In this document: in pieces, positions 1-64,000 of the stretch
How the letters are laid out: each line of letters starts with the position of its first letter
How positions within the stretch are numbered: the stretch's first letter is position 1
Made by a program: the position numbers and the translations under genes
From: Fodinicurvata sp. EGI_FJ10296
GTDB taxonomy: Bacteria; Pseudomonadota; Alphaproteobacteria; DSM-16000; Inquilinaceae
Reading direction: 5' to 3'
DNA length: 64,000 nucleotides
Assembly: GCF_040712075.1 (NCBI RefSeq)
Contig: NZ_JBFCVL010000003.1
Location: forward strand, 372,001 to 436,000
The notes under the pieces: generated by a model
What the model saw: only the letters and a program-made list of their open reading frames with translations
The model's database searches: none
Told to the model about the DNA's origin: nothing

Positions 1-1
1 C

Positions 2-313
2 CGATTGTTTGCCGGCGCCAATATGGAGAATGCGGCCTATCCCCAGGGCCAGTGCGCCGAAGCCAACGCGCTCGGCGCGATGGTATCCGCCGTCGGCGGC
101 CAGCGCATCATAGAGGTTGCCGTCGTCGGCGGCCGCGAGGACGACCCGCAGGATCTCTGCACGCCCTGCGGCGGCTGTCGGCAGCGCCTGCGCGAGTTCG
201 GGACCGAGACGTTGCTTATCCATATTTGCGGCCCGGATGGTCGCAGGCACACAACGACGCTGGGGGTGTTGCTGCCCCTGTCGTTCGGACCCGACAATCT
301 CGACATCGTTTAG
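2..313 (+). CDS. cdd: Cytidine deaminase, 3' part (5' end outside the window)
   Basis: Hydrolytic deamination of cytidine and deoxycytidine to uridine and deoxyuridine in the cytoplasm, the first step of pyrimidine nucleoside salvage. The frame is already open at base 2, so the N-terminus is missing. What remains carries the family signature: FAGANMENAAYPQGQCAEA, holding a zinc-ligand Cys and the catalytic Glu (CAE), followed by CTPCGGC, which supplies the other two zinc cysteines. About 100 residues remain of a family that is usually about 130, so only the first strands are lost. The purine nucleoside phosphorylase gene follows after 24 bases, consistent with one operon. The upstream partners, perhaps a nucleoside transporter, are outside the window. 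The family call is secure. Confidence 0.95.
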   Translation, partial: RLFAGANMENAAYPQGQCAEANALGAMVSAVGGQRIIEVAVVGGREDDPQDLCTPCGGCRQRLREFGTETLLIHICGPDGRRHTTTLGVLLPLSFGPDNLDIV

Positions 314-337
314 CGACACCTGCGCCGGGAGGCCACG

Positions 338-1237
338 ATGACACCATCTGCCGGACGATCCTCCGGTCCGTCTTCCGGGCCGTCTACTGGGCCGTCTACT
401 GGGCCCTCCACCGAAAGCGACCATGAAAAGGCCGCCGCAACCGTCATCGAACGGGTCGCCGCCGCGCGACCGGGCAAGCCGGTACCCCGGATCGCGATCG
501 TACTGGGTTCCGGCCTTGGCCCGCTTGCCGACCAGATCACCGACCCGGTTGCCATCGGCTACGACGAGTTGGCCGGCTTTCCGACCCCCGGTGTCGCCGG
601 TCACAGCGGCAAGGTGATCGTCGGCGATCTGGGGGCAGTATCGGTCCTGTGCTTTCAGGGGCGTGTCCACGCCTATGAGGGACGGCCCGACGCCATGGCC
701 GTGCCCATTCGCTGCGCCCGGGCCGTCGGCTGCGACACGCTGTATCTCACCTGTGCAGCGGGCAGTCTGCGGCAAGACCTCGCTCCCGGCAGCCTGATGA
801 CGATTACCGATCACATCAACATGTCCGGATCGAACCCGCTGGTGGGGCCGAACGACGATGACGTCGGACCGCGTTTCCCCCCCATGGAAAATGCCTATGA
901 TCCGGACCTGATCGCTCTTCAGGTCGCTGCCGCCGTGAGCGACAATCTGTCCCTTGCGGCCGGCGTCTATATTCAGGTTCTGGGACCGATGTTCGAAACC
1001 CCGGCCGAGGTGCGCATGCTCGGCCGCCTTGGCGGCGATGCCGTGGGAATGTCAACCGTGCCTGAGGTCATTATCGCGCGCCATTGCGGACTGCGCGTGA
1101 CAGCAACCGCGATGATCACCAATCTCGGCGTCGGCCTTTCCGCGACCCCCGTGACGCACGATCAGACATTGGCCGGTGCCACCGAGGGTGGCGAACGGCT
1201 GGGCCGCTTGATCAGGGGCGTCGTTGCCGGGCTCTGA
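338..1237 (+). CDS. punA: Purine nucleoside phosphorylase, trimeric class
   Basis: Phosphorolysis of purine (deoxy)nucleosides to the base and (deoxy)ribose-1-phosphate. The 299 residues contain IAIVLGSGLGPLAD near residues 50-63 (phosphate-binding loop), GVAGHSGKVIVG, and FQGRVHAYEG, all typical of the trimeric PNP class. GGGAGG sits about 6 bases before the ATG and supports this start. The first 30 or so residues are unusual: a Gly-Pro-Ser-Ser/Thr repeat encoded by four 12-base copies comes before the conserved domain and has no counterpart in the family. It lies between cdd and the deoC-deoA pair, as expected for salvage. The exact substrate range (guanosine, inosine or MTA) cannot be read from sequence, though the surrounding genes favour general nucleoside use. 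Confidence 0.92.
   Translation: MTPSAGRSSGPSSGPSTGPSTGPSTESDHEKAAATVIERVAAARPGKPVPRIAIVLGSGLGPLADQITDPVAIGYDELAGFPTPGVAGHSGKVIVGDLGAVSVLCFQGRVHAYEGRPDAMAVPIRCARAVGCDTLYLTCAAGSLRQDLAPGSLMTITDHINMSGSNPLVGPNDDDVGPRFPPMENAYDPDLIALQVAAAVSDNLSLAAGVYIQVLGPMFETPAEVRMLGRLGGDAVGMSTVPEVIIARHCGLRVTATAMITNLGVGLSATPVTHDQTLAGATEGGERLGRLIRGVVAGL
365..412 (+). repeat. Four tandem 12-base repeats inside the 5' end of the PNP gene
   Basis: Copies are at 365-376, 377-388, 389-400 and 401-412. The second and third (GGGCCGTCTACT) are identical, and the outer two are diverged. The unit is a multiple of three and in frame, giving GPSS-GPST-GPST-GPST as a flexible N-terminal tail. Copy-number change by slippage would alter the tail length without breaking the frame. 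Confidence 0.85.
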
Positions 1238-1375
1238 TCCGGGCACTGATTAGCGCGCAAGAGCGTATTCGACCAGGATCCGCGACCGATAATTGCGGAG
1301 AACCGAAATTTTCGTTGGAAATGGGGATATATATCGTCATCCTATCATATGTGAGGCTGTATTCGAGATAGCGAC

Positions 1376-2896
1376 GTGAAAATCGGTGACCATCGCGTGC
1401 TGCCGCCCGACAAGGTCCAGCTGTCGATCCTGCCTGACCTGCTCTCGATGATCCGGGAAGGGGTGGCCGTCTTCGATCTCCAGGGACGTCTCGCGTACCA
1501 CAACGCCCTGTTCGCCAGGCTCACGGACAGTTCAGGTGATCTTGCCGGGTCGAGCATCGCGGATGTCGTCGCCCGCTTCGCGAACCCGAACGGAAATGCC
1601 CACCCCCCGGCTTACTTGCCTGCCGACGCCCTGGAGTTCGGCTACGGCCAGACCGTGCCCCCCTATCTGCGCCGGACGACGCCAGGGGGAGATTCCGTCG
1701 AACTCAGATCTTCGGCACTTGCCGACGGCGGCACGCTGCTGGTCGTCAATCCCCTGGCGGGCGATACGCCATCATCTGCCAATCACCTGGTCGAGGCCCT
1801 GTCACTGGCACCGGTTCCCATGCTGGTTCTGGGGCCCGACGATCGGATCATCCTGTGGAACGATGCCTTTCTGGCTCTCAATCCCCGGTCACCCCTGAAG
1901 ATCGGCAAGACACTGGAACGTCTTTTACGGGAACTTCGCGAGCAGGATCAACTATGGGCTGTCGGCGATCCCGAGCACGATGTGCAGGAAAGGCTCGACC
2001 GGCACCGGCACTACAAGGGACCGTTCGAGGAGCAGGTGCCGACACCGGAGGGCCAGGAAATCTGGTATCTGACCAGCGAGCACCGGTTGCCCGACGGCAC
2101 GACCCTGATCACACATGTCGATATCACCGAACGCAAGCGCGCCGAGGTAGCGCTGCGCGATGCTCTGGAACAGGCGGACCGCGCCAATCAGGCGAAGACA
2201 ATGCTGCTCGCCAATGTCAGCCACGAACTTCGCACGCCGCTGAACGCCATAATCGGCTTTTCCGCCATCATAAAGGACCAGTTGATCGGCGCCATCGACA
2301 ATGCGCGCTATCTGGAATATGCCGACGACATCAATCAAAGCGGCAGCCACCTGCTGGATCTCGTCAACTCCATGCTCGACCTGTCCCGCATTGATGCCGG
2401 CGAGGTTGCCCTGCTGGAGACACGGGCCGACCCGGCGGCCGAGGCGCTGGCGACCCTGCGCCTGATGGAGATGCCGGCCGCCGCCAACAGTCAGTCTTTG
2501 GTATCGACGATCCCGCCCGGTCTGCCGCATCTTCTCTGCGATCGGCGCGGCCTGAAACAGATGCTGCTCAATCTGCTGTCGAATGCCGTCGATTTCACGC
2601 CGAATCATGGCCGGATCGAACTGGCAATGGCGATCGACCGGGAAAGCGGCGCCCTCGTCATCCAGGTCACCGATGACGGCATCGGCATCAAGGCCATCGA
2701 CATTCCCCGCGCATTGGCGCCCTTCGGCCAGATACCCGGCGGCCCCCGTGCCGATCGATCGGGGACGGGGCTGGGCCTGCCTTTGGTCAAGACACTGATT
2801 GAACGCCATGGCGGTACCTTCGCCATCGACAGCGAGCCGGGGCGGGGAACCACGATCGCCCTGACCTTTCCAGCGGCACGCGTCCTGATCGATTGA
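1376..2896 (+). CDS. PAS-containing sensor histidine kinase, cytoplasmic
   Basis: Senses an unknown signal and autophosphorylates on His. In order: a PAS-like domain at about residues 17-128, a second PAS at about 137-255 ending in the usual DITERKRAE linker, a coiled segment, a HisKA domain with NVSHELRTPLNAIIGF (phosphoacceptor His283), and an HATPase domain with an N-box (NLLSNAVDFTP), G1 (DDGIGI) and G2 (GTGLGLPLVKTL). No membrane segment and no receiver domain are present. The start is a GTG with only a weak ribosome site. The PAS core begins near residue 25, so a slightly later start is possible. It lies between punA and deoC inside the nucleoside salvage cluster with no response regulator alongside, so its partner is unknown. 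A link to nucleoside status is only an inference from position. Confidence 0.9.
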   Translation: MKIGDHRVLPPDKVQLSILPDLLSMIREGVAVFDLQGRLAYHNALFARLTDSSGDLAGSSIADVVARFANPNGNAHPPAYLPADALEFGYGQTVPPYLRRTTPGGDSVELRSSALADGGTLLVVNPLAGDTPSSANHLVEALSLAPVPMLVLGPDDRIILWNDAFLALNPRSPLKIGKTLERLLRELREQDQLWAVGDPEHDVQERLDRHRHYKGPFEEQVPTPEGQEIWYLTSEHRLPDGTTLITHVDITERKRAEVALRDALEQADRANQAKTMLLANVSHELRTPLNAIIGFSAIIKDQLIGAIDNARYLEYADDINQSGSHLLDLVNSMLDLSRIDAGEVALLETRADPAAEALATLRLMEMPAAANSQSLVSTIPPGLPHLLCDRRGLKQMLLNLLSNAVDFTPNHGRIELAMAIDRESGALVIQVTDDGIGIKAIDIPRALAPFGQIPGGPRADRSGTGLGLPLVKTLIERHGGTFAIDSEPGRGTTIALTFPAARVLID

Positions 2897-3026
2897 TGGC
2901 CTCCTGCGGGCCCCTGCGCCGCGTGGAGGGCCGCGTGGGGGTTGCAACCAGAGGCTTTGCGGTAGCACAGTCGCGGGTGAGAAGCGTTGGTGTAATCCGG
3001 CGCCCGAAACTGGTGAGATCGACATC

Positions 3027-3890
3027 ATGACTGACAATGCTGCCGCCGGCCTGGACCCGGCCCTGTCCGACGCCGTCGCGACGGCCCGCAAGCTATCGGT
3101 ATGCTCGCCGGCTGAGGCGCGTCGGGCGCTGGCCTGCCTCGACTTCACCAGCCTCAACGATGACGACACCGACGAAGCGATCGAAACGCTGTGCGCGCGA
3201 GCGATGACGCCCGCCGGCCCGGTTGCGGCTGTCTGCGTCTATCCGGCCTTTGTCGCCACCGCGAAGCGGGCGCTGGAGGGTGCACCGATCGCCGTTGCAA
3301 CCGTCGTCAATTTCCCCGGCGGCGACGACCCCGAAGACGCGGTCGTTGCACTGACACGGGCGGCGGTTGCCGACGGCGCCGACGAGATCGACGTGGTCCT
3401 GCCACTCGCCGCGCTGTTGCAGGGCGACAACGAACCGGCCCGAGCGATGGTTTCGGCCGTCCGCGATGCGGTCGGGCCCGAACGACCGGTCAAGACGATC
3501 CTGGAAATCAGCCGCATGCCGGATCTGACAATGGTCGGCCATGCTGCGCGGCTGGCGATCGACGCCGGAACCACCTTCATCAAGACATCGACCGGCAAGG
3601 CCGGACACGGCGCTACGCTTGAAGCCTGCGCCGTGATGCTCGACGCCATTCGGCAGTCCGGAAAACCCGGTCTGGGCCTGAAACCATCCGGCGGTATCCG
3701 GACCGCCGAAGCCGCCGCCGCGTTCCTGCTGCTGGCCGACCGGATCATGGGCGAGGGCTGGGCCAAACCGGCCTGCTTCCGCCTCGGTGCCTCTGGCGTG
3801 ATCGATCCCCTTGTCGCCGCGGCAGCCGGTTCCGGACAATCCAAGGACACAACCGATAGCGCGGCCCAAAAGGACGGCGAGGGATACTGA
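3027..3890 (+). CDS. deoC: Deoxyribose-phosphate aldolase
   Basis: Cleaves 2-deoxyribose-5-phosphate to acetaldehyde and glyceraldehyde-3-phosphate, the step that feeds deoxyribose from nucleosides into glycolysis. The diagnostic FIKTSTGK motif carries the Schiff-base lysine, and the second conserved lysine is in GLKPSGGIRT. An earlier stretch (DEIDVVLPL) matches the barrel's substrate-binding strand. At 287 residues it is a full-length class I DeoC of the longer type. Its stop codon is one base from the start of deoA, so the two are almost certainly cotranslated. A phosphopentomutase is not in view and may lie elsewhere. Confidence 0.95.
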   Translation: MTDNAAAGLDPALSDAVATARKLSVCSPAEARRALACLDFTSLNDDDTDEAIETLCARAMTPAGPVAAVCVYPAFVATAKRALEGAPIAVATVVNFPGGDDPEDAVVALTRAAVADGADEIDVVLPLAALLQGDNEPARAMVSAVRDAVGPERPVKTILEISRMPDLTMVGHAARLAIDAGTTFIKTSTGKAGHGATLEACAVMLDAIRQSGKPGLGLKPSGGIRTAEAAAAFLLLADRIMGEGWAKPACFRLGASGVIDPLVAAAAGSGQSKDTTDSAAQKDGEGY

Positions 3891-3891
3891 C

Positions 3892-5235
3892 ATGCTGATT
3901 CAGGAAATCATCCGGCGCAAGCGGGACGGCAAGCCGCTGGAGCAGGCCGAGATCGACGCCTTCGCCACCGGCCTTGCCGACGGCACCGTGACCGATGCCC
4001 AGGCATCGGCACTGGCCATGGCGATCTTCTTTCGCGGCATGGCACCGGCCGAGCGCGCAGCGCTGACGCTGGCCATGGCCCATAGCGGCGACATCATGGA
4101 CTGGTCGAATGCCGGTCTCGATGGCCCGGTGCTTGACAAGCATTCCACCGGCGGCGTCGGCGACAAGGTCAGCCTGATCCTGGCGCCAATCGTCGCGGCC
4201 TGCGGTGGTTATGTGCCGATGATTTCCGGGCGCGGTCTCGGCCATACCGGCGGCACCCTTGACAAGCTGGATGCGATACCCGGCTATCGCAGCCTTCCCG
4301 ACAACGACACATTCGCCCGGGCCGTGAAAAATGCCGGATGCGCCATCATCGGCGCGACCGGTAATCTGGCGCCCGCCGACAAACGGCTCTACGCGATCCG
4401 CGACACGACCGGCACGGTCGAAAGCCTCGATCTGATCACCGCGAGCATCCTGTCGAAGAAGCTGGCAAGCGGCCTTGACGGTCTGGTCATGGACGTCAAA
4501 TTCGGCAACGGCGCTTTCATGGCCGCATTCGAGGATGCCGAACAACTGGCAGAGAGCATCGTCGATGTCGCCAATGATGCCGGGCTGCCCACGGTCGCCC
4601 TGATGACCGACATGAACGAAGCGCTTGGGCGGACCGCCGGCAATGCGCTGGAAACCGCCGAAGCCATCGCGGCACTGCGCGGCGACAACCCCGACCCGCG
4701 CCTGATGGCCGTAACGCGCGCTTTGGCGGCAGAACTGATCGTGCTCGGCCAACTGGCCCCCGATACCGAAACCGCGGGACGCATGATCGATGCCGTCCTC
4801 GCCGACGGCCGCGCGGCCGACCATTTCGGCCGCATGGTCGCCACCCTCGGCGGGCCGGCCGACCTGATTGACCGGCCGGCGGATCATCTGACGGCCGCGC
4901 CGGTCGCGGTGCCGGTTGCACCGGCGGACACCGGGATCGTTGCCACCGTCGACACCCGCGCCCTCGGCCTTGCCGTGGTCGCGCTTGGCGGTGGGCGGCG
5001 GCGCCCGGAAGACACGGTCGACCATCGCGTCGGGCTGTCAGAGATCGCGGGCATCGGCGAGTCCGTGGCACCCGACGGAGCGCCGCTGGCGGTCGTTCAC
5101 GCGGCCGACGAAACCGCAGCCGCCGAGGCAGCCAGGGCCGTCGCCGCCGCGTTCACCGTCGGCGCCAAGGGGCGAGAGAGTGCTCCCCAGCGCGGCCCCC
5201 TGGTCGCCCGACGCCTGCCCCGACTTCTGGCATGA
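3892..5235 (+). CDS. deoA: Thymidine phosphorylase
   Basis: Phosphorolysis of thymidine and deoxyuridine to the base and deoxyribose-1-phosphate. From the ATG at 3892 the protein is about 447 residues, the usual length. It begins MLIQEIIRRKRDGKPL and shows the glycosyltransferase-family-3 signatures: KHSTGGVGDK for phosphate binding, SGRGLGHTGGTLDK, and VMDVKFGNGAFM. The frame is open back to 3811, but that extension overlaps the end of deoC and does not look like this family, so the shorter start is chosen. A C-terminal alpha/beta domain follows the catalytic part, as in bacterial DeoA. It forms a deoC-deoA operon with its neighbour. Confidence 0.95.
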   Translation: MLIQEIIRRKRDGKPLEQAEIDAFATGLADGTVTDAQASALAMAIFFRGMAPAERAALTLAMAHSGDIMDWSNAGLDGPVLDKHSTGGVGDKVSLILAPIVAACGGYVPMISGRGLGHTGGTLDKLDAIPGYRSLPDNDTFARAVKNAGCAIIGATGNLAPADKRLYAIRDTTGTVESLDLITASILSKKLASGLDGLVMDVKFGNGAFMAAFEDAEQLAESIVDVANDAGLPTVALMTDMNEALGRTAGNALETAEAIAALRGDNPDPRLMAVTRALAAELIVLGQLAPDTETAGRMIDAVLADGRAADHFGRMVATLGGPADLIDRPADHLTAAPVAVPVAPADTGIVATVDTRALGLAVVALGGGRRRPEDTVDHRVGLSEIAGIGESVAPDGAPLAVVHAADETAAAEAARAVAAAFTVGAKGRESAPQRGPLVARRLPRLLA

Positions 5236-5272
5236 GTGCCGCAAAGGACGGTTTATCGGCGCCCGGCACCGC

Positions 5273-6193
5273 ATGACACTCGGTTCCGAAACGGCCCTGC
5301 CGCGCAGCCGGATTGCCGCGGGCATTGCCCTGTTCGCCTTTTCGATCCTGTTGCTGTCCTGTATGGACGCGCTGATCAAATGGCTGTCGGCGGGCTATCC
5401 GGTAATTCAGATCGCATTTTTCCGCGTAGCCTTCGCCCTCATCCCGGTCGCGCTTCTCATCATCGGCACCGGCGGCGGACTGACCGGACTGCGGACGCGC
5501 CGCCCGCTGGCACATGTGGCGCGCGGCACGATCGGCTTTGGCGCCGGCATCAGCTTTTTCACCGCCTTCGCCCATATGCCGCTTGCCGATGCCTATGCCA
5601 TTGCCTTTGCCGCGCCCCTGCTGATCACGGCACTTTCGGTGCCGATTCTGGGAGAACTGGTCGGCTGGCGGCGCTGGATCGCTATCGTCGTCGGCTTCAT
5701 CGGCGTGATCGTTATCCTGCGCCCGGCTGGCGCGGCGGAAACGATGCTCGGATTTGGCGCGGTGATGGCGCTGACGGGAACCGCCCTTTATTCCATCGCC
5801 ATCGTGCTGTCCCGGCAGATGATCACGACGGAGACAAACGCCGCGATCGTGACCTACCAGACCCTGACAGCGATGACGTTGAGCGGCCTGGCCCTTCCCT
5901 GGTATTTCGTCATGCCGACGGCGTCTGACCTGCTGCTGCTGGCGGGCGTCGGGATATTGGGGGGATCGGCGACGGTGGCGATGACACAATCGTTCCGTAT
6001 GGCGTCGATCTCGATCTTGGCACCGTTCGAATACACCGCCATGGTATGGGGGGTGTTCTTCGGCGTGACGCTTTGGGGCGACCTGCCCGACACCGGGGTC
6101 TGGGTCGGAACCGCCATCGTGATCGCCAGCGGGCTTTACATCCTCCATCGGGAGACACGGCTGTCCCGCTCGAAAGCGCAACGCGATCGGTAG
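5273..6193 (+). CDS. EamA/DMT-family membrane transporter
   Basis: Predicted ten-helix inner-membrane permease of about 306 residues. It has two EamA-like repeats, seen as repeated hydrophobic blocks, with the first-repeat hallmarks MDALIKWLS and FFRVAFALIP. The ATG at 5273 starts the hydrophobic protein cleanly. The open frame continues upstream into deoA but there it is only a shadow of that gene. It lies between deoA and add. A role in moving nucleosides or bases across the membrane is a guess from position; this family also exports amino acids and many other metabolites. The fold is clear but the substrate is not. Confidence 0.82.
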   Translation: MTLGSETALPRSRIAAGIALFAFSILLLSCMDALIKWLSAGYPVIQIAFFRVAFALIPVALLIIGTGGGLTGLRTRRPLAHVARGTIGFGAGISFFTAFAHMPLADAYAIAFAAPLLITALSVPILGELVGWRRWIAIVVGFIGVIVILRPAGAAETMLGFGAVMALTGTALYSIAIVLSRQMITTETNAAIVTYQTLTAMTLSGLALPWYFVMPTASDLLLLAGVGILGGSATVAMTQSFRMASISILAPFEYTAMVWGVFFGVTLWGDLPDTGVWVGTAIVIASGLYILHRETRLSRSKAQRDR

Positions 6194-6251
6194 AAGGGCC
6201 GGGCAGAGGCGTCGGCCGCAACGGAACGACAAACGGGAGGGCACGACATCG

Positions 6252-7256
6252 ATGGCGAACGACAATGGCGATTCTTCCCTCCCCCTGGCCGAACTGCATC
6301 TTCACCTTGAAGGCGCGATTGCGCCGGCCATGGTCCGCCGCCTGGCCGCTCGCAACGGCGTTGCGCTGCCCGACGGGCTGATCACGCCCGACAACCGCTT
6401 TGCCTGGCAGGATTTCACGTCGTTCCTCAACGCCTATGACGCCGCGAGCATGGTGCTCGTCACGGCCGACGACTATGCCGAACTGACGGCCGATTACCTG
6501 ACGTCGATCGCGCAGGACGGTGCGATCTATGCCGAGTTGACAATTTCGCCAGACCATTCGGCCCGCGCCGGAATCGGTTATGAGGCACTGGTCGAGGGCG
6601 TCGCCGCCGGGATCGGCCGGGCATCCGCCCAAACCGGGATCGAGGCCCGGATGATCGTCACCTGCATTCGCCATTTCGGGGCTGAACGGGCAAGCAAGGT
6701 GGCGCGGATGACGGCGGCATTCCCGCATCCGCTGGTAACGGGCTTCGGCATGGCCGGCGACGAACGCTTCGGACGGGCAGCGAACTTCCGGCCGGCTTTC
6801 GAAATTGCCCGTGCAGCAGGGCTTGGCGCGACCGTTCATGCCGGTGAAATCAGTGGCGCCTCATCCGTAGCCGACGCCCTCGACCTGCCGGTTACGCGCA
6901 TCGGCCATGGCGTCCGCGCCATCGAACATCCGCCGCTGGTAGACATGCTGGCCGAACGCGGCCTGGTGCTCGAAGTCTGCCCCGGCAGCAATATCGCTTT
7001 GAAGATCTTCGAGCAGATGACGGATCACCCGCTCGACCGGCTGCGCGCAGCGGGCGTCAGGGTCACGCTCAACAGCGACGACCCGAGCTTCTTCGACACG
7101 ACGCTGAAGGCCGAATACCGCACGGCCAGAGATGTCTTCGGCTGGTCGCCATCCACGCTGAGGGCGGCGACACGAACGGCCATTGAAGCCGCTTTCATCG
7201 ATGACAGCACTCGCGCCCGCTTGCTACGGAAGCTAGAAGAGTCATCGGCGCCATAG
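6252..7256 (+). CDS. add: Adenosine deaminase
   Basis: Zinc-dependent hydrolytic deamination of adenosine and deoxyadenosine to inosine forms, which the upstream PNP can then split. Visible active-site motifs are ELHLHLEGA near residue 13 (first two zinc His), HAGEISGA (zinc His region and the catalytic Glu), RIGHGVRA, and NSDDPSFF (zinc Asp). The length, 334 residues, is normal for bacterial Add. An adenine-deaminase relative of the same fold cannot be fully excluded, but the neighbouring nucleoside enzymes favour adenosine. It is the last recognisable salvage gene of the cluster, 58 bases after the DMT transporter. Confidence 0.9.
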   Translation: MANDNGDSSLPLAELHLHLEGAIAPAMVRRLAARNGVALPDGLITPDNRFAWQDFTSFLNAYDAASMVLVTADDYAELTADYLTSIAQDGAIYAELTISPDHSARAGIGYEALVEGVAAGIGRASAQTGIEARMIVTCIRHFGAERASKVARMTAAFPHPLVTGFGMAGDERFGRAANFRPAFEIARAAGLGATVHAGEISGASSVADALDLPVTRIGHGVRAIEHPPLVDMLAERGLVLEVCPGSNIALKIFEQMTDHPLDRLRAAGVRVTLNSDDPSFFDTTLKAEYRTARDVFGWSPSTLRAATRTAIEAAFIDDSTRARLLRKLEESSAP

Positions 7257-7305
7257 TTCGTTTGTTCGCAGGCAGCCGCAAGATCGCAAAATCAGGAGAC
7301 TGACC

Positions 7306-7671
7306 ATGACAGACCCGTCACCCCACATACCGGCCTCTCCCGAAGCCGGAAATCCGAACATCAAGAATCAGGCAATGATCGTGTGGGGCTTGTATCTGGC
7401 GAGCATTGTGGTCGGAATCACTGCCCTTGTTGGCGTTGTGCTGGCCTATATCTGGCGCGCCGACGCGGCGAACTCCGTTTATGCCGACCATTTTGCCAAG
7501 CAGATCACCACTTTCTGGATCACGCTGATCGCCGTGGTGATTTCTATTCCGCTGATGCTGATCGGCGTCGGCTTCCTGACACTGTTCGCCGCTGTTGTCT
7601 ATTTTCTGGTTATCAGCGTGCTGGGCATTGTGCGGGCCAACGAGGGCCGCCCCTACGACCGCCCGCTATAA
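7306..7671 (+). CDS. Small membrane protein, DUF4870-like
   Basis: A 121-residue protein with a short hydrophilic N-terminus and three hydrophobic segments at about residues 25-48, 62-82 and 85-105, ending in RANEGRPYDRPL. The pattern of three helices with a short charged tail after the last (GIVRANEGRPY) resembles the DUF4870/Tic20-like family, whose function is unknown. AGGAGAC lies 6-7 bases before the ATG. It stands alone between add and a convergent small gene. The gene itself is well supported. The family assignment is from pattern only. Confidence 0.75.
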   Translation: MTDPSPHIPASPEAGNPNIKNQAMIVWGLYLASIVVGITALVGVVLAYIWRADAANSVYADHFAKQITTFWITLIAVVISIPLMLIGVGFLTLFAAVVYFLVISVLGIVRANEGRPYDRPL

Positions 7672-7680
7672 AGGGCCCGA

Positions 7681-7914
7681 TCAGGAACAGTGCCGTCGCT
7701 TGGCTTCTTCTCCGACCAATTCCCACCACGCCCGGATCCAGTTATGGCGGTCCCGCCCCTCGGGGCAGCCTTCGTGCCGCCAGATGGCGTGGGCCCGTTC
7801 CGCGATCAGGTGTTCGGACACGGTAACGGGTCCAGCGAACGCAGAGTCTCCGCCGCCTGACGTGCCAGGCGACGGGTTGCGGCGCTGGCCTGTACCGTCG
7901 CGACGTTGTTCCAT
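7681..7914 (-). CDS. DUF2934 small protein
   Basis: A 77-residue cytoplasmic protein. Its C-terminal half, ERAHAIWRHEGCPEGRD followed by HNWIRAWWELVGEE, matches the DUF2934 pattern (helix, then R-A-x-x-x-W-x-x-x-G-x-P-x-G-R-D-x-x-x-W). That short domain is common in alphaproteobacteria and has no known function. The N-terminal 35 residues are low complexity. A GGGAGAAG ribosome site stands just upstream of the ATG at 7914. It is convergent with the preceding membrane-protein gene and divergent from oxyR. Confidence 0.8.
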   Translation of the reverse strand: MEQRRDGTGQRRNPSPGTSGGGDSAFAGPVTVSEHLIAERAHAIWRHEGCPEGRDRHNWIRAWWELVGEEAKRRHCS

Positions 7915-8121
7915 AGACTTCTCCCATTCCGATCCCGCACATGCGGCGGCAATACAATACCCCTACTGATTGCAAATATTTTACATCGCCTCAACCATAA
8001 ACCACCGGCAAGGAAAGGGCGAGACCGGTGAATTTGCCAAATCGCCGGGCAAAACCATTGCGCGTTCCGCCCCGCTGGGCGAGACTCTGGCAGGAAATTC
8101 AAAACATCGACAGTTTTCGGT

Positions 8122-9075
8122 ATGGCGCCGCAGATCCCGTTTACGCTCAAGCAGTTGCGCTATCTGGTGGCGGTGGCGGACCATCGACATTTCGGACATG
8201 CCGCAGAGTCGTGCAATGTCAGCCAGCCGAGCTTGAGCGCGCAGATCGCCCAGTTGGAGCACGCCATCGGCACCGCGGTCTTCGACCGGTCGCACCGGCG
8301 GATAACGCCGACCCAGCGGGGGCAGATCCTGATCGACCGGGCGCGGCAGATCCTGTCCGACTGTCAGGCGCTCTACGCCGTCAGCCGATCGGTGGCGGAA
8401 CCGCTGTCCGGCCCCTTTCGCCTCGGTGTCATCCCGACCGTCGGGCCCTATCTCCTGCCCCGGATCATGCCCGCCCTGCGCGACGGTCACCCTCACTTGC
8501 GACTCTACCTGCGTGAAGATCTGACCGACCGCCTGCTCGACACGATTCTTTCCGGCGATCTGGATGCCGGCATTGTCGCAATGCCGGTCGACCGTCCCGG
8601 TTTTCAGGTCCAGCCCCTGTTCGACGAAACATTCTTCGTCGCGTTACCGCCGCAGCACCCCCTTGCGAGTCACGAAGCGATCACCGACCTCGATCTGACC
8701 AACGAGCCGGTACTGCTGCTAGAGGACGGGCATTGTCTGCGCGATCAGGCACTGGCCGCCTGCCGCCGGACGCCGCGCGGACCAGCCGGCGCCGCCGGCA
8801 ACGTCGACGGATTCTCCGCGACGTCGCTGGAAACCCTCCGTGAGATGGTGGCCGGCAATATCGGGCTGACGCTGCTGCCGGCGCTGGCCTGTCAGCAGCG
8901 CCTCGAAAACATCGCCATTAGGCCCTTCGCGCCGCCCCAGCCCTTCCGGCGTCTGGCCCTTGTCTGGCGCCGGAACACACCACGCCTGCGCGAAATGGAG
9001 ATGCTGGTGCAATTCATGACCGATAACGCGCCAAGCGGCCTGCGCCCTCTTGCGGACGACACCGAAGCGGCCTAG
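8122..9075 (+). CDS. oxyR: LysR-family peroxide sensor OxyR
   Basis: Transcription regulator that senses hydrogen peroxide through a disulfide. The N-terminal winged helix-turn-helix is at residues 7-65 (TLKQLRYLVAVADHRHFGHA, then SQPSLSAQIAQLE), followed by a LysR substrate-binding domain. The redox pair is visible in LLLEDGHCLRDQALAAC: Cys205 and Cys214, nine residues apart like Cys199 and Cys208 of the E. coli protein. This separates it from other LysR regulators. No catalase or alkyl hydroperoxide reductase gene is adjacent, so its targets lie elsewhere. The start is an in-frame ATG placed where OxyR proteins normally begin. Confidence 0.92.
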   Translation: MAPQIPFTLKQLRYLVAVADHRHFGHAAESCNVSQPSLSAQIAQLEHAIGTAVFDRSHRRITPTQRGQILIDRARQILSDCQALYAVSRSVAEPLSGPFRLGVIPTVGPYLLPRIMPALRDGHPHLRLYLREDLTDRLLDTILSGDLDAGIVAMPVDRPGFQVQPLFDETFFVALPPQHPLASHEAITDLDLTNEPVLLLEDGHCLRDQALAACRRTPRGPAGAAGNVDGFSATSLETLREMVAGNIGLTLLPALACQQRLENIAIRPFAPPQPFRRLALVWRRNTPRLREMEMLVQFMTDNAPSGLRPLADDTEAA

Positions 9076-9114
9076 AACAGATCATGAACTTCGTTTTCGA
9101 ATTGAGATCCTGTG

Positions 9115-9549
9115 ATGACCGAACAGACACCAGAAACGCCGGACAGCTGCCTGTCTCATGTATCGCTCGGCGCGAATGACTATCCCCGCGCCCTGGCATT
9201 CTACGAGGCGGTGCTGCCAACGCTCGGGATCGTGAAAATCATGGAGCACCCCGGCGCTGCCGCCTTCGGCCGCGCTTTCCCGGAGTTCTGGATTCAGAGC
9301 CCCCACGACGACAGGCCCGCCACCGTCGGCAACGGCACCCATATCGCCTTCATGGCCCTGAGCCGCCAACAGGTGCACCGGTTCCATGAAGCCGCCGTCG
9401 CCGCCGGTGCGGCCGAGGACGGCCCGCCCGGCCCGCGGCCCCTGTATGGCGAACCCTACTACGGCTGCTTCGTCCGCGACCCCGAGGGCAACAAGATCGA
9501 AGCGACCTACTGGGACATGGACAAGGCCCGCGAATTGGGAATGGCGTAG
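9115..9549 (+). CDS. VOC-superfamily (glyoxalase/bleomycin-resistance fold) protein
   Basis: A 144-residue protein with the paired beta-alpha-beta-beta-beta modules of the vicinal-oxygen-chelate fold. LSHVSLGANDYPRALAFYEAVLP near the start and GCFVRDPEGNKIEATY near the end are hallmarks, with His and Glu in the positions that usually bind the metal. An ATG at 9115 directly follows a GTG; the ATG is preferred. It is convergent with tamB, with only ten bases between them. The substrate cannot be predicted; the superfamily includes lyases, dioxygenases and binding proteins. Confidence 0.85.
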   Translation: MTEQTPETPDSCLSHVSLGANDYPRALAFYEAVLPTLGIVKIMEHPGAAAFGRAFPEFWIQSPHDDRPATVGNGTHIAFMALSRQQVHRFHEAAVAAGAAEDGPPGPRPLYGEPYYGCFVRDPEGNKIEATYWDMDKARELGMA

Positions 9550-9559
9550 GGCGCAGCCG

Positions 9560-12500
9560 TCAATATTCCCACTCGAAGCGCACGCCAACCCGGCTGCGGT
9601 CGGTGCCGACATCGCCTTCGATCTTGATGTTGTCGGTCACGTCGATCTCGACGTTTACCCGGCTGGAGCCGGAGGCGCCCTGACGCACGCCGACGAAGAC
9701 ATTCTCGGTCAGGTACTGGCCGGCGGTGATGCTGACGCCGCCGCCAGCGGCGGCATCGTCGAAGTCGAGGTCGAGCCGGTCGAGACCCACCGCCCGCCTG
9801 ACATCGTCGATCAGGTTGGACTCGTCGCCGATGCCGGCCAGCTGGCCGATGCTCTGGGCGAGTTGCAGGGCCTGGAACGCGCTGAGGTCCGCCGTCGCCC
9901 GGCCGAACAGAATGCGGGCAAGAACCTCGTCCTGGGGTAATGGCGGGTCGGAAAAGAACCTGATCTGCGGGTCGGATGCGCGGCCGGTAACGGATATCGT
10001 TGCCGTCACACCGTCGCCGACCGGCGCGATCGCTTCGAAATCCAGCAAGGGGTTGCCGATCGCATCACCATCAAGCGTGACCCGGCCCTGATCGAAATCG
10101 AACATGTTCCCCAGTAGGTTGAGACGGCCCTGACGCATCGTGAACGCGCCCTGCGCGATCGGATTCGCCGCCGTTCCCACCACGCTGATCTCTCCGCCAA
10201 GTTCGGCATTGAGCCCCCGGCCGCGAACGAAAATCGCCCCCGGCGCAACGACGCGGATATCCAGACCGATCCGTTGCAGCAGCGGAGCCTCTGCATCCGA
10301 AGGGTCATCCGGCGGACGGCCGTCGCCGGCGCCAGCGGTAGACGATTGTGTCGATCCCCCGCGCCCCTCCGGCGCGTTGCGTTCCCTGACCTCGATGGTT
10401 CGAACGGATGACGGCAGCCTGTCCGGCACCGTGACCACAGTCTCCAGCAGGGTCACGGTGCCGGAAAGCTGACTTTGTGCCATCAGCTGACCGCCGAGCG
10501 TCAAATCGGCGTTCAATGTCGGCGTCGCGTATGGCGTGTCGATCGGACGCGCGCGGTCGGCGGTAAGCTGTATGTCAACCGGCATGCCCGCTTCGGCGTC
10601 CAGCCCCACCGATCCACTGCCGGATATCCGTCCGCCGCCGGGCGTGCTGGCCACCAGCTGATCGACACGGACACTGTCACCCGTGGCTGTTGCCGTGAGG
10701 CCGATATCGGTCAGTTCGACACCGGTCAGCGGGTTCTCGTACGACCCGCCGTCAAGGCGGATGCTGCCCTGAATGTCGGGATCGCCAAACGAGCCCCCCA
10801 GATCGATATCAACTGCCACCCCGCCGGAAACCCGGTCGCCGCCTGCGGCCAGCAGCGGATTCAACAGTGACAGGTCGACCGCGCCGCTGACGGTCCCGCT
10901 CATTTCCGCCCCGGCCGAGGGACCCGACAGTGCCATCGGCAGCGATACATTCGCTGTCAGGCTTCCGCCGGGCAGCGTCGCGTCGGCGTCGATCCGGACG
11001 GCCTGCCCGTCCCAGTCGGCCGTCAGATCAACGTTCGCCGCCGCGAGACCCAGATTGCGGGCCGCCGCCGATTGAACGTCGACGGCGGACAGTTCCAGTT
11101 GCGCCGTTGGTGCATCGAGACTGCCCGACGCACTGAACGACCCCGACAACCGGCCCGACACGCCCTGATCTCCCGCGAATTGGTCGGCGATCTGCAAGGG
11201 GATGTTGGTCAGTGAACCGTCGATGGCGATCGTCTCACCAACCGTGCCGCCCAGGCTTATCTGCCCGTCACGAATGCCGAGATTTGTCTGGCCGATGGAA
11301 ATGTCGCCGTCCTCGATCGTGACCGATGTCGGCGACGCCAGCGTAACGGGTTCACCGCTGTAGCTGCCCTGCAGGCTCTCCAGCGCAATATCCAGCGCGG
11401 CATCGGTTTCCGTCGGCAACGTGACGCGGCCGCCGGCGGACAGGGTGACGTCCGGTCCGGCGGCGTCGAAATCGATGTCGAAGGCACCCGGCTCACCCGA
11501 CACGTCGATATCGAGACTGCTCAACGCCTGACCGGCGGCGTCGACATCGCGCATGGTCAGGCTGAGGTCGGCGGTCGGCGCGCCCAGAACATCGCTCACC
11601 GTGCCGGACAGGGTGGCCTGCCCGACCCGGTTGCCGTCCACCACCACCCCCAGACCGCGCGCGTCGATCGACAAATCCTGCCGGCCAGCCGCCTGCCCCG
11701 ATTCAGTTTCCGACACTGAATCCGGGTCCGCCGCCTGATCCAGTCCGATATCGGCCGTCACTTCTCCGGCCATGGCCATGCCGGTCAGATCGGACAATTC
11801 CGAAAGATCGGGAACCGAGAGCGACAGGCTGCCCAATCCGGTCAAGGTCGTCAGATCCACATCCACATCACCGCTGACAGCCGCCGAGCCCAGCCCGGCC
11901 TCGAGATCGGCAATGGAAACCTGCTGGGCCGACGGATCGTAGCCGGCCGTGGTTGCAATGCTTACCGGCCTGTCGTCGAGCGTCGCCGCCGCCGTCAACC
12001 GGCCGGTCATGGTTTCGAGGTCGATTTCCGCGACGCTGGCGACGAGGTTCTCCACGACCCGGTCCGCGGCGACCATGCGATCGGACGTAATGCCCAACCC
12101 CAGCGACGGCGCCGACAGCGGGCCGCTGGCGCGTGCGTTGATCTGCGCGGCACCGGAAAGCATCGGGTCCAGTGCCGCCAGATCGTCGATGGTCAGGGTC
12201 ACACCGCCCTCGACCTCGCCATCCACCCCCCCATCCACCAATGAACCCGACGCGTTCAGCCCGGCCCCCTCGCCGGTCACGGACAATGACGGCAGTGCCA
12301 ACTGCCCGCTATCGCCGATCTCGGCGCGGCCAGCCAGTGCAATATCCGGGCCGAACAGGCCGTCGATCTGTGCGATACCGGAATCGAAGCCCTCCAGCGC
12401 CCCCTGCAGGTCGATGGCCGTCCGGCCGTCGGCGCGGCTGATCTCCGCTTCCAGATCCAGCCCCCCTTCCAGGGTCAGCCCGCCGGTAAACGCCGCCAAT

Positions 12501-14035
12501 GTCGAAAGATCATCGAGCACCAGCTCGGCGGTTGCATCGAAGGTATCGCCGAAATCCGCTACCGTCCCCGATGTTGCCAATCGTCCCGTCGGCGCCGACA
12601 GGGCGAACTGCTCCAGCACGACATCGCCATCGGCGCCCGCGACACCGGCCGCCGACAGCGACACAGGCGGGCCCCCGTCTTCGGCCGCATCGGCCACGCC
12701 AACCGCAAGCCATTCATCGAGGGCCGGAATGCCGGTTGCGACGCCACGCGCCCGGGCATCGATCTCGAACCCCGCCCGCATATCGGGGTCGGTCACCGGC
12801 CGATCGGGGCGCAATGCCGCCGATAGCGTCAGATCCTCTGCGCCGCGCCCACCGAAGCGTCCCCCGGCAATGTCGGCGGTCAGATCAACGGCGGGATTCA
12901 TGACCCGTCCGACTATCGTGCCGCTCAACGCCAGACGATCCCAGGCAACGGCTTCCCCTGCCAGGGCATCCGACAACAGCCCGGCAAACAGATCCGCATC
13001 GCCCGCTTCGAGTGAGTAGTTCAGCGCCAGATCCGAGGCATCCCTGGCAACGCGGCCGTCCACTGACACCCGGCCGGCGGCAGCATCGACCGAAAGACCG
13101 TCGATTTGCACTGATTGTTCGCCGATCGTCGCATCGGCAGATACCGTCATGCGGTCGCCCGAAAGCGGGACAAACCGCTCCGGCAACAACGCATGCGGCA
13201 CGACCCATCCGTCGGCGGTCAGGCGAATGCCCTCCCCATCCGATCCCGACGAGCGGTCCAGAGACACCTGGATGTCGCTGCCGAGCGCCTCGCCACCATC
13301 GACAACCAGTTCACCGTCGAACGCGGAAAGCGTACCTTCACCGTCGGCACGCAGTGTCAGCCCCTGGCCCGGCGCCAGCTCCAGCAGGCCGCCGAGCACG
13401 CCGCCGGGCGCCTCGGTCAGCCCGACATCCACCGACAGTCGCTCGGTCTCCGGGACGAAAACGATATCGGCGACCAGATCGGTTGCAACGCCATCCAGCC
13501 GATGGATATCGGCGGCGATCGCCAGCCCCCGGGCCGGATCGCCAAGCCGCGCCGACGCTTCGATCCTGAGGTCGGCAGCTTGTCCGGCCACCGGCTCGCC
13601 CAGCGCCAGACGGTCCACGACCAGCCGTTCGACCACGACATCGACCGGCAGATCGGGAAAACCCGCGCCCCCGGACGGTTCGTCTTCGGCTTCCGGTCCT
13701 GGGGCAGGCAGCCGGGCCACGGCCACCGTTCCCGCCTCCAGCGCCGTCACCCTGAGGGTACGGCCGATCAGATCCCGGGGAGTCCACGCCAGGCGCGCCT
13801 CGTCGACCTCCAGCCACGGCCCCTGGGCGTCGGCGACGCGCAGGTCGCGCAACGTCATGTCGAAAGGGACGTGCCCTTCGATCGCGCCGATCTCAACGCC
13901 GTCCCCGGCGAATCCGTTGATCAGATCGACGAGAACACCGCGACCGTGATCGGTGTTCGCATAAAGATAAAATCCGCCGATGAACGCTACCAATAGCAGC
14001 GGTATCGCCAGCAGGACCCTGATGGCCGTCTTCAC
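9560..14035 (-). CDS. tamB: Translocation and assembly module subunit TamB (DUF490/AsmA-like)
   Basis: A large inner-membrane-anchored periplasmic protein that works with TamA in outer-membrane protein insertion, and in this superfamily probably in bridging lipid to the outer membrane. One N-terminal membrane anchor (residues 5-25, AIRVLLAIPLLLVAFIGGF) precedes more than 1,400 residues of repetitive beta-rich sequence of the AsmA-like type. The C-terminal DUF490 domain contains IFVRGRGLNAELGG and QGRVTLDGDAIGNPLLDFEA, and the protein ends in GVRFEWEY, an aromatic-terminated last strand as TamB proteins have. At 1,491 residues it is somewhat longer than the E. coli protein. Its start lies 18 bases after the tamA stop, so tamA-tamB is an operon. 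Confidence 0.95.
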   Translation of the reverse strand: MKTAIRVLLAIPLLLVAFIGGFYLYANTDHGRGVLVDLINGFAGDGVEIGAIEGHVPFDMTLRDLRVADAQGPWLEVDEARLAWTPRDLIGRTLRVTALEAGTVAVARLPAPGPEAEDEPSGGAGFPDLPVDVVVERLVVDRLALGEPVAGQAADLRIEASARLGDPARGLAIAADIHRLDGVATDLVADIVFVPETERLSVDVGLTEAPGGVLGGLLELAPGQGLTLRADGEGTLSAFDGELVVDGGEALGSDIQVSLDRSSGSDGEGIRLTADGWVVPHALLPERFVPLSGDRMTVSADATIGEQSVQIDGLSVDAAAGRVSVDGRVARDASDLALNYSLEAGDADLFAGLLSDALAGEAVAWDRLALSGTIVGRVMNPAVDLTADIAGGRFGGRGAEDLTLSAALRPDRPVTDPDMRAGFEIDARARGVATGIPALDEWLAVGVADAAEDGGPPVSLSAAGVAGADGDVVLEQFALSAPTGRLATSGTVADFGDTFDATAELVLDDLSTLAAFTGGLTLEGGLDLEAEISRADGRTAIDLQGALEGFDSGIAQIDGLFGPDIALAGRAEIGDSGQLALPSLSVTGEGAGLNASGSLVDGGVDGEVEGGVTLTIDDLAALDPMLSGAAQINARASGPLSAPSLGLGITSDRMVAADRVVENLVASVAEIDLETMTGRLTAAATLDDRPVSIATTAGYDPSAQQVSIADLEAGLGSAAVSGDVDVDLTTLTGLGSLSLSVPDLSELSDLTGMAMAGEVTADIGLDQAADPDSVSETESGQAAGRQDLSIDARGLGVVVDGNRVGQATLSGTVSDVLGAPTADLSLTMRDVDAAGQALSSLDIDVSGEPGAFDIDFDAAGPDVTLSAGGRVTLPTETDAALDIALESLQGSYSGEPVTLASPTSVTIEDGDISIGQTNLGIRDGQISLGGTVGETIAIDGSLTNIPLQIADQFAGDQGVSGRLSGSFSASGSLDAPTAQLELSAVDVQSAAARNLGLAAANVDLTADWDGQAVRIDADATLPGGSLTANVSLPMALSGPSAGAEMSGTVSGAVDLSLLNPLLAAGGDRVSGGVAVDIDLGGSFGDPDIQGSIRLDGGSYENPLTGVELTDIGLTATATGDSVRVDQLVASTPGGGRISGSGSVGLDAEAGMPVDIQLTADRARPIDTPYATPTLNADLTLGGQLMAQSQLSGTVTLLETVVTVPDRLPSSVRTIEVRERNAPEGRGGSTQSSTAGAGDGRPPDDPSDAEAPLLQRIGLDIRVVAPGAIFVRGRGLNAELGGEISVVGTAANPIAQGAFTMRQGRLNLLGNMFDFDQGRVTLDGDAIGNPLLDFEAIAPVGDGVTATISVTGRASDPQIRFFSDPPLPQDEVLARILFGRATADLSAFQALQLAQSIGQLAGIGDESNLIDDVRRAVGLDRLDLDFDDAAAGGGVSITAGQYLTENVFVGVRQGASGSSRVNVEIDVTDNIKIEGDVGTDRSRVGVRFEWEY

Positions 14036-14053
14036 GCCGTGCTGTCTCCGGCT

Positions 14054-16144
14054 TTAGAATGATTGGCCGATACTGATATAGAGCGCGTAGTCATCGTCGC
14101 CATCCCGTTTATTCACGGGCACGGCAATATCCGCGCGGATCGGCCCGAAGCCGGTGTAGTATCGCACTCCCAGACCGGCACCAATTTGCAGCTCGGCGTC
14201 CAGATTGGGATACGGATCATCGAATACCATACCCGCATCGACAAACGGAACAACACCGATGGTGTCGGTTACACGGTAGCGGACTTCAGCACTGCTTTCG
14301 ATGAGGCTGAGCCCGCCGATCGGACGGCCCTGTTCGTCGCGCGGTCCGATCGACTGGTACCGATACCCGCGCACCGATCCGCCGCCACCGGCATAGAAGC
14401 GCAGATTGGCGGGGATTTCGGCCATATCCTTGTCCGTGGCGACAAACCCGAACCCCACGCGTCCGGCCGCAATGAATGTCCCTTCGCTGCCGAAATCCTC
14501 GTAGATCGACCCTTCGGCCTCCCCAACGGCGAAAGTGCCGGCCTCGCCGAGTACGCTTGTGTATGGCGTCAGTGAGGTGGTGATCCGAAACCCCTCACTG
14601 GGGTCGAGCAGATCGTCCGTCGCCTCGTACCGAAGCGACAGCGGCACGCCGATCAGGCCGAAATCGCGCTCCACGTCCTGGGCGTCCACGATCCGCAGCG
14701 CTTCCAGGGAAACACCGGCGCTGACCGTCAGTCGTTCGGTCACCTGCCGCTCCAGCGCTGCCGACACCGAGAAAGAGCGGCGGTCATACGCCAGTGGATT
14801 GTCCTGAACCGCGACCGCATCGATGAGCAGCGCCTGATCGCGCGTCAGATAATCGGGCTTGCGAAACGTCGTTTCCAGCCGATAGGTGGCGCGGCCGATC
14901 TCGGTTTCGCCGAGGCGGGCAATGGCAGCGCTGATCCCGAATTGCTCGGCGCGGCCGAACAGGTTCCGGTGCCGCCAGAAAGCCTGCAGGCCAAAGCCCT
15001 CGGTGGTCGAATAATCACCGCCGAAGCCGATGACCCGGCGCGGCCTTTCCTCGACCGTGACTTCCAGCGGCAGGCGCCCCTGCTCGTTCAGGCTGTCGGC
15101 AGGATCGATGCGGATCGACGAGAAAACCCCCGGTTCGGAAAGACTTTCCCTGAGTTCGGAAATCGTTTCGGGAGAATAGAGATCCCCCTCGCTGAACGGT
15201 CGACGGCCCTGAACAAAATCCTCCTCGACATGCTCCAGCCCGGAAACGATCATCGGGCCGACCCTGGCCTGTCCACCCGGATCGATGCTCAGCACGACTT
15301 CCATCTCCTGAGTCTCGAAATCCACGACGGCATCCCGATCGGCGACACGCGCCAGCGCATATCCCGCATCGCGCAACTGCGAAATGACCGATCGCTCGTA
15401 CTGCAGAACAGTCTGGGAAAGGGCGGGAACGCCTGTTTGTGTCGGCGGGGATCCGGGCTCCAGTTCGATCGGCAGCGGCCCGCCATCCACGGCTTCGACC
15501 TCGTACAGGGCCAGGGTGAACTGAGGCCCCGGGTCGACGACAATGGAGACCGGGACGGGCGCATCGCTCGTGCGCGCGGACAATTGGCCGCGCAATTCCG
15601 GATCAGCCACCTCGATACCGTCGATGTCGATCCGGATATCCGGATCATAGTAGCCGAACGCGCTGAGAGCACCGCGAATGCGATCCCGGTCGGCCTCCGC
15701 GCGGCGGATCAGTCCGACGGCAGACGGCGGTTCTTCCTCGGCGAGACTGAGCAGGTTCACGGAATCCTCAACGGCACGCACACCATCCTCGGGGAGCGTG
15801 CCTTCGATTTCGAGGTCGGCGCGGTAGGGCACCGGCTGCACCGAAAGCTCCGGCGTCGTGAAGTTCTCGGCCGGTTCCATGGACTCGATTCGTGGCGCAA
15901 TCATCTGCGCAAAGACCACCGGCACGGCAATCCCTCCGGCGAAAACGCCGATGACGCAGGCCGAGAGAACCGCCGCCCGGCCCGCCCGCCGATCGGCGGC
16001 AAGCGTGGCGAAAATCGATTTCGGCGAGATGGCCAATTCAGGGGGCATCGAAGAAACCACGTGGTTCAAGGGGCATCGGCGCCGGGTGATCATGCCGCCG
16101 AACACTGCCAACAGTAGAACGCATACGGCACCACAAGGGAACAT
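14054..16144 (-). CDS. tamA: Translocation and assembly module subunit TamA (Omp85/BamA family)
   Basis: Outer-membrane beta-barrel protein with periplasmic POTRA domains that inserts other barrel proteins together with TamB. POTRA-like segments run from about residue 107 (YRADLEIEGTLPEDG, GYYDPDIRIDIDG) to about 350, followed by a 16-strand barrel. It ends ...YALYISIGQSF with the terminal phenylalanine required for outer-membrane insertion. The start is uncertain. ATGs at 16144, 16093 and 16048 are all in frame. A signal-peptide-like segment (AAVLSACVIGVFAGGIAVPVVFAQ) begins near residue 58 of the longest form, so a shorter N-terminus is likely. The outermost start also overlaps another small frame with a better ribosome site. 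Confidence 0.93.
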   Translation of the reverse strand: MFPCGAVCVLLLAVFGGMITRRRCPLNHVVSSMPPELAISPKSIFATLAADRRAGRAAVLSACVIGVFAGGIAVPVVFAQMIAPRIESMEPAENFTTPELSVQPVPYRADLEIEGTLPEDGVRAVEDSVNLLSLAEEEPPSAVGLIRRAEADRDRIRGALSAFGYYDPDIRIDIDGIEVADPELRGQLSARTSDAPVPVSIVVDPGPQFTLALYEVEAVDGGPLPIELEPGSPPTQTGVPALSQTVLQYERSVISQLRDAGYALARVADRDAVVDFETQEMEVVLSIDPGGQARVGPMIVSGLEHVEEDFVQGRRPFSEGDLYSPETISELRESLSEPGVFSSIRIDPADSLNEQGRLPLEVTVEERPRRVIGFGGDYSTTEGFGLQAFWRHRNLFGRAEQFGISAAIARLGETEIGRATYRLETTFRKPDYLTRDQALLIDAVAVQDNPLAYDRRSFSVSAALERQVTERLTVSAGVSLEALRIVDAQDVERDFGLIGVPLSLRYEATDDLLDPSEGFRITTSLTPYTSVLGEAGTFAVGEAEGSIYEDFGSEGTFIAAGRVGFGFVATDKDMAEIPANLRFYAGGGGSVRGYRYQSIGPRDEQGRPIGGLSLIESSAEVRYRVTDTIGVVPFVDAGMVFDDPYPNLDAELQIGAGLGVRYYTGFGPIRADIAVPVNKRDGDDDYALYISIGQSF

Positions 16145-16184
16145 GCGTCATGGACACTTGGTTCCAGCAGCCCAATATAGTCAT
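16038..16184 (-). CDS. Possible 48-residue leader ORF overlapping the tamA start
   Basis: On the minus strand, GAAGGAG stands six bases before an ATG at 16184, a better ribosome site than any candidate tamA start has. The frame runs 48 codons (MTILGCWNQVSMTHVPLW at the start) and stops at 16038, inside the tamA N-terminal region in another frame. The sequence resembles no family I know, and its second half reads like an out-of-frame shadow of tamA. It may be a translated leader that couples to tamA, or the site may be accidental. Low confidence as a protein. Confidence 0.25.
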   Translation of the reverse strand: MTILGCWNQVSMTHVPLWCRMRSTVGSVRRHDHPAPMPLEPRGFFDAP

Positions 16185-16300
16185 TTCGGACTCCTTCAGG
16201 GCCCTGTCGGCAAAGTCGGCAACGGCCCGGGGCGAACGAGCCCCGCGAGCCACGCATGGCCGACATCGCGGGTGAATGGCGCCAACGGCGGCAATGATGC

Positions 16301-16328
16301 TTGCTTGCATCGTGTACGTTGATATATT
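16301..16328 (+). promoter_or_regulatory. Possible sigma-70-type promoter for typA
   Basis: TTGCTT at 16301-16306 and TATATT at 16323-16328 are 16 bases apart, in the otherwise GC-rich 300-base gap between tamA and typA. The start codon of typA is about 118 bases further on. The local AT-rich patch stands out, but no other element supports the call. The rest of the gap holds nothing else I can support except the tamA leader frame. Confidence 0.4.
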
Positions 16329-16445
16329 GCGCCGCAACAGATTAACCGGCGCCTCCCGGACGGGTCGGCGTGCGCTCACGGCATCGCCGGCGCCCATGAC
16401 GGGCAATCGGGGCGGACATACGGGGGGCGGGCTCAAGGACAATTC

Positions 16446-18266
<1,821 letters not shown>

Positions 18267-18301
18267 CAAGGCTTTTCGCCTGCTGATCGCCCCCCGCCTG
18301 A

Positions 18302-18326
18302 GGGCCCCTGACTCGATCAGGGGCCC
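18302..18326 (+). terminator. Hairpin downstream of typA
   Basis: A perfect ten-base stem, GGGCCCCTGA pairing with TCAGGGGCCC, closes a five-base loop (CTCGA), 35 bases after the typA stop. No T-run follows, so it may act as a Rho-linked or mRNA-stabilising hairpin, or it may be one of the palindromic repeats of this region rather than a classical terminator. Confidence 0.5.
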
Positions 18327-18500
18327 CGGCCCGGATGAGCGCGGGTCCTGACCGTCCCGGGCGCTTTTTCGTTTCCTCGCGAATGGACAAGGGGACGGCG
18401 CCCGAAGAATTCCCCCGCCCCGGACGCGAAACACCATGAAATGGTGCTTCGCAGAGCCGGCAACTGTGTTTATTGCCTCAGCATCCGCCCCCTATCTCAT

Positions 18501-18528
18501 CCCCGGAAGCACGAAGTGCTGTCCGGGG
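18501..18528. repeat. Palindromic repeat (first type)
   Basis: CCCCGG and AGCAC pair with GTGCT and CCGGGG around a three-base GAA loop, interrupted by single mismatched bases. A related but decayed element occurs at 18673-18698, starting CCCCGGAAGCGCGCAGCGCT. Having two members so close together suggests a dispersed REP-like family rather than a gene terminator. Confidence 0.6.
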
Positions 18529-18587
18529 TCCACACGTTCCGCGAGAGCCCGGCCCGCGTTTCGTCCGCCGAGAGCTACGGCACCCGA

Positions 18588-18630
18588 TCCCGGGTCTGCA
18601 GCGCGTCACTTCGCGCCGCGCTGCGCACGG
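18588..18630 (+). repeat. REP-like repeat, copy A
   Basis: An imperfect inverted repeat with CCCGGG-type arms and a CTTCG centre. Its first 26 bases, beginning TCCCGGGTCTGCAGC, are identical to the start of copy B on the opposite strand at 26265-26313. After the centre, this copy has lost two bases and part of the closing arm. Confidence 0.7.
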
Positions 18631-18784
18631 GAATTGGAGAAGGTGGAAAGCGCCCCGGACCACCTTTTCCTGCCCCGGAAGCGCGCAGCGCTATTCGGCA
18701 ACTGTGTTCATCGACATTGCATGCAGGGCATCGGAAGCAGTGGTTCTCGCATTGGCGCCCCTTGTCTCTTCCCCGGGAGGGCTC

Positions 18785-20476
18785 CTACTGGCTCGTTTCC
18801 GAAGCGACATTGGCCGCACTCAGAAGCGCCTTGACCGAGGCCGTGGCGACATCGGGATCGATGCCGACGCCGAACACCGTCTGTCCCTCCTCGGTCCGGC
18901 ATTCGAAATAGGCAGCCGCCATCGAATCCGTCCCCGGCCGCAGCGCGTGCTCGTGGTAATCCACGACTTCCAGACTGAGACCGCAATCGCTTGCCAGCGC
19001 CGCAAGAACGCTGGAGACGAGACCATCGCCACTGCCGGTGATCTGGCGTTCCCGGCCATCCATCATGACCCGCCCGCTAAAGGTCCGCTCGCGGCCGGGC
19101 CGGGCCTGGCTTGTGGTCGTGTAATCGACAAGCAGGAAACGCTGATCTTCGCGCTCCTGAACGTAATAGGCCCTGGTGAATGCGTCCCAGATCTCGGCAC
19201 CGGTCATCTCGCGGCTGGTCGTATCGGTCACCTGCTGGACCTTGCGGCTGAAATCGATCTGAAGCCGCCGGGGCATCTGCAATCCGTGGTCCTGCTGCAG
19301 GATCCAGGCAACGCCGCCCTTGCCCGACTGGCTGTTGACGCGAATGACGGCTTCGTAGGTCGAGCCGATATCGGCCGGATCGATGGCGAGATACGGAACC
19401 TCCCAATAGCCGTCGTTCCGGGCCTCGTGCGCCGCGAACCCCTTCTTGATGGCGTCCTGATGGGAGCCGGAAAACGCCGTGAACACCAGTTCGCCGGCAT
19501 AGGGGTGGCGCGGATGAACCGGAAGCTGGTTGCAGTGCTCGACCGTCTTGACGATCGCGCGCATATCGCTGAAGTCGAGCTTCGGATGGATGCCCTGGCT
19601 ATACAGGTTCATCGCCAGTGTGACGATATCGACATTGCCGGTACGCTCGCCGTTGCCGAAAAGACACCCCTCGACGCGATCGGCGCCGGCCATCATCGCC
19701 AGCTCGGTCGCTGCGACACCGGTGCCGCGGTCGTTGTGGGTATGAACGGAAATGGCAACGCTGTCCCGGCGCGAGATATTCCGGCAAAACCATTCGATCT
19801 GGTCGGCATAAACATTCGGCGTCGACGCCTCGACTGTAGCCGGCAGATTGAAGATGATCTTGCGATCCGGCGTCGGTTGCCAGACTTCCAACACCGCCTC
19901 GCAAATTTCCAGCGCAAAATCCGGCTCCGTTGTCGAGAATGTCTCAGGCGAATACTGGAATATCCAATCCGTCTCCGGCCGCTTCTCCGCTTCCTCGACC
20001 ATCTGACGAGCGCCGGAGATGGCCAGGTCGATGATCTCGCGGCGCTCCATATTGAACACGGTCCGCCGGAATGCGGGCGATGTGGCATTGTAGAGATGTA
20101 CGATGCCCTGACGCGCGCCGTTCAACGAGTCGAATGTCCGCTGGATCAGATCCTTTCGCGATTGAGTCAGCACCTGCACCGCGACATCGTCGGGGATACG
20201 GTCGCCCTCGACCAGCGATCGGATGAAATTGAAATCGGTCTGCGACGCCGACGGGAAACCGACCTCGATCTCCTTGAAGCCGATCTGAACAGCCAGATCG
20301 TAGAAGCGCATCTTCCGCTCCCCGTCCATCGGATCGACCAGAGCCTGATTGCCGTCGCGCAGGTCGGTCGACACCCAGCGGGGCGGCGCCGTGATGCGGC
20401 GGGACGGCCAGGTCCGGTCGGGAAGATCAACGGGATTGCCGAAAGCGCGATATTTGGATTCGGGATTGGACAGCAT
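18785..20476 (-). CDS. leuA: 2-isopropylmalate synthase
   Basis: Condenses acetyl-CoA with 2-oxoisovalerate to give 2-isopropylmalate, the first committed step of leucine synthesis. The catalytic TIM barrel carries [11 protein letters not shown] (residues 36-46, metal Asp), [16 protein letters not shown] (metal His pair) and [14 protein letters not shown]-terminal LeuA dimerisation/leucine-feedback domain follows (about residues 430-563). The 563-residue length and HTHNDRGTG spacing place it with the longer, type 2 enzymes. Upstream on the same strand lies what looks like a leucine attenuator with its own promoter and leader peptide. No other leu gene is adjacent. Confidence 0.96.
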
Positions 20477-20529
20477 GATAATGTCACCACTTATGCGATA
20501 GTTTATCGAGAGAATACCACATTACGACG

Positions 20530-20571
20530 AAAAATACAGCCGACGGGCCGCCGTCAAGCGCGCCGGCCACC
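20530..20571 (-). terminator. Attenuator terminator upstream of leuA
   Basis: Read on the minus strand, GGCCGGCG pairs with CGTCGGCT (with G-U pairs) around a GC-rich loop, and then comes TATTTTT. The stem is followed by five T residues and stands about 54 bases before the leuA start, the right place for a regulated terminator. Pairing is imperfect, so a fold prediction should confirm it. Confidence 0.5.
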
Positions 20572-20748
20572 GATAAGTCGCAGCCGGACCGGAGTCACCG
20601 AAACGATCGGCGGCACGACCCGGCGCCGGCACGGAAGACGGCGGAGGTCAGACTGACGATTTGCGTCTGTCATAAGTGGTCGTTTCAAATGGAATTGCAT
20701 CGTGGCACCGCGATAGCCTGGCATTGGACACGTCGAGACCCGCCTCCC

Positions 20749-20802
20749 TCAGGAGAGCGGGTTCGGAAGTCGAAGCAGGGCGATTGCGGTGGTATGAGCC
20801 AT
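20749..20802 (-). CDS. Putative leuA leader peptide
   Basis: A 17-codon frame on the minus strand encodes MAHTTAIALLRLPNPLS. Four of its 17 residues are leucine (CTG, CTT, CTT, CTC), clustered in the second half, and its stop lies in a hairpin (20738-20762, arms ACCCGC and GCGGGT with an inner CTCC/GGAG pair). A promoter ends only nine bases upstream of the ATG, so the transcript would start about three bases before the start codon, nearly leaderless. That pattern suits ribosome-mediated attenuation: leucine shortage stalls the ribosome at the Leu codons and prevents the downstream terminator at 20530-20571. No protein function is expected. The call rests on layout, not on homology. Confidence 0.55.
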   Translation of the reverse strand: MAHTTAIALLRLPNPLS

Positions 20803-20811
20803 GATCAAATA

Positions 20812-20840
20812 ATTAGCATCGCAAGCCGGCCTGTTGTCAA
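20812..20840 (-). promoter_or_regulatory. leuA: Promoter of the leuA leader
   Basis: On the minus strand, a perfect TTGACA (20835-20840) and GCTAAT (20812-20817) are 17 bases apart. The predicted transcription start, about seven bases on, falls three or four bases before the leader-peptide ATG. This patch (AATAATTAGC on the plus strand) is clearly more AT-rich than its surroundings. The remaining parts of the 20477-21025 gap hold only the attenuator leader and, on the plus strand, the upstream region of the next gene. Confidence 0.6.
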
Positions 20841-21025
20841 GGTTCCAGGATCCGTGGCGGGCCGCTGCGGACCAAATCCCCCTGTCGGAGCAAAGTCTGC
20901 CGCGGCAATCGGCCCTCGACCGAATGCAGAACCGGTGGCACAAAGTAAGTCACTACGGGTCGTCAGCCGCGCATGCGGCGCACGAGATCAAACACCGGAC
21001 AAATAGATAGAAGGCAAACGATCAG

Positions 21026-21646
21026 ATGGCGTCACAATCCCACTGTATCGACGATATCGAAACGCTGGAAAGCGTCTACGGCGCCCCGAGTCGACCGTCG
21101 ATCACCAAGGAAGTCGACTATGTTCATGCGCATTATCGCGCGATGATCCAGGCATCGCCGTTTGCCGCCCTTGCCACGATCGGACCGGATGGCCTGGACG
21201 TCTCCCCCCGCGGCGACGGCGCCGGCTTCGTTGTCGTCGAGGACGAAAAGACGTTGCTGCTGCCTGATCGCCCGGGAAACAACAGGGTCGATAGCCTTCG
21301 CAACATCGTCCACGACCCGCGCATGGCACTTTTGTTCATGATACCCGGCGTCAGCGAAACGCTGCGGGTCAACGGCCGCGCGACATTGTCACTCGATCCG
21401 GCGTTGCTGACACGTTTCGCTGTCAAGGGAAAGGCCCCGCGTTCGATCATGATCGTCGCCGTGGAAACGGTATTCTTCCAATGCGCCCGCGCCCTCGTGC
21501 GCTCCGGCCTCTGGTCGCCGGAAAATCATGTCGACAGAGCCAGCCTGCCAAGTACCGGCACATTGCTGGCGGATATCGGGGGAGAGGTTGATGCCGGCGA
21601 TTACGACCGCCGCCAGCCCGAGCGCGTAAAGGATTCGCTCTACTGA
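21026..21646 (+). CDS. Pyridoxamine 5'-phosphate oxidase-fold FMN-binding protein
   Basis: A 206-residue cytoplasmic protein of the split-barrel flavin family. It shows a typical N-terminal helix (HYRAMIQASPFAALATIG), the core DVSPRGDGAGFVVVEDEKTL, and NNRVDSLRNIVHDPRMALLFMIPG, which matches the subgroup often annotated as PPOX class (DR2398-like). The family binds FMN or related flavins, but the substrate of this subgroup is unknown, so it should not be named pdxH. It is convergent with the kinase-like gene at 21733. The gap between them holds no clear terminator. Confidence 0.85.
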   Translation: MASQSHCIDDIETLESVYGAPSRPSITKEVDYVHAHYRAMIQASPFAALATIGPDGLDVSPRGDGAGFVVVEDEKTLLLPDRPGNNRVDSLRNIVHDPRMALLFMIPGVSETLRVNGRATLSLDPALLTRFAVKGKAPRSIMIVAVETVFFQCARALVRSGLWSPENHVDRASLPSTGTLLADIGGEVDAGDYDRRQPERVKDSLY

Positions 21647-21732
21647 TACCCTGAACTGGCAATCAAGCACCTGGACCGCCACAGGGTCCGGCTGAAGGGG
21701 CGAGGACGCAGTGCCGACCTCGCCGTCGCAGC

Positions 21733-22365
21733 TCAGTCGGCCATCTCGATTTCAGCTGCGTTTTCCGACGCCGCTGCGCTGTCGTCCAGCGGGAATGCCA
21801 GTGTGACCTGTTTGCCGCCCGCAGGACCGTTCGCGACTTCCAGCATTCCGCCTTGCCGCACCAGAAGTGCGTGAATCACTGCCAGCGTAAGCCCCATCGG
21901 CGTTACCACGACGCGCGCCCGGTCTTCCGACGCCGAAACGTCTCCAGCCCTCAGAACGACGGCGTCGAGCGCATTGTACAAGTCGTCGGGAATATCCTCG
22001 GCCCCAAAGGCCCGCCCATCGTCCAGAACGGAAATCTTGACCAGCTCATCGTCGCGCGAACTGGTCAGGACAACGGTATTGCCCCTTTCGCAGGAACCGA
22101 CGGCAATACCCAGCAGATGCCGGATCATCTGCCTGACGGCCGTCGGGCAGACAGCGACACTCGGAAAATCATGGTCGATGCGATCCACGATCACAATGCC
22201 GGTATCGCCCAGCGAGTCCCGCCGTTCCGCCAGCACTGTCGACGCCACGGACGCGACGTCGGTGATCGCACTGCCACCGCCGGTGCCCCCGTCCTGCAGC
22301 GAAAGATCCGCCTGGCTCAGGTCGAGGATCGTGCCCACCAGGCTTTCCAAGGTATATTCAGCCAT
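21733..22365 (-). CDS. Truncated, degenerate histidine-kinase-like protein (no phosphoacceptor helix)
   Basis: A 210-residue protein whose first 25 residues, ESLVGTILDLSQADLSLQDG, read like the second helix of a kinase DHp domain (compare the LINDILDLSxIEAG pattern). After this comes an HATPase-like domain: an N-box region (VRQMIRHLLGIAV) in which the usual NLLxNA asparagines are replaced, a partial G1 box (DDGRAFG), and a G2-like GLTLAVIHALLVRQGG with VTLAFPL at the end. The first DHp helix with the active His is absent, and the frame is closed upstream by stops, so the loss is real in this sequence. It probably cannot autophosphorylate. It could be a remnant, a decoy, or an ATPase-like scaffold. 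Its terminal DSAAASENAAEIEMAD tail is acidic. Confidence 0.6.
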   Translation of the reverse strand: MAEYTLESLVGTILDLSQADLSLQDGGTGGGSAITDVASVASTVLAERRDSLGDTGIVIVDRIDHDFPSVAVCPTAVRQMIRHLLGIAVGSCERGNTVVLTSSRDDELVKISVLDDGRAFGAEDIPDDLYNALDAVVLRAGDVSASEDRARVVVTPMGLTLAVIHALLVRQGGMLEVANGPAGGKQVTLAFPLDDSAAASENAAEIEMAD

Positions 22366-22473
22366 GACGCCCCGTTGACCCTTATGATCGATACCGGATA
22401 TTAGCGTCGGACTATTACCGCTCCGTTAAACTTAGGAATGAAATTTTAGAAGTTTTTCGCTAAAATAGAAAAG

Positions 22474-23061
22474 TCAGGCGTGACCGGCTTCGCCCGACAG
22501 CATGAATGCATCGACACCAAGGACGCGGATCGCCCGCTCCCACTTGGTGGACCAGTCATGGTCGAAAAGGATGGCATCGTCCGACGGTGCGACCAGCCAG
22601 CCATTGGACTGGAGTTCAGCGTCGAGTTGGCCGGCATCCCAGCCGGCATAGCCCAGCGTGAGGACGTGACGATGCGGACCTTCGCCGGCGGAAATGGCCT
22701 TCAGAATATCGATCGTTGCCGTCAGCGCGACATCGTCCGCGATCCGCATGCTGGCATCCCGGATGAAATCCGCGCTATGCAGGACGAACCCGCGGCCGCT
22801 TTCGACCGGGCCGCCGAACAGCACAGGGTTGTCCGCGACATGGTCGCCGGCCTCGATACCCAGTTGGCCCAGCAGATCGGGAAAGGTGATCGACGTCATC
22901 GGCTTGTTGACGACGAGCCCCATCGCGCCCTCGTCGCTGTGCGCACACAGATAGATTACGGACCGCTCGAAGCGTTCGTCCTGCATGGACGGCATCGCGA
23001 TCAGGAACTGGCCGGCGAAACCGGAACCGGTGTCGTGCGCTTTGGTTTCTTCGGGCGTCAT
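22474..23061 (-). CDS. yqgE: YqgE/AlgH family protein (UPF0301)
   Basis: A 195-residue cytoplasmic protein with the family hallmarks GQFLIAMPSMQDERFERSVI, AMGLVVNKP, LFGGPVESGRGFVLH and a C-terminal GYAGWDAGQLDAEL block. Function is not firmly established; in Pseudomonas the homologue affects alginate synthesis. Two ATGs lie side by side at 23064 and 23061. The AGAGGA ribosome site is one base before the first and four before the second, so the second is chosen. The frame continues upstream to 23265 but without conserved residues. Confidence 0.9.
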   Translation of the reverse strand: MTPEETKAHDTGSGFAGQFLIAMPSMQDERFERSVIYLCAHSDEGAMGLVVNKPMTSITFPDLLGQLGIEAGDHVADNPVLFGGPVESGRGFVLHSADFIRDASMRIADDVALTATIDILKAISAGEGPHRHVLTLGYAGWDAGQLDAELQSNGWLVAPSDDAILFDHDWSTKWERAIRVLGVDAFMLSGEAGHA

Positions 23062-23412
23062 CATGTCCTCTTTACGATCCTGGCACAGGTCGGCATCAGT
23101 TGCATGGTAGACAGGAACTCCGTTTAGCCGGAACCCTGAAACGTTGGAAAGCCCCCGAACCCCTGGGGAGGAATGGCAGCTCGCATGTTCGATGGTACAA
23201 GCCGGAGCGGCGGAATTCGCCCTCGCCGCATCTCGCCATATGTTCGGATGCTGCCATATGCTCAATTGCTAAGGTGTGGCTTCCTCGGTTCGGCAACAAG
23301 GGGTTCGGCAACAAGGGGTTCAGCAACAAGGGGTTCGCCATAAACAGCGGCCCGCATCGACGAGGCCACACGGGCACTCAATGCCATTATCAATCGAAAA
23401 GGTTGCATTCCG
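23062..23412. other. Non-coding gap between yqgE and the DsbD-like gene
   Basis: The two flanking genes are divergent, so both promoters should lie here. The gap contains two CATATG words 18 bases apart (23237 and 23255) in an AT-richer patch, and a 15-base tandem repeat at 23287-23340. I see no convincing -35/-10 pair and no gene. Confidence 0.5.
23287..23340 (+). repeat. Tandem repeat, 15-base unit, 3.6 copies
   Basis: GGTTCGGCAACAAGG at 23287-23301 is repeated exactly at 23302-23316, with one change (A for G) at 23317-23331, and in part (GGTTCGCCA) at 23332-23340. The unit length keeps any frame open. On the minus strand it reads as an NPLLP repeat but without a supported gene. It stands about 70 bases before the DsbD-like gene. 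Confidence 0.85.
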
Positions 23413-25662
23413 GTGAACACCCCAGGGATTAGATGGCCCGGCAGTCGGCGCATGGTAGCAGCAGGCGACACGACGCCGGGCACCGCTTCAGTCATGGTCC
23501 GTCTGGGGGTGTGCATCCTGCTCCTGCTGGCGACCCTCCCCGGAATCGCGGGAACGGGGTCCGCTATTGCCGGCCAGGGTCAATGGGTCACGGATACCGT
23601 GTCTCCGGACGCGACCGTTCGTGCCCGTCTGATTGCGGCGGCCGATGCCACCGGCGGCGCATCCACGCTGCGCGCCGGGGTCGAGATCGAACTTCCCGGC
23701 GACTGGAAGACTTATTGGCGCTCGCCCGGCGATGCCGGCATCCCGCCCAGCCTCGATCTATCCCAGTCCTCGAATCTGACGGCCGTCGACTTCCAATGGC
23801 CGGCGCCTGAACGGTTCTCGCTGTTCGGTCTGCAAACCTTCGGCTATGGTGACCGGGTCGTCTTTCCGCTTCTGCTGACGCCGGAATCAGCCGGCGAGCC
23901 GATGAGGCTGCGCGGCCGGCTGGAAGCGCTGATCTGCGACGACATCTGCGTCCCGACAGAGTTCGACCTGGCTTTGGACCTGGACGGCGGACCGGCAACG
24001 ATCGATTCCGACTCTGCCAATCTGATCGATCGATTTCGGGCGAGGATTCCGGACGACGGAACGGTTTCCGGTCTGACCGTCACGCAGATTTCTCTGGCGC
24101 CCGATCTTGGCGAGTTGGGTGGCCTGCGTGTTCATGCCGATCGCAGCGGCGCCGGGTCCGGAAACGAAACTGTCCCCGACGCCATTATTGAGTCGCGACC
24201 CGGATGGGCATTCGAGGCGCCGAGGATTTCCGCCACCGACGACACCGGTTTCGTTGCCGAGCTTCCGTTCGCACAGACCTCCGGACCGGCGGAAGACCTG
24301 ATCGGCACCGAGGCAACCGTAACCCTGGTCGACGGGGCCGCTGCATCTGAAACCGCGATGCCGGTGACCGCGGCGGATGATGTGGCCGGCTCGGGCGGTG
24401 GTCCGGGGGTTGGCGGGCTCGCGCCCTGGGTCCTGATGATCGGGCTCGCTCTGGCAGGCGGGTTCATTCTGAATGCCATGCCCTGCGTTCTGCCGGTGCT
24501 GTCGCTGAAGCTGATGTCGGTTGTCGGCTATAGCGGCGCGGCCCCGGGGGTCGTCAGATCGGGCTTCCTCTGGTCCGCCGCCGGAATCGTGACGTCTTTC
24601 ATGGCACTTGCCGGGCTGGCGATCGGGGTCAAGGCCGCAGGCGGCGCGGTCGGGTGGGGTATGCAGTTTCAACAGCCACTCTTCCTGATATTCATCATCG
24701 TCGTCCTGACCGGTTTCGCCTTAAATCTCGCCGGCTTGATTCGCATCGAACTGCCGCACACCGCCGCAACCCGGCTTGGCCTGGTCGGCGGAACGTCGCC
24801 GACGGGGCCCGGCGCACATTTCGCGACGGGCGCCTTCGCAACGCTGCTGGCAACCCCCTGCTCGGCCCCGTTCCTGGGGACAGCCGTCGCCTTTGCCCTG
24901 TCCCGCGGCCCATCGGAAATCGTGGTGATCTTCCTGGCGCTCGGGTTCGGCATGGCACTGCCCTATCTGCTGGTCGCGGCCTTGCCATCGCTGGTACGTT
25001 TTCTGCCACGCCCGGGGCGCTGGATGCACGGCGTGCGCACCGTCATGGCCCTCGCGCTGACCGGCACGGCACTATGGCTGCTAACCGTTCTGGGCGCGCA
25101 GATCGGCGACGGACCGGCCGCTGTGGTCGGCGCCATGATGGCGGCCACGGCGGCAGCGCTTTGGTACCGTCGGCGGCTCTCAGGACGCCCCAGGATCGCG
25201 GCCACCGCCGCCGGGGCGGTCGTGGCGGCACTCGCATTCATCGTCCCTGTCCAGGCCGAGCGCATGGGATCGGCCGGGGCGGAAAGCGGCGAGACACGGG
25301 CGGTGGCCGACGGCTGGCGCCCCTTCGACCGTCCCGCGATCGCCGAACAGGTGGCCCGCGGCCGGGTTGTCTTCGTCGATGTTACGGCAGCCTGGTGTCT
25401 GACCTGTCAGGTCAACAAGAGCGCGGTTCTGGAACGCGGCGACATCGCCGAAAGGCTGAGCGCCGACGGGCTGACGGCGATGCGGGCAGACTGGACCCGC
25501 CCCGATCCTGCGATCTCGGAATTTCTCTCCGACCATGGACGATTCGGCATTCCGTTCAATATCGTCTATGGACCGGGCGCGCCGGATGGCATAGCGCTTC
25601 CGGAAATACTGACGTCAGGTATGGTGGCCGACGCGCTGGATCGAGCTGCGGCTTCCGGCTAA
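23413..25662 (+). CDS. DsbD/ScsB-family thiol:disulfide reductase, membrane
   Basis: Carries reducing power from cytoplasmic thioredoxin across the inner membrane to periplasmic partners. In order: signal peptide (about residues 28-53, VRLGVCILLLLATLPGIAG), an N-terminal periplasmic beta domain with a Cys pair in ALICDDICVP, an eight-helix CcdA-like membrane domain (about residues 335-600) whose redox cysteines sit in NAMPCVLPVLSLK and ATPCSAPFLG, and a C-terminal thioredoxin domain with AAWCLTCQ. All three redox pairs are present. The frame opens with GTG at 23413, but the ATG at 23494 begins right at the signal peptide and may be the true start. The domain order matches the ScsB-like branch of the DsbD family. 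A peroxiredoxin gene follows after 46 bases. Confidence 0.88.
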   Translation: MNTPGIRWPGSRRMVAAGDTTPGTASVMVRLGVCILLLLATLPGIAGTGSAIAGQGQWVTDTVSPDATVRARLIAAADATGGASTLRAGVEIELPGDWKTYWRSPGDAGIPPSLDLSQSSNLTAVDFQWPAPERFSLFGLQTFGYGDRVVFPLLLTPESAGEPMRLRGRLEALICDDICVPTEFDLALDLDGGPATIDSDSANLIDRFRARIPDDGTVSGLTVTQISLAPDLGELGGLRVHADRSGAGSGNETVPDAIIESRPGWAFEAPRISATDDTGFVAELPFAQTSGPAEDLIGTEATVTLVDGAAASETAMPVTAADDVAGSGGGPGVGGLAPWVLMIGLALAGGFILNAMPCVLPVLSLKLMSVVGYSGAAPGVVRSGFLWSAAGIVTSFMALAGLAIGVKAAGGAVGWGMQFQQPLFLIFIIVVLTGFALNLAGLIRIELPHTAATRLGLVGGTSPTGPGAHFATGAFATLLATPCSAPFLGTAVAFALSRGPSEIVVIFLALGFGMALPYLLVAALPSLVRFLPRPGRWMHGVRTVMALALTGTALWLLTVLGAQIGDGPAAVVGAMMAATAAALWYRRRLSGRPRIAATAAGAVVAALAFIVPVQAERMGSAGAESGETRAVADGWRPFDRPAIAEQVARGRVVFVDVTAAWCLTCQVNKSAVLERGDIAERLSADGLTAMRADWTRPDPAISEFLSDHGRFGIPFNIVYGPGAPDGIALPEILTSGMVADALDRAAASG

Positions 25663-25708
25663 TGTCGCGCCAGCGACCAGTTTCCTATCGATTCGGAGAA
25701 GACAACGA

Positions 25709-26188
25709 ATGACTATCAAGAATGGCGATCCGCTTCCGGCGGCGACCTTCAAGCATGCGACCCCCGAAGGGATGTCCGAACTCAGCACCGATACACTCTT
25801 CAAGTCTGGCAAGTCGGTCCTCTTCGCGGTGCCGGGTGCCTTTACGCCAACCTGCTCCAACCAGCATTTGCCGGGCTTCGTCGCGAACATGGATGCGCTC
25901 AGGGCAAAGGGCGTCGAGCGGGTCGTCTGCATGGCGGTCAACGATCCATTCGTGATGAAAGCATGGGGCGAGCGGGACGGTTCCGACGACATCATCATGA
26001 TATCGGACTGGGACGCGTCGTTCACCAAGGCACTGGGTCTCGATCAGGACGCCTCACCGGCCGGTCTCGGCGTGAGGTCCAGGCGCTTTGCCATGGTCAT
26101 CGAAGACGGCATCGTCACGAAGCTGTCCGTTGAAGAAGAGCGGGGGCTGAACGTTTCCGCCGCCGAAGCGATCCTGGAAGACCTGTAA
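25709..26188 (+). CDS. Peroxiredoxin, Prx5 type
   Basis: Thiol peroxidase reducing hydrogen peroxide and organic peroxides in the cytoplasm. The peroxidatic cysteine is Cys49 in VPGAFTPTCSNQHLPGF, the Prx5-type signature, with the conserved Thr three residues earlier. A second Cys in RVVCMAVNDPF is at the family's usual second position. At 159 residues it is full length and carries no fused glutaredoxin domain, so reduction by a separate glutaredoxin or thioredoxin is expected. GGAGAA stands before the ATG. Adjacency to the DsbD-like reductase makes a small redox group. Confidence 0.92.
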   Translation: MTIKNGDPLPAATFKHATPEGMSELSTDTLFKSGKSVLFAVPGAFTPTCSNQHLPGFVANMDALRAKGVERVVCMAVNDPFVMKAWGERDGSDDIIMISDWDASFTKALGLDQDASPAGLGVRSRRFAMVIEDGIVTKLSVEEERGLNVSAAEAILEDL

Positions 26189-26438
26189 CGGCGTCCCCCG
26201 GCCAAGGCCCTACGGGATTCACACACCGCAATCGATTGCGGCAATGGTGATTTCCACACCCTGATCGTCCCGGGCGCTGCGCGGCCACGAAGTGACGCGC
26301 TGCAGACCCGGGACCTCGTGCAGCAACACTCCCAAGTCGACACGCGAACCGGGCCCATCCGGGTCCGGGCCCCCGATCGATGTCGGGGGCGATCAGGAGG
26401 GGATAGCGTTGCACGGGCGATCAGTGAATCGCCTGGGG
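26189..26438. other. Non-coding gap with palindromes
   Basis: The 250 bases between the peroxiredoxin and rlmJ 3' ends hold REP-like copy B, a second palindrome (GCCCCCGA pairing with TCGGGGGC, near 26370), and nothing gene-like. As both neighbours end here, the hairpins may also serve as a two-way terminator. Confidence 0.55.
26265..26313 (-). repeat. REP-like repeat, copy B
   Basis: Read on the minus strand, this is the better-preserved member of the pair. The arms TCCCGGG and CCCGGGA and the inner GCGCG/CGCGC pairs surround a CACTTCGTGG centre. Its first 26 bases match copy A at 18588 exactly. The two copies are in inverted orientation, 7.7 kb apart. Confidence 0.7.
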
Positions 26439-27281
26439 CTACGGCCGGGGCACCAACCATCGAACCGAAGGTCCGGGGTCGGCCGCCAGAGCGTCGGCCA
26501 TAGCAGCGACGATCGGCATTACGACATCATCGAGTCCGAAAGGTGCATTGACGACGGCCAGCCCGGCACCGTTCAGCCGGGCCGGATCGTCAGCCGGCCG
26601 CCACAACAGTTCGACGTTCAGGACGCCCGTCGCTCCGGACCGCACCAGCTCGGCAAGAAAAGCGTCGACGGGGGGCCGTGCCTTGATCGGGTACCAGACG
26701 GCCAGCACACCGACCGGCCATCGTTTGCCGACATCCTTGAGGCACCGTAGAACTCGCTGGAATTCGTCCGTCTGCTCGAACGGCGGGTCGATCAGGGCCA
26801 GCCCCCTTCTGGGTGTCGGTGGCGTCAGGGCCGGCAGCCCCTCATAGGCATCGCGACAATGGCAGGCCACGCGCGCGTCGCCGGCCATCAGCCGTCTCAG
26901 GTCGCGGAAATCATCCCTGTGCAGTTCGAATGCCACCAGCCGGTCATCGGGCCTCAGGCGCTGACGGATGATTTCCGCCGAGCCCGGATAAAGGCGACCC
27001 GGCGGCAGTCCGCGCGCGAGGCTCGCGCCGCGCACCAACGCCAGGAAATCCGCCAGTTCCGGCGATTCCGGCCGCTGCAGGAGCCGGCCGATTCCGGCAT
27101 CCGATTCCGCCGTTCGGCGCGCTTCCTCACCCAGAAGATCGTACAATCCGACGCCGGCATGCGTGTCAAAGATCGTCATGGGCTTGGGTTTGCGGCACAA
27201 ATAGGCTATTAGCGCAGTCAGGACTGCGTGTTTCAGGATATCGGCGGGATTGCCAGCATGGTACCGATGACGGTAATTCAA
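26439..27281 (-). CDS. rlmJ: 23S rRNA (adenine-2030-N6)-methyltransferase
   Basis: Methylates A2030 of 23S rRNA using S-adenosylmethionine. MNYRHRYHAGNPADILKHAV at the N-terminus is the family signature, and ALIDPPFEQTDEF contains the catalytic DPPF motif of adenine N6-methyltransferases. The conserved start falls on a TTG at 27281 with a strong AGAGGA seven bases before it. The frame is open further upstream but without conservation, so the TTG start is preferred. From there the protein is 280 residues, the usual size. Confidence 0.92.
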   Translation of the reverse strand: MNYRHRYHAGNPADILKHAVLTALIAYLCRKPKPMTIFDTHAGVGLYDLLGEEARRTAESDAGIGRLLQRPESPELADFLALVRGASLARGLPPGRLYPGSAEIIRQRLRPDDRLVAFELHRDDFRDLRRLMAGDARVACHCRDAYEGLPALTPPTPRRGLALIDPPFEQTDEFQRVLRCLKDVGKRWPVGVLAVWYPIKARPPVDAFLAELVRSGATGVLNVELLWRPADDPARLNGAGLAVVNAPFGLDDVVMPIVAAMADALAADPGPSVRWLVPRP

Positions 27282-27418
27282 CCGGGGTTCCTCTCGGGTG
27301 ACGGTTTGGGCGCGTGCTGCAATGACGGGGCAACTGAATGCCTCGGTATCACAGATTTGGATTGGTAATGGTCGCATCCCTCCGGTACCGCCATCTGCGC
27401 GAAAAGCCAACAACTGCC

Positions 27419-27447
27419 TTGTTTGACAGATCGTCAATCAGTATTAT
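27419..27447 (+). promoter_or_regulatory. Possible promoter of the OmpA-like lipoprotein gene
   Basis: TATTAT at 27442-27447 (five of six consensus bases) has TTGTTT 17 bases upstream; an overlapping TTGACA (27423-27428) is at a non-optimal distance. The inferred leader is about 110 bases. Weak -35 match, so tentative. The rest of the 27282-27559 gap holds nothing I can support. Confidence 0.3.
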
Positions 27448-27559
27448 CCCGCGCATGTCATGGCCTTTCGCAGGCAAAACAATCAGTACGCCAATAACAC
27501 GACCCGTCTCGTGCAGGCGGCATCGTGCCGCGGCCCGGGACCGATTTTGCGGGGGCTGG

Positions 27560-28675
27560 ATGGGGTTTCTCGACCGTCGTTATGCACTTGCCGCATCGAT
27601 CTTTCTGCTCAGCGGGTGCATCGCTACCGATGGGGTGTCGTCCCGCTCAGACTCCTCCGGCGGCGGGCAATCCGGGGACGACTACGTAACGTCGATGCTG
27701 CTGCCGCTGGGCGACTCCTATTTCGAACCGCGGGAAGTCAATCTCAATGCCAATACGGGCACGGAGATCGGCCGGCGTGTCGGTGAGATCCACGACGACC
27801 TGCGCCAGGTCAAGGCCTCGGTCGCCGAAGCCAACCGCGAGTTGCAGTCGATCCGAAGCAGCAGTGTCGGTAATGCACGGACGTATCACGGCTCGGTGTC
27901 GATGATTCAGTCCCGACTTCAGGTCGGCACGACGCGCGGCAACCCGGAACTGATCTCCGAATGGCAGGTGGCGCAAAGGTCACTCGACGATCTTGCCCGC
28001 GACGTCAGCGCCATGAACGGGCTGACCAGCCGAATCGCCTCGGACAACGGGACGGCAGCGTTCCTGTTGCAGACAGTCAGGTCGACCTACGATCTGCCCG
28101 GCGCGATCGAGCGCGATCACTCCAACCTTTCCCTGCTTGAGGACGAGGTCAACCGCACCGTCGTTCTGATCGACCGGCTGCTGAACGCGGTTACCGACGA
28201 CCTTAACCGCCAGACCCGATATCTCAACACCGAACGCTCGAATCTCCAGACGCTGCAGGTCGCAATCAGCAATGGCGAGTTCTATGGAATGAGCCTGGCC
28301 AACCCGGCCTATTCATCGGCATTTGCCGGTGGTGGTGGCGCCAGTGCTGGTGAAGGTCAGGCCGCCTCCGCGTCATCGGACCGCCCGCTTGCCGTCATCC
28401 GGTTCGACGACGCCGATGTGGCGTACGAGCAAGCCGTGCACCAGGTCGTACGCGAGGCGATGGAACGACGGCCGGCGTCCCGGTTCGAAGTTGTTGCCGT
28501 TTCTCCCCCGGACGATCGGCCGGGGACGGCGCGAATCGCCAACCGTGCACGGCGGCATGCCGCCGACGTCCGCCAGACTCTGATGCGCCTCGGACTCGAA
28601 GCGAGTCGGGTGCAGATCGCGTCACGCGCATCCGGGGATGTTTCCGGCCCCGAAGTCCATCTGTTCGTCAGATAG
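27560..28675 (+). CDS. Lipoprotein with coiled coil and OmpA-like C-terminal domain
   Basis: Starting at the ATG at 27560, the protein has a lipoprotein signal peptide (MGFLDRRYALAASIFLLSGC; lipobox Cys20), so it should be anchored in a membrane from the periplasmic side. A long helical region of about residues 75-250 looks coiled-coil. The last 110 residues (LAVIRFDDADVAYEQAVHQV, then RRHAADVRQTLMRLGLEASRVQ) have the layout of the OmpA peptidoglycan-binding fold, but lack the usual clear Asp/Arg binding motif. A glycine/alanine-rich linker (AFAGGGGASAGEGQAASASS) joins the parts. A bridge between membrane and peptidoglycan is plausible. I do not recognise a named family. Confidence 0.7.
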   Translation: MGFLDRRYALAASIFLLSGCIATDGVSSRSDSSGGGQSGDDYVTSMLLPLGDSYFEPREVNLNANTGTEIGRRVGEIHDDLRQVKASVAEANRELQSIRSSSVGNARTYHGSVSMIQSRLQVGTTRGNPELISEWQVAQRSLDDLARDVSAMNGLTSRIASDNGTAAFLLQTVRSTYDLPGAIERDHSNLSLLEDEVNRTVVLIDRLLNAVTDDLNRQTRYLNTERSNLQTLQVAISNGEFYGMSLANPAYSSAFAGGGGASAGEGQAASASSDRPLAVIRFDDADVAYEQAVHQVVREAMERRPASRFEVVAVSPPDDRPGTARIANRARRHAADVRQTLMRLGLEASRVQIASRASGDVSGPEVHLFVR

Positions 28676-28843
28676 CCATCCAGCCTTCTGAGTCGAGGCG
28701 CGCAGAGACCCGTCATGAAACGGTCTCGTCGCCGTCCATGGCACGGCCGGTCGTCCATGGCGCTCAAGGCCGTGATTGCCCAGGCACCGCCGCTCGGCTA
28801 TAAGCGGGTAACTCCGCGTCCAAAGCCTGAAGGGTGCCAATTC

Positions 28844-29338
28844 ATGTCGGAAACCGCCCCATTCTCCAAAAATTTCCCGGTTTCATGGGAAGAACTTCAC
28901 CGCCACGCGAAGGCGCTCTCCTGGCGGTTAGCCGATATTGGAGAGTGGAAGGGCATCGTCGCCATCGCGCGCGGCGGGTTGGTTCCTGCTGCCATCGTCG
29001 CCCGGGAACTCGATATCCGCCTCGTCGATACGATGTGCGTCGCCTCATACGACCATCAGAACCAGGGCGAGGCCCGCATCCTGAAGCCGCTCGAAGGCGA
29101 TGGTGAAGGCTGGCTGATTATCGACGACCTCGTGGATACCGGCAAAACCGCCCGCCTCGCCCGTGACATGCTGCCGCGCGCCCATCTGGCGACGATTTAC
29201 GCCAAACCGGAGGGCCGACCCTTGGTCGACACCTTCGTGACGGAGGTCAGCCAGGACACCTGGATCTTTTTCCCCTGGGACATCGAGCCACAATATTCGG
29301 TGCCGATCGCCGAATCCCGGCTCAAACCGACACCGTGA
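28844..29338 (+). CDS. gpt: Xanthine-guanine phosphoribosyltransferase
   Basis: Transfers the phosphoribosyl group of PRPP to guanine, xanthine or hypoxanthine. The PRPP-binding motif is in [14 protein letters not shown] (about residues 88-101), with [21 protein letters not shown] before it and [11 protein letters not shown] near the end, all typical of Gpt. From the ATG at 28844 it is 164 residues, close to the family's usual 150. The frame remains open upstream without conservation. The Nudix gene begins within its stop codon region, so the two are coupled. It completes purine salvage together with the PNP and Add of the first cluster, though it lies far away. Confidence 0.92.
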
Positions 29339-29826
29339 GGCCGATGACGTCCGCCGGCACCGCACCGGTCCCGCAATGGCCGCGAGTAGGTGTCGGCATC
29401 GTCATCATGCGCGACACGCCGGGGGGACCGGCGGTTCTCCTCGCCAAGCGCGGCCGGGCACCCCGTCTGGGCGAATGGAGCCTGCCGGGTGGTCGTCAGG
29501 AAGCCGGTGAAACGGTATTCGAAACCGCCCGGCGTGAAGCCGCCGAGGAAACGGGCACGACAATCCGGCCGATCGAAATCATAACCGTCATCGACAGCAT
29601 CACCCGTGACGCGGGCGGCCAACTGGCATTCCACTATACCCTGATCGAGGTGCTCGCCGCCTGGGAAGGCGGAGCGGCCGTCGCTGGAGACGATGCCGAC
29701 GCCGTGGCGTGGGTCCCGGTTTCCGACGCTGCAGACTGGCTCGATTGGGACAAGGCGGTTACCGTCGTCCGTCGGGCCACTGCTGTCTGGCAGGAAGCAG
29801 GGCGATCTCGAGACGACATTCCCTGA
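29335..29826 (+). CDS. Nudix hydrolase
   Basis: Hydrolyses a nucleoside diphosphate linked to another group. The full Nudix box is visible: [23 protein letters not shown] fits the G-x5-E-x7-R-E-x2-E-E-x-G pattern (about residues 52-72), with metal-binding glutamates intact. The first possible start is a GTG at 29335 that overlaps the gpt stop by four bases; the ATG at 29344 is an alternative. The 163 residues form a single compact domain. The substrate cannot be told. NUDIX proteins of this size include ADP-ribose and 8-oxo-dGTP hydrolases. Confidence 0.9.
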
Positions 29827-29858
29827 GACAACACCCAGAAACGAACAACGGTGTCCAA

Positions 29859-30188
29859 ATGTATGTCCGCCAGCTTACCTATTCGATAGACCTGGATCAG
29901 GGCGAAACCTTTACAATGGTCCAACAGCACCTGGCCTCACTCTATCGGCGCTATGGGCTGGTCCGTTTCCTGCTGCTGGCCGATCCGGAGGCTCCGGAAC
30001 GGATCACGGAATTCCAGGTCTTCTATGACGAGGATGCCTGGCGGGACGCATTTGCGGGGATCAAGGAAGACCCGTTCTACCCCAATTTGACCGAGACGCT
30101 CGACACCGTAACCGGCGGCACGCGCCGGGACGACCAGTCACGCGTCCATTCGCTGATCCTCGACGTCGGTGGTGCGGCCCGGGGATAA
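29859..30188 (+). CDS. Small conserved-looking protein of unknown function
   Basis: A 109-residue protein starting MYVRQLTYSIDLDQGETF. It is predicted to be mixed alpha/beta and soluble, with a strand-helix-strand order and a stretch ITEFQVFYDEDAWRDAF that recalls dimeric alpha-beta barrel (ABM-like) monooxygenase folds. No catalytic motif is recognisable. It lies 32 bases after the Nudix gene on the same strand, perhaps in the gpt-nudix unit. The frame extends upstream into the Nudix gene but not as a conserved protein. Real gene probable; function not assigned. Confidence 0.6.
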   Translation: MYVRQLTYSIDLDQGETFTMVQQHLASLYRRYGLVRFLLLADPEAPERITEFQVFYDEDAWRDAFAGIKEDPFYPNLTETLDTVTGGTRRDDQSRVHSLILDVGGAARG

Positions 30189-30214
30189 GCCACCGACCCC
30201 GGCACGCAAGAAGC

Positions 30215-30241
30215 GGCGCGCCCCGAAAAACCGGGCGCGCC
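30215..30241. terminator. Hairpin between convergent genes
   Basis: GGCGCGCC plus CCG pairs with CGGGCGCGCC across an A-rich loop, midway between the 3' ends of the preceding small gene and the TRAP permease gene. There is no T-run, so two-way terminator function is only likely by position. Confidence 0.4.
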
Positions 30242-30257
30242 AACTTCAGCGCCCGCC

Positions 30258-33059
30258 CTATCTGCCTGCCGCTGCCGGCTGCCTGGATCGGCCGGACTGC
30301 CGTTGTGCGCGGTACCACTGCATCAGGAAGACCGCGAGCAGCAGCGCCAGCGCCGGAATGAACATCCACTGATTGGCAGGGCGGTCCTCTGCCGGCTCAA
30401 GAACGGCCAGCACATCCCACCCGATTTCGACCCCGTACCGCTCGGCCTGGCTGCCATAGCGGACATTCATGATGTTGACCTCGTCGCCCATCGTCATGAG
30501 GCTCATGCCTGCGCCTTGCAGCCGATCTTCGCCCGACCCCGGCTCCCCGACCGGCAGCATCACCGTGCGGGTAACGTCGTCACCATTGAAATCCAGGCCA
30601 CCAACGACCATGCGAATGTGGCTGCCGGCCGGCTTCTGTTCGACGCGTTCCACAAGTTCGGTCGCCGGCAGTTCATCATACTGGTCATACAGCATGTTCA
30701 TCCAGTAGCCCGGCTGGAAAAGTGTGAACGCGACCAGCAGCAGCGCGACGGACTCGTACCACTTGCTTCGGATATAGAAGTAATTCTGCGTAGCCGCCGC
30801 AAATACCAGCATTGCCGTGGTCGCCGATACGATGGTCAGGACCAGTTCCCATGTCGTCGTCAACCCGATCAGCAGCAGCTGCGGATTGAAAATGAAGATG
30901 AACGGCAGAGCAACCGTCCGCAGGCTGTAGAAGAACGCCGTTATACCGGTTTTCAACGGGTCGGCCCGTGCGACCGCCGACGCTGCGAACGATGCCAGCC
31001 CCACAGGCGGCGTCACATCCGCCATGATACCGAAATAGAACACGAAAAGATGGACCGCGATCAACGGCATGATCAGACCGTTCAGCGCGCCGATATCGAC
31101 CACGACCGGCGCCATGAGACTGGCGACGACGATATAGTTCGCTGTCGTCGGCAGGCCGAGCCCCAGTACGAGGCTGATCAGCGCCGTCAGCACGAGCATG
31201 ATGATGATGTTGCCGCCGGACAGGAATTCGACCAGCTCCGTCATGACGAGCCCGATGCCCGTCAATGTGACCGTCCCGACGACGATGCCGGCCGCCGCCG
31301 TCGCGATGCCAATGCTGATCATATTGCGGGCGCCGACCACCATGCCTTCGATCAGCTCGCGGATCCCGACCGCAATTTCGGGCACGATCGACTTGTTCTG
31401 CCGGAAAAAGGCGAGGATGGGCCGCTGTGTGACCATGATTCCCATCATCGTCACCACGGCGTAGAAAGCCGACAGACCCGGCGACAGCCGTTCGACCATC
31501 AGGCACCAGATCAGCACGACGACGGGAAGCAGAAAATGCAGCCCGGTCTTGATCGTCGGCCCGGATTCCGGCAGCGAGACGATCTCGGCTTCGGGATCGT
31601 CCAGTTCCAGTTCTTCATACCGGGCGGCATACCAAAGCAGGCCGACATAGACCGCAACGACGGCGATGGCGATGACATAGGACGAAACAGGCCCCATGAC
31701 GTCGCGGATCCAGCCGATCCCCCAGTAAACGATACCCGACAGGATGACGATGCTCGACACGGTGATGCCGAGGGAAATCAGGCTCATGTAAAAGGGGCGA
31801 ACAGTCGGCTTCGGGATGGCGCGCAAATCCATCTTCAATGCTTCGAGATGGACGATATAGAGCAACGCGATATACGAAATCACCGCCGGCAGGAAGGCGT
31901 GCTTGATCACGTCGATATAGGGAATGCCGACGAACTCGACCATGAGGAACGCTGCCGCGCCCATGACCGGCGGCATGATCTGGCCATTGACCGACGCCGC
32001 GACCTCGACGGCACCAGCCTTGTGTGCGGGCATGCCGACCCGTTTCATCAACGGAATCGTGAAAGTACCGGTGGTCACGACATTCGCGATGGAGGACCCG
32101 GAAATAACGCCGGTCATGCCGGATGCGAGCACGGCCGCCTTGGCTGGTCCGCCACGAAGATGCCCCAGCAGCGAAAATGCGACCTTGATGAAATAGTTGC
32201 CGGCGCCAGCCCGTTCCAGCAGAGACCCGAACAGGACGAACAGGAACACGAACTGCGTGGAAACCCCCAGGGCGATGCCGAAAATGCCCTCCTGACCGAT
32301 CCACTGATGGGTCAGGATCCGCTCTACCGAATGACCGCTATGGGCGATCATGTCGGGCATGTACCGCCCTAGATAGGAATAGGCGAGGAAGATGATCCCG
32401 ATGACCATCAGGGGCGGGCCGAGCGCACGGCGTGTGGCTTCGAGCAGAAGCAGCAGGCCGCAGACGCCCGTCACGATATCCAGCAGAATGGGGGCGCCCA
32501 TGCGCTGCGACAACGCATCGTAGAATACATACAGATAGAGCGTCAGCAGCGCCGCCACGATCGCCATCAGCCAGTCGCCCAGCGGGATTTCGGTCGTCGA
32601 TGACGGAACGATCAATGGCCAGGCCGCGATCAGAACGGTCGCACTGCCGGCCAGGAATGCCCATCCGACCGCCTCGCCGGCGGCAAGCTGTTGTGCGGCG
32701 GTGACCGCCATGAAGACTGCCGCGATGCCATAAATCCCGGCCAGAACTGGTTTGCGGCCGCTGGTGGAGTCGACGGCGGCAGGAAAGGCCGTGAAGGCCA
32801 GGAAGAGCGCGAACGCGAGATGCAGGGCGCGCGCTTCGGCGTCATTGACGATGAAGACGCCAAACACGAAAGGCAGCGGCGATGCGTACCACAGCTGAAA
32901 AGCCGACCAGAGGAAAGCGACGACGAAAATGACCCTGGCGGCGATTCCGGCAGGCTGTCTGGCCCCGGTATCGGCCTTGGCGACAAGACTTTCGGCATCC
33001 GGAACAACTTCGTCACCGGCGGCACGGTTGTCCGGCGAGGTGGAAGACTGTCTGGCCAT
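30258..33059 (-). CDS. TRAP transporter permease, fused small and large subunits (DctQM type)
   Basis: Membrane part of a sodium-driven TRAP transporter that works with the TAXI-type binding protein encoded just upstream. In order: soluble N-terminus, a small-subunit-like region of about four membrane segments, then the large DctM-like domain of some 12 segments with conserved loops such as SGMTGVISGSSIANVVTTGTFTIPLM and GLGLPTTANYIVVA. The last 170 residues are a DUF3394 extension (KPAGSHIRMVVGGLDFNGDD, with a PDZ-like VRYGSQAERYGVEIGWDV block). At 933 residues it is the 4TM/12TM fusion type. A strong terminator hairpin separates it from the binding-protein gene. The substrate is unknown; such systems carry dicarboxylates, glutamate or other organic acids. 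Confidence 0.93.
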   Translation of the reverse strand: MARQSSTSPDNRAAGDEVVPDAESLVAKADTGARQPAGIAARVIFVVAFLWSAFQLWYASPLPFVFGVFIVNDAEARALHLAFALFLAFTAFPAAVDSTSGRKPVLAGIYGIAAVFMAVTAAQQLAAGEAVGWAFLAGSATVLIAAWPLIVPSSTTEIPLGDWLMAIVAALLTLYLYVFYDALSQRMGAPILLDIVTGVCGLLLLLEATRRALGPPLMVIGIIFLAYSYLGRYMPDMIAHSGHSVERILTHQWIGQEGIFGIALGVSTQFVFLFVLFGSLLERAGAGNYFIKVAFSLLGHLRGGPAKAAVLASGMTGVISGSSIANVVTTGTFTIPLMKRVGMPAHKAGAVEVAASVNGQIMPPVMGAAAFLMVEFVGIPYIDVIKHAFLPAVISYIALLYIVHLEALKMDLRAIPKPTVRPFYMSLISLGITVSSIVILSGIVYWGIGWIRDVMGPVSSYVIAIAVVAVYVGLLWYAARYEELELDDPEAEIVSLPESGPTIKTGLHFLLPVVVLIWCLMVERLSPGLSAFYAVVTMMGIMVTQRPILAFFRQNKSIVPEIAVGIRELIEGMVVGARNMISIGIATAAAGIVVGTVTLTGIGLVMTELVEFLSGGNIIIMLVLTALISLVLGLGLPTTANYIVVASLMAPVVVDIGALNGLIMPLIAVHLFVFYFGIMADVTPPVGLASFAASAVARADPLKTGITAFFYSLRTVALPFIFIFNPQLLLIGLTTTWELVLTIVSATTAMLVFAAATQNYFYIRSKWYESVALLLVAFTLFQPGYWMNMLYDQYDELPATELVERVEQKPAGSHIRMVVGGLDFNGDDVTRTVMLPVGEPGSGEDRLQGAGMSLMTMGDEVNIMNVRYGSQAERYGVEIGWDVLAVLEPAEDRPANQWMFIPALALLLAVFLMQWYRAQRQSGRSRQPAAAGR

Positions 33060-33099
33060 CGACGCATAGCCTCGTGATCACGCCCGAACTGGGCATTGC

Positions 33100-33139
33100 A
33101 AAAAATAGGGGTGGCCCGGCCTCGGCCGACGACCACCCC
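33100..33139 (-). terminator. Intrinsic terminator between TRAP binding-protein and permease genes
   Basis: On the minus strand, GGGGTGG and an inner GGCC pair with GGCC and CCACCCC, followed by TATTTTTT. It is placed directly after the binding-protein stop at 33157 and before the permease start at 33059. Partial termination here would yield more binding protein than permease. Confidence 0.75.
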
Positions 33140-33156
33140 CGCTTGTTCAGCCCGCC

Positions 33157-34137
33157 TTACCGGAGGCCTGCTTCTTCGTAGTAGCGCATGGCCCCTTCGT
33201 GGATCGGCGCGGAAAGTCCGGCCGTCGCCATCGATTCGGCTTCGAGGATCGAGAACGCCGGGTGAAGCTGCTTGAACTGCTCCAGGTTCTCGAAGACGGC
33301 GGAAACGACGGCATAGATGCTGTCGGCCGGAACGTCGGCCGACGAAACGAACGTCGCGCCAACACCGAACGTCGTCACGTCTTCGTCGGTACCGTCATAC
33401 ATGCCGCCCGGGATCGTCGCCTCGAAATAGAACGGCTCTTCCTCGATCAGGTCCGTGATGATGTCGCCGGTCACGGGGATCACGTTCGTATCACAGGTCG
33501 TGGTGGCTTCCTGGATCGAGGCGCTGGGATGGCCGACCGTGAACAGGATCGCATCGACGCGGTTGTCGCACAGCGCCTGTGCCTGTTCGCGGGATGGCAG
33601 TTCCGAGGCCAGTTCGAGATCGTCGAACGTCCAGCCGTAAAGCTCGAACAGCATTTCCACAACGCCGCGCTGACCGGACCCCGGATTGCCGACATTCACG
33701 CGCTTGCCCGGCAGATCCTCGAAATGTTCGATCCCGCTATCGGCACGCGCGACGACGGTGAACGGTTCGGGATGGAGCGAAAAGACGGCACGCAGATCTT
33801 CGTTGGCGCCCGCTTCTTCGAATTGGTCGGTGCCGTGATAGGCATGGTACTGCCAATCGGACTGGACGACGCCCATGTCCAGCTCGCCCTGGGCGATGGC
33901 GTTCAGGTTGAAGATCGAACCGGCTGTGCTCTCGGCCGAGCAGCGCAGGCCGTGTTCGTCGCGACCCTGGTTGACCAGACGGCAGATCGCGCCACCGGCC
34001 GGGTAGTAGACGCCGGTCACACCGCCAGTGCCGATGGTGACGAATTGCTGTTGCGCGTTGGCCTGGCCAACCGATCCCAGCGCAACCATACCTGTCGCGG
34101 CCAGCGCGATCGCAGATGTCGTAACCACTTTTTTCAT
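33157..34137 (-). CDS. TAXI-family TRAP transporter solute-binding protein
   Basis: Periplasmic ligand-binding protein of the TAXI branch. It has an N-terminal signal peptide (MKKVVTTSAIALAATGMVALG, cleaved near ANAQQQ), then FVTIGTGGVTGVYYPAGGAICRLVN, the TAXI signature that names the family's GTGGxxGxYYP block. The rest is the usual two-lobe fold with NVGNPGSGQRG for ligand contact. The length, 326 residues, is normal. GGAGGACATGAACC stands before the ATG. It is the first gene of the transporter operon, with a candidate promoter at 34288-34316. Confidence 0.93.
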   Translation of the reverse strand: MKKVVTTSAIALAATGMVALGSVGQANAQQQFVTIGTGGVTGVYYPAGGAICRLVNQGRDEHGLRCSAESTAGSIFNLNAIAQGELDMGVVQSDWQYHAYHGTDQFEEAGANEDLRAVFSLHPEPFTVVARADSGIEHFEDLPGKRVNVGNPGSGQRGVVEMLFELYGWTFDDLELASELPSREQAQALCDNRVDAILFTVGHPSASIQEATTTCDTNVIPVTGDIITDLIEEEPFYFEATIPGGMYDGTDEDVTTFGVGATFVSSADVPADSIYAVVSAVFENLEQFKQLHPAFSILEAESMATAGLSAPIHEGAMRYYEEAGLR

Positions 34138-34287
34138 GGTTCATGTCCTCCGATTGTGTGGTTGAATTGCAGTGTCGCCCGCCATCTCGCGCCCGCAATG
34201 TTCGCGGACGCTGGCGAGCGGTTGTTTTCGACGGGACGGAACGTCAGCCGCCCAACCCGATCCGTCCGCGCGGGCAGCTCGGCGCTC

Positions 34288-34316
34288 ATCATTGCCGCTC
34301 AAATCGGGAGAGTCAA
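34288..34316 (-). promoter_or_regulatory. Candidate promoter of the TAXI-TRAP operon
   Basis: On the minus strand, TTGACT (34311-34316) and AATGAT (34288-34293) are exactly 17 bases apart. They lie about 150 bases before the binding-protein start, in the 350-base gap between this operon and the end of the Mrp-like operon. Five and four consensus bases match. Nothing else in the 34138-34488 gap is supported. Confidence 0.4.
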
Positions 34317-34488
34317 TTTTCCTGTTGCGCAACCAAAGGATGTCGACCCTCCCCACATAATATGTCACTATGCCTGCCGTTTGAGCAATTGAGGCTTGCT
34401 ACAGTCTTAGCGATCCAGGCCCACGCGCGCAACCCTGGCCTGTCCCGGAACCGGCGATGTCCGCAATACTATTACTTTGAGTCCCGGA

Positions 34489-36258
34489 TCACCCGCGGAG
34501 TACCGCGAAAAGCGCGGCCGCGACGGCAATGATCGATATGGCGGTCACGGCCCGCTGGCCGACCGCCCGGTTGACGGCATCCTCGATCCCTGACCGGCGG
34601 CGGACACTGTCGTCCCAGACCGACTGGACACTGGACCTGACACAGCGGACCGCGGAACCTGAATACTCCGACACTTTCCGGGCAAGGCGAACGGAGGACG
34701 CCGCCAAAGCCACCGCAGGCGGTGACGAGAGCGCCAGCAGGTCACCCTGGGGCACACGCCAGGCTTGCCGACCCCGGACCGCGAGCATGGAAGCCGCCGC
34801 CACGCCAAGTCCGACGGCGAGCGGCCAGCCGTTCTCCCACAGCCCATAGGCAGAAAACGTATCCGCGATCTTCGATGCCGGCGCGATCCACCAGATCGCC
34901 ACCTGCCCGGACAGTATCGACGCCGCAGCGGTACCTGTCAGGATCCGGCGCGCGGGGCCGGCGGCACTGCCGTCGTTGGCAGTCGGCCGCCAGGGTGCGA
35001 ATATATAAAGGAACCGCAGCACCAGCAGTGTCGTGGCGACCGCTGACAACGACAGCAGGGTGACGATCCGATCGGCCGCTTCCGTAGACGCCCCTTCGAT
35101 GGCGCTTTTCAGGGTGAGTTTTGCGACCGCCCCGCTCGACAGGGGCAGACCGGCCAGAGCCAGCGCCCCAACGCTTGCCAGCAGAATAAAGGCGACGCGG
35201 CTTCCGGCGGTCATTGCACCTTTCTGCCGGGCGCCGACAAGAAGAAACAACCCGCCTTTCGTCAGCCCGTGATGCAGCATATAAACCGTAACCGCGACCA
35301 GAAGCGCGGGCCAGACAGCGGGCGCGGTCCAGCCCACCCCCAGAGCCGCAGCCAGTATCCCCATCTGGCTGAGGCTGGAATAGGCCAGCACCGCCTTGGC
35401 ATCGTCCTGCGCGACGCCGCATATCACGCCATAGAACGCCGTAAAGAGACCGATGACGATCAGAACCGTACCCCCGGCCGACCACGGATCGAGCCCGATC
35501 GGCAGGAAGGTGATCATGCCGAACAGACCGGCCTTGATCATGGTACCGGAAAGAACCGCGGAAGCGGGCGCCGGTGCCGCCGGGTGAGCCAGCGGCAGCC
35601 AGACATGCAACGGGAACAACCCCATCTTGATGGCGAAAGCCAACGCAAACAGGACGATTGCGACGGCATTCGGGCCCGGCGGGTTCAATGCCAGCCGTGC
35701 GTCGGCGATGGAGATGCCACCCGACGTTACGGCCGCCAGCATCATACCGACAAGCAATGCGGTTTCGCCGATCACCGCCAGCACGATGTACACCGACCCG
35801 GCATGGAGCGCCTTGTCCGATTGGTCGTGCACCACGAGAACATAAGACGCCAGCGACATCATCGCGAAGAAGAGATAAAAGCTGGGGAAATCCCGCGCGA
35901 TCAGCAGACCGAAATTGCCGGCCATTACCAGAAGAAACAGCCCGGCGAATCGCCGGCGGGGCGAGGACGGCGACAGATAGGCGCCGGCGTTCATTGCCGC
36001 CAGAAGCCAGAGAAACGCGGTGAAGCCCAGCACCGCCCGGCCGGTCGGCGTCATGACGAATCCGGCGCCGAACAGAAAATCGTGCAGGACAACGCTCCTC
36101 CCGTCCGGGACAAAGGCGATTGCGGCCAATGCCGGCAGGGGCGCGATCCATCCCGTGCGCAGAATTATGCGCTCGAACGCGGGCACCAGTGCGGCCACTG
36201 CCATGACCGCCGGCAAAACCGGCGTCAGCACCAGCAATATGGTCGAGAGCGACATCAT
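34489..36258 (-). CDS. Proton/cation antiporter-type subunit, third copy (NuoL/M/N-MrpA/D family)
   Basis: A polytopic membrane protein of about 589 residues, of the family that forms the ion channels of complex I and Mrp antiporters. The TM7 lysine is in AIKMGLFPLHVWLPLAHPAA and the TM8 lysine in SGTMIKAGLFGM. At the place where the family has its TM5 glutamate (F-x-E-L/M-S-L), this protein reads FYLFFAMMSLASY, so the glutamate is alanine. Residues 500-560 form a charged, largely cytoplasmic extension before a final membrane anchor (AVTAISIIAVAAALFAVLRG). The ATG at 36258 overlaps the stop of the preceding gene. It is the last of eight coupled genes. Confidence 0.88.
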   Translation of the reverse strand: MMSLSTILLVLTPVLPAVMAVAALVPAFERIILRTGWIAPLPALAAIAFVPDGRSVVLHDFLFGAGFVMTPTGRAVLGFTAFLWLLAAMNAGAYLSPSSPRRRFAGLFLLVMAGNFGLLIARDFPSFYLFFAMMSLASYVLVVHDQSDKALHAGSVYIVLAVIGETALLVGMMLAAVTSGGISIADARLALNPPGPNAVAIVLFALAFAIKMGLFPLHVWLPLAHPAAPAPASAVLSGTMIKAGLFGMITFLPIGLDPWSAGGTVLIVIGLFTAFYGVICGVAQDDAKAVLAYSSLSQMGILAAALGVGWTAPAVWPALLVAVTVYMLHHGLTKGGLFLLVGARQKGAMTAGSRVAFILLASVGALALAGLPLSSGAVAKLTLKSAIEGASTEAADRIVTLLSLSAVATTLLVLRFLYIFAPWRPTANDGSAAGPARRILTGTAAASILSGQVAIWWIAPASKIADTFSAYGLWENGWPLAVGLGVAAASMLAVRGRQAWRVPQGDLLALSSPPAVALAASSVRLARKVSEYSGSAVRCVRSSVQSVWDDSVRRRSGIEDAVNRAVGQRAVTAISIIAVAAALFAVLRG

Positions 36259-37778
36259 AGCAATGTGTACTCCCGCTCGACGATCAGGATCGCCCATTGC
36301 AGCGGGCTGGCGGCAAAGGCCGCGAACAGACCGGCACCGACAGCAGCGGCGGCCGTAAACACGGCGGGAATGACAAGGGCCGGCTTTGCCTCCCAGACGG
36401 CTCCGCGCCAGGCCAATCCCGGATCGCGGTCCGGCCAGGGGTGCACCGGCGGGCGAAACCAGACGGCATAAAGGATCGGCAAAAAGTAAGCGGCATTGAG
36501 CAATGAACTGGCCGCGAGGACGGCGACGACCCAGTACTGGCCGCTCTCGATCGCGCCGATGCCCAGATACCACTTGCTCACGAACCCGGCCAGGGGCGGC
36601 GTTCCTACCATGCCGAGCGCCCCGGCGGAAAAGGCCAGCATGGTCGCCGGCATGCGCCAGCCGACACCGGCCATTTCATCGATTTCGTGGATGCCCAGTG
36701 TCTTCTGAAGTGTCCCGGCGCAGAAGAACAGGGTGATCTTCATCAGGCCCTGGTGGACGAGATGCACCAACCCGCCGGCAAGGGCAACCGGCCCCAGCAT
36801 TGCCACGCCAAGCACGATGTACGACACCTGGCTGACGGTCGAGTAGGCCAGCCGCCGCTTGAGGCCGCGCTGGGCCAGCGCGATCATGCTGGCACCCAGG
36901 ATCGTGACCGATGCGGCGATGGCCAGCGGCAGTGCGACGCCGAGCGCGGTGGTCAGTTCGATACCATAAAGATCGAGGACGACGCGCAGAATGCCGAACG
37001 CGCCCGCCTTGACGACGGCGACGGCGTGCAGGAGCGCGCTGACCGGCGCTGGCGCGACCATCGCGTTCGGCAGCCAGCCGTGGAACGGCATCATCGCCGC
37101 CTTCACGGCCAGGCCGCCGACCAGCAGCACGAAGCACGCGGTCAGTGCCGCGCGGTCGTCCAGCACATGGGCGGCCAGTTGTCCCGCCTGGCCGAAGCTG
37201 AGTTCGCCCGCCATGGATTCCAGCCAGACCGCGCCGATCAGGAATGCAGCACTGCCGGCCATGGTATAGCGCAGATAGCGCCGTCCCGCAGCGAGTGCCG
37301 CCCGATCTCCGCCATGAACGACCAGGGGATAGGTCGACAGGGTCAGCAACTCGTAGAACACGAAAAAGGTCAGCGGCGTCCCGGCAAGGGCGATACCGGA
37401 GGTCGACGCCACGCACAGATTGAAAAAGCCGAAAAACCGCCGTTGATCGGGCGTCCCGGCCAGATAGGCCAGCGCATAGATCGTGGTCACGAACCACAGC
37501 ACGGCCGAGAGGCTGACGAACAGCAATGCCAGGGCATCGATCCGGAACGACAGCGCCATGCCGGGACCGATCGGGAGTTCCACGGCGAACAGCCGACCCT
37601 GCTGAACGCCGATCATGGCAATGGCCAGGACGATGAGCTTGGCCGTCGCGCCAGCCATGGTCCATATGGACCGCGCCCGGCTATGGGCGTCGCTCAGCAG
37701 GAACACCGCCACCGCCGGCAACAGCGAACAGGCGATCAGTACCAGTGGCAGCGCCTGGGACAGGATTGCCTCGGCCAT
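36255..37778 (-). CDS. Proton/cation antiporter-type subunit, second copy (NuoN/MrpD family)
   Basis: A 507-residue membrane protein with about 14 predicted helices. It has the TM5 glutamate in FFVFYELLTLSTYPLV, the TM7 lysine in GLAVKAAMMPFHGWLP, and the TM8 lysine in VVKAGAFGILR, so the complete set of ion-channel residues is present. Later conserved parts are STVSQVSYIVLG and MKITLFFCAGTL. GAGAGGG stands before the ATG at 37778, which supports that start over the GTG-like open region upstream. Its first base overlaps the stop of the upstream copy (TAATG), and its end overlaps the next gene (ATGATG). Part of the Mrp/Mbh-like complex. Confidence 0.9.
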   Translation of the reverse strand: MAEAILSQALPLVLIACSLLPAVAVFLLSDAHSRARSIWTMAGATAKLIVLAIAMIGVQQGRLFAVELPIGPGMALSFRIDALALLFVSLSAVLWFVTTIYALAYLAGTPDQRRFFGFFNLCVASTSGIALAGTPLTFFVFYELLTLSTYPLVVHGGDRAALAAGRRYLRYTMAGSAAFLIGAVWLESMAGELSFGQAGQLAAHVLDDRAALTACFVLLVGGLAVKAAMMPFHGWLPNAMVAPAPVSALLHAVAVVKAGAFGILRVVLDLYGIELTTALGVALPLAIAASVTILGASMIALAQRGLKRRLAYSTVSQVSYIVLGVAMLGPVALAGGLVHLVHQGLMKITLFFCAGTLQKTLGIHEIDEMAGVGWRMPATMLAFSAGALGMVGTPPLAGFVSKWYLGIGAIESGQYWVVAVLAASSLLNAAYFLPILYAVWFRPPVHPWPDRDPGLAWRGAVWEAKPALVIPAVFTAAAAVGAGLFAAFAASPLQWAILIVEREYTLL

Positions 37779-39289
37779 TATCGACCCTCTCCGGCCCAAC
37801 CGGGCTCGGCCATGGTCAGGGGCAGGATGCCGCCCCCGGCAATGCCGACGGCTATCGACGAAAACGCCAGGAGCAGGGCGACAACCTCCAGCGCCGGGCG
37901 GCGACGCCCGAGAATCCTGTCAGCGACAGCCTGGAACCGGCTATCGGGCAAGGGGCGGAAGGCGTATGCGAAAATCTTGAACATGTAGGCCGCCGACAGG
38001 AATCCGCCGCCGACGATCGGCACGACCCACACATATGCATCGCTCGCCATCGCCGCCCGCAGCATCAGCCACTTCCCCAGAAAGCCTGCACTGGGTGGCA
38101 ACCCCATGATCGAGACGCCGGCAACGGCGATCGCCATCATCGCCACTGGCATGGTCCGGGTCGATCCAATGAGCACACGCAGATGGTCGCTGCCGGCCGC
38201 GACGACGATGGACCCGGCAGCCAGGAACAGGGCGGCTTTTGCCAGTCCATGGGACAGCGCATGAATGACGGCGCCGGACCATGCCTCAGCGGCGGCTTCG
38301 GGCATTCCGGCGGCGATGATCGGGATTGCGACCAGAAGATAGCCCATCTGGGCAACCGTCGAATAAGCAATGATCGGCTTCAGCCGCGACTGCCGAAGCG
38401 CCTGGATCGAGCCCCAGACAATCGCGCCGGTGCCGAGCAGACCGAGCAGCACGGGCGCGGCCGGTGGCACGATGCCGGCAAACGGGCCCGTCCACAGCCG
38501 CAACAGGAACAGCGCCGCGGCCTTGACCAGCAGCGCCGACAAGATGGCGCTGACCGGCGCGACCGCACCGGTATGAGCCGGTGGCAGCCACCCATGCAGC
38601 GGCCACGCGGCCATCTTGATCAGCAGCCCGACGGTCATCAGCGTGACGCCGGCCAGGACAATACCGGCGCCATCGACCGACAGTGAAACCGGAATCAGCA
38701 TCTCCGGGACGAGCCCATGCCCGTCCAGGCGCCCGGTCACCGCGTAGATCAGAGCCACTCCCATCAGATAGATCAGCGACGCGCCGGTCGCCACCAGCAG
38801 ATACCGTATCTGAGCGGTCAGCGCCCTGGCGGTCCCGGAAAGGGCGATCAGTGCCACGCCGGCCAGACCCGTGACCTCCAGCGTGACATAGGCGGTGAAC
38901 AGGTCGGAGGTCAGGAACAGCGTGTTGAGGCCGGCCCACAGGAAGAGGATCGTGGCCCAGACCGCCGGCGACCGCGCATACCAGCCGTCTTCAATCAGGA
39001 TATGGACGCCCGCGGCAGCGAGGACACATGCCGCCATCAGCACCATGATGGCCGCCGCCCGGTCGGCCAGCAACGCTATGCCCAGAGGCGTCGGCCAGCC
39101 GCCCACCGTCGCCCCGATCGTACCGCCGACGGCCACGACGGCGGTCAACACGATGGCCGCGGCAGCCACGAAGACGAGCGCAGTCGCCGCCAGCCGCGAC
39201 ACATGGCGTCCCGGCGCCAGGGCGGCCGAGGCCGCAAACCCGATCGGACCGAGGATGACGGCGGTGAAAATCAGATCCGTCGGCTGCAT
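37778..39289 (-). CDS. Proton/cation antiporter-type subunit, first copy (MrpD/NuoM family)
   Basis: A 503-residue membrane protein. TM5 glutamate in YVTLEVTGLAGVALI, TM7 lysine in LLIKMAAWPLHGWLPPAHT, and TM8 lysine in ALLVKAAALFLLRL are all in place, as expected for a functional ion-channel subunit. SRLKPIIAYSTVAQMGYL follows in the family's usual position. It starts directly after the MrpC-like gene, one base from its stop, and matches the position that mrpD (or mbhH) has in related operons. Which ion it moves, proton or sodium, cannot be judged from these residues. Confidence 0.9.
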   Translation of the reverse strand: MQPTDLIFTAVILGPIGFAASAALAPGRHVSRLAATALVFVAAAAIVLTAVVAVGGTIGATVGGWPTPLGIALLADRAAAIMVLMAACVLAAAGVHILIEDGWYARSPAVWATILFLWAGLNTLFLTSDLFTAYVTLEVTGLAGVALIALSGTARALTAQIRYLLVATGASLIYLMGVALIYAVTGRLDGHGLVPEMLIPVSLSVDGAGIVLAGVTLMTVGLLIKMAAWPLHGWLPPAHTGAVAPVSAILSALLVKAAALFLLRLWTGPFAGIVPPAAPVLLGLLGTGAIVWGSIQALRQSRLKPIIAYSTVAQMGYLLVAIPIIAAGMPEAAAEAWSGAVIHALSHGLAKAALFLAAGSIVVAAGSDHLRVLIGSTRTMPVAMMAIAVAGVSIMGLPPSAGFLGKWLMLRAAMASDAYVWVVPIVGGGFLSAAYMFKIFAYAFRPLPDSRFQAVADRILGRRRPALEVVALLLAFSSIAVGIAGGGILPLTMAEPGWAGEGR

Positions 39290-39290
39290 G

Positions 39291-39602
39291 TCAGCGCCGG
39301 TCCCCCGGCTCGTCCAGGGTCAACCGGCCGGTTTCCCGGTACAGCCGAATGACGATCGCCAATGCCAGCGCCGTCGCGGCAACCGCCACGACCAGTCCCG
39401 TAATCACCATGGCCTGCGGTATCGGGTCGGGCACGCCGCCGCCACGAACGGCGACGGCGCAAAAGGTCATGAACACACCGCTGCCGGCAATGTTCAGCCC
39501 CAGGACCCGGCGCACCAGATGACGCCGGGCGAACAATCCGTGCAGCCCGATAACGAACAGCGCCGTGCCACTCAGGAAATATAACGCGACCGTCAACGAC
39601 AT
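39291..39602 (-). CDS. mrpC: MrpC/NuoK-like subunit
   Basis: A 103-residue protein with three membrane helices, the size and layout of NuoK, MrpC and MbhG. Characteristic stretches are FVIGLHGLFARRHLVRRVLGLNI and VPDPIPQAMVITGLVVAVAATALALAI; the last is the family signature (DP-x-PQALVLTAIVI). The ATG at 39602 (MSLTVALYF) starts at the first helix, and an upstream open region is ignored. In complexes of this type the subunit contacts the MrpA/D-type channel subunits. Short gaps to both neighbours show one operon. Confidence 0.9.
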   Translation of the reverse strand: MSLTVALYFLSGTALFVIGLHGLFARRHLVRRVLGLNIAGSGVFMTFCAVAVRGGGVPDPIPQAMVITGLVVAVAATALALAIVIRLYRETGRLTLDEPGDRR

Positions 39603-39618
39603 GGTTGTTTCCACTATC

Positions 39619-40758
39619 CTATGCGTCGCGATCCCGACCGTCGGACGGGTCGGTGCCGGACTCGTTGACGCTTGTCGTATCGGCATCGCGCATCTGCGGC
39701 CACCGCTCGCGGTCTCCCAGCGCCAGGGCCGCCAGGACCACTGCTATCCCGACGGTCAGGGCGATCTCGACCGCAATGATCACCACCTTCTGATCGCCGC
39801 CGATGAACGGAATGCCGCCGAAACCCGGCCCAACGACCGACGCGATCGCCAGCACCGCCGCCAGCACGGCGATCGCGGCCGACACCGTGGCGGTCACGAG
39901 CCGCGACCCGGCCGCAGGGTGGCGAAGCCGCCCGGAAAGGACAGCCACGATCAGCCCGGCGGCGGCAACCGTCCCGCCCTGAAAGGCGCCCCCGGGCCGA
40001 TCGGCGCCGATCGCCACCAGATAGCCCGCCGTCACAAGCGCCACGGGCAGGATGACGGTCGTCAGCAAGCCCAGTGCCGCGTTGCTGTCGCGGGGAACGC
40101 GATGATACTGCGCTGCCGATGGTGCCTCGGCGGCTGGTCTGCCATCGGCGCCGACCAGCACGACACCCAGAAGCGCAATCATCAGAATGCTCTTCTCAAG
40201 CAGCGTATCCAGCACACGAAAGCTCAGCAGGACGGCATTGACCGCATTGCCGAGTCCGGTCGCTTCGGTCTGGGCGAGCGCCAGCGTTCCGGCGCTGTCC
40301 ACCCCGGCAGATCCGGTCACGGCCAGATCGGTGAATTCGGCAAAACCAATCAGCCCGACACCCCCGATGCCTAGCGCGAGCAACAGGACGGCCATACCAC
40401 CGGCCCACCGTTCGCTCCGCCCCGCCGATTCGTCGATGTCGACGGCGTCGCGCGGCGTCGCCCCTTCGGGCGACCGCGCGATGTGCCCCAGCCGTGCCAG
40501 GGTACCGATGAGCAGGACGCCCGTCAGTCCCGCGCCGATCGCTGCCTCGGCCACGGCGATATCCGGGGCATCGAGCCGGAACCACGCCAGCGACAGGATG
40601 ATGCCATAGCTGATGAACAGCATCACGCCGGCCATGATGCGCGGGTGGGCCAGTGCGGCCCACGCCAGCACCGGCAGCAGGGACGCCAGCGCAATATCGA
40701 ACGCCGCGCCGCTGTCGGCGATCGTCGCGGCAAGGATGTCCTCAGCGGCGTCCGCCAT
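39619..40758 (-). CDS. Fused MbhD-MbhE-MbhF-like subunit (MrpA C-terminal part plus MrpB)
   Basis: A 379-residue membrane protein that joins modules usually found apart. Residues 20-90 (LAHPRIMAGVMLFISYGII, DAPDIAVAEAAIGAGL) match the DUF4040/MbhD part of the MrpA C-terminus. Residues 110-200 (NAVNAVLLSFRVLDTLLEKS) match MbhE, also part of long MrpA. Residues 245-350 (AGYLVAIGADRPGGAFQGG) match MrpB/MbhF, with the GGGFQGG-like signature. A Pro/Asp-rich cytoplasmic linker follows each helix bundle. In standard mrp operons the first two are part of MrpA and the third is MrpB, so this is a rearranged fusion. Its start overlaps the stop of mrpG (TGATG). Confidence 0.88.
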   Translation of the reverse strand: MADAAEDILAATIADSGAAFDIALASLLPVLAWAALAHPRIMAGVMLFISYGIILSLAWFRLDAPDIAVAEAAIGAGLTGVLLIGTLARLGHIARSPEGATPRDAVDIDESAGRSERWAGGMAVLLLALGIGGVGLIGFAEFTDLAVTGSAGVDSAGTLALAQTEATGLGNAVNAVLLSFRVLDTLLEKSILMIALLGVVLVGADGRPAAEAPSAAQYHRVPRDSNAALGLLTTVILPVALVTAGYLVAIGADRPGGAFQGGTVAAAGLIVAVLSGRLRHPAAGSRLVTATVSAAIAVLAAVLAIASVVGPGFGGIPFIGGDQKVVIIAVEIALTVGIAVVLAALALGDRERWPQMRDADTTSVNESGTDPSDGRDRDA

Positions 40759-41069
40759 CAGCTATCGGCCCCGGGCCGATCGGTGTCGGACCGACCCGGG
40801 TCAACGGCGACGCGCGCCGCGACGAGCTGCGAGACCGTCGCCGCCGACACCAGCGCCAGACCCCAGATCAGCACCAGCTTGACGATAGTGGCGAATTCGC
40901 CCGACAGAAGGCAGAGGCCGAGGACGATCAGTCCCAGGCCGACGGTATCGGCCTTGGTCAATGCGTGCAGGCGGCTGAGCAGGTCCGGCAGCCGCAAAAT
41001 CCCGAGCGTTCCGACCAGAAAGAAACCGGTGCCGGCGACCAGCAGGAGCACGGCGACGATGGCGATCAT
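40758..41069 (-). CDS. mrpG: MrpG-like subunit
   Basis: A 103-residue protein with three predicted helices and the signature GTLGILRLPDLLSRLHALTKADTVG, diagnostic for MrpG/MnhG/MbhC. A short polar C-terminal tail follows. It overlaps mrpF by four bases (ATGA), which indicates coupled translation. MrpG is a small accessory subunit needed for assembly or stability of the antiporter complex; its exact role is not known. Confidence 0.93.
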   Translation of the reverse strand: MIAIVAVLLLVAGTGFFLVGTLGILRLPDLLSRLHALTKADTVGLGLIVLGLCLLSGEFATIVKLVLIWGLALVSAATVSQLVAARVAVDPGRSDTDRPGADS

Positions 41070-41365
41070 GGTTGCTCCTCCCCCGGTTCGGCTGTTTCCG
41101 ACCGGCTTTCCTGCATCGCCAGACCGGATCTGGCCAGCGCCAGGCCGGTTACCGCGGCGAGCAAGCCGAGGATCAAGGCCGCGTCGATCGCCGCCTCTTC
41201 ACCCGTCGCGATTCCCAGTATCAACAATATGGCGATGCCCGTTGTTCCGAACAGTTGGACCGCCAGCATGCGATCGCCCGGCCCCGGTCCCCGATGGACC
41301 CTGATCAGCCCGACGCCAATGGACAACAGCAGGATCGTCGCGACGACATAAAGAAATGCGCTCAT
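41066..41365 (-). CDS. mrpF: MrpF-like subunit
   Basis: A 99-residue protein of three helices with GLIRVHRGPGPGDRMLAVQLFG, the MrpF/MnhF/MbhB signature (R-x-x-x-GPS-x-DR-x-x-A-x-D-x-x), and the helix GIAILLILGIATGEEAAIDAA. In the archaeal respiratory complex MbhB, which it resembles, this small subunit lies next to the sodium-moving part. Its start overlaps the mrpE stop by four bases and its stop overlaps mrpG, consistent with equal production. Confidence 0.93.
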   Translation of the reverse strand: MSAFLYVVATILLLSIGVGLIRVHRGPGPGDRMLAVQLFGTTGIAILLILGIATGEEAAIDAALILGLLAAVTGLALARSGLAMQESRSETAEPGEEQP

Positions 41366-41904
41366 CGGCGGCCCCTTAATGATCCCCTTGTCATGTGGCG
41401 TATCCGCCGCTCTTCTTCGTGCACCCCGGCAACGATCGACGGGTCATCGACGAGAACGTGGACCCGGACCCGGTCGCCCGCGCTGCCCGCCGTCAGCGAC
41501 CCCGGCACCAGACTGACGACACCGGTGAACAACGCCCGCGGCCATCCATCCGGTGTCGACGTTGGAATATCGGTTAAACGCGGCGTTATGTTCAGGCGCG
41601 GGGCCAGAACACGCCCGGAGACATCGACCGCGCCAGCCAGGGCGCGCCAGAGAAAACCCGGTATCCAGGCAAGGAACCGTATCGGCGACAGGTGGGGGCC
41701 AGAGCGTGGCCCGGATTCCGGCCCCGGACTCGGCACTGCAAGGACCACGAGTCCGGCAGCCGCCGCGGCCACCGCGATTCCAGGCACCAGCATCGATGCG
41801 GCACCGCCGGTAAGCACCAGCCAGACCGCCGCACAGACGGTCGCAACCGCCGCATACCGGCGAACGGTGGCCGGCTCGGGGCGGCGCGAAATGAGGTGTC
41901 CCAT
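41362..41904 (-). CDS. mrpE: MrpE-like subunit
   Basis: First gene of the eight-gene operon, about 180 residues from the ATG at 41904. Two N-terminal helices (YAAVATVCAAVWLVLTGG and VPGIAVAAAAAGLVVLAV) are followed by the cytoplasmic MrpE domain, with TGVVSLVPGSLTAGSAGDRVRVH corresponding to the conserved S-x-TPGT-x-x-x-x-GD-x-L-x-VH block, and a charged tail. An open frame continues to 42054 but crosses the promoter region of pstS and has no MrpE similarity. It is divergent from pstS, sharing a 160-base regulatory region. Confidence 0.9.
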   Translation of the reverse strand: MGHLISRRPEPATVRRYAAVATVCAAVWLVLTGGAASMLVPGIAVAAAAAGLVVLAVPSPGPESGPRSGPHLSPIRFLAWIPGFLWRALAGAVDVSGRVLAPRLNITPRLTDIPTSTPDGWPRALFTGVVSLVPGSLTAGSAGDRVRVHVLVDDPSIVAGVHEEERRIRHMTRGSLRGRR

Positions 41905-41939
41905 GGCTAAGGATCTCGTTGGATCGCGTGCGGGAGCGA

Positions 41940-41973
41940 CTGTCACAAAACAGTAATGGAAACGAAATATATC
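41940..41973 (+). promoter_or_regulatory. PHO box and -10 element for the pst operon
   Basis: CTGTCACAAAACAGTAAT (41940-41957) matches the PhoB box (two seven-base CTGTCAT-like halves spaced by four bases): six of seven in the first half, five of seven in the second. A TATATC at 41968-41973 is ten bases on, the usual PhoB-to-minus-10 distance, where a -35 element is not needed. The second half also lies in a near-perfect inverted repeat (CAGTAATGGA and TCCATTACAG, 41951-41981), which could bind another regulator. Since PhoB is encoded in the same operon, self-regulation by phosphate starvation is likely. Confidence 0.65.
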
Positions 41974-42065
41974 CATTACAGACCCTCTGTATAGTCCGCG
42001 GCGTTCAATCAGGGAAGTGACAACGCGCTTCGCCGAACCCACATTACAGGCCAATGGAGAAATCC

Positions 42066-43103
42066 GTGAAATTCAGGACCTATGCCAGCGCCGCCGCGCT
42101 CGCGGTTGCCGGCGTCGCCCTTGCCGGCACGGCCGACGCCCAGACCCGCGATCAGATTTCCATCGTCGGCTCGTCGACGGTGTTCCCTTATACGCAAGCC
42201 GTGGCGGAAGTCTTCGCCAACAGCACCGACTTCCCGTCCCCCGTCGTTGAGTCGACCGGCTCCGGCGGCGGCATGCAGATCTTCTGTCAGGGCGTCGGCG
42301 TCGACAATCCCGACATCACCGGCGCGTCGCGGGCCATGACCCAGTCGGAATACGATCTGTGCCAGGAAAACGGCGTCGAAAGCATCACCGAAGTCCAGAT
42401 CGGCAGCGACGGCCTGTCGCTCGCGATCTCGGTCGACGGCCCGGATTTCGATCTGACCAAGGCCGAAATCTTCCAGGCCCTGGCCGCGCAGGTCGAGGTT
42501 GACGGCGAAATCGTCGACAATCCCTACACCAACTGGTCCGAGATCAACAGCGACCTGCCCGATATGGACATCGAAGTCTTCGGTCCGCCGCCGACATCCG
42601 GCACCCGCGACGCCTTCGTCGAACTGGCGATGGAAGAAGGCTGCATGGAATTTCCGGCGATCGCCGCGCTTGAAGGCGACGAGCAGGAAGACGTCTGCGC
42701 ACGCATGCGCACCGACGGCCCCTTCGTCGAAGCCGGCGAGAACGACAACCTGATCGTCCAGCGCCTCCAGGAAGACTCTGCCACGGTCGGCATCTTCGGC
42801 TACTCGTTCCTTTACGAGAATCAGGACGCGCTCAAGGCCGTGACGGTCGGCGGCGTTTCGCCGAACCCCGACACGATTGCCGACGGCAGCTACGGCATTT
42901 CGCGTCCGCTGTTCTTCTACATCAAGAACGCGCACCGTGAGGCCATTCCGGGCATGGAAGAATTCATTGCCGAGTATTTGTCCGAAGAGGCCTTCGGCAA
43001 TGGTGGCTATCTTGAGGAGCGTGGCCTTGTTCCGCTGCCGGAAGCGCGCCGTGAAGAGGTTCGCGAGGCCGCTATGAACGGCACGCACATGGACCGCTAC
43101 TAA
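42066..43103 (+). CDS. pstS: Phosphate ABC transporter, periplasmic phosphate-binding protein
   Basis: Binds phosphate in the periplasm and delivers it to PstCA. The protein has a signal peptide (MKFRTYASAAALAVAGVALAG, cleaved after ADA) and the phosphate-binding motifs IVGSSTVFPYTQAVAE, TGSGGGMQIFCQGVG, and SGTRDAFVEL, close to the PstS family of alphaproteobacteria. A GTG at 42066 is chosen: TGGAGAA lies five bases before it, and the upstream ATG at 42054 would overlap that ribosome site and add an acidic residue to the signal peptide. The length is about 345. A PHO box stands about 125 bases upstream and a strong terminator hairpin follows. Confidence 0.95.
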   Translation: MKFRTYASAAALAVAGVALAGTADAQTRDQISIVGSSTVFPYTQAVAEVFANSTDFPSPVVESTGSGGGMQIFCQGVGVDNPDITGASRAMTQSEYDLCQENGVESITEVQIGSDGLSLAISVDGPDFDLTKAEIFQALAAQVEVDGEIVDNPYTNWSEINSDLPDMDIEVFGPPPTSGTRDAFVELAMEEGCMEFPAIAALEGDEQEDVCARMRTDGPFVEAGENDNLIVQRLQEDSATVGIFGYSFLYENQDALKAVTVGGVSPNPDTIADGSYGISRPLFFYIKNAHREAIPGMEEFIAEYLSEEAFGNGGYLEERGLVPLPEARREEVREAAMNGTHMDRY

Positions 43104-43140
43104 AGTCTTGTCCGGGGTCCTCGTATCGGGTACCCCCCGC

Positions 43141-43184
43141 CGGTTCGGTCACCTCAAAGGTGGCCGAACCGATCGGCGTTTTTT
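43141..43184 (+). terminator. Intrinsic terminator after pstS
   Basis: A 13-base stem, CGGTTCGGTCACC with GGTGGCCGAACCG (one G-U pair), surrounds a five-base loop and is followed by seven bases and then TTTTTT. It separates pstS from pstC. Only part of the transcripts would read through, so PstS is made in excess, as is common for binding proteins. Confidence 0.85.
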
Positions 43185-43278
43185 CATCGTGCTGTCTTGT
43201 TCGATACCCACTTTGCGTTGACGGACCAATGGATCGTCATTTTACGAACCTTTCGCCATTTCCAAGGGCTCACACGCC

Positions 43279-44661
43279 ATGGTGACATCCCTGACATTCG
43301 GCCTGATCTTTCTGTTGACCGCCATCGCCTACATGACCGGCCGCAAGCGGGCCATCGGCAAGGCACGCGCCGCGAACGCAGCCCTGCATTCGCGCCCGCA
43401 ATATTACGGGGCCTACGTCGCGCTGTGGTGTGCCATACCCTCGCTGGTTTTCGTCCTGCTCTGGCTGGCGTTCGACGAGACGATCGTCCAGCTCATCGTT
43501 TTGGCCAGCCTTCCGGCCGACCAGGTGGCGTTGTTGAATCCGGGGCAAATGAGTCTTCTGGCTGGCGAAATCATTTCAATCTACCACGGCCAGATATTCG
43601 GTGAACCGGAACCCTATCTGCGCGAGGCCGCCGCGTTTTACGGTACGCTGCAAGCCCTGTCGTCATGGGCGGCGATCGTCGTCGGGCTCGCCGCCGCAAG
43701 CTTCGGCCTCCTGTTCGCACAGCGCCAGATCGCACCGTCCATGCGTGCACGCAACAGGGTCGAGCGGACGATCACGACCCTGCTTCTTATTGCGGCCCTG
43801 GCGGCGATTCTGACCACCATCGGTATCGTCACGGCGCTGGTCTTCGAAAGCAGCCGGTTCTTCGCCCGCGTTCCGCCGCTTGAATTCCTGTTCGGCCTGA
43901 ACTGGGAACCGCAGATTCCGATACGCGACGATCAGGTCGCCGGACTGGGAGCATTCGGGGCGCTGCCCGTGTTCTGGGGCACCATTTTCATCAGCATCAT
44001 CGCCATGACGGTCGCCATTCCGATCGGCATCTTGTCGGGCGTCTACATGGCGGAGTTCGCTTCGCGGTCGATCCGGAGCATTCTGAAGCCGGCTCTGGAA
44101 ATTCTGGCCGGGGTGCCGACGATCGTCTACGGCTTTTTCGCGGTGCTGGTGATCGCCCCGGCCCTGCGTCGGTACGGCACGATTCTGGGCCTGGACGTGG
44201 CCTCCAACAGCGCCCTGGCCGCCGGCGGCGTCATGGGCTTCATGCTCATACCGTTCATATCGTCGTTCGTCGACGACGCGCTCAATGCCGTTCCCCGCTC
44301 GCTGCGCGAGGGATCGCTGGCGATGGGCGCCACCAACACCGAAACCATCACCCGCGTGCTGCTGCCGGCCGCCCTGCCGGGCATCGTCGGAGGCGTTCTG
44401 CTGGCCGTCAGCCGTGCGATCGGCGAAACCATGATCGTCGTCATGGCCGCTGGTCTGACCGCACGCTTCACGCTCAACCCGCTTGAGGGCGTAACGACGG
44501 TAACGGTGCAGATCGTCACCCTTCTGATCGGCGATACGGCATTCGACAATCCAAAGACACTGTCGGCCTTCGGGCTGGGGCTGGTTCTATTCCTGTCGAC
44601 CCTGTCACTGAACATCGTCGCCTTGCGAACGGTGAAAAAGTATCGGGAACAATATGACTGA
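43279..44661 (+). CDS. pstC: Phosphate ABC transporter permease PstC, long type
   Basis: Inner-membrane subunit of the phosphate importer. After an N-terminal extension of about 200 residues with at least three membrane segments (VTSLTFGLIFLLTAIAYMTG at the start), of the PstC N-terminal domain type found in alphaproteobacteria, the C-terminal 250 residues form the ABC permease domain. The EAA loop is SLREGSLAMGATNTETITRVLLPAALPGIVGG. At 460 residues it is longer than the roughly 320 of E. coli PstC. The stop overlaps the pstA start by eight bases. The gene is about 95 bases after the pstS terminator, without an obvious own promoter. Confidence 0.95.
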   Translation: MVTSLTFGLIFLLTAIAYMTGRKRAIGKARAANAALHSRPQYYGAYVALWCAIPSLVFVLLWLAFDETIVQLIVLASLPADQVALLNPGQMSLLAGEIISIYHGQIFGEPEPYLREAAAFYGTLQALSSWAAIVVGLAAASFGLLFAQRQIAPSMRARNRVERTITTLLLIAALAAILTTIGIVTALVFESSRFFARVPPLEFLFGLNWEPQIPIRDDQVAGLGAFGALPVFWGTIFISIIAMTVAIPIGILSGVYMAEFASRSIRSILKPALEILAGVPTIVYGFFAVLVIAPALRRYGTILGLDVASNSALAAGGVMGFMLIPFISSFVDDALNAVPRSLREGSLAMGATNTETITRVLLPAALPGIVGGVLLAVSRAIGETMIVVMAAGLTARFTLNPLEGVTTVTVQIVTLLIGDTAFDNPKTLSAFGLGLVLFLSTLSLNIVALRTVKKYREQYD

Positions 44662-45955
44662 TATCACACACCGGACCGGCACGACGGTGGCAGCCTCGCC
44701 GCAAAGCGGGCCGTCGGCCGCCGAACGACGCCTGAAACGGCGCTATGCGAAGAACTGGCGCTTCCAGGCCTATGGCATTTCCGCGATCGCGATCGCGTTG
44801 CTTATCCTGGGCACGCTGATCGGCTCCATGATCGCCACCGGCTATCATGCGCTGACCCAGACGCATCTCGACCTGACGGTCGAGATACCGGCCGATGCCG
44901 TGGACCCGGCCTCTCCCGGCGACGGCGATTATCGCCAGATGGCGCGCACCGCACTGCTGGAACAGTTTCCGACAGTGGCGGCCGAGGACGAACGCGCGTT
45001 GACCGATATGCTGTCGGCCGGCGCCCCCCTGGCGCTGCGCGACCGCATCGTTGGCGATCCATCACTGATCGGCAGCACCATCGCCATAATGGTCCCCGTT
45101 TCCGATCCTTTCGACCAGCTTGCCAAGGGCCTCGTTCAGAGAGACACGCCGGAGGACAGGCGCCGCGTAACCGACCAGCAGATTGTCTGGTTCGACCAGT
45201 TGGCCGACGACGGCGCAATCTCGCGGCCCCTGAACTGGGCGCTCCTGACCAGCGCCGATAGCCGGCATCCGGAACTCGCCGGCCTCAAAGGGGCGTTGAT
45301 CGGCTCGTTCTACGCCCTGCTCGTCTGCTTTCTGATCAGTTTTCCGGTGGGAGTTTCGGCGGCGATCTATCTGGAAGAGTTCGCACCGAAGAACCGATGG
45401 ACGGACCTGATCGAGGTCAACATCAATAACCTCGCTGCCGTGCCGTCGATCGTGTTCGGCCTGCTCGGTCTGGCCGTGTTCCTGAATTTCTTCGGGCTGC
45501 CGCGCTCCGCCCCGCTGGTCGGCGGCATGGTGCTGTCACTGATGACGTTGCCGACCATCATCATCGCCACGCGCAACGCGTTGAAGGCCGTGCCGCCATC
45601 GATCCGCGAGGCCGCACTGGCGGTTGGCGCATCGCGGTTGCAGACAGTGCTGCATCATGTGCTGCCACTCGCCATGCCCGGCATCCTGACCGGCACGATC
45701 ATCGGGCTGGCGCAGGCGCTGGGCGAGACGGCGCCGTTGCTGTTGATCGGAATGAACGCCTTCATCACGTCGGCGCCGGACAGCATGTTCAGTCCGTCGA
45801 CGGCTCTGCCGACCCAGATCTACATCTGGGCCGACAGTCCGGAACGAGGCTTCACGTCGCGCACGTCGGCCGCGATCCTCGTCGTTCTGTGCTTCATGAT
45901 CTGCATGAACGCCATTGCGATATTCATGCGCCGCAAATTCGAGAACAGATGGTAG
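44654..45955 (+). CDS. pstA: Phosphate ABC transporter permease PstA, long type
   Basis: Second membrane subunit of the importer. After a cytoplasmic N-terminus (residues 1-35) and one membrane segment ([18 protein letters not shown]), there is a periplasmic insert of about 150 residues of the DUF3333 type seen in long PstA proteins. The permease domain begins near residue 215 ([20 protein letters not shown]) and contains the EAA loop [28 protein letters not shown]. The length, 433 residues, is typical of this longer branch. It overlaps pstC at its start and stands five bases from pstB. Confidence 0.95.
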
Positions 45956-45959
45956 GCCA

Positions 45960-46778
<819 letters not shown>

Positions 46779-46807
46779 GCGAACAGATTCCAGGGGACGA
46801 GAGATCC

Positions 46808-47527
46808 ATGGCGACAGACCACACGTCGAAATCCTTCGACAAGGAGCTGGAAAAGCTCAAGCAGCACATCTATCGCATGGGCGGCGCCGCGGAAGCGCAG
46901 TTCGAGGCGGCCATTCACTGCATTGGCAAACGCGACGGCGACAGCGCGCCGGACGTCATCGCCGGCGACAAGCAGATCGACGAATTCGAAGCGACGATCA
47001 ATGCCGAAGCCGTGCGGGTGCTCGCTCTGCGTCAGCCCATGGCCAACGATCTGCGCGAGGTCCTTTCGGCCCTGAAAATCGCCAGCGATCTGGAGCGGAT
47101 CGGCGACTACGCCGCCAATATCGCCAAACGCTCGATCGCCCTGGCCCAGGTGCCGGCAGTCGAGCCGGTGCGTGCGGTGCCGCGCATGGGCCGCCTGGCG
47201 CAAGGGATCATCAAGGACGTCCTCGATGCCTATATCGATCTCGACGTGGACCGGGCAATCGACGCTTGGCGGCGGGACGAAGAACTCGACGACCTCTATA
47301 CCGCGCTCTTCCGCCAGACATTGACCTATATGATGGAAGACACGCGCATGATCACGCCCTGCACCCATCTTCTCTTCATCGCCAAGAATATCGAACGCAT
47401 CGGTGACCACGCGACCAACATCGCGGAAACGGTTCATTTCCAGATCACCGGACGAACCATGGCCGACGACCGGCCAAAGGGCGACAACAGCAGCTACGAA
47501 GTCGTCAATCCCTCGCAAGACAAATAA
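46808..47527 (+). CDS. phoU: Phosphate-signalling protein PhoU
   Basis: Cytoplasmic helical protein of 239 residues that links the Pst transporter to PhoR and represses the Pho regulon when phosphate is plentiful. Two PhoU three-helix repeats are visible, each with the metal-binding E/D-x-x-x-D pattern: ALKIASDLERIGDYAANIAK in the first and LLFIAKNIERIGDHATNIAE in the second. The start MATDHTSKSFDKELEKL is preceded by GGGACGAGAG. It stands 29 bases after pstB and 15 before phoB. Confidence 0.95.
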   Translation: MATDHTSKSFDKELEKLKQHIYRMGGAAEAQFEAAIHCIGKRDGDSAPDVIAGDKQIDEFEATINAEAVRVLALRQPMANDLREVLSALKIASDLERIGDYAANIAKRSIALAQVPAVEPVRAVPRMGRLAQGIIKDVLDAYIDLDVDRAIDAWRRDEELDDLYTALFRQTLTYMMEDTRMITPCTHLLFIAKNIERIGDHATNIAETVHFQITGRTMADDRPKGDNSSYEVVNPSQDK

Positions 47528-47542
47528 AGGCGGACAAATATC

Positions 47543-48295
47543 ATGGACGGAGGGGATAAGGCGGGCCGGTCAAGCGGTCGGCAAACCGTCCTCATCGTTG
47601 AGGACGAAGAAGACCTCGTCATCATGCTGACTTACAATCTTGAGCGCGAGGGCTATACCGTTCAGTCGGTGGCAGACGGTGACGAAGCCGTCGTCGCCGC
47701 GGGCGAGCATAATCCGGCAATCATAATTCTCGACTGGATGCTGCCGCACAAATCGGGCCTCGATATCTGCCGCCAACTCAGGCGGGGCGCGAAAACGCGC
47801 GACATCCCGGTCATCATGCTGACCGCGCGCGGCGAGGAAGCCGACCGCATTCGCGGACTCGATTCCGGGGCGGACGATTATATCTCCAAGCCGTTCTCGA
47901 TCGTTGAACTGATGGCGCGCATCCGCGCGGTCCTGCGCCGCACCGGGCCGTCGTCGAACGAGGATTCGCTTGAATTCGGCGACACGCGCATGGATCTCGT
48001 CGCGCACCGCGTCACCCGTGCCGGACGGGACATCCATCTGGGTCCGACCGAGTTCAGGCTGCTGCGGCATTTCATGCAGTATCCGGGCCGCGTCTTCTCG
48101 CGCGAACAACTGCTGGATGTCGTCTGGGGCCACGACGTCTATGTCGAGCCCCGGACCGTCGACGTGCACATCCGCCGATTGCGCAAGGCGATCAATGACG
48201 GCGATCTGCCAGACATTATTCGCACGGTGCGGTCGGCCGGCTATGCCCTGGATCGCCCCAAACAGATCGATGACAGCGACGAGCAGGGTTCATGA
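47543..48295 (+). CDS. phoB: Phosphate response regulator PhoB (OmpR family)
   Basis: DNA-binding response regulator of the phosphate regulon. The receiver domain is at residues 15-130: acidic EDEEDL, phosphoacceptor Asp in IIILDWMLPHKSG, Thr in VIMLTARG, and Lys in DDYISKPFS. The OmpR-type winged helix is in residues 145-240, with GPTEFRLLRHFMQYPGRVFSREQLLDVVWG, typical of PhoB. A polar 14-residue N-terminal tail precedes the receiver. The cognate sensor PhoR is not in the window, while many relatives have phoR beside the pst genes. A hairpin follows the stop. Confidence 0.94.
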   Translation: MDGGDKAGRSSGRQTVLIVEDEEDLVIMLTYNLEREGYTVQSVADGDEAVVAAGEHNPAIIILDWMLPHKSGLDICRQLRRGAKTRDIPVIMLTARGEEADRIRGLDSGADDYISKPFSIVELMARIRAVLRRTGPSSNEDSLEFGDTRMDLVAHRVTRAGRDIHLGPTEFRLLRHFMQYPGRVFSREQLLDVVWGHDVYVEPRTVDVHIRRLRKAINDGDLPDIIRTVRSAGYALDRPKQIDDSDEQGS

Positions 48296-48311
48296 CCAGC
48301 GCGAGCTGCCG

Positions 48312-48335
48312 AACCGCCGGGGAGATCCGGCGGTT
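48312..48335. terminator. Two-way terminator between phoB and the cNMP-FHA gene
   Basis: AACCGCCGG pairs perfectly with CCGGCGGTT around a six-base loop, in the 40 bases between the convergent phoB and cNMP-FHA genes. A short T or A stretch flanks each side (AA and TTT). It ends exactly at the stop of the minus-strand gene. Confidence 0.6.
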
Positions 48336-49127
48336 TCACGTTACCCGGATGATGAACCGGTAGGGACTGGACCCCGGCCCGGCGGCAACTTCGTTATCGC
48401 CATTGATCAAGCCGGCTGTCCCTGCATAGGCGCCTCGCGACACCGTTTCGCCATTGACCGTCGTGCCGCCGTCGCTGCCGAGATCATGGATTACCAGTCG
48501 GCCGTTCAGTTCGAACAAGCCGAAATGCTCTTCCTCAAGGGGATCCGTCTCATCGGTCTCAATGGTCATGCCGCCCTCGCTTAGCCGTGCCGGCAGGCCA
48601 TCGGAAGCACGGCCGACGATATAGGGAAGGTGCTCGACCTCGAAGCCATGAACCCCCAGGCGCCACTGGGTCAGCGACGAACCGGGCAGAATGGTGATCG
48701 TGCGCACATGCTTCAGCGCAACGCCGCGGCCAAAGGGCTGCATTCGGGCCAGGGTGCCGTTTGCCTCGTGAAGTCGTTCGGTCAGCGTGCGCAGAACCGG
48801 CAATGTCAGGCTGGACACGCTGTCCAGCGATTTCAGAAACCGCTCCCGCGTCACCATGTGAAGCGACACTTCCGTCAGAGCGCGTGCGGTCGTCGATCTG
48901 GGGACGCCACGCAGCACGCCCATTTCACCCAGAATTCCGCCCTTTTCGAGGATGCCGACCCCCACACTGTCCTGCTGGTTGCTGCGCAGCAATTCCACCC
49001 GTCCCTCCTGAATCAGATAGACGGCATCGCTTTCGCTGCCCTGCTCGTAGATGACTGAGTGCGGCGCCAGGGTGAACGTCTTGCCATGACGGGTTTCCCG
49101 AACGCGGAGCGGCTTGTCGGGTTCCAT
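48336..49127 (-). CDS. cNMP-binding and FHA-domain protein, second of a tandem pair
   Basis: A 263-residue cytoplasmic protein with a cyclic-nucleotide-binding (Crp-like) domain at about residues 18-135 (IYEQGSESDAVYLIQEGRVELL, then GILGEMGVLRGVPRSTTARALTE) and a forkhead-associated domain at about 165-263 (YIVGRASDG, EHFGLF, GTTVNGE). The PBC-type helix and Arg residue (RSTTA) that binds the ring phosphate are present, though the acidic residue pattern fits a variant pocket. No DNA-binding helix, kinase or channel is attached, so the protein likely links a small messenger to phospho-threonine partners. It is a paralogue of the next gene and shares its operon. Confidence 0.75.
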   Translation of the reverse strand: MEPDKPLRVRETRHGKTFTLAPHSVIYEQGSESDAVYLIQEGRVELLRSNQQDSVGVGILEKGGILGEMGVLRGVPRSTTARALTEVSLHMVTRERFLKSLDSVSSLTLPVLRTLTERLHEANGTLARMQPFGRGVALKHVRTITILPGSSLTQWRLGVHGFEVEHLPYIVGRASDGLPARLSEGGMTIETDETDPLEEEHFGLFELNGRLVIHDLGSDGGTTVNGETVSRGAYAGTAGLINGDNEVAAGPGSSPYRFIIRVT

Positions 49128-49213
49128 GGGTCACCTCGTCTCGGGTGTCGTTCCGTCGGCCTGGGCATTCAGCAATCGGGCATCCGGTATCATTCGGGCC
49201 ATCCCGGACGGCG

Positions 49214-50104
49214 CTAGACCTGGACGTCAATGCAGAAGCAGAAGGGCGAATCGCTGGTCCCGGCGACGATCTCGTTCCGGCCCACATCCAGCGCCGCCGT
49301 GCCGGCATGTTTGAATCGTGAGATGGCGGTCCCGTTGACGATCGTTCCGGTCGGTGTGCCCATGTCCTGAACGACCAGCCGGCCGTCGAGATCGGCGACC
49401 ATGAAATGATTCCGTGCGAGGTGGAATATCCGCCTCGGCGACTCCGAGGACGACAGCATCGAAGACGTGGTTTTGACGTCGGGGAGCAGAAGCTGCCGAT
49501 CCGACAGATAGACGTCGCCGCGATTCGCCCGTCGGCCGACCCGATAAGGATAGGCGTCGATGCGCACCATCTGCCGGCCGAGCATGCCCTTGACCATATT
49601 GCAGCCGGGCGCGAGTGTAATCGACTTCACGCGCCGCCGCTCCACGCCCACGCCATAGGGCTGAGCGTCCGCGATCCGGCTGTTGACCCCCTCAAGCCGC
49701 TCGCACAGCATGCGCAGCAGCGGCATCGCAATGGCATTGGCGCTGCGCAGCGAATTGTAGAACCCGGCCTTCGACACCCTGCGCAGACGTATATTCGTCT
49801 TGGCCCGTGCCGTCACCGAACGCGGCCGACTGCGCAATACGCCCATTTCGCCGAAGATCATACCCTCGGTCAATTGCGCGACGACATACATGGTGTGACG
49901 GGCGCTTTGCAGCAGTTCAACCGTGCCGGATTCAACGAAATAAACGGCGTTGCTTTCCTCACCCTTTGCATAGATGAGCGATCCGGCTTCGAGCGTGACG
50001 ATATCATCGGAAACCTGGGCCTCGACCTGACTATCGGCCTGGACCTGGGCAACAGTGGCGTCACCATTCCGGGTGTCGGTCCGCCGCAGTTCAGCCATGG
50101 TCAT
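49214..50104 (-). CDS. cNMP-binding and FHA-domain protein, first of a tandem pair
   Basis: A 296-residue protein with the same design as its downstream paralogue: a variable N-terminus (TDTRNGDATVAQVQADSQVE), a cyclic-nucleotide-binding domain at about residues 35-150 (IYAKGEESNAVYFVESGTVELL, then GMIFGEMGVLRSRPRSVTARAKT), and an FHA domain at about 180-296 (YRVGRRANRGDVYLSD, RNHFMVADLDGRLVVQDMG, GTIVNGTA). It ends SPFCFCIDVQV, like SPYRFIIRVT in the other copy. The copies lie 86 bases apart. A candidate promoter is at 50214-50242. The signal and partner are unknown; neither domain shows obvious loss of its core residues. Confidence 0.75.
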   Translation of the reverse strand: MTMAELRRTDTRNGDATVAQVQADSQVEAQVSDDIVTLEAGSLIYAKGEESNAVYFVESGTVELLQSARHTMYVVAQLTEGMIFGEMGVLRSRPRSVTARAKTNIRLRRVSKAGFYNSLRSANAIAMPLLRMLCERLEGVNSRIADAQPYGVGVERRRVKSITLAPGCNMVKGMLGRQMVRIDAYPYRVGRRANRGDVYLSDRQLLLPDVKTTSSMLSSSESPRRIFHLARNHFMVADLDGRLVVQDMGTPTGTIVNGTAISRFKHAGTAALDVGRNEIVAGTSDSPFCFCIDVQV

Positions 50105-50213
50105 GCCCGTTCCCCCAGTACATTGTCCGATGCCTCATCGCGCGCACCGGTCCTGTTTCATCTCCGCCGTCCGCAGCTCAGCCATAAAGCGAGTCGTCGG
50201 CTCACTTTTTACA

Positions 50214-50242
50214 ATCTTTACGCTAATTTTTCTCAACGTCAA
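50214..50242 (-). promoter_or_regulatory. Possible promoter of the cNMP-FHA pair
   Basis: On the minus strand, TTGACG (50237-50242) and AAAGAT (50214-50219) are 17 bases apart, in a clearly AT-rich patch within the gap 50105-50384. The leader would be about 100 bases. The -10 match is poor. The rest of this gap has no feature I can support, apart from the divergent SDR gene's unseen promoter. Confidence 0.3.
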
Positions 50243-50384
50243 GCTGCATTCTCTCCGTCCATGGTATTCGGATGGTTTCGCCGGGAATGCGCGCCTGGCG
50301 AAGCCGTAACACCTGCCGTTTCGGTTCGACGAGGGCGATGGTATCCTGCGGCAGTAGTCCGATTTCAGCACCAGGCAGGTACCA

Positions 50385-51185
50385 ATGACACAGCCCGACA
50401 CCGCCCGCCCCACGGTTGACGCCGCCGGGATGTTCGACCTCGGCGGACGCATCGCCGTGGTTACGGGGGCAAGCCGGGGCATCGGGGCAGCGCTGGCGAT
50501 CGGTTTGGCCAACGCCGGCTGCGACGTCGCGATCACGGCCCGGTCGGCCACCGATCTCGACGCCACGGCAGAGGCAATCCGGGCAAAGGGCCGCTCGGCG
50601 CTGCCGATCGCCATGGATGTCCGCGACAGCGGGGCGATTGCCTCGGCCGTGGCGAAGGTGGTCGCCGCTCTGGGCGCGCCGGATATCCTGATCAACAATG
50701 CCGGCGTGGAGGATGTCCGCGCGTCGACCGAGGTGGACGACGAATTGTGGGACAGGATCGTCGACACCAACCTGCGCGGCGCATTCTTCTGCGCCCGCGA
50801 GGTCGGCCGCGTCATGCTTGCCCGTCAGCGGGGCTCAATCATCAACATGTGTTCGCTGGCGTCGGGCATCGGCATCCCCACGGCAACTCCCTACGGCGCG
50901 TCGAAGACCGGCTTGCTGGGCGTGACGCGGGCGCTGTCGACCGAGTGGCTTCCCGGCGGCGTCCGCGTGAACGCGATCGCGCCGGGCTATTTTCGAACAG
51001 CCATGACCGAGGGTTTCTATCGCAACCCGGACTGGCAGGCGTCCATGCTGGCAAAGATTCCGGCACACCGGTTCGGCAATCTCGAAGACCTGATCGGTTC
51101 GGCGATCTTTCTGGCGTCGGATGCGTCGTTGTATGTCAGCGGTCAGGTGATCTATGTAGACGGTGGCTATATGGCTTCGGTTTAG
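50385..51185 (+). CDS. Short-chain dehydrogenase/reductase
   Basis: An NAD(P)-dependent oxidoreductase of 266 residues of the classical SDR type. The cofactor motif TGASRGIG is at residues 28-35, NNAG at about 106, and the catalytic residues appear as Ser in NMCSLASG and Y-x-x-x-K in PYGASK. The C-terminal part ends with GQVIYVDGGYMASV, as classical SDRs do. Similarity of the order VTRALSTEWLPGGVRVNAIAPGYFRTAM to gluconate-5-dehydrogenase-like proteins suggests a sugar or hydroxy-acid substrate, but that is not certain. The epimerase gene follows after ten bases. Confidence 0.9.
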   Translation: MTQPDTARPTVDAAGMFDLGGRIAVVTGASRGIGAALAIGLANAGCDVAITARSATDLDATAEAIRAKGRSALPIAMDVRDSGAIASAVAKVVAALGAPDILINNAGVEDVRASTEVDDELWDRIVDTNLRGAFFCAREVGRVMLARQRGSIINMCSLASGIGIPTATPYGASKTGLLGVTRALSTEWLPGGVRVNAIAPGYFRTAMTEGFYRNPDWQASMLAKIPAHRFGNLEDLIGSAIFLASDASLYVSGQVIYVDGGYMASV

Positions 51186-51195
51186 GGGAACGAAG

Positions 51196-52224
51196 GTGGC
51201 GGGTTCGACCATACTGGTAACCGGAACGGCCGGCTTTATCGGCTATCATACCGCCGAACGGCTGATCGCGGCAGGGCACCGGGTCGTCGGCATCGATATC
51301 GTCAACGACTACTATGACCCGTCGCTGAAGGAAGCCCGGCTGAAGCGCCTTCACCGGCATGGCGAGCAGTTCATCGAGGAACGGATCAATCTGGCCGATG
51401 CGTCGGCTCTGTTCGCCGCCTTCGACCGCCATCGGCCGCAAAAGGTCATCAATCTGGCGGCGCAGGCCGGCGTGCGCTATTCGCTGGAAAACCCGCGTGC
51501 CTATGCCGACAGCAATCTGACCGGCTTTTTCAACATGCTCGAAGCCTGCCGACTGCACGATGTCGGACATCTGGTCTACGCGTCGACCAGTTCGGTCTAT
51601 GGCGCCAACACGACCATGCCGTTCTCGGAGCATCAGGGTCTGTCCCACCAGAAGAGCCTCTACGCCGCGACCAAACGGGCGAACGAACTTCTGGCTCACA
51701 GCTACAGCCACATGTTCGGCCTGCCGACGACAGGGCTGCGGTTCTTCACCGTCTACGGTCCGTGGGGGCGGCCCGACATGGCGCTGTTCATGTTCACCAA
51801 AGCGATTCTGGCCGGCGAGCCGATCAATGTTTATAATCACGGCGATATGAAACGCGACTTCACCTATATCGACGATATCGTCGAGGGAATCGTGCGGGTC
51901 ACCGACCGGACGCCGGCGCCCGACCCCGAATGGGACGCAGCGGGCGACAATCCCGACCCCGGCCGCAGCGGCATCGCCCCGTATCGCGTATTCAACATCG
52001 GCAATGGCGCACCGGTACAGCTGATGGATTTTATCACCGCCATCGAGGACAAGCTCGGCCGCAAGGCAGAGAAGAAGATGATGGACATGCAGATTGGCGA
52101 CGTACCGGCGACCTTCGCCGACACCACCGCCCTCGACGCCGCCATCGGCTATAAGCCGGCGACACCGATTGACGTCGGCATCGACCGTTTCATCGACTGG
52201 TATCGCGGGTATTACGGCGTCTGA
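51196..52224 (+). CDS. NAD-dependent nucleotide-sugar epimerase, UDP-glucuronate 4-epimerase-like
   Basis: Extended SDR of 342 residues. The start is a GTG at 51196, with AGGGGAAC just before it, giving MAGSTILVTGTAGFIGYHTA, whose TGTAGFIG motif is the NAD-binding loop. Other hallmarks are ASTSSVYGANTTMPFSE (catalytic Ser/Thr), YAATKRANELLAHSY (Y-x-x-x-K), and FFTVYGPWGRPDMALFMF, which is strongly associated with the UDP-glucuronic acid 4-epimerase subgroup. It would supply UDP-galacturonate for surface polysaccharides. No other polysaccharide gene is in view. Its gene follows the SDR so closely that they are likely one transcript. Confidence 0.9.
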   Translation: MAGSTILVTGTAGFIGYHTAERLIAAGHRVVGIDIVNDYYDPSLKEARLKRLHRHGEQFIEERINLADASALFAAFDRHRPQKVINLAAQAGVRYSLENPRAYADSNLTGFFNMLEACRLHDVGHLVYASTSSVYGANTTMPFSEHQGLSHQKSLYAATKRANELLAHSYSHMFGLPTTGLRFFTVYGPWGRPDMALFMFTKAILAGEPINVYNHGDMKRDFTYIDDIVEGIVRVTDRTPAPDPEWDAAGDNPDPGRSGIAPYRVFNIGNGAPVQLMDFITAIEDKLGRKAEKKMMDMQIGDVPATFADTTALDAAIGYKPATPIDVGIDRFIDWYRGYYGV

Positions 52225-52268
52225 AGCCGCCGCTGCCCGGATTGCGCCGAAACACGACGGAGGCCGGA

Positions 52269-52826
52269 ATGCGCATCGATCTCAAGAAAGGCTCAGTGGA
52301 ATGTCTGGTCGGCGACATTACCGATCAGGCCGACGTCGAAGCCGTGGTCAATGCCGCCAATGCCCAACTCATGCCCGGCGGCGGTGTCGCGGGCGCCATT
52401 CACCGCCGGGCGGGGCCCGAACTTGCCGAGGCGTGCCGGCCCTTGGCGCCGATCGCGCCGGGTCAGGCTGTCCTGACACCCGGCTTCGGAATGCCCAACG
52501 CCCACATCATCCACTGCCTGGGGCCGGTCTACGGCGTCGATACGCCCAGCGCCGAATTGCTCGCCCAATGCTATCGCGCTGCAATCGAATTGGCGGATGC
52601 CCGGGGCATTGCCTCGATCGCCTTTCCGGCCATATCGACCGGCGCGTTCGGCTATCCCGTCGACGAAGCCGCGCCGGTCGCCTGCGAGGCGGCCATCCGG
52701 GCATTGGCGGACAGCCGCAAAGTGCGCCTGGTGCGCCATGTTCTGGCCGACCGTGCAGCCTGCGAACTGTACGAGTCCGAAAGCCGCGCCGCCGCCGGCA
52801 ACGTTTTCACCGGCCCCGCTTCATGA
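52269..52826 (+). CDS. Macrodomain protein (ADP-ribose-binding, YmdB/MacroD type)
   Basis: A 185-residue single macrodomain. LVGDITDQADVEAVVNAANA at residues 13-32 holds the Asp that contacts the adenine and the NAAN that contacts the distal ribose. GGGVAGAIHRRAG is the loop seen in enzymes that remove ADP-ribose from proteins or deacetylate O-acetyl-ADP-ribose, and FPAISTGAFGYP is the phosphate-binding loop. GGAGG lies six bases before the ATG at 52269. The 3' end overlaps the end of the convergent HisD-family gene by 20 bases. No toxin-like ADP-ribosyltransferase is adjacent. Confidence 0.9.
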   Translation: MRIDLKKGSVECLVGDITDQADVEAVVNAANAQLMPGGGVAGAIHRRAGPELAEACRPLAPIAPGQAVLTPGFGMPNAHIIHCLGPVYGVDTPSAELLAQCYRAAIELADARGIASIAFPAISTGAFGYPVDEAAPVACEAAIRALADSRKVRLVRHVLADRAACELYESESRAAAGNVFTGPAS

Positions 52827-54168
52827 TCTCGTCGCGCAGCGGCGAAACGGCGTTGGCATGGGCCTCGAAACCCTCGTAGACGGCCAGCCGATGGGCGTGC
52901 GGCGCCAGGGCCTTATAGCCGTCGCGGGTGACATAGCCGACCGACGTGCGCTTCAGATAATCGAATACCGACAGCGCCGACCAGGTGCGGGCGTTGCGGC
53001 CGGTCGGGAGCACGGCATTGGGACCGAGAACGAAATTGCCCAACGGAATCGGTGTCGACTCGCCCAATAGAATTTCGCCCGCATTCTCGATCCGGCCGAG
53101 ATGGGCGAACGGCTCGCGGCCGTGGATCATCAGATGTTCCGGCGCATAATCGTTGGTGAAGGCGACGGCGGCATTGAAATCCGGCGCTACGATGATACCG
53201 CCGCGCGGTCCCGAAAGGACGGTTTGCGAGAAACCGGCCCGTTCCGCGCCCATTTGCGCCCAATAGCCCGGCAGCGCCGCGACCGCAGCGTCGGCGACGG
53301 CCTGGCTGTCGGTGACCAGATAAGCGGAACTGTCGGGCCCGTGTTCGGCCTCAACCAGCAGATCGAGCGCCGCCAGCGCGCCATCGGCGGTCGCGTCGGC
53401 CAGAATCACGCTCTCCGACGGGCCGGCCGGGATGCCCGGATCGATCCGGTCCGCCAGCAATTTCTTGCCCGCCAGAACCCATGGGCTGCCGGGACCGACA
53501 ACCTTGACGCAGCGCGGCACGGTTTCGGTGCCATAGGCGACGGCCGCCACGCCTTGCGCACCGCCGCATTTATAGACATCTTCGACCCCCGCCAGCCGGG
53601 CGGCGACCAGGGTTGCGGCATCGACCTTGCCGTCGGGGCCGGGCGGCGTCAGCACGATGACGCGCGGTACACCGGCAACGACGGCCGGAACGGTCGTCAT
53701 CATGACGACGGACGGGAACGAGCCCTTGCCGCGCGGCACATAGCAGGCCACTGACGGGATCGGCCGCACCCGGTCGCCGGCGAAGACGCCGGGATGCATT
53801 TCCTTCAGCCACATTTCCTCCGGCATCTGGGCCTGATGAAACCGGCGGATGTTGTCGATGGCAAAGCGGATGGACTCGATCACCTCGGGGTCGACCGATT
53901 TGAAGGCGGCCTCGAAGTCGGCCGGTGTGGCCTTGAGTGTCTCGGCGGTGACCGACGGCGCCTTGTCGAACCGGCGGGCGAAATCGGCCAGCGCCTCGTC
54001 GCCCCGTTCCCGCACCGCGTCGATGATCTCGCGCACGGGGTCCAGATAGGCCGACAGATCGCCCTCGGTCCGCAAAAGAAGATCGGCATAATCCGCTGGC
54101 GGCAAACCCTGAAGATGGACAACCCGCGGAGCGTTTACGGGGTCGGGGCCGGGGTGGGCGGCGGTCAT
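52807..54168 (-). CDS. Histidinol dehydrogenase-family protein, divergent paralogue
   Basis: A 453-residue NAD-dependent dehydrogenase of the HisD fold, last gene of an ABC transporter operon. The catalytic Glu-His pair of HisD is present (YAPEHLMI), the zinc His is in EAHANAV, and another zinc His is in AEHGPDSS. However, the glutamine two residues before that AEH is a glutamate (VEAEHGP rather than SQAEHGP). The zinc aspartate of the GDYxxGxNHxLPT motif is asparagine (GNFVLGPNAVLPT), and the His of that motif is alanine. This makes true histidinol oxidation doubtful and suggests a different amino-alcohol or hydroxy substrate, perhaps the solute the transporter brings in. The family call is firm; the naming as hisD is not. 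Confidence 0.85.
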   Translation of the reverse strand: MTAAHPGPDPVNAPRVVHLQGLPPADYADLLLRTEGDLSAYLDPVREIIDAVRERGDEALADFARRFDKAPSVTAETLKATPADFEAAFKSVDPEVIESIRFAIDNIRRFHQAQMPEEMWLKEMHPGVFAGDRVRPIPSVACYVPRGKGSFPSVVMMTTVPAVVAGVPRVIVLTPPGPDGKVDAATLVAARLAGVEDVYKCGGAQGVAAVAYGTETVPRCVKVVGPGSPWVLAGKKLLADRIDPGIPAGPSESVILADATADGALAALDLLVEAEHGPDSSAYLVTDSQAVADAAVAALPGYWAQMGAERAGFSQTVLSGPRGGIIVAPDFNAAVAFTNDYAPEHLMIHGREPFAHLGRIENAGEILLGESTPIPLGNFVLGPNAVLPTGRNARTWSALSVFDYLKRTSVGYVTRDGYKALAPHAHRLAVYEGFEAHANAVSPLRDEIMKRGR

Positions 54169-54179
54169 GGCAAACGCTC

Positions 54180-54980
54180 CTATTTCGACTTCAGGAAGAT
54201 ATCCAGCCCGACCAACCGGTCGAGGACGAAGATGGCGACGGCGGCGATGGCGATGTAGACCACCGCGACAGCGGCCAGGTCAGGCGTGATGATGTTCCGG
54301 ATGGAGGTATACATCCATACCGGCAATGTGACGATGCGCACATCGACCAGAAACAGGCTGACGATGAACTCGTTGAAGGCCAGTATGAACATCAGCAGGG
54401 CGCCGGTGATGATGCCCGGCATCAACGCCGGTACCGTGACGGTGAAAAACGCCTGGAACGGTGTCGCGCCGCAATTGGCAGCGGCGTTCTCCAGATCAGG
54501 GTCGAGCCGATTGACCGAGGCGCTGACCGACCAGATCATGAACGGCAGGTTGATCGCGCAGGTCGCCAGCCCGACCGGCCATAGCTGCCCCAGTACGCCG
54601 ATCTCGCCGAAGACGAACATCATGCCGATGCCCGAGACGACCAGCGGCACCGTGAAGGGCAGCAGAAAATAGATCTGCAGCGTGCGGGCAAAGCGCAGGC
54701 GATAGCGCACCATGGCAAGGGCCGCCAGCGTCCCCGCCGGTATCGAGAACAGCGTGCAGATGGCGGCGACCTGGACACTGCGCCACAGCGCGCCCTGAAA
54801 GTCGCGCATGCCCAGCAGTTCCTGGTACCAGCGCAGCGAAAAACCGTCGGGCGGAAAGGTCAGGATCTCGCCGGCGGTAAAGGACGCCGCCAGGATGACG
54901 AAAGTGGGCAGCCCAAGAAAGACGATATTGAACCACACCACTGTCCACACGAGCCGGCGCGCGAATGCCGATTGCATCAT
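54180..54980 (-). CDS. ABC transporter permease, PotC-like
   Basis: Inner-membrane permease of 266 residues with about six helices, and an EAA loop near residue 180 (LENAAANCGATPFQAFFTVTVPALMPGI). Sequence layout matches the PotC/PotI branch of polyamine-type transporters (for instance ILTFPPDGFSLRWYQELLG, close to the usual L-x-FPP-x-G-x-S-x-x-WY). The start overlaps the stop of the preceding permease by four bases (ATGA), and 11 bases separate it from the HisD-family gene. Confidence 0.9.
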   Translation of the reverse strand: MMQSAFARRLVWTVVWFNIVFLGLPTFVILAASFTAGEILTFPPDGFSLRWYQELLGMRDFQGALWRSVQVAAICTLFSIPAGTLAALAMVRYRLRFARTLQIYFLLPFTVPLVVSGIGMMFVFGEIGVLGQLWPVGLATCAINLPFMIWSVSASVNRLDPDLENAAANCGATPFQAFFTVTVPALMPGIITGALLMFILAFNEFIVSLFLVDVRIVTLPVWMYTSIRNIITPDLAAVAVVYIAIAAVAIFVLDRLVGLDIFLKSK

Positions 54981-55945
54981 TGGTCGCTCTCCCGCACAAA
55001 GCCCATCGTGCCCGTCCCCGCCACCGCGAACAGCACCGCGACCAGAAAGCTGCCGAACAATATCAAAAGGACGGCAAGCGCCGAACCTGCGCCCATATCG
55101 CTGATCCGGAAGAACGCGTCATAGATCGCATTGGCAACATAGTCGTTCGTCCCGCCGCCGAGGATGGCCGGGATGGCGAATTCCGTCAGCGAAATGGTGA
55201 ACACGACGACGGTCGCGGCGACGAGGCCGGGCTTCGCCAGCGGCAGGACGACATACCACAGCGTCTCCCACCATCGCGCGCCCAGACTGCCCGAAGCGGC
55301 CTCGATATCCTCGTCGATGGCGGTCAGCGCCGGCGCCAGCATCAGCACACCGAACGGCAGCATGTACTGGATCAAGCCGATGGTGACGGCGGTGTTGGTG
55401 TAGAGCACCGAGATCGGGCCAATTCCGAACTGAGCCAGTGTATTGTTCATGAGCCCCTGCTGCCCCAGAATGATCAGCCAGCCATAGGCCCGGACCACCT
55501 GACCCAGGAAAAACGGCAGGAACAGGTTGAAAAGCAGGAATTTGCGCATGAACGACGAGGTCGTGCGCACCATTGCATAGGCATAGGGAAACGCCAGCAA
55601 CAGCACGACGATGGTAACTGTCGTCGCCCCGACGAAGGTTCGCTGCAGCACCGACCGATAGCCCGTGCGTTCATAGACGCCGATATAATTGGTAAGGCTG
55701 TAGTCGTCCGACTGCGTGAATGTCGACCGGTCCAGAACCCGCAGGCTGCTGTCGCCGATATAGAATAGGCCGGCGACGATGACGAAGACGATCAGCACCG
55801 CCGGAACCAGGAAAACATAAGGGATAAGCCATCGCGCCCGCGGCGGAAACAGCCGGCGCAGCGTGCCGTCGATGGCATCGATCGCCCGCCATCTGGCACG
55901 GGTCGAGGGCGGCGCTACGGCGCCGGATTGAGCGGCTGACGTCAT
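54977..55945 (-). CDS. ABC transporter permease, PotB-like
   Basis: A 322-residue inner-membrane permease. After a cytoplasmic N-terminal tail of about 40 residues come about six membrane segments with the family's FFLGQVVRAYGWLIILGQQGLMN block and the EAA loop DIEAASGSLGARWWETLWYVVLPLAKPGL. The chosen start is the ATG at 55945 (MTSAAQSGAV); open frame further upstream crosses the hairpin region and is not coding. No good ribosome site is seen. It pairs with the PotC-like gene to form the membrane channel. Confidence 0.88.
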   Translation of the reverse strand: MTSAAQSGAVAPPSTRARWRAIDAIDGTLRRLFPPRARWLIPYVFLVPAVLIVFVIVAGLFYIGDSSLRVLDRSTFTQSDDYSLTNYIGVYERTGYRSVLQRTFVGATTVTIVVLLLAFPYAYAMVRTTSSFMRKFLLFNLFLPFFLGQVVRAYGWLIILGQQGLMNNTLAQFGIGPISVLYTNTAVTIGLIQYMLPFGVLMLAPALTAIDEDIEAASGSLGARWWETLWYVVLPLAKPGLVAATVVVFTISLTEFAIPAILGGGTNDYVANAIYDAFFRISDMGAGSALAVLLILFGSFLVAVLFAVAGTGTMGFVRESDQ

Positions 55946-56017
55946 GCGGGCTCGGATTCGCTGAAATGATGGATGGGCCGGACCGAAGCCGGCCGGATGA
56001 CCGCGGTGACCGGTAAA

Positions 56018-56050
56018 GAAGGGGCGGCGCAACAGGCGCCCGCCCCTTTC
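56018..56050 (-). terminator. Hairpin between binding-protein and permease genes
   Basis: On the minus strand, AGGGGCGG with CGC pairs with GCG and CCGCCCCTT, followed by CTTTA. It is located directly after the solute-binding protein's stop (56059). It has no long T-run, so the strength as a terminator is uncertain, but its position matches the two other importer operons of this window. Confidence 0.5.
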
Positions 56051-56058
56051 CCGAATTA

Positions 56059-57195
56059 CTAGGACTGCATGATATCGCGGAACATGGCGAACCAGTCGCT
56101 TTGATGTTCGACCAGAATATCGGTGGGAATGTTCAGCAGCCGGGCGAAGTCTTCCTCGGTCTGGGGATAGGCGGGATCGCCGACCAGATCGTCGGGCCCC
56201 TCCAGTCCGGGCCGCAACGGCGGCAGGCCGAGACCCGAACACCAGGTTTCCATGTTCTCGCCGGCGAGCGCGAAGTTGACGTACTGCTTGGCCCAATAGG
56301 CTTCATTGTCGGGCAGGCCGAGCGGCACCCACAATGCGTCGGTGTCGTATTTCGCGCCTTCCTGGGGGACGGTCCAGGAAACCGGGATGCCCGCCTGCTT
56401 GGCCGACCGCGCGTTGGAGATGATCGTGCAGGCAACGTCGATCTCACCGCGCTGGAACCAGTTGGTGAAATCCGGATCCTCGCCCAGCAGCGGCTGTTGC
56501 TCGCGGAACTGGCGATAGAATTCCCAGGCCGGCTCCATGTTATCCGGAATGTCGTCCATGCTGCCGCCGCCCATGATGACCGCGACCGGCTCGAAGCCGA
56601 TGCCGTCATTATACATCGCGACCCGGCCGCGATATTGAGGATCGAGCATCACGTCCCAGCTTTGCGGCGGTCCATCGGGGAATGCTTCCTCGCGATAGGC
56701 CAAAACATAGACATAGGAATAACAGTTGACGATCGGAAAGCCTTCGAAGCCAGACGGCTGGGCAGCGCCGAGCAGGCCCTCCAGATTGGGCACGACATCG
56801 GGGGTGAGTTCGTCGCAGACGCCGCGCAACGCCGACTTGGTGGCATTGGTCGTCGTGTCCCAGTTGACGTGAATCGGCGGGACGCGGTTCTGTGCTACGG
56901 CCGCCCAGATCCTGGGCTGGACTTCATTGTCTTCGGTCAGATCGTGACGCACTGCAATTCCGGTCGCTTCCTCGAACGGACGGGACACACCCTCGGCCAG
57001 GCTTTCCGACCAGATCCCGCCCCAGGCGCGAACGATGATCTCGGAGGGCTTCGGCACATCCTCGGCGAATGCCGGACGCGGGGCAATACCAGCGCCGAGG
57101 GCGCCAAGGGCTCCCATGGATGCGGCGGACTGCACGAACCGGCGGCGCGGCATCATGAACCGCTGTTTGGGGACGAAGGGGTTTTTCGACGACAT
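56059..57195 (-). CDS. ABC transporter periplasmic binding protein, PotD-like (Tat signal)
   Basis: A 378-residue extracellular solute-binding protein of the family-1/PotD-like type. The N-terminus carries a twin-arginine signal (PRRRFVQSAASMGALGALGA, cleaved near AFA), so the protein is exported folded. AKGAGG-type ribosome site AAGGAGG lies nine bases before the ATG. Mature-protein stretches such as IIVRAWGGIWSESLAEGVSRPFEEATGI and HVNWDTTTNATKSALRG match the polyamine-type and related groups. The ligand is unknown: polyamines, opines or amino alcohols are all used by this family. It lies between the ATPase and permease genes. Confidence 0.9.
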   Translation of the reverse strand: MSSKNPFVPKQRFMMPRRRFVQSAASMGALGALGAGIAPRPAFAEDVPKPSEIIVRAWGGIWSESLAEGVSRPFEEATGIAVRHDLTEDNEVQPRIWAAVAQNRVPPIHVNWDTTTNATKSALRGVCDELTPDVVPNLEGLLGAAQPSGFEGFPIVNCYSYVYVLAYREEAFPDGPPQSWDVMLDPQYRGRVAMYNDGIGFEPVAVIMGGGSMDDIPDNMEPAWEFYRQFREQQPLLGEDPDFTNWFQRGEIDVACTIISNARSAKQAGIPVSWTVPQEGAKYDTDALWVPLGLPDNEAYWAKQYVNFALAGENMETWCSGLGLPPLRPGLEGPDDLVGDPAYPQTEEDFARLLNIPTDILVEHQSDWFAMFRDIMQS

Positions 57196-57300
57196 GGATT
57201 CAGGCCTCCTTGCTCTCAGTTGATTCCGGGTTCAGGTTTGTTCTGACGCGTTCCGGCCGATGCTGTTTCCGCGGTCCCTGGGGACGGTCCCTGGCGCAGG

Positions 57301-58437
57301 TCATTGCGGAAAGATCATGAGATCGCGGCTGTTCCAGCCGACATGGACGGCTTCGCCGGCTTTTCGCGTGCGATGTTCCAGCGGATCGTGATCGAAAACG
57401 CGCATGGCGGCGCCATCGAGATCATCGACCGAAACGGTGTAGACCACCCGGTCGCCCTCGAAGATCGCTTCGGACACCGTGGCGGCGACGACCGTGTCGA
57501 GCGACGCATGTTCATCGACAAGACGAACCTGTTCGGCCCGCAGCGCGCCATCGGCCCGGCTGCCGGCGGCGACGGCATCCGCGCTGGTCCGCCCGGTGAC
57601 GGTCCGTTGCCCGATCAGGACGGTTGCCCACCCGTCTTCGGCGGATTTCACGGTGCAGGGCAGGAAATTGGTCACGCCGATAAATCCGGCGACGAAGCGG
57701 TTGGACGGCGTTCGATAGGCGGTTTCCGGGGCTGCGGTCTGCTGAATGCGGCCATGGTCCATCACCACGACCCGATCCGACATGACGAGCGCCTCACGCT
57801 GGTCGTGCGTGACGTTGATTGTCGTGACGCCGAGTTCCTGCTGGATGCGCCGAAATTCCAACTGCATGTCTTCGCGCAGCTTTTTGTCGAGCGCGGCCAG
57901 CGGCTCGTCGAGCAGCAACAGATCCGGCTGGAAAACCAGGGCGCGGGCGATGGCGACCCGTTGCTGCTGCCCGCCCGACAGTTCGTGGATGCGACGGGCT
58001 CCGTACCCGGAAAGCTGCACCAGGTCCAGATACCGCTCGACCCTGTCGTCGATTTCGGCCGGTGGCGCCCGGCGCATCTTCAGCGGATAGGCGACATTCT
58101 GCGCGGCCGTCATGTGAGGGAAGAGCGCGAGACGCTGAAAGACCATGCCGATCGACCGCCGGTTGGGTGGCAGATCGGAAACCGCCTCGCCATTGATATG
58201 GATCTCACCCGAGGTCGGCGGCAGGAAGCCCGCGATCATGCGCAAGACCGTCGTCTTGCCCGATCCGCTAGGGCCCAGTATCGTCAGGAAATCGCCCTTC
58301 GCGACCTCGAAACGGGCGGCGTCGACCGCCAGCGTCGTGCCGAATTTCCTGGACACGCTTTCGACACGCACCATTGGTTCGGTGGTGCCGGTCGAACTGT
58401 CGGTTTCCGGCCGGCATCGGCTGCCGTCCTGCCCCAT
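57301..58437 (-). CDS. ABC transporter ATP-binding protein, PotA-like
   Basis: First gene of the transporter operon. Walker A is GPSGSGKTTVLRMIAG (about residues 54-69), the signature is [16 protein letters not shown], and Walker B is LLLDEPLAALD. A C-terminal TOBE domain (about residues 285-378) is present, with VDEHASLDTVVAATVSEAIFEGD as in PotA-like ATPases. The 378 residues are normal. A GGGGGAT stretch stands just before the ATG at 58437. The N-terminal tail of about 20 residues is extra. It pairs with the two permeases and the binding protein downstream. Confidence 0.92.
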   Translation of the reverse strand: MGQDGSRCRPETDSSTGTTEPMVRVESVSRKFGTTLAVDAARFEVAKGDFLTILGPSGSGKTTVLRMIAGFLPPTSGEIHINGEAVSDLPPNRRSIGMVFQRLALFPHMTAAQNVAYPLKMRRAPPAEIDDRVERYLDLVQLSGYGARRIHELSGGQQQRVAIARALVFQPDLLLLDEPLAALDKKLREDMQLEFRRIQQELGVTTINVTHDQREALVMSDRVVVMDHGRIQQTAAPETAYRTPSNRFVAGFIGVTNFLPCTVKSAEDGWATVLIGQRTVTGRTSADAVAAGSRADGALRAEQVRLVDEHASLDTVVAATVSEAIFEGDRVVYTVSVDDLDGAAMRVFDHDPLEHRTRKAGEAVHVGWNSRDLMIFPQ

Positions 58438-58668
58438 GGATATCCCCCTTGTCCGACCTACCCGACCGCGCGCCTGTGAATGCGCATATATGAGCGGGAA
58501 GGGATTGGAACGTCAAGGTGTGTATAGACAAGATCCGCCGGATCCCGCCGGTTGCCGATCACGCCCATTACACGCGGCAGCGATTCCTGCTACGCTCCGA
58601 TAGCCGGAATCGCGGGGTGCCATGGTCCGGCCGACTGCTCACGCTCGATCCCGAAATCGGAGACACGG

Positions 58669-59127
58669 ATGGACGGCATTGCACCGGAATCGGCAATACT
58701 GCGGGATCTCCATGCCTATTGGAAACGGCTCTGCGGCCCGGACAGACTCCCATCCCGCGCCGATATCGACCCCATCGATCTCGGACCCGCCCTGCCCCAC
58801 ATCGTATTGCTGGATGTCCTCGGCGGCAGCGACGATTTCGTCTATCGGTTGGTCGGCACCCATGTCGTCGGAGCAGCGGGCTTCGACTTCACCGGATGGA
58901 CCGTCAGCGGTTTTTTCGCCAACATGGTCGATGACGGCCGCATCGAAGAATACGCCCTGACCGTCGCCGACCAAAGGCCGCGTTACGGCCGCTACAGAAT
59001 GATCGAACAGGAGCGCAGCCACTTTTTCTATGAACGCCTGATCATGCCGCTGGCCGCTGACGGGCGAAACGTCGATATGCTGTTCTGCGGCTTTCACTTC
59101 CGTCCGGTCGATCCGGCGCAAATCTGA
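58669..59127 (+). CDS. PAS-domain protein (PAS_5 type)
   Basis: A 152-residue protein of the PAS_5 group that is largely restricted to alphaproteobacteria. Characteristic parts are LHAYWKRLCGPDRLPSRADI, then DPIDLGPALPHIVLLDV and FVYRLVGTHVVGAAGFDFTG. No output domain is attached, so it would act by protein-protein contact. The ATG at 58669 is preceded by CGGAGA. An earlier open stretch has no similarity to the family. Its ligand and partner are unknown. Confidence 0.85.
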   Translation: MDGIAPESAILRDLHAYWKRLCGPDRLPSRADIDPIDLGPALPHIVLLDVLGGSDDFVYRLVGTHVVGAAGFDFTGWTVSGFFANMVDDGRIEEYALTVADQRPRYGRYRMIEQERSHFFYERLIMPLAADGRNVDMLFCGFHFRPVDPAQI

Positions 59128-59196
59128 CATCACGGGCGACATCCGCTTTCGTCATGGCGCAAGCACCATGGCCGGACGAAGCATGAAGAGGCAGGC

Positions 59197-60387
59197 ATGG
59201 CGCGACTGTTCGGCAAGCAATACCATACCCCGGGCACGGCGCCCGGCACCTTGCGGCGTCCCAGCGAAACGACACCGCGTGACACAGGATCGCCTCCCGT
59301 TTGGCGGGCGGCGATCTTCGCCAACGGCGAGTGCGATTCCCTTACTCTTTCCGGTGCCGATGAGCTTGGCGCCCTGACGCTGCATCCAGCCGGCAAGGCT
59401 TCTGCTCCAGCCAAGCCCGGCGAGCTGGCGGGAGCCGGACCTGCGGGCGCCAGTCTGACATGGGTCGACATTCAAGGAACGCCCTCGGCGGATGATCTGC
59501 ACCTCATCGGCACGCAGTTCGGATTGCATCCGCTGGCCCAGGAAGACGTCCTCAATGGCGGCCAGCGGCCGAAAGCGGAATCGTTCGGTGAAATTCTCGC
59601 TGTTACCCTTGGTATACCGACCGAAGACGAAGACCGGTCAATCTCGATCCGCCAGTTGTCCATTTTTGTCGGCGACGGCTTCGTGCTGAGCATCGTCGGC
59701 GGTTTTGTTCTCGGCTCCGGGGCCGAAAGCGCCCGCTCTTCCGGCGATGACCCGTTCGCGGAGACGAGGCGGCGACTGGCGGCGCCAGGTTCTGCGACGC
59801 AACCGACGACCGAGCATATATTATATGCGCTTATCGACGCCGCCGTCGACCACGCCTTCCCCGCCCTCGACACCATCGGGGAGCGCATCGAATCGCTGGA
59901 ACTCGCAATACTGGAGCGCCCGGACAACAGAACGCTCGAAGATCTTCATGCCATCAAACGCGAATTGATCATCCTTCGGCGGCACCTGTGGCCGACGCGC
60001 GATGTCATCAACCAGTTGCTGCGCGATCACGCCGAGCGGTTCACGGGCGACACGCTGATCTGGATGCGCGATGTCTACGATCACACGATCCAGATCATGG
60101 ACCTGATCGAAAGCTATCGCGATATGACGGCCAGCCTGCTGGATGTGTATCTTTCCAGCATGAGCAACCGGACCAACGAGAGCATGCGCACGCTGACCGT
60201 CATCGCGACGATCTTCATGCCGCTGACATTCATCGTCGGCGTCTATGGCATGAATTTTCATAATCCCGACAGCCCCTTCGCCATGCCCGAACTCACATCC
60301 TATTATGGCTATCCGCTGGTCTGGCTCTTCATGGCCCTGTTGGCCGGGGTCATGATCTGGTTGTTCAAGCGCAACCGCTGGTTCTAA
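59197..60387 (+). CDS. corA: CorA-family magnesium/divalent cation channel
   Basis: Pentameric inner-membrane channel for magnesium and sometimes cobalt or zinc. The large cytoplasmic domain is residues 1-330, the long stalk helix includes RDVYDHTIQIMDLIESYRDM, and two C-terminal membrane helices hold the selectivity motif YGMNFH (about residues 346-351) and MPEL in the periplasmic loop. A short basic tail (FKRNRWF) ends the protein, as in CorA. At 396 residues it is slightly longer than E. coli CorA because of an extra N-terminal part. Export-type ZntB relatives share this fold, so the direction of transport is not proven. Confidence 0.9.
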   Translation: MARLFGKQYHTPGTAPGTLRRPSETTPRDTGSPPVWRAAIFANGECDSLTLSGADELGALTLHPAGKASAPAKPGELAGAGPAGASLTWVDIQGTPSADDLHLIGTQFGLHPLAQEDVLNGGQRPKAESFGEILAVTLGIPTEDEDRSISIRQLSIFVGDGFVLSIVGGFVLGSGAESARSSGDDPFAETRRRLAAPGSATQPTTEHILYALIDAAVDHAFPALDTIGERIESLELAILERPDNRTLEDLHAIKRELIILRRHLWPTRDVINQLLRDHAERFTGDTLIWMRDVYDHTIQIMDLIESYRDMTASLLDVYLSSMSNRTNESMRTLTVIATIFMPLTFIVGVYGMNFHNPDSPFAMPELTSYYGYPLVWLFMALLAGVMIWLFKRNRWF

Positions 60388-60552
60388 TGCTTTTGAATAT
60401 ATTGCAAACAAAAGTTTCGGAAACCGATCGTCGGTTGGGTATACGTGGGTATCGAATAGCGGATGGAAACCGTCGGCGCGCTCAACGCGGCGTTGCCAGC
60501 GACACCGGATATCGGTGGGGACGGACCTCTGCAGCATCGGTATCGAGGAGCC

Positions 60553-61722
60553 ATGAACGTGCCGCAGACCGACTACAATGAACCCCTGGAAAGTGAGCAG
60601 ACAGCCGGTCCCGACGCCGTCGAGGCGTTTCTGGCGGCTTTGGTGCGCCGTTTCGGTGCCGGGGCGACGACGGCGATGGCGACCGCTGTCGGCACGGTCG
60701 CATCGTTTCTGGTCAGTTGGGCGATCTGTACAGCTCTGGGCTTTCGCGTCTGGGGCAACGTCATGGCGATGACCATGCCGATCGTCGTACCGCTCATCGT
60801 CGGGCCGCCGTTCACCTATGTTTATCTGCGCGCGGTCGCACGCCTCGACACGCTGGCAGAGGAGCGCCGGGCGGCGCTCGCGGCGGCGCACCGCGCGAAC
60901 GAGGCGCGGCTTCATTTTTTTGCCAGTGTCAGTCACGATCTGCGGACGCCGCTCAACGCCGTCATCGGCTTTTCCGAGATCATGCAGACGGAGGCCTTCG
61001 GGCCTGTCGGCCATCCGAAGTATCGGGAATATGTTGGCGAGATCAAGCGCAGCGGGACGCATCTCCTCGACCTCGTCAACGATCTGTTGACCGTCGCAGA
61101 GGTGACATCTTCCGATCGCCGGGTCGACGTCACGACTCTGCATCCGCGCCCCATCGTCCGGGACCTTCTGGCCACGGCCATGATCCGGGCACGCGACAGC
61201 GGTGTGCGCCTGCGCGTGTCTGCCCCGCGCAAGCTTCCCCGGTTTCTGGGCAATCGTCAGTGCGTCCGGCAAGTCCTCCTCAATCTTCTGGGCAACGCTT
61301 TCAAATTCACGCCAAAGGGGCGGCGCGTCGATCTTACAGTCCATGTGGATGGCCAGGGGCGAACGACGTTCGAAATCCTCGATCAAGGTCCCGGGATCCC
61401 GTTGGCCGTGGCCGAAGCAATCGGCCAGCCCTTCCTCCACGCCGGATCCGGCGAACGCCAGAGCGGCGCCGGCTTCGGTCTGGGCCTGTCAATCGCAAAA
61501 TCTCTTTGCGATGCCATGGGCGCTGAACTATCCCTGACCAATGAACCTCAGGGCGGCACCAGAGCCTGCGTCTCGTTCCCGCCGTCATTGCAGCAGCGCC
61601 TTGCGCAGCCGGACGACAGTCCGATAAACCTTTCGGACACGGGGCCGGAACCCTGCCTGCCCCCCGCCGCCATTTCCGGCGGCGCCTTCAACGGAAAGCC
61701 AGACCGTGTCGCCGCTCTCTGA
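60553..61722 (+). CDS. Membrane-bound sensor histidine kinase
   Basis: Two membrane helices (about residues 38-62 and 70-92) with almost no periplasmic loop, then a short coiled linker, a HisKA domain (FFASVSHDLRTPLNAVIGFSE, phosphoacceptor His128), and an HATPase with NLLGNAFKFTP, DQGPGIP and GFGLGLSIAKSL. A proline-rich tail of about 40 residues closes the protein. The start at 60553 is favoured by GAGGAG just before it; an ATG at 60463 is also in frame. No response regulator is adjacent. The stop codon lies 17 bases inside the next gene, suggesting coupling to the APH-fold protein. Confidence 0.9.
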   Translation: MNVPQTDYNEPLESEQTAGPDAVEAFLAALVRRFGAGATTAMATAVGTVASFLVSWAICTALGFRVWGNVMAMTMPIVVPLIVGPPFTYVYLRAVARLDTLAEERRAALAAAHRANEARLHFFASVSHDLRTPLNAVIGFSEIMQTEAFGPVGHPKYREYVGEIKRSGTHLLDLVNDLLTVAEVTSSDRRVDVTTLHPRPIVRDLLATAMIRARDSGVRLRVSAPRKLPRFLGNRQCVRQVLLNLLGNAFKFTPKGRRVDLTVHVDGQGRTTFEILDQGPGIPLAVAEAIGQPFLHAGSGERQSGAGFGLGLSIAKSLCDAMGAELSLTNEPQGGTRACVSFPPSLQQRLAQPDDSPINLSDTGPEPCLPPAAISGGAFNGKPDRVAAL

Positions 61723-63139
61723 CAGTCATCGCCCGCCGCCAACGCCCTCATCGCCATCGCCTTCACCTACTGCCGAGGCCCGGCGCCTGGTTATCGCAGG
61801 TGAGATCGACGCCGCACAAAACGTGCTGGCGGCTCTCATCGGCGAAGCGTTTGATCTCGATGTCGCGCAGGTATCGATCAACCGCGACGGCTACAGCCTG
61901 AATTCGCTGAACGGAACGGTCATGACCGGTCCCGGCGCCGCCTATTTCTTCAAGTTTCACCAGGAAGAGGACGAAGCAGCGGGACTGGACGAATATTATC
62001 GCGCAGATCTGCTTGCGACTGCCGGGTACCCGGTCGACCAGCCATCGCATGCATCGACCGAGGTGGGCCGCCAGATCCTCCTCTATCCGCTGCGCCAGAC
62101 ACCACGTCTCGCCGACCTCTGTGTGGCAGCGGAAGGGCATGAACCGGTCATTCCGGCCGACGATCTGACCGGGGCGCAAGCCGCGCTCGACCGGCAGGTC
62201 GGCGCCATCATGCTGGAAACGCTGCACATGGCCCCGACGGGAACGGCAGCGGCGGAACCGATCCATCAGCTTTTCCACCACCGTCTCGCACGCGCGCCTT
62301 TCGCCCGCGAGCCAGGTGGGCGGCTGGCCCGGTTTTATCAGGATCGGCCGGTCGAGCTTCCGACAGTGGGAACGGACAGGCGCTGTATCGGATGGGATGA
62401 TTTCGCCGCCGCGCGCTGGATCATCAACGGTGTGGAACGCCGCGACACGGTCGCAACGGTTGTTCAACGCTCACTTGTGAGCCTGCACCCGGACCGGTTC
62501 GATGGCGGCCCGGCAGTAACCGCCCATGGCGACGCCCACAACGCCAATGTCTGGTACGATAACGGCCGACTCGTCTATTTCGATCCGGCCTTCGCAGGCC
62601 GCCACGTGCCGGCCCTGCTGGCCGAAATCAAGGCAACCTTCCACAACATCTTCGCCCACCCGTTCTGGCTCTACCATCCGTCCCGGTCAACCGTGTCGGT
62701 GACGGCCGACTACGCCGATGGCGTTATCACGGTGTCGCATGACTGGACGCTGACACCGCTGCGCGCGGCGTTCCTGGACAGCAAGATACGCCATGTCTGG
62801 CAGCCGCTGATCAGGGCGCTCGACCAGAAGAATGCCCTGGCACCCGATTGGCTGGATATCGTCATGCTGGCGATGTTCTGCTGCCCCACGCTCGTCCTGC
62901 CGCTGACTCCCAATCCGCCGCCGGGTTTCCCGCCGTCCCATACCGCGAGCACCGCGCTGCTGGGATGGGCGATCGCCATGGCGTTCGCAAGCCCGCCCGC
63001 CAACGCCAGTGGCGATCCCGTCGGCGACCCGGTGGAGATCTTCCGAAATGCCCTGACCGGTTGCCGCAATCCCGGTAAGGTTCACTACTTCGGAAAACTC
63101 TGCCGTCCGGACCAGATGGTACAGTGGCCAGGGGCATGA
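61706..63139 (+). CDS. Aminoglycoside-phosphotransferase-fold kinase-like protein
   Basis: A 477-residue cytoplasmic protein starting on a GTG inside the end of the kinase gene. The catalytic loop of the APH/choline-kinase fold is VTAHGDAHNANVWYDNG (Asp276, Asn281), the metal Asp follows in VYFDPAFAGRH (Asp293), and AAYFFKFHQEEDEAA near residue 80 holds a candidate ATP lysine. The N-terminal 22 residues are Ser/Pro-rich. The C-terminal 130 residues do not resemble the standard fold. The substrate is unknown; antibiotic phosphorylation should not be assumed because this fold also acts on sugars, amino alcohols and proteins. Confidence 0.72.
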   Translation: MSPLSDSHRPPPTPSSPSPSPTAEARRLVIAGEIDAAQNVLAALIGEAFDLDVAQVSINRDGYSLNSLNGTVMTGPGAAYFFKFHQEEDEAAGLDEYYRADLLATAGYPVDQPSHASTEVGRQILLYPLRQTPRLADLCVAAEGHEPVIPADDLTGAQAALDRQVGAIMLETLHMAPTGTAAAEPIHQLFHHRLARAPFAREPGGRLARFYQDRPVELPTVGTDRRCIGWDDFAAARWIINGVERRDTVATVVQRSLVSLHPDRFDGGPAVTAHGDAHNANVWYDNGRLVYFDPAFAGRHVPALLAEIKATFHNIFAHPFWLYHPSRSTVSVTADYADGVITVSHDWTLTPLRAAFLDSKIRHVWQPLIRALDQKNALAPDWLDIVMLAMFCCPTLVLPLTPNPPPGFPPSHTASTALLGWAIAMAFASPPANASGDPVGDPVEIFRNALTGCRNPGKVHYFGKLCRPDQMVQWPGA

Positions 63140-63149
63140 CGCCGCCTGA

Positions 63150-63881
63150 TCATTTGAGCAAGGGGCCGTCGTGATCAAGATAGGTTTTATCGAAATCCGC
63201 GAGCAACATCAGACCTTCGAGATCGTGGATTCTGACCTGCCCATGCTGAAACGTAACCAGGCTATCCTCACGCAATTCGCGCAGCACGCGGTTGACGTGA
63301 ACGGCGGTGAGGCCCAGCACATCTGCCAACAGATTTTGCGACAGCGGACAATCATATGCTGAAGTCGACCCTAGGCCGACAAGCTTAAGCCGAGCGCCGA
63401 GTTCGAGTAAAAAGTGAGCGGTGCGCTCCTTTGCATCCCGCCGTCCGATACCCACCAGATGCTCAACCACCATCGCTTCATCCCGCGACGCGGCCCACAA
63501 CACGGCGGTTGCAAGACGGGGCGTCCTGCTGAACATTTCGAGCAGATCATTGGCAAGAACCTCCGACGCCTCAACCCTGGTGACGGGCTCGACGTTGTGA
63601 TCGGCGGTGCGGAACAGCACCGATCGAAGACCTAGAAAGTCGCCGGGTATCTGGAAATCGACGATCTGACGTGTGCCGTCCGATAGAATCTTGTAGGAAC
63701 AAACCCAGCCTGAGGCCAGAATATAGGCGGATTGATTGGTCTGACCTTGATGCACCATGTCGCGACCGGCCGGGAACACCTTGCGACGACCATGCAACAG
63801 TTCCAGGGCTGAAATTTCCTCTTGGGAAAGGGCGACAAAAGCTCCGAGTTTCCGCGCCAAGGGGCTTTGAAGGGGAGTCAA
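63150..63881 (-). CDS. Crp/Fnr-family transcription regulator
   Basis: A 243-residue regulator with an N-terminal cNMP-like beta-barrel (KVFPAGRDMVHQGQTNQSAYIL, then LSDGTRQIVDFQIPGDFLGL), a dimer helix, and a C-terminal winged helix (CPLSQNLLADVLGLTAVHVNRVLRELRE). It lacks the cluster of N-terminal cysteines of FNR and the cAMP-binding Arg-Ser motif of CRP, so the ligand is unknown. The chosen start is a TTG at 63881 with AAGGAG eight bases upstream, giving MTPLQSPLARKLGAF, the usual beginning for this subgroup. The frame stays open to 63992 without conserved residues. Confidence 0.85.
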   Translation of the reverse strand: MTPLQSPLARKLGAFVALSQEEISALELLHGRRKVFPAGRDMVHQGQTNQSAYILASGWVCSYKILSDGTRQIVDFQIPGDFLGLRSVLFRTADHNVEPVTRVEASEVLANDLLEMFSRTPRLATAVLWAASRDEAMVVEHLVGIGRRDAKERTAHFLLELGARLKLVGLGSTSAYDCPLSQNLLADVLGLTAVHVNRVLRELREDSLVTFQHGQVRIHDLEGLMLLADFDKTYLDHDGPLLK

Positions 63882-63928
63882 TATTGGCACTCCTTGGACG
63901 TTAATTTCGTCATTGACAGCCAAATGAA

Positions 63929-63959
63929 AATAGACAGGAAAGTGTCTTTTATTTGTCAA
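63929..63959 (-). promoter_or_regulatory. Possible promoter of the Crp/Fnr gene
   Basis: On the minus strand, a perfect TTGACA at 63954-63959 is followed 19 bases later by TCTATT (63929-63934). The spacing is long, and TGTCTA at 17 bases is the alternative. The region is AT-rich compared with its flanks. The leader to the TTG start is about 40 bases. Confidence 0.35.
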
Positions 63960-64000
63960 TTCGATCCGGAAAACTGGCCTTACGCAGTGCACGATATCAT

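Follow-up and report, generated by a model that had tools for sequence, protein, structure and literature searches.

The locus analysed here raises a simple question: does a set of Mrp- and Mbh-type genes that keeps the mbhA-H order, with no hydrogenase genes alongside, encode a transporter in its own right, or the ion-moving part of a larger redox complex? The genes lie in a 64,000-nucleotide stretch of the genome of Fodinicurvata sp. EGI_FJ10296, which we refer to as the window. Our data favour the first option, a stand-alone antiporter of the group 3 Mrp type that exchanges monovalent cations for protons and has three antiporter-like subunits, a reading to which we give a probability of about 85%.

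The locus comprises eight tightly coupled genes (41904-34489, minus strand): mrpE, mrpF, mrpG, an MbhD+MbhE+MrpB fusion, mrpC, and genes for three antiporter-like subunits that we call D1, D2 and D3. All eight proteins were identified by Pfam/NCBIfam, and the Pfam order (E, F, G, A'B, C, D, D, D), together with the open reading frames, bears out the coordinates, the mbh-like gene order and the Mrp/Mbh-type complex proposed in the initial annotation. Junctions are either overlaps of 1-4 nt or gaps of a few nt up to about 16 nt (AB/C), and this overlap or close spacing of start and stop codons points to a single operon. The first three genes, all on the minus strand, are mrpE (MbhA-like, 41362..41904; ATG at 41904; MNHE, PF01899, E 3.9e-18), mrpF (MbhB-like, 41066..41365; MrpF_PhaF, PF04066), which shares an ATGA overlap with mrpE, and mrpG (MbhC-like, 40758..41069; PhaG_MnhG, PF03334).

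The fourth gene (39619..40758, minus strand) encodes a 379-aa protein in which the C-terminal part of MrpA (MbhD and MbhE) is joined to MrpB (MbhF); MrpA C-terminal domains in this operon are confined to this protein. Its MbhD (PF13244) and MnhB (PF04039) domains exceed the Pfam cut-off and MbhE (PF20501) lies between them, below the cut-off at E 1.4e-4; the D-E-F fusion that had been read from the sequence thus stands. The protein matches the MBH/MBX chains 6cfw_D, 6u8y_D and 6u8y_E, and an alignment of 13 fused proteins shows conservation of the motifs APDxAxAEAAxGAG, FRxxDTLLE and PGGAFQ, acidic motifs among them; the AlphaFold model has a pLDDT of 60 and is too weak for interpretation. Next comes mrpC (MbhG/NuoK-like, 39291..39602, minus strand; Oxidored_q2, PF00420, E 8.5e-22; best solved match 6cfw_G), whose reading frame is open to 39686 and whose conserved part begins at an ATG near 39602. 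The remaining genes, again on the minus strand, are D1 (MrpD/MbhH kind, 37778..39289; PF00361, E 1e-52; best solved match the MrpD chain 7qru_D), D2 (36255..37778; PF00361, E 1.2e-56; open to 37799, most likely starting at the ATG near 37778) and D3 (34489..36258; PF00361, E 8e-38; MrpA-N/NuoL-like fold), the most likely start of which is 36258.

The initial annotation treated this arrangement as unusual; a described family exists to which it conforms (PMC5703873, PMC8415708, PMC7784846). Group 3 Mrp systems are defined as those without mrpA and with one or more mrpD (PMC8415708). Here there is no mrpA gene, Pfam finds Proton_antipo_M in three genes of the operon, mrpB, C, E, F and G are present in an order unlike mrpABCDEFG, and the large subunits cluster with those of other group 3 clusters that share this order. 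Judged by its sequence the operon is of this already described type, group 3 itself being a loose grouping. The stand-alone Mrp of P. furiosus (mrpEFGBB'CD), a group 3 system for which deletion work indicates Na+ as the coupling ion (PMC8415708), shares the gene order and the lack of mrpA, but has one antiporter-like subunit where there are three here, and B and B' are separate genes. By published order, the third cluster of Microbacterium sp. TS-1 (mrpFGBCDDAE; PMC5703873) matches the operon in the succession of F, G, a B-type gene, C and a trio of large antiporter-like genes, with mrpE last rather than first; this form is shown by the actinobacterial Nesterenkonia relatives (L084, L134). 'Ca. 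Nitrospira alkalitolerans' carries a group 3 operon in which two extra NuoM/L-like genes follow mrpD (PMC7784846). Canonical group 1/2 Mrp, represented by a second operon of the host (L042) and by the structures 7qru, 6z16 and 7d3u, draws on the same subunit families, but has mrpA first (mrpABCDEFG or mrpA'CDEFG), a large MrpA, and two antiporter-like subunits against three.

A critical issue is whether the operon works alone. That it might be the ion-moving half of a complex whose redox partner is encoded elsewhere was suggested in the initial annotation, and the mbh-like order, the MbhD/E/F domain make-up and the presence of D2 kin beside nuo genes in green complex I loci (L109, L117 and others) all lend that suggestion some weight. 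Against it, the search of the host genome (4.83 Mb, 32 contigs, 99.4% complete), which covered NuoB- and NuoD-type subunits, returned a single match for each, both lying in the complex I operon (contig C5), which leaves a NuoB/D-type redox partner very unlikely. No catalytic partner, as first noted, lies in the window, nor does the operon contain a NuoH-type connector. Among 28 close relatives (defined below), none had a gene like NuoB, NuoCD, NuoD, NuoF, NuoG, NuoH or NuoI, or a hydrogenase-type gene, within the DNA fetched, which spanned up to about 10 kb per side and less at contig ends, several clusters being cut by them; the host complex I locus and several green complex I loci served as positive controls and gave matches. 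A partner elsewhere in the genome was discarded as a candidate on the NuoB/NuoD searches and the scan of relatives, and we regard the half-complex explanation as highly improbable. The green complex I loci (PMC9040806; L109, L117, L129, L130, L133, L140) resemble the operon in placing a D2-type gene next to a second MrpD-type gene, but there the pair is built into a complete complex I, where it replaces NuoL. The nine Proton_antipo_M matches in the host genome comprise three in complex I, two in the canonical mrp operon (L042, on contig C2), the three described here, and one on contig C1 that is probably DabB. Since L042 is a separate operon, the host also has an ordinary Mrp.

With the stand-alone antiporter as the preferred reading, we turn to its distribution. 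The arrangement E-F-G-A'(-B)-C-D-D plus a third D is found in most of twenty loci from the host and other genomes of its class, 17 of them from genomes other than the host's. When GTDB contigs were scanned using a D2 alignment, 80 named loci came up; these were typed by the window's proteins. We set the limits of a close subfamily at a D2 score of at least 400 bits plus a D3-type neighbour: 26 of the 80 loci fall within it, and two from the same class as the host (L172, L173) bring the number to 28. Their hosts include Gammaproteobacteria, Betaproteobacteria, Alphaproteobacteria, Actinomycetota, Kiritimatiellota, Verrucomicrobiota, Desulfonatronum, Binatota and others. Common across alphaproteobacterial loci and these relatives from many phyla, the arrangement is not the oddity it had seemed. 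Within the limits set by contig ends and by mechanical ORF calls – extended 5' ends can swap listed neighbours in such calls – gene order is identical in the 28, the exception being a terminal mrpE in Nesterenkonia and Desulfonatronum.

The MbhD-E-F fusion comes and goes: of 19 relatives with a readable region 13 have it, and in the other six MbhD stands alone with MbhE and MrpB fused. A fusion of the MbhE+MbhF type occurs in Pyrococcus MBX too (6u8y_E). Within the host's class a D3 profile search matched nearly every genome, by way of related subunits; of 385 genomes, only G173, G241 and the window's own scored above 500 bits, which indicates that the close subfamily is rare there. D2 is about 50-60% identical to its closest relatives, and for all ten window parts the median scores were higher in the close subfamily than in the canonical mrp of the host or in the remaining group 3 loci. 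Searches for the fused protein on plasmids gave five partial matches only, all below 60% identity.

Phylogenies were built from large subunits only (FastTree, 109 sequences; IQ-TREE, 43). In both trees D1, D2 and D3 each cluster with their counterpart from the close subfamily, inside bacterial clades of identical gene order, and MbhH, MrpD, MrpA, NuoL, NuoM and NuoN fall outside these clades. This placement, essentially one of two results that the initial annotation had named as counting against its reading (the other being a described family with this arrangement), bears also on the idea that the operon is an archaeal Mbh-type module, recently acquired, that has lost its hydrogenase. The mbh gene order speaks for such an origin, as does the fact that, among solved structures, MbhH is closest in sequence to both D2 and D3; but MbhH lies outside the clades of all three large subunits, these are embedded among bacterial relatives that share their gene order, and GC is even across the whole window. 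Recent archaeal origin is thus unsupported by trees or GC, and we consider it the least probable of the alternatives. The Mbh membrane arm (6cfw) is alike in its A-H gene order and domain content; it differs in having hydrogenase genes encoded alongside, a single MbhH in place of three large subunits, and D, E and F unfused, and the NuoB and NuoD of the host belong to complex I.

The third large subunit deserves particular attention. The AlphaFold model of D3 (pLDDT 85) superimposes on both MrpA and NuoL with a Z of about 40 over residues 8-514 (VIA-align). Beyond about residue 515 the model is of low confidence; it is here that extra C-terminal helices are predicted (516-534, 540-569 and 573-590), the region corresponding to the lateral helix of the NuoL-like fold. 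In the IQ-TREE phylogeny D3 stands apart from MrpA and NuoL. The modelled fold suggests that D3 occupies the distal, MrpA-N/NuoL-like place, and MrpA may accordingly have been split, by function, rather than lost. The absence of MrpA reported in the initial annotation is therefore correct for the gene and misleading otherwise; similarly, its two extra channel subunits reduce to one by comparison with ordinary Mrp, D3 being structurally closest to the N-terminal half of MrpA and to NuoL.

Alignment to E. coli NuoL reveals a difference among the three subunits. D1 (E138, K225, K406) and D2 (E150, K233, K409) retain the TM5 glutamate, TM7 lysine and TM12 lysine. D3 retains K213, K244, K290, K336 and K382 – the TM7, TM8 and TM12 lysines are kept across the D subunits – but has A134 in place of the TM5 glutamate, and carries on TM6 a glutamate, E167, that aligns with NuoL D178. 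In all 17 D3 sequences compared (the window's and 16 close relatives) the TM5 position never holds Glu and the TM6 position invariably does; in other group 3 loci the third subunit shows the reverse pattern. In NuoL the K229-D178 pair acts together with E144 (PMC9271201, PMC13324432). From the aligned residues we infer E167-K213 as the working pair of D3. A short literature search found no description of the TM5-to-TM6 swap, which may be unreported and holds across the subfamily. More tentatively – and here we would lean against rather than for – these loci could define a stand-alone Mrp subfamily having three proton channels per complex, with the essential carboxylate of the distal channel shifted from TM5 to TM6. 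If so, the proton-to-cation stoichiometry would differ, and the shifted carboxylate would provide a natural test of the Glu-Lys ion pair in complex I-type channels. The swap in D3 also makes it possible to probe by ordinary mutagenesis, in an antiporter without redox chemistry, what the TM5 Glu-TM7 Lys ion pair contributes, which is debated.

How might such a complex operate? Stand-alone cation/proton antiport, an option already raised in the initial annotation, is the likely function, and the coupling cation is probably Na+. E, F and G, with C and the fused A'B protein, would form a base for cation handling, as in Mrp and MBH, with D1 adjoining C, D2 in the middle, and D3 distal, where a lateral helix at its C-terminus would anchor it in the manner of NuoL and MrpA. 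Protons would pass along the Glu-Lys-Lys axes of the D subunits, three channels in series, the TM6 E167-TM7 K213 pair of D3 replacing the usual TM5 Glu-TM7 Lys (compare NuoL D178-K229). Coupled to this proton flow, Na+ (or K+) could cross the A'/C/F/G interface the other way, driven by the proton motive force; run backwards, the exchange would draw on the Na+ gradient. Group 3 complexes with three antiporter subunits are common in bacterial genomes, described but poorly studied: we found no transport assays in the literature for three-channel group 3 complexes or for the close subfamily. Such complexes would test antiport stoichiometry against channel number.

The flanks of the operon bear on its physiological role. 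Upstream of mrpE lies a divergent pstS, and the 149-bp gap between them (41905..42053) holds a Pho-box-like pattern at 41940-41957 on the plus strand, with 0 mismatches where 0.06 matches are expected per window; downstream are genes for a TAXI-type TRAP receptor and a fused TRAP permease. A transporter of the same build might carry K+ or Ca2+, or serve a role tied to the phosphate or TAXI-TRAP uptake genes. These neighbours would fit such a role, as would the canonical mrp operon already present in the host and the movement of Ca2+ by the Thermomicrobium roseum Mrp (PMC5703873). We nonetheless judge it unlikely: the Pho box has the orientation that suits pstS, where one is expected anyway, and both same-class relatives examined have different neighbours. 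The back-to-back position with pst is real in the host, as was originally pointed out, but is not conserved in those two genomes. Clustering of flanking ORFs across the relatives revealed no shared non-mrp neighbour; the clusters obtained were antisense or frame-shifted shadow ORFs, plus small clusters of three to four loci.

The 149-bp gap that separates mrpE from pstS contains a perfect match to a Pho-box-like pattern (41940–41957, plus strand), a pattern for which the search predicts 0.06 matches per window. This site lies between two divergent transcription units and could also affect the mrp operon. On its downstream side the operon is adjoined by TRAP genes on the minus strand (30258–34137): a TAXI-type receptor (33157–34137) and a fused permease with a DUF3394 domain at its C-terminal end (30258–33059).

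Among the loci fetched for comparison there exist several further arrangements of antiporter-like subunits. A single open frame of 1069 amino acids in Pseudoalteromonas sp. XMcav2-N (L107) seems to span D2 and D3, a putative fusion of these two subunits. Four clusters of the group 3 type (L108, from Syntrophomonadaceae, and L083, L090 and L092) carry four or five consecutive antiporter-like subunits; no complex I-type partner was found for them in the DNA fetched around each. Clusters also occur as neighbours: a canonical mrp cluster adjoins a group 3 cluster in Alcanivorax (L068) and Burkholderiales (L078), and two adjoining group 3-type clusters lie in opposite orientation in a deltaproteobacterial locus (L131).

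In complex I loci L109, L117, L129, L130, L133 and L140 the place of NuoL is taken by a D2-type subunit together with a second MrpD-type subunit; these loci are of the green complex I kind. Finally, one Proton_antipo_M protein of the window's own genome (L043, contig C1:302423–303067) stands by itself, in neither a mrp nor a nuo operon; its probable identity is DabB, from a transporter of inorganic carbon.
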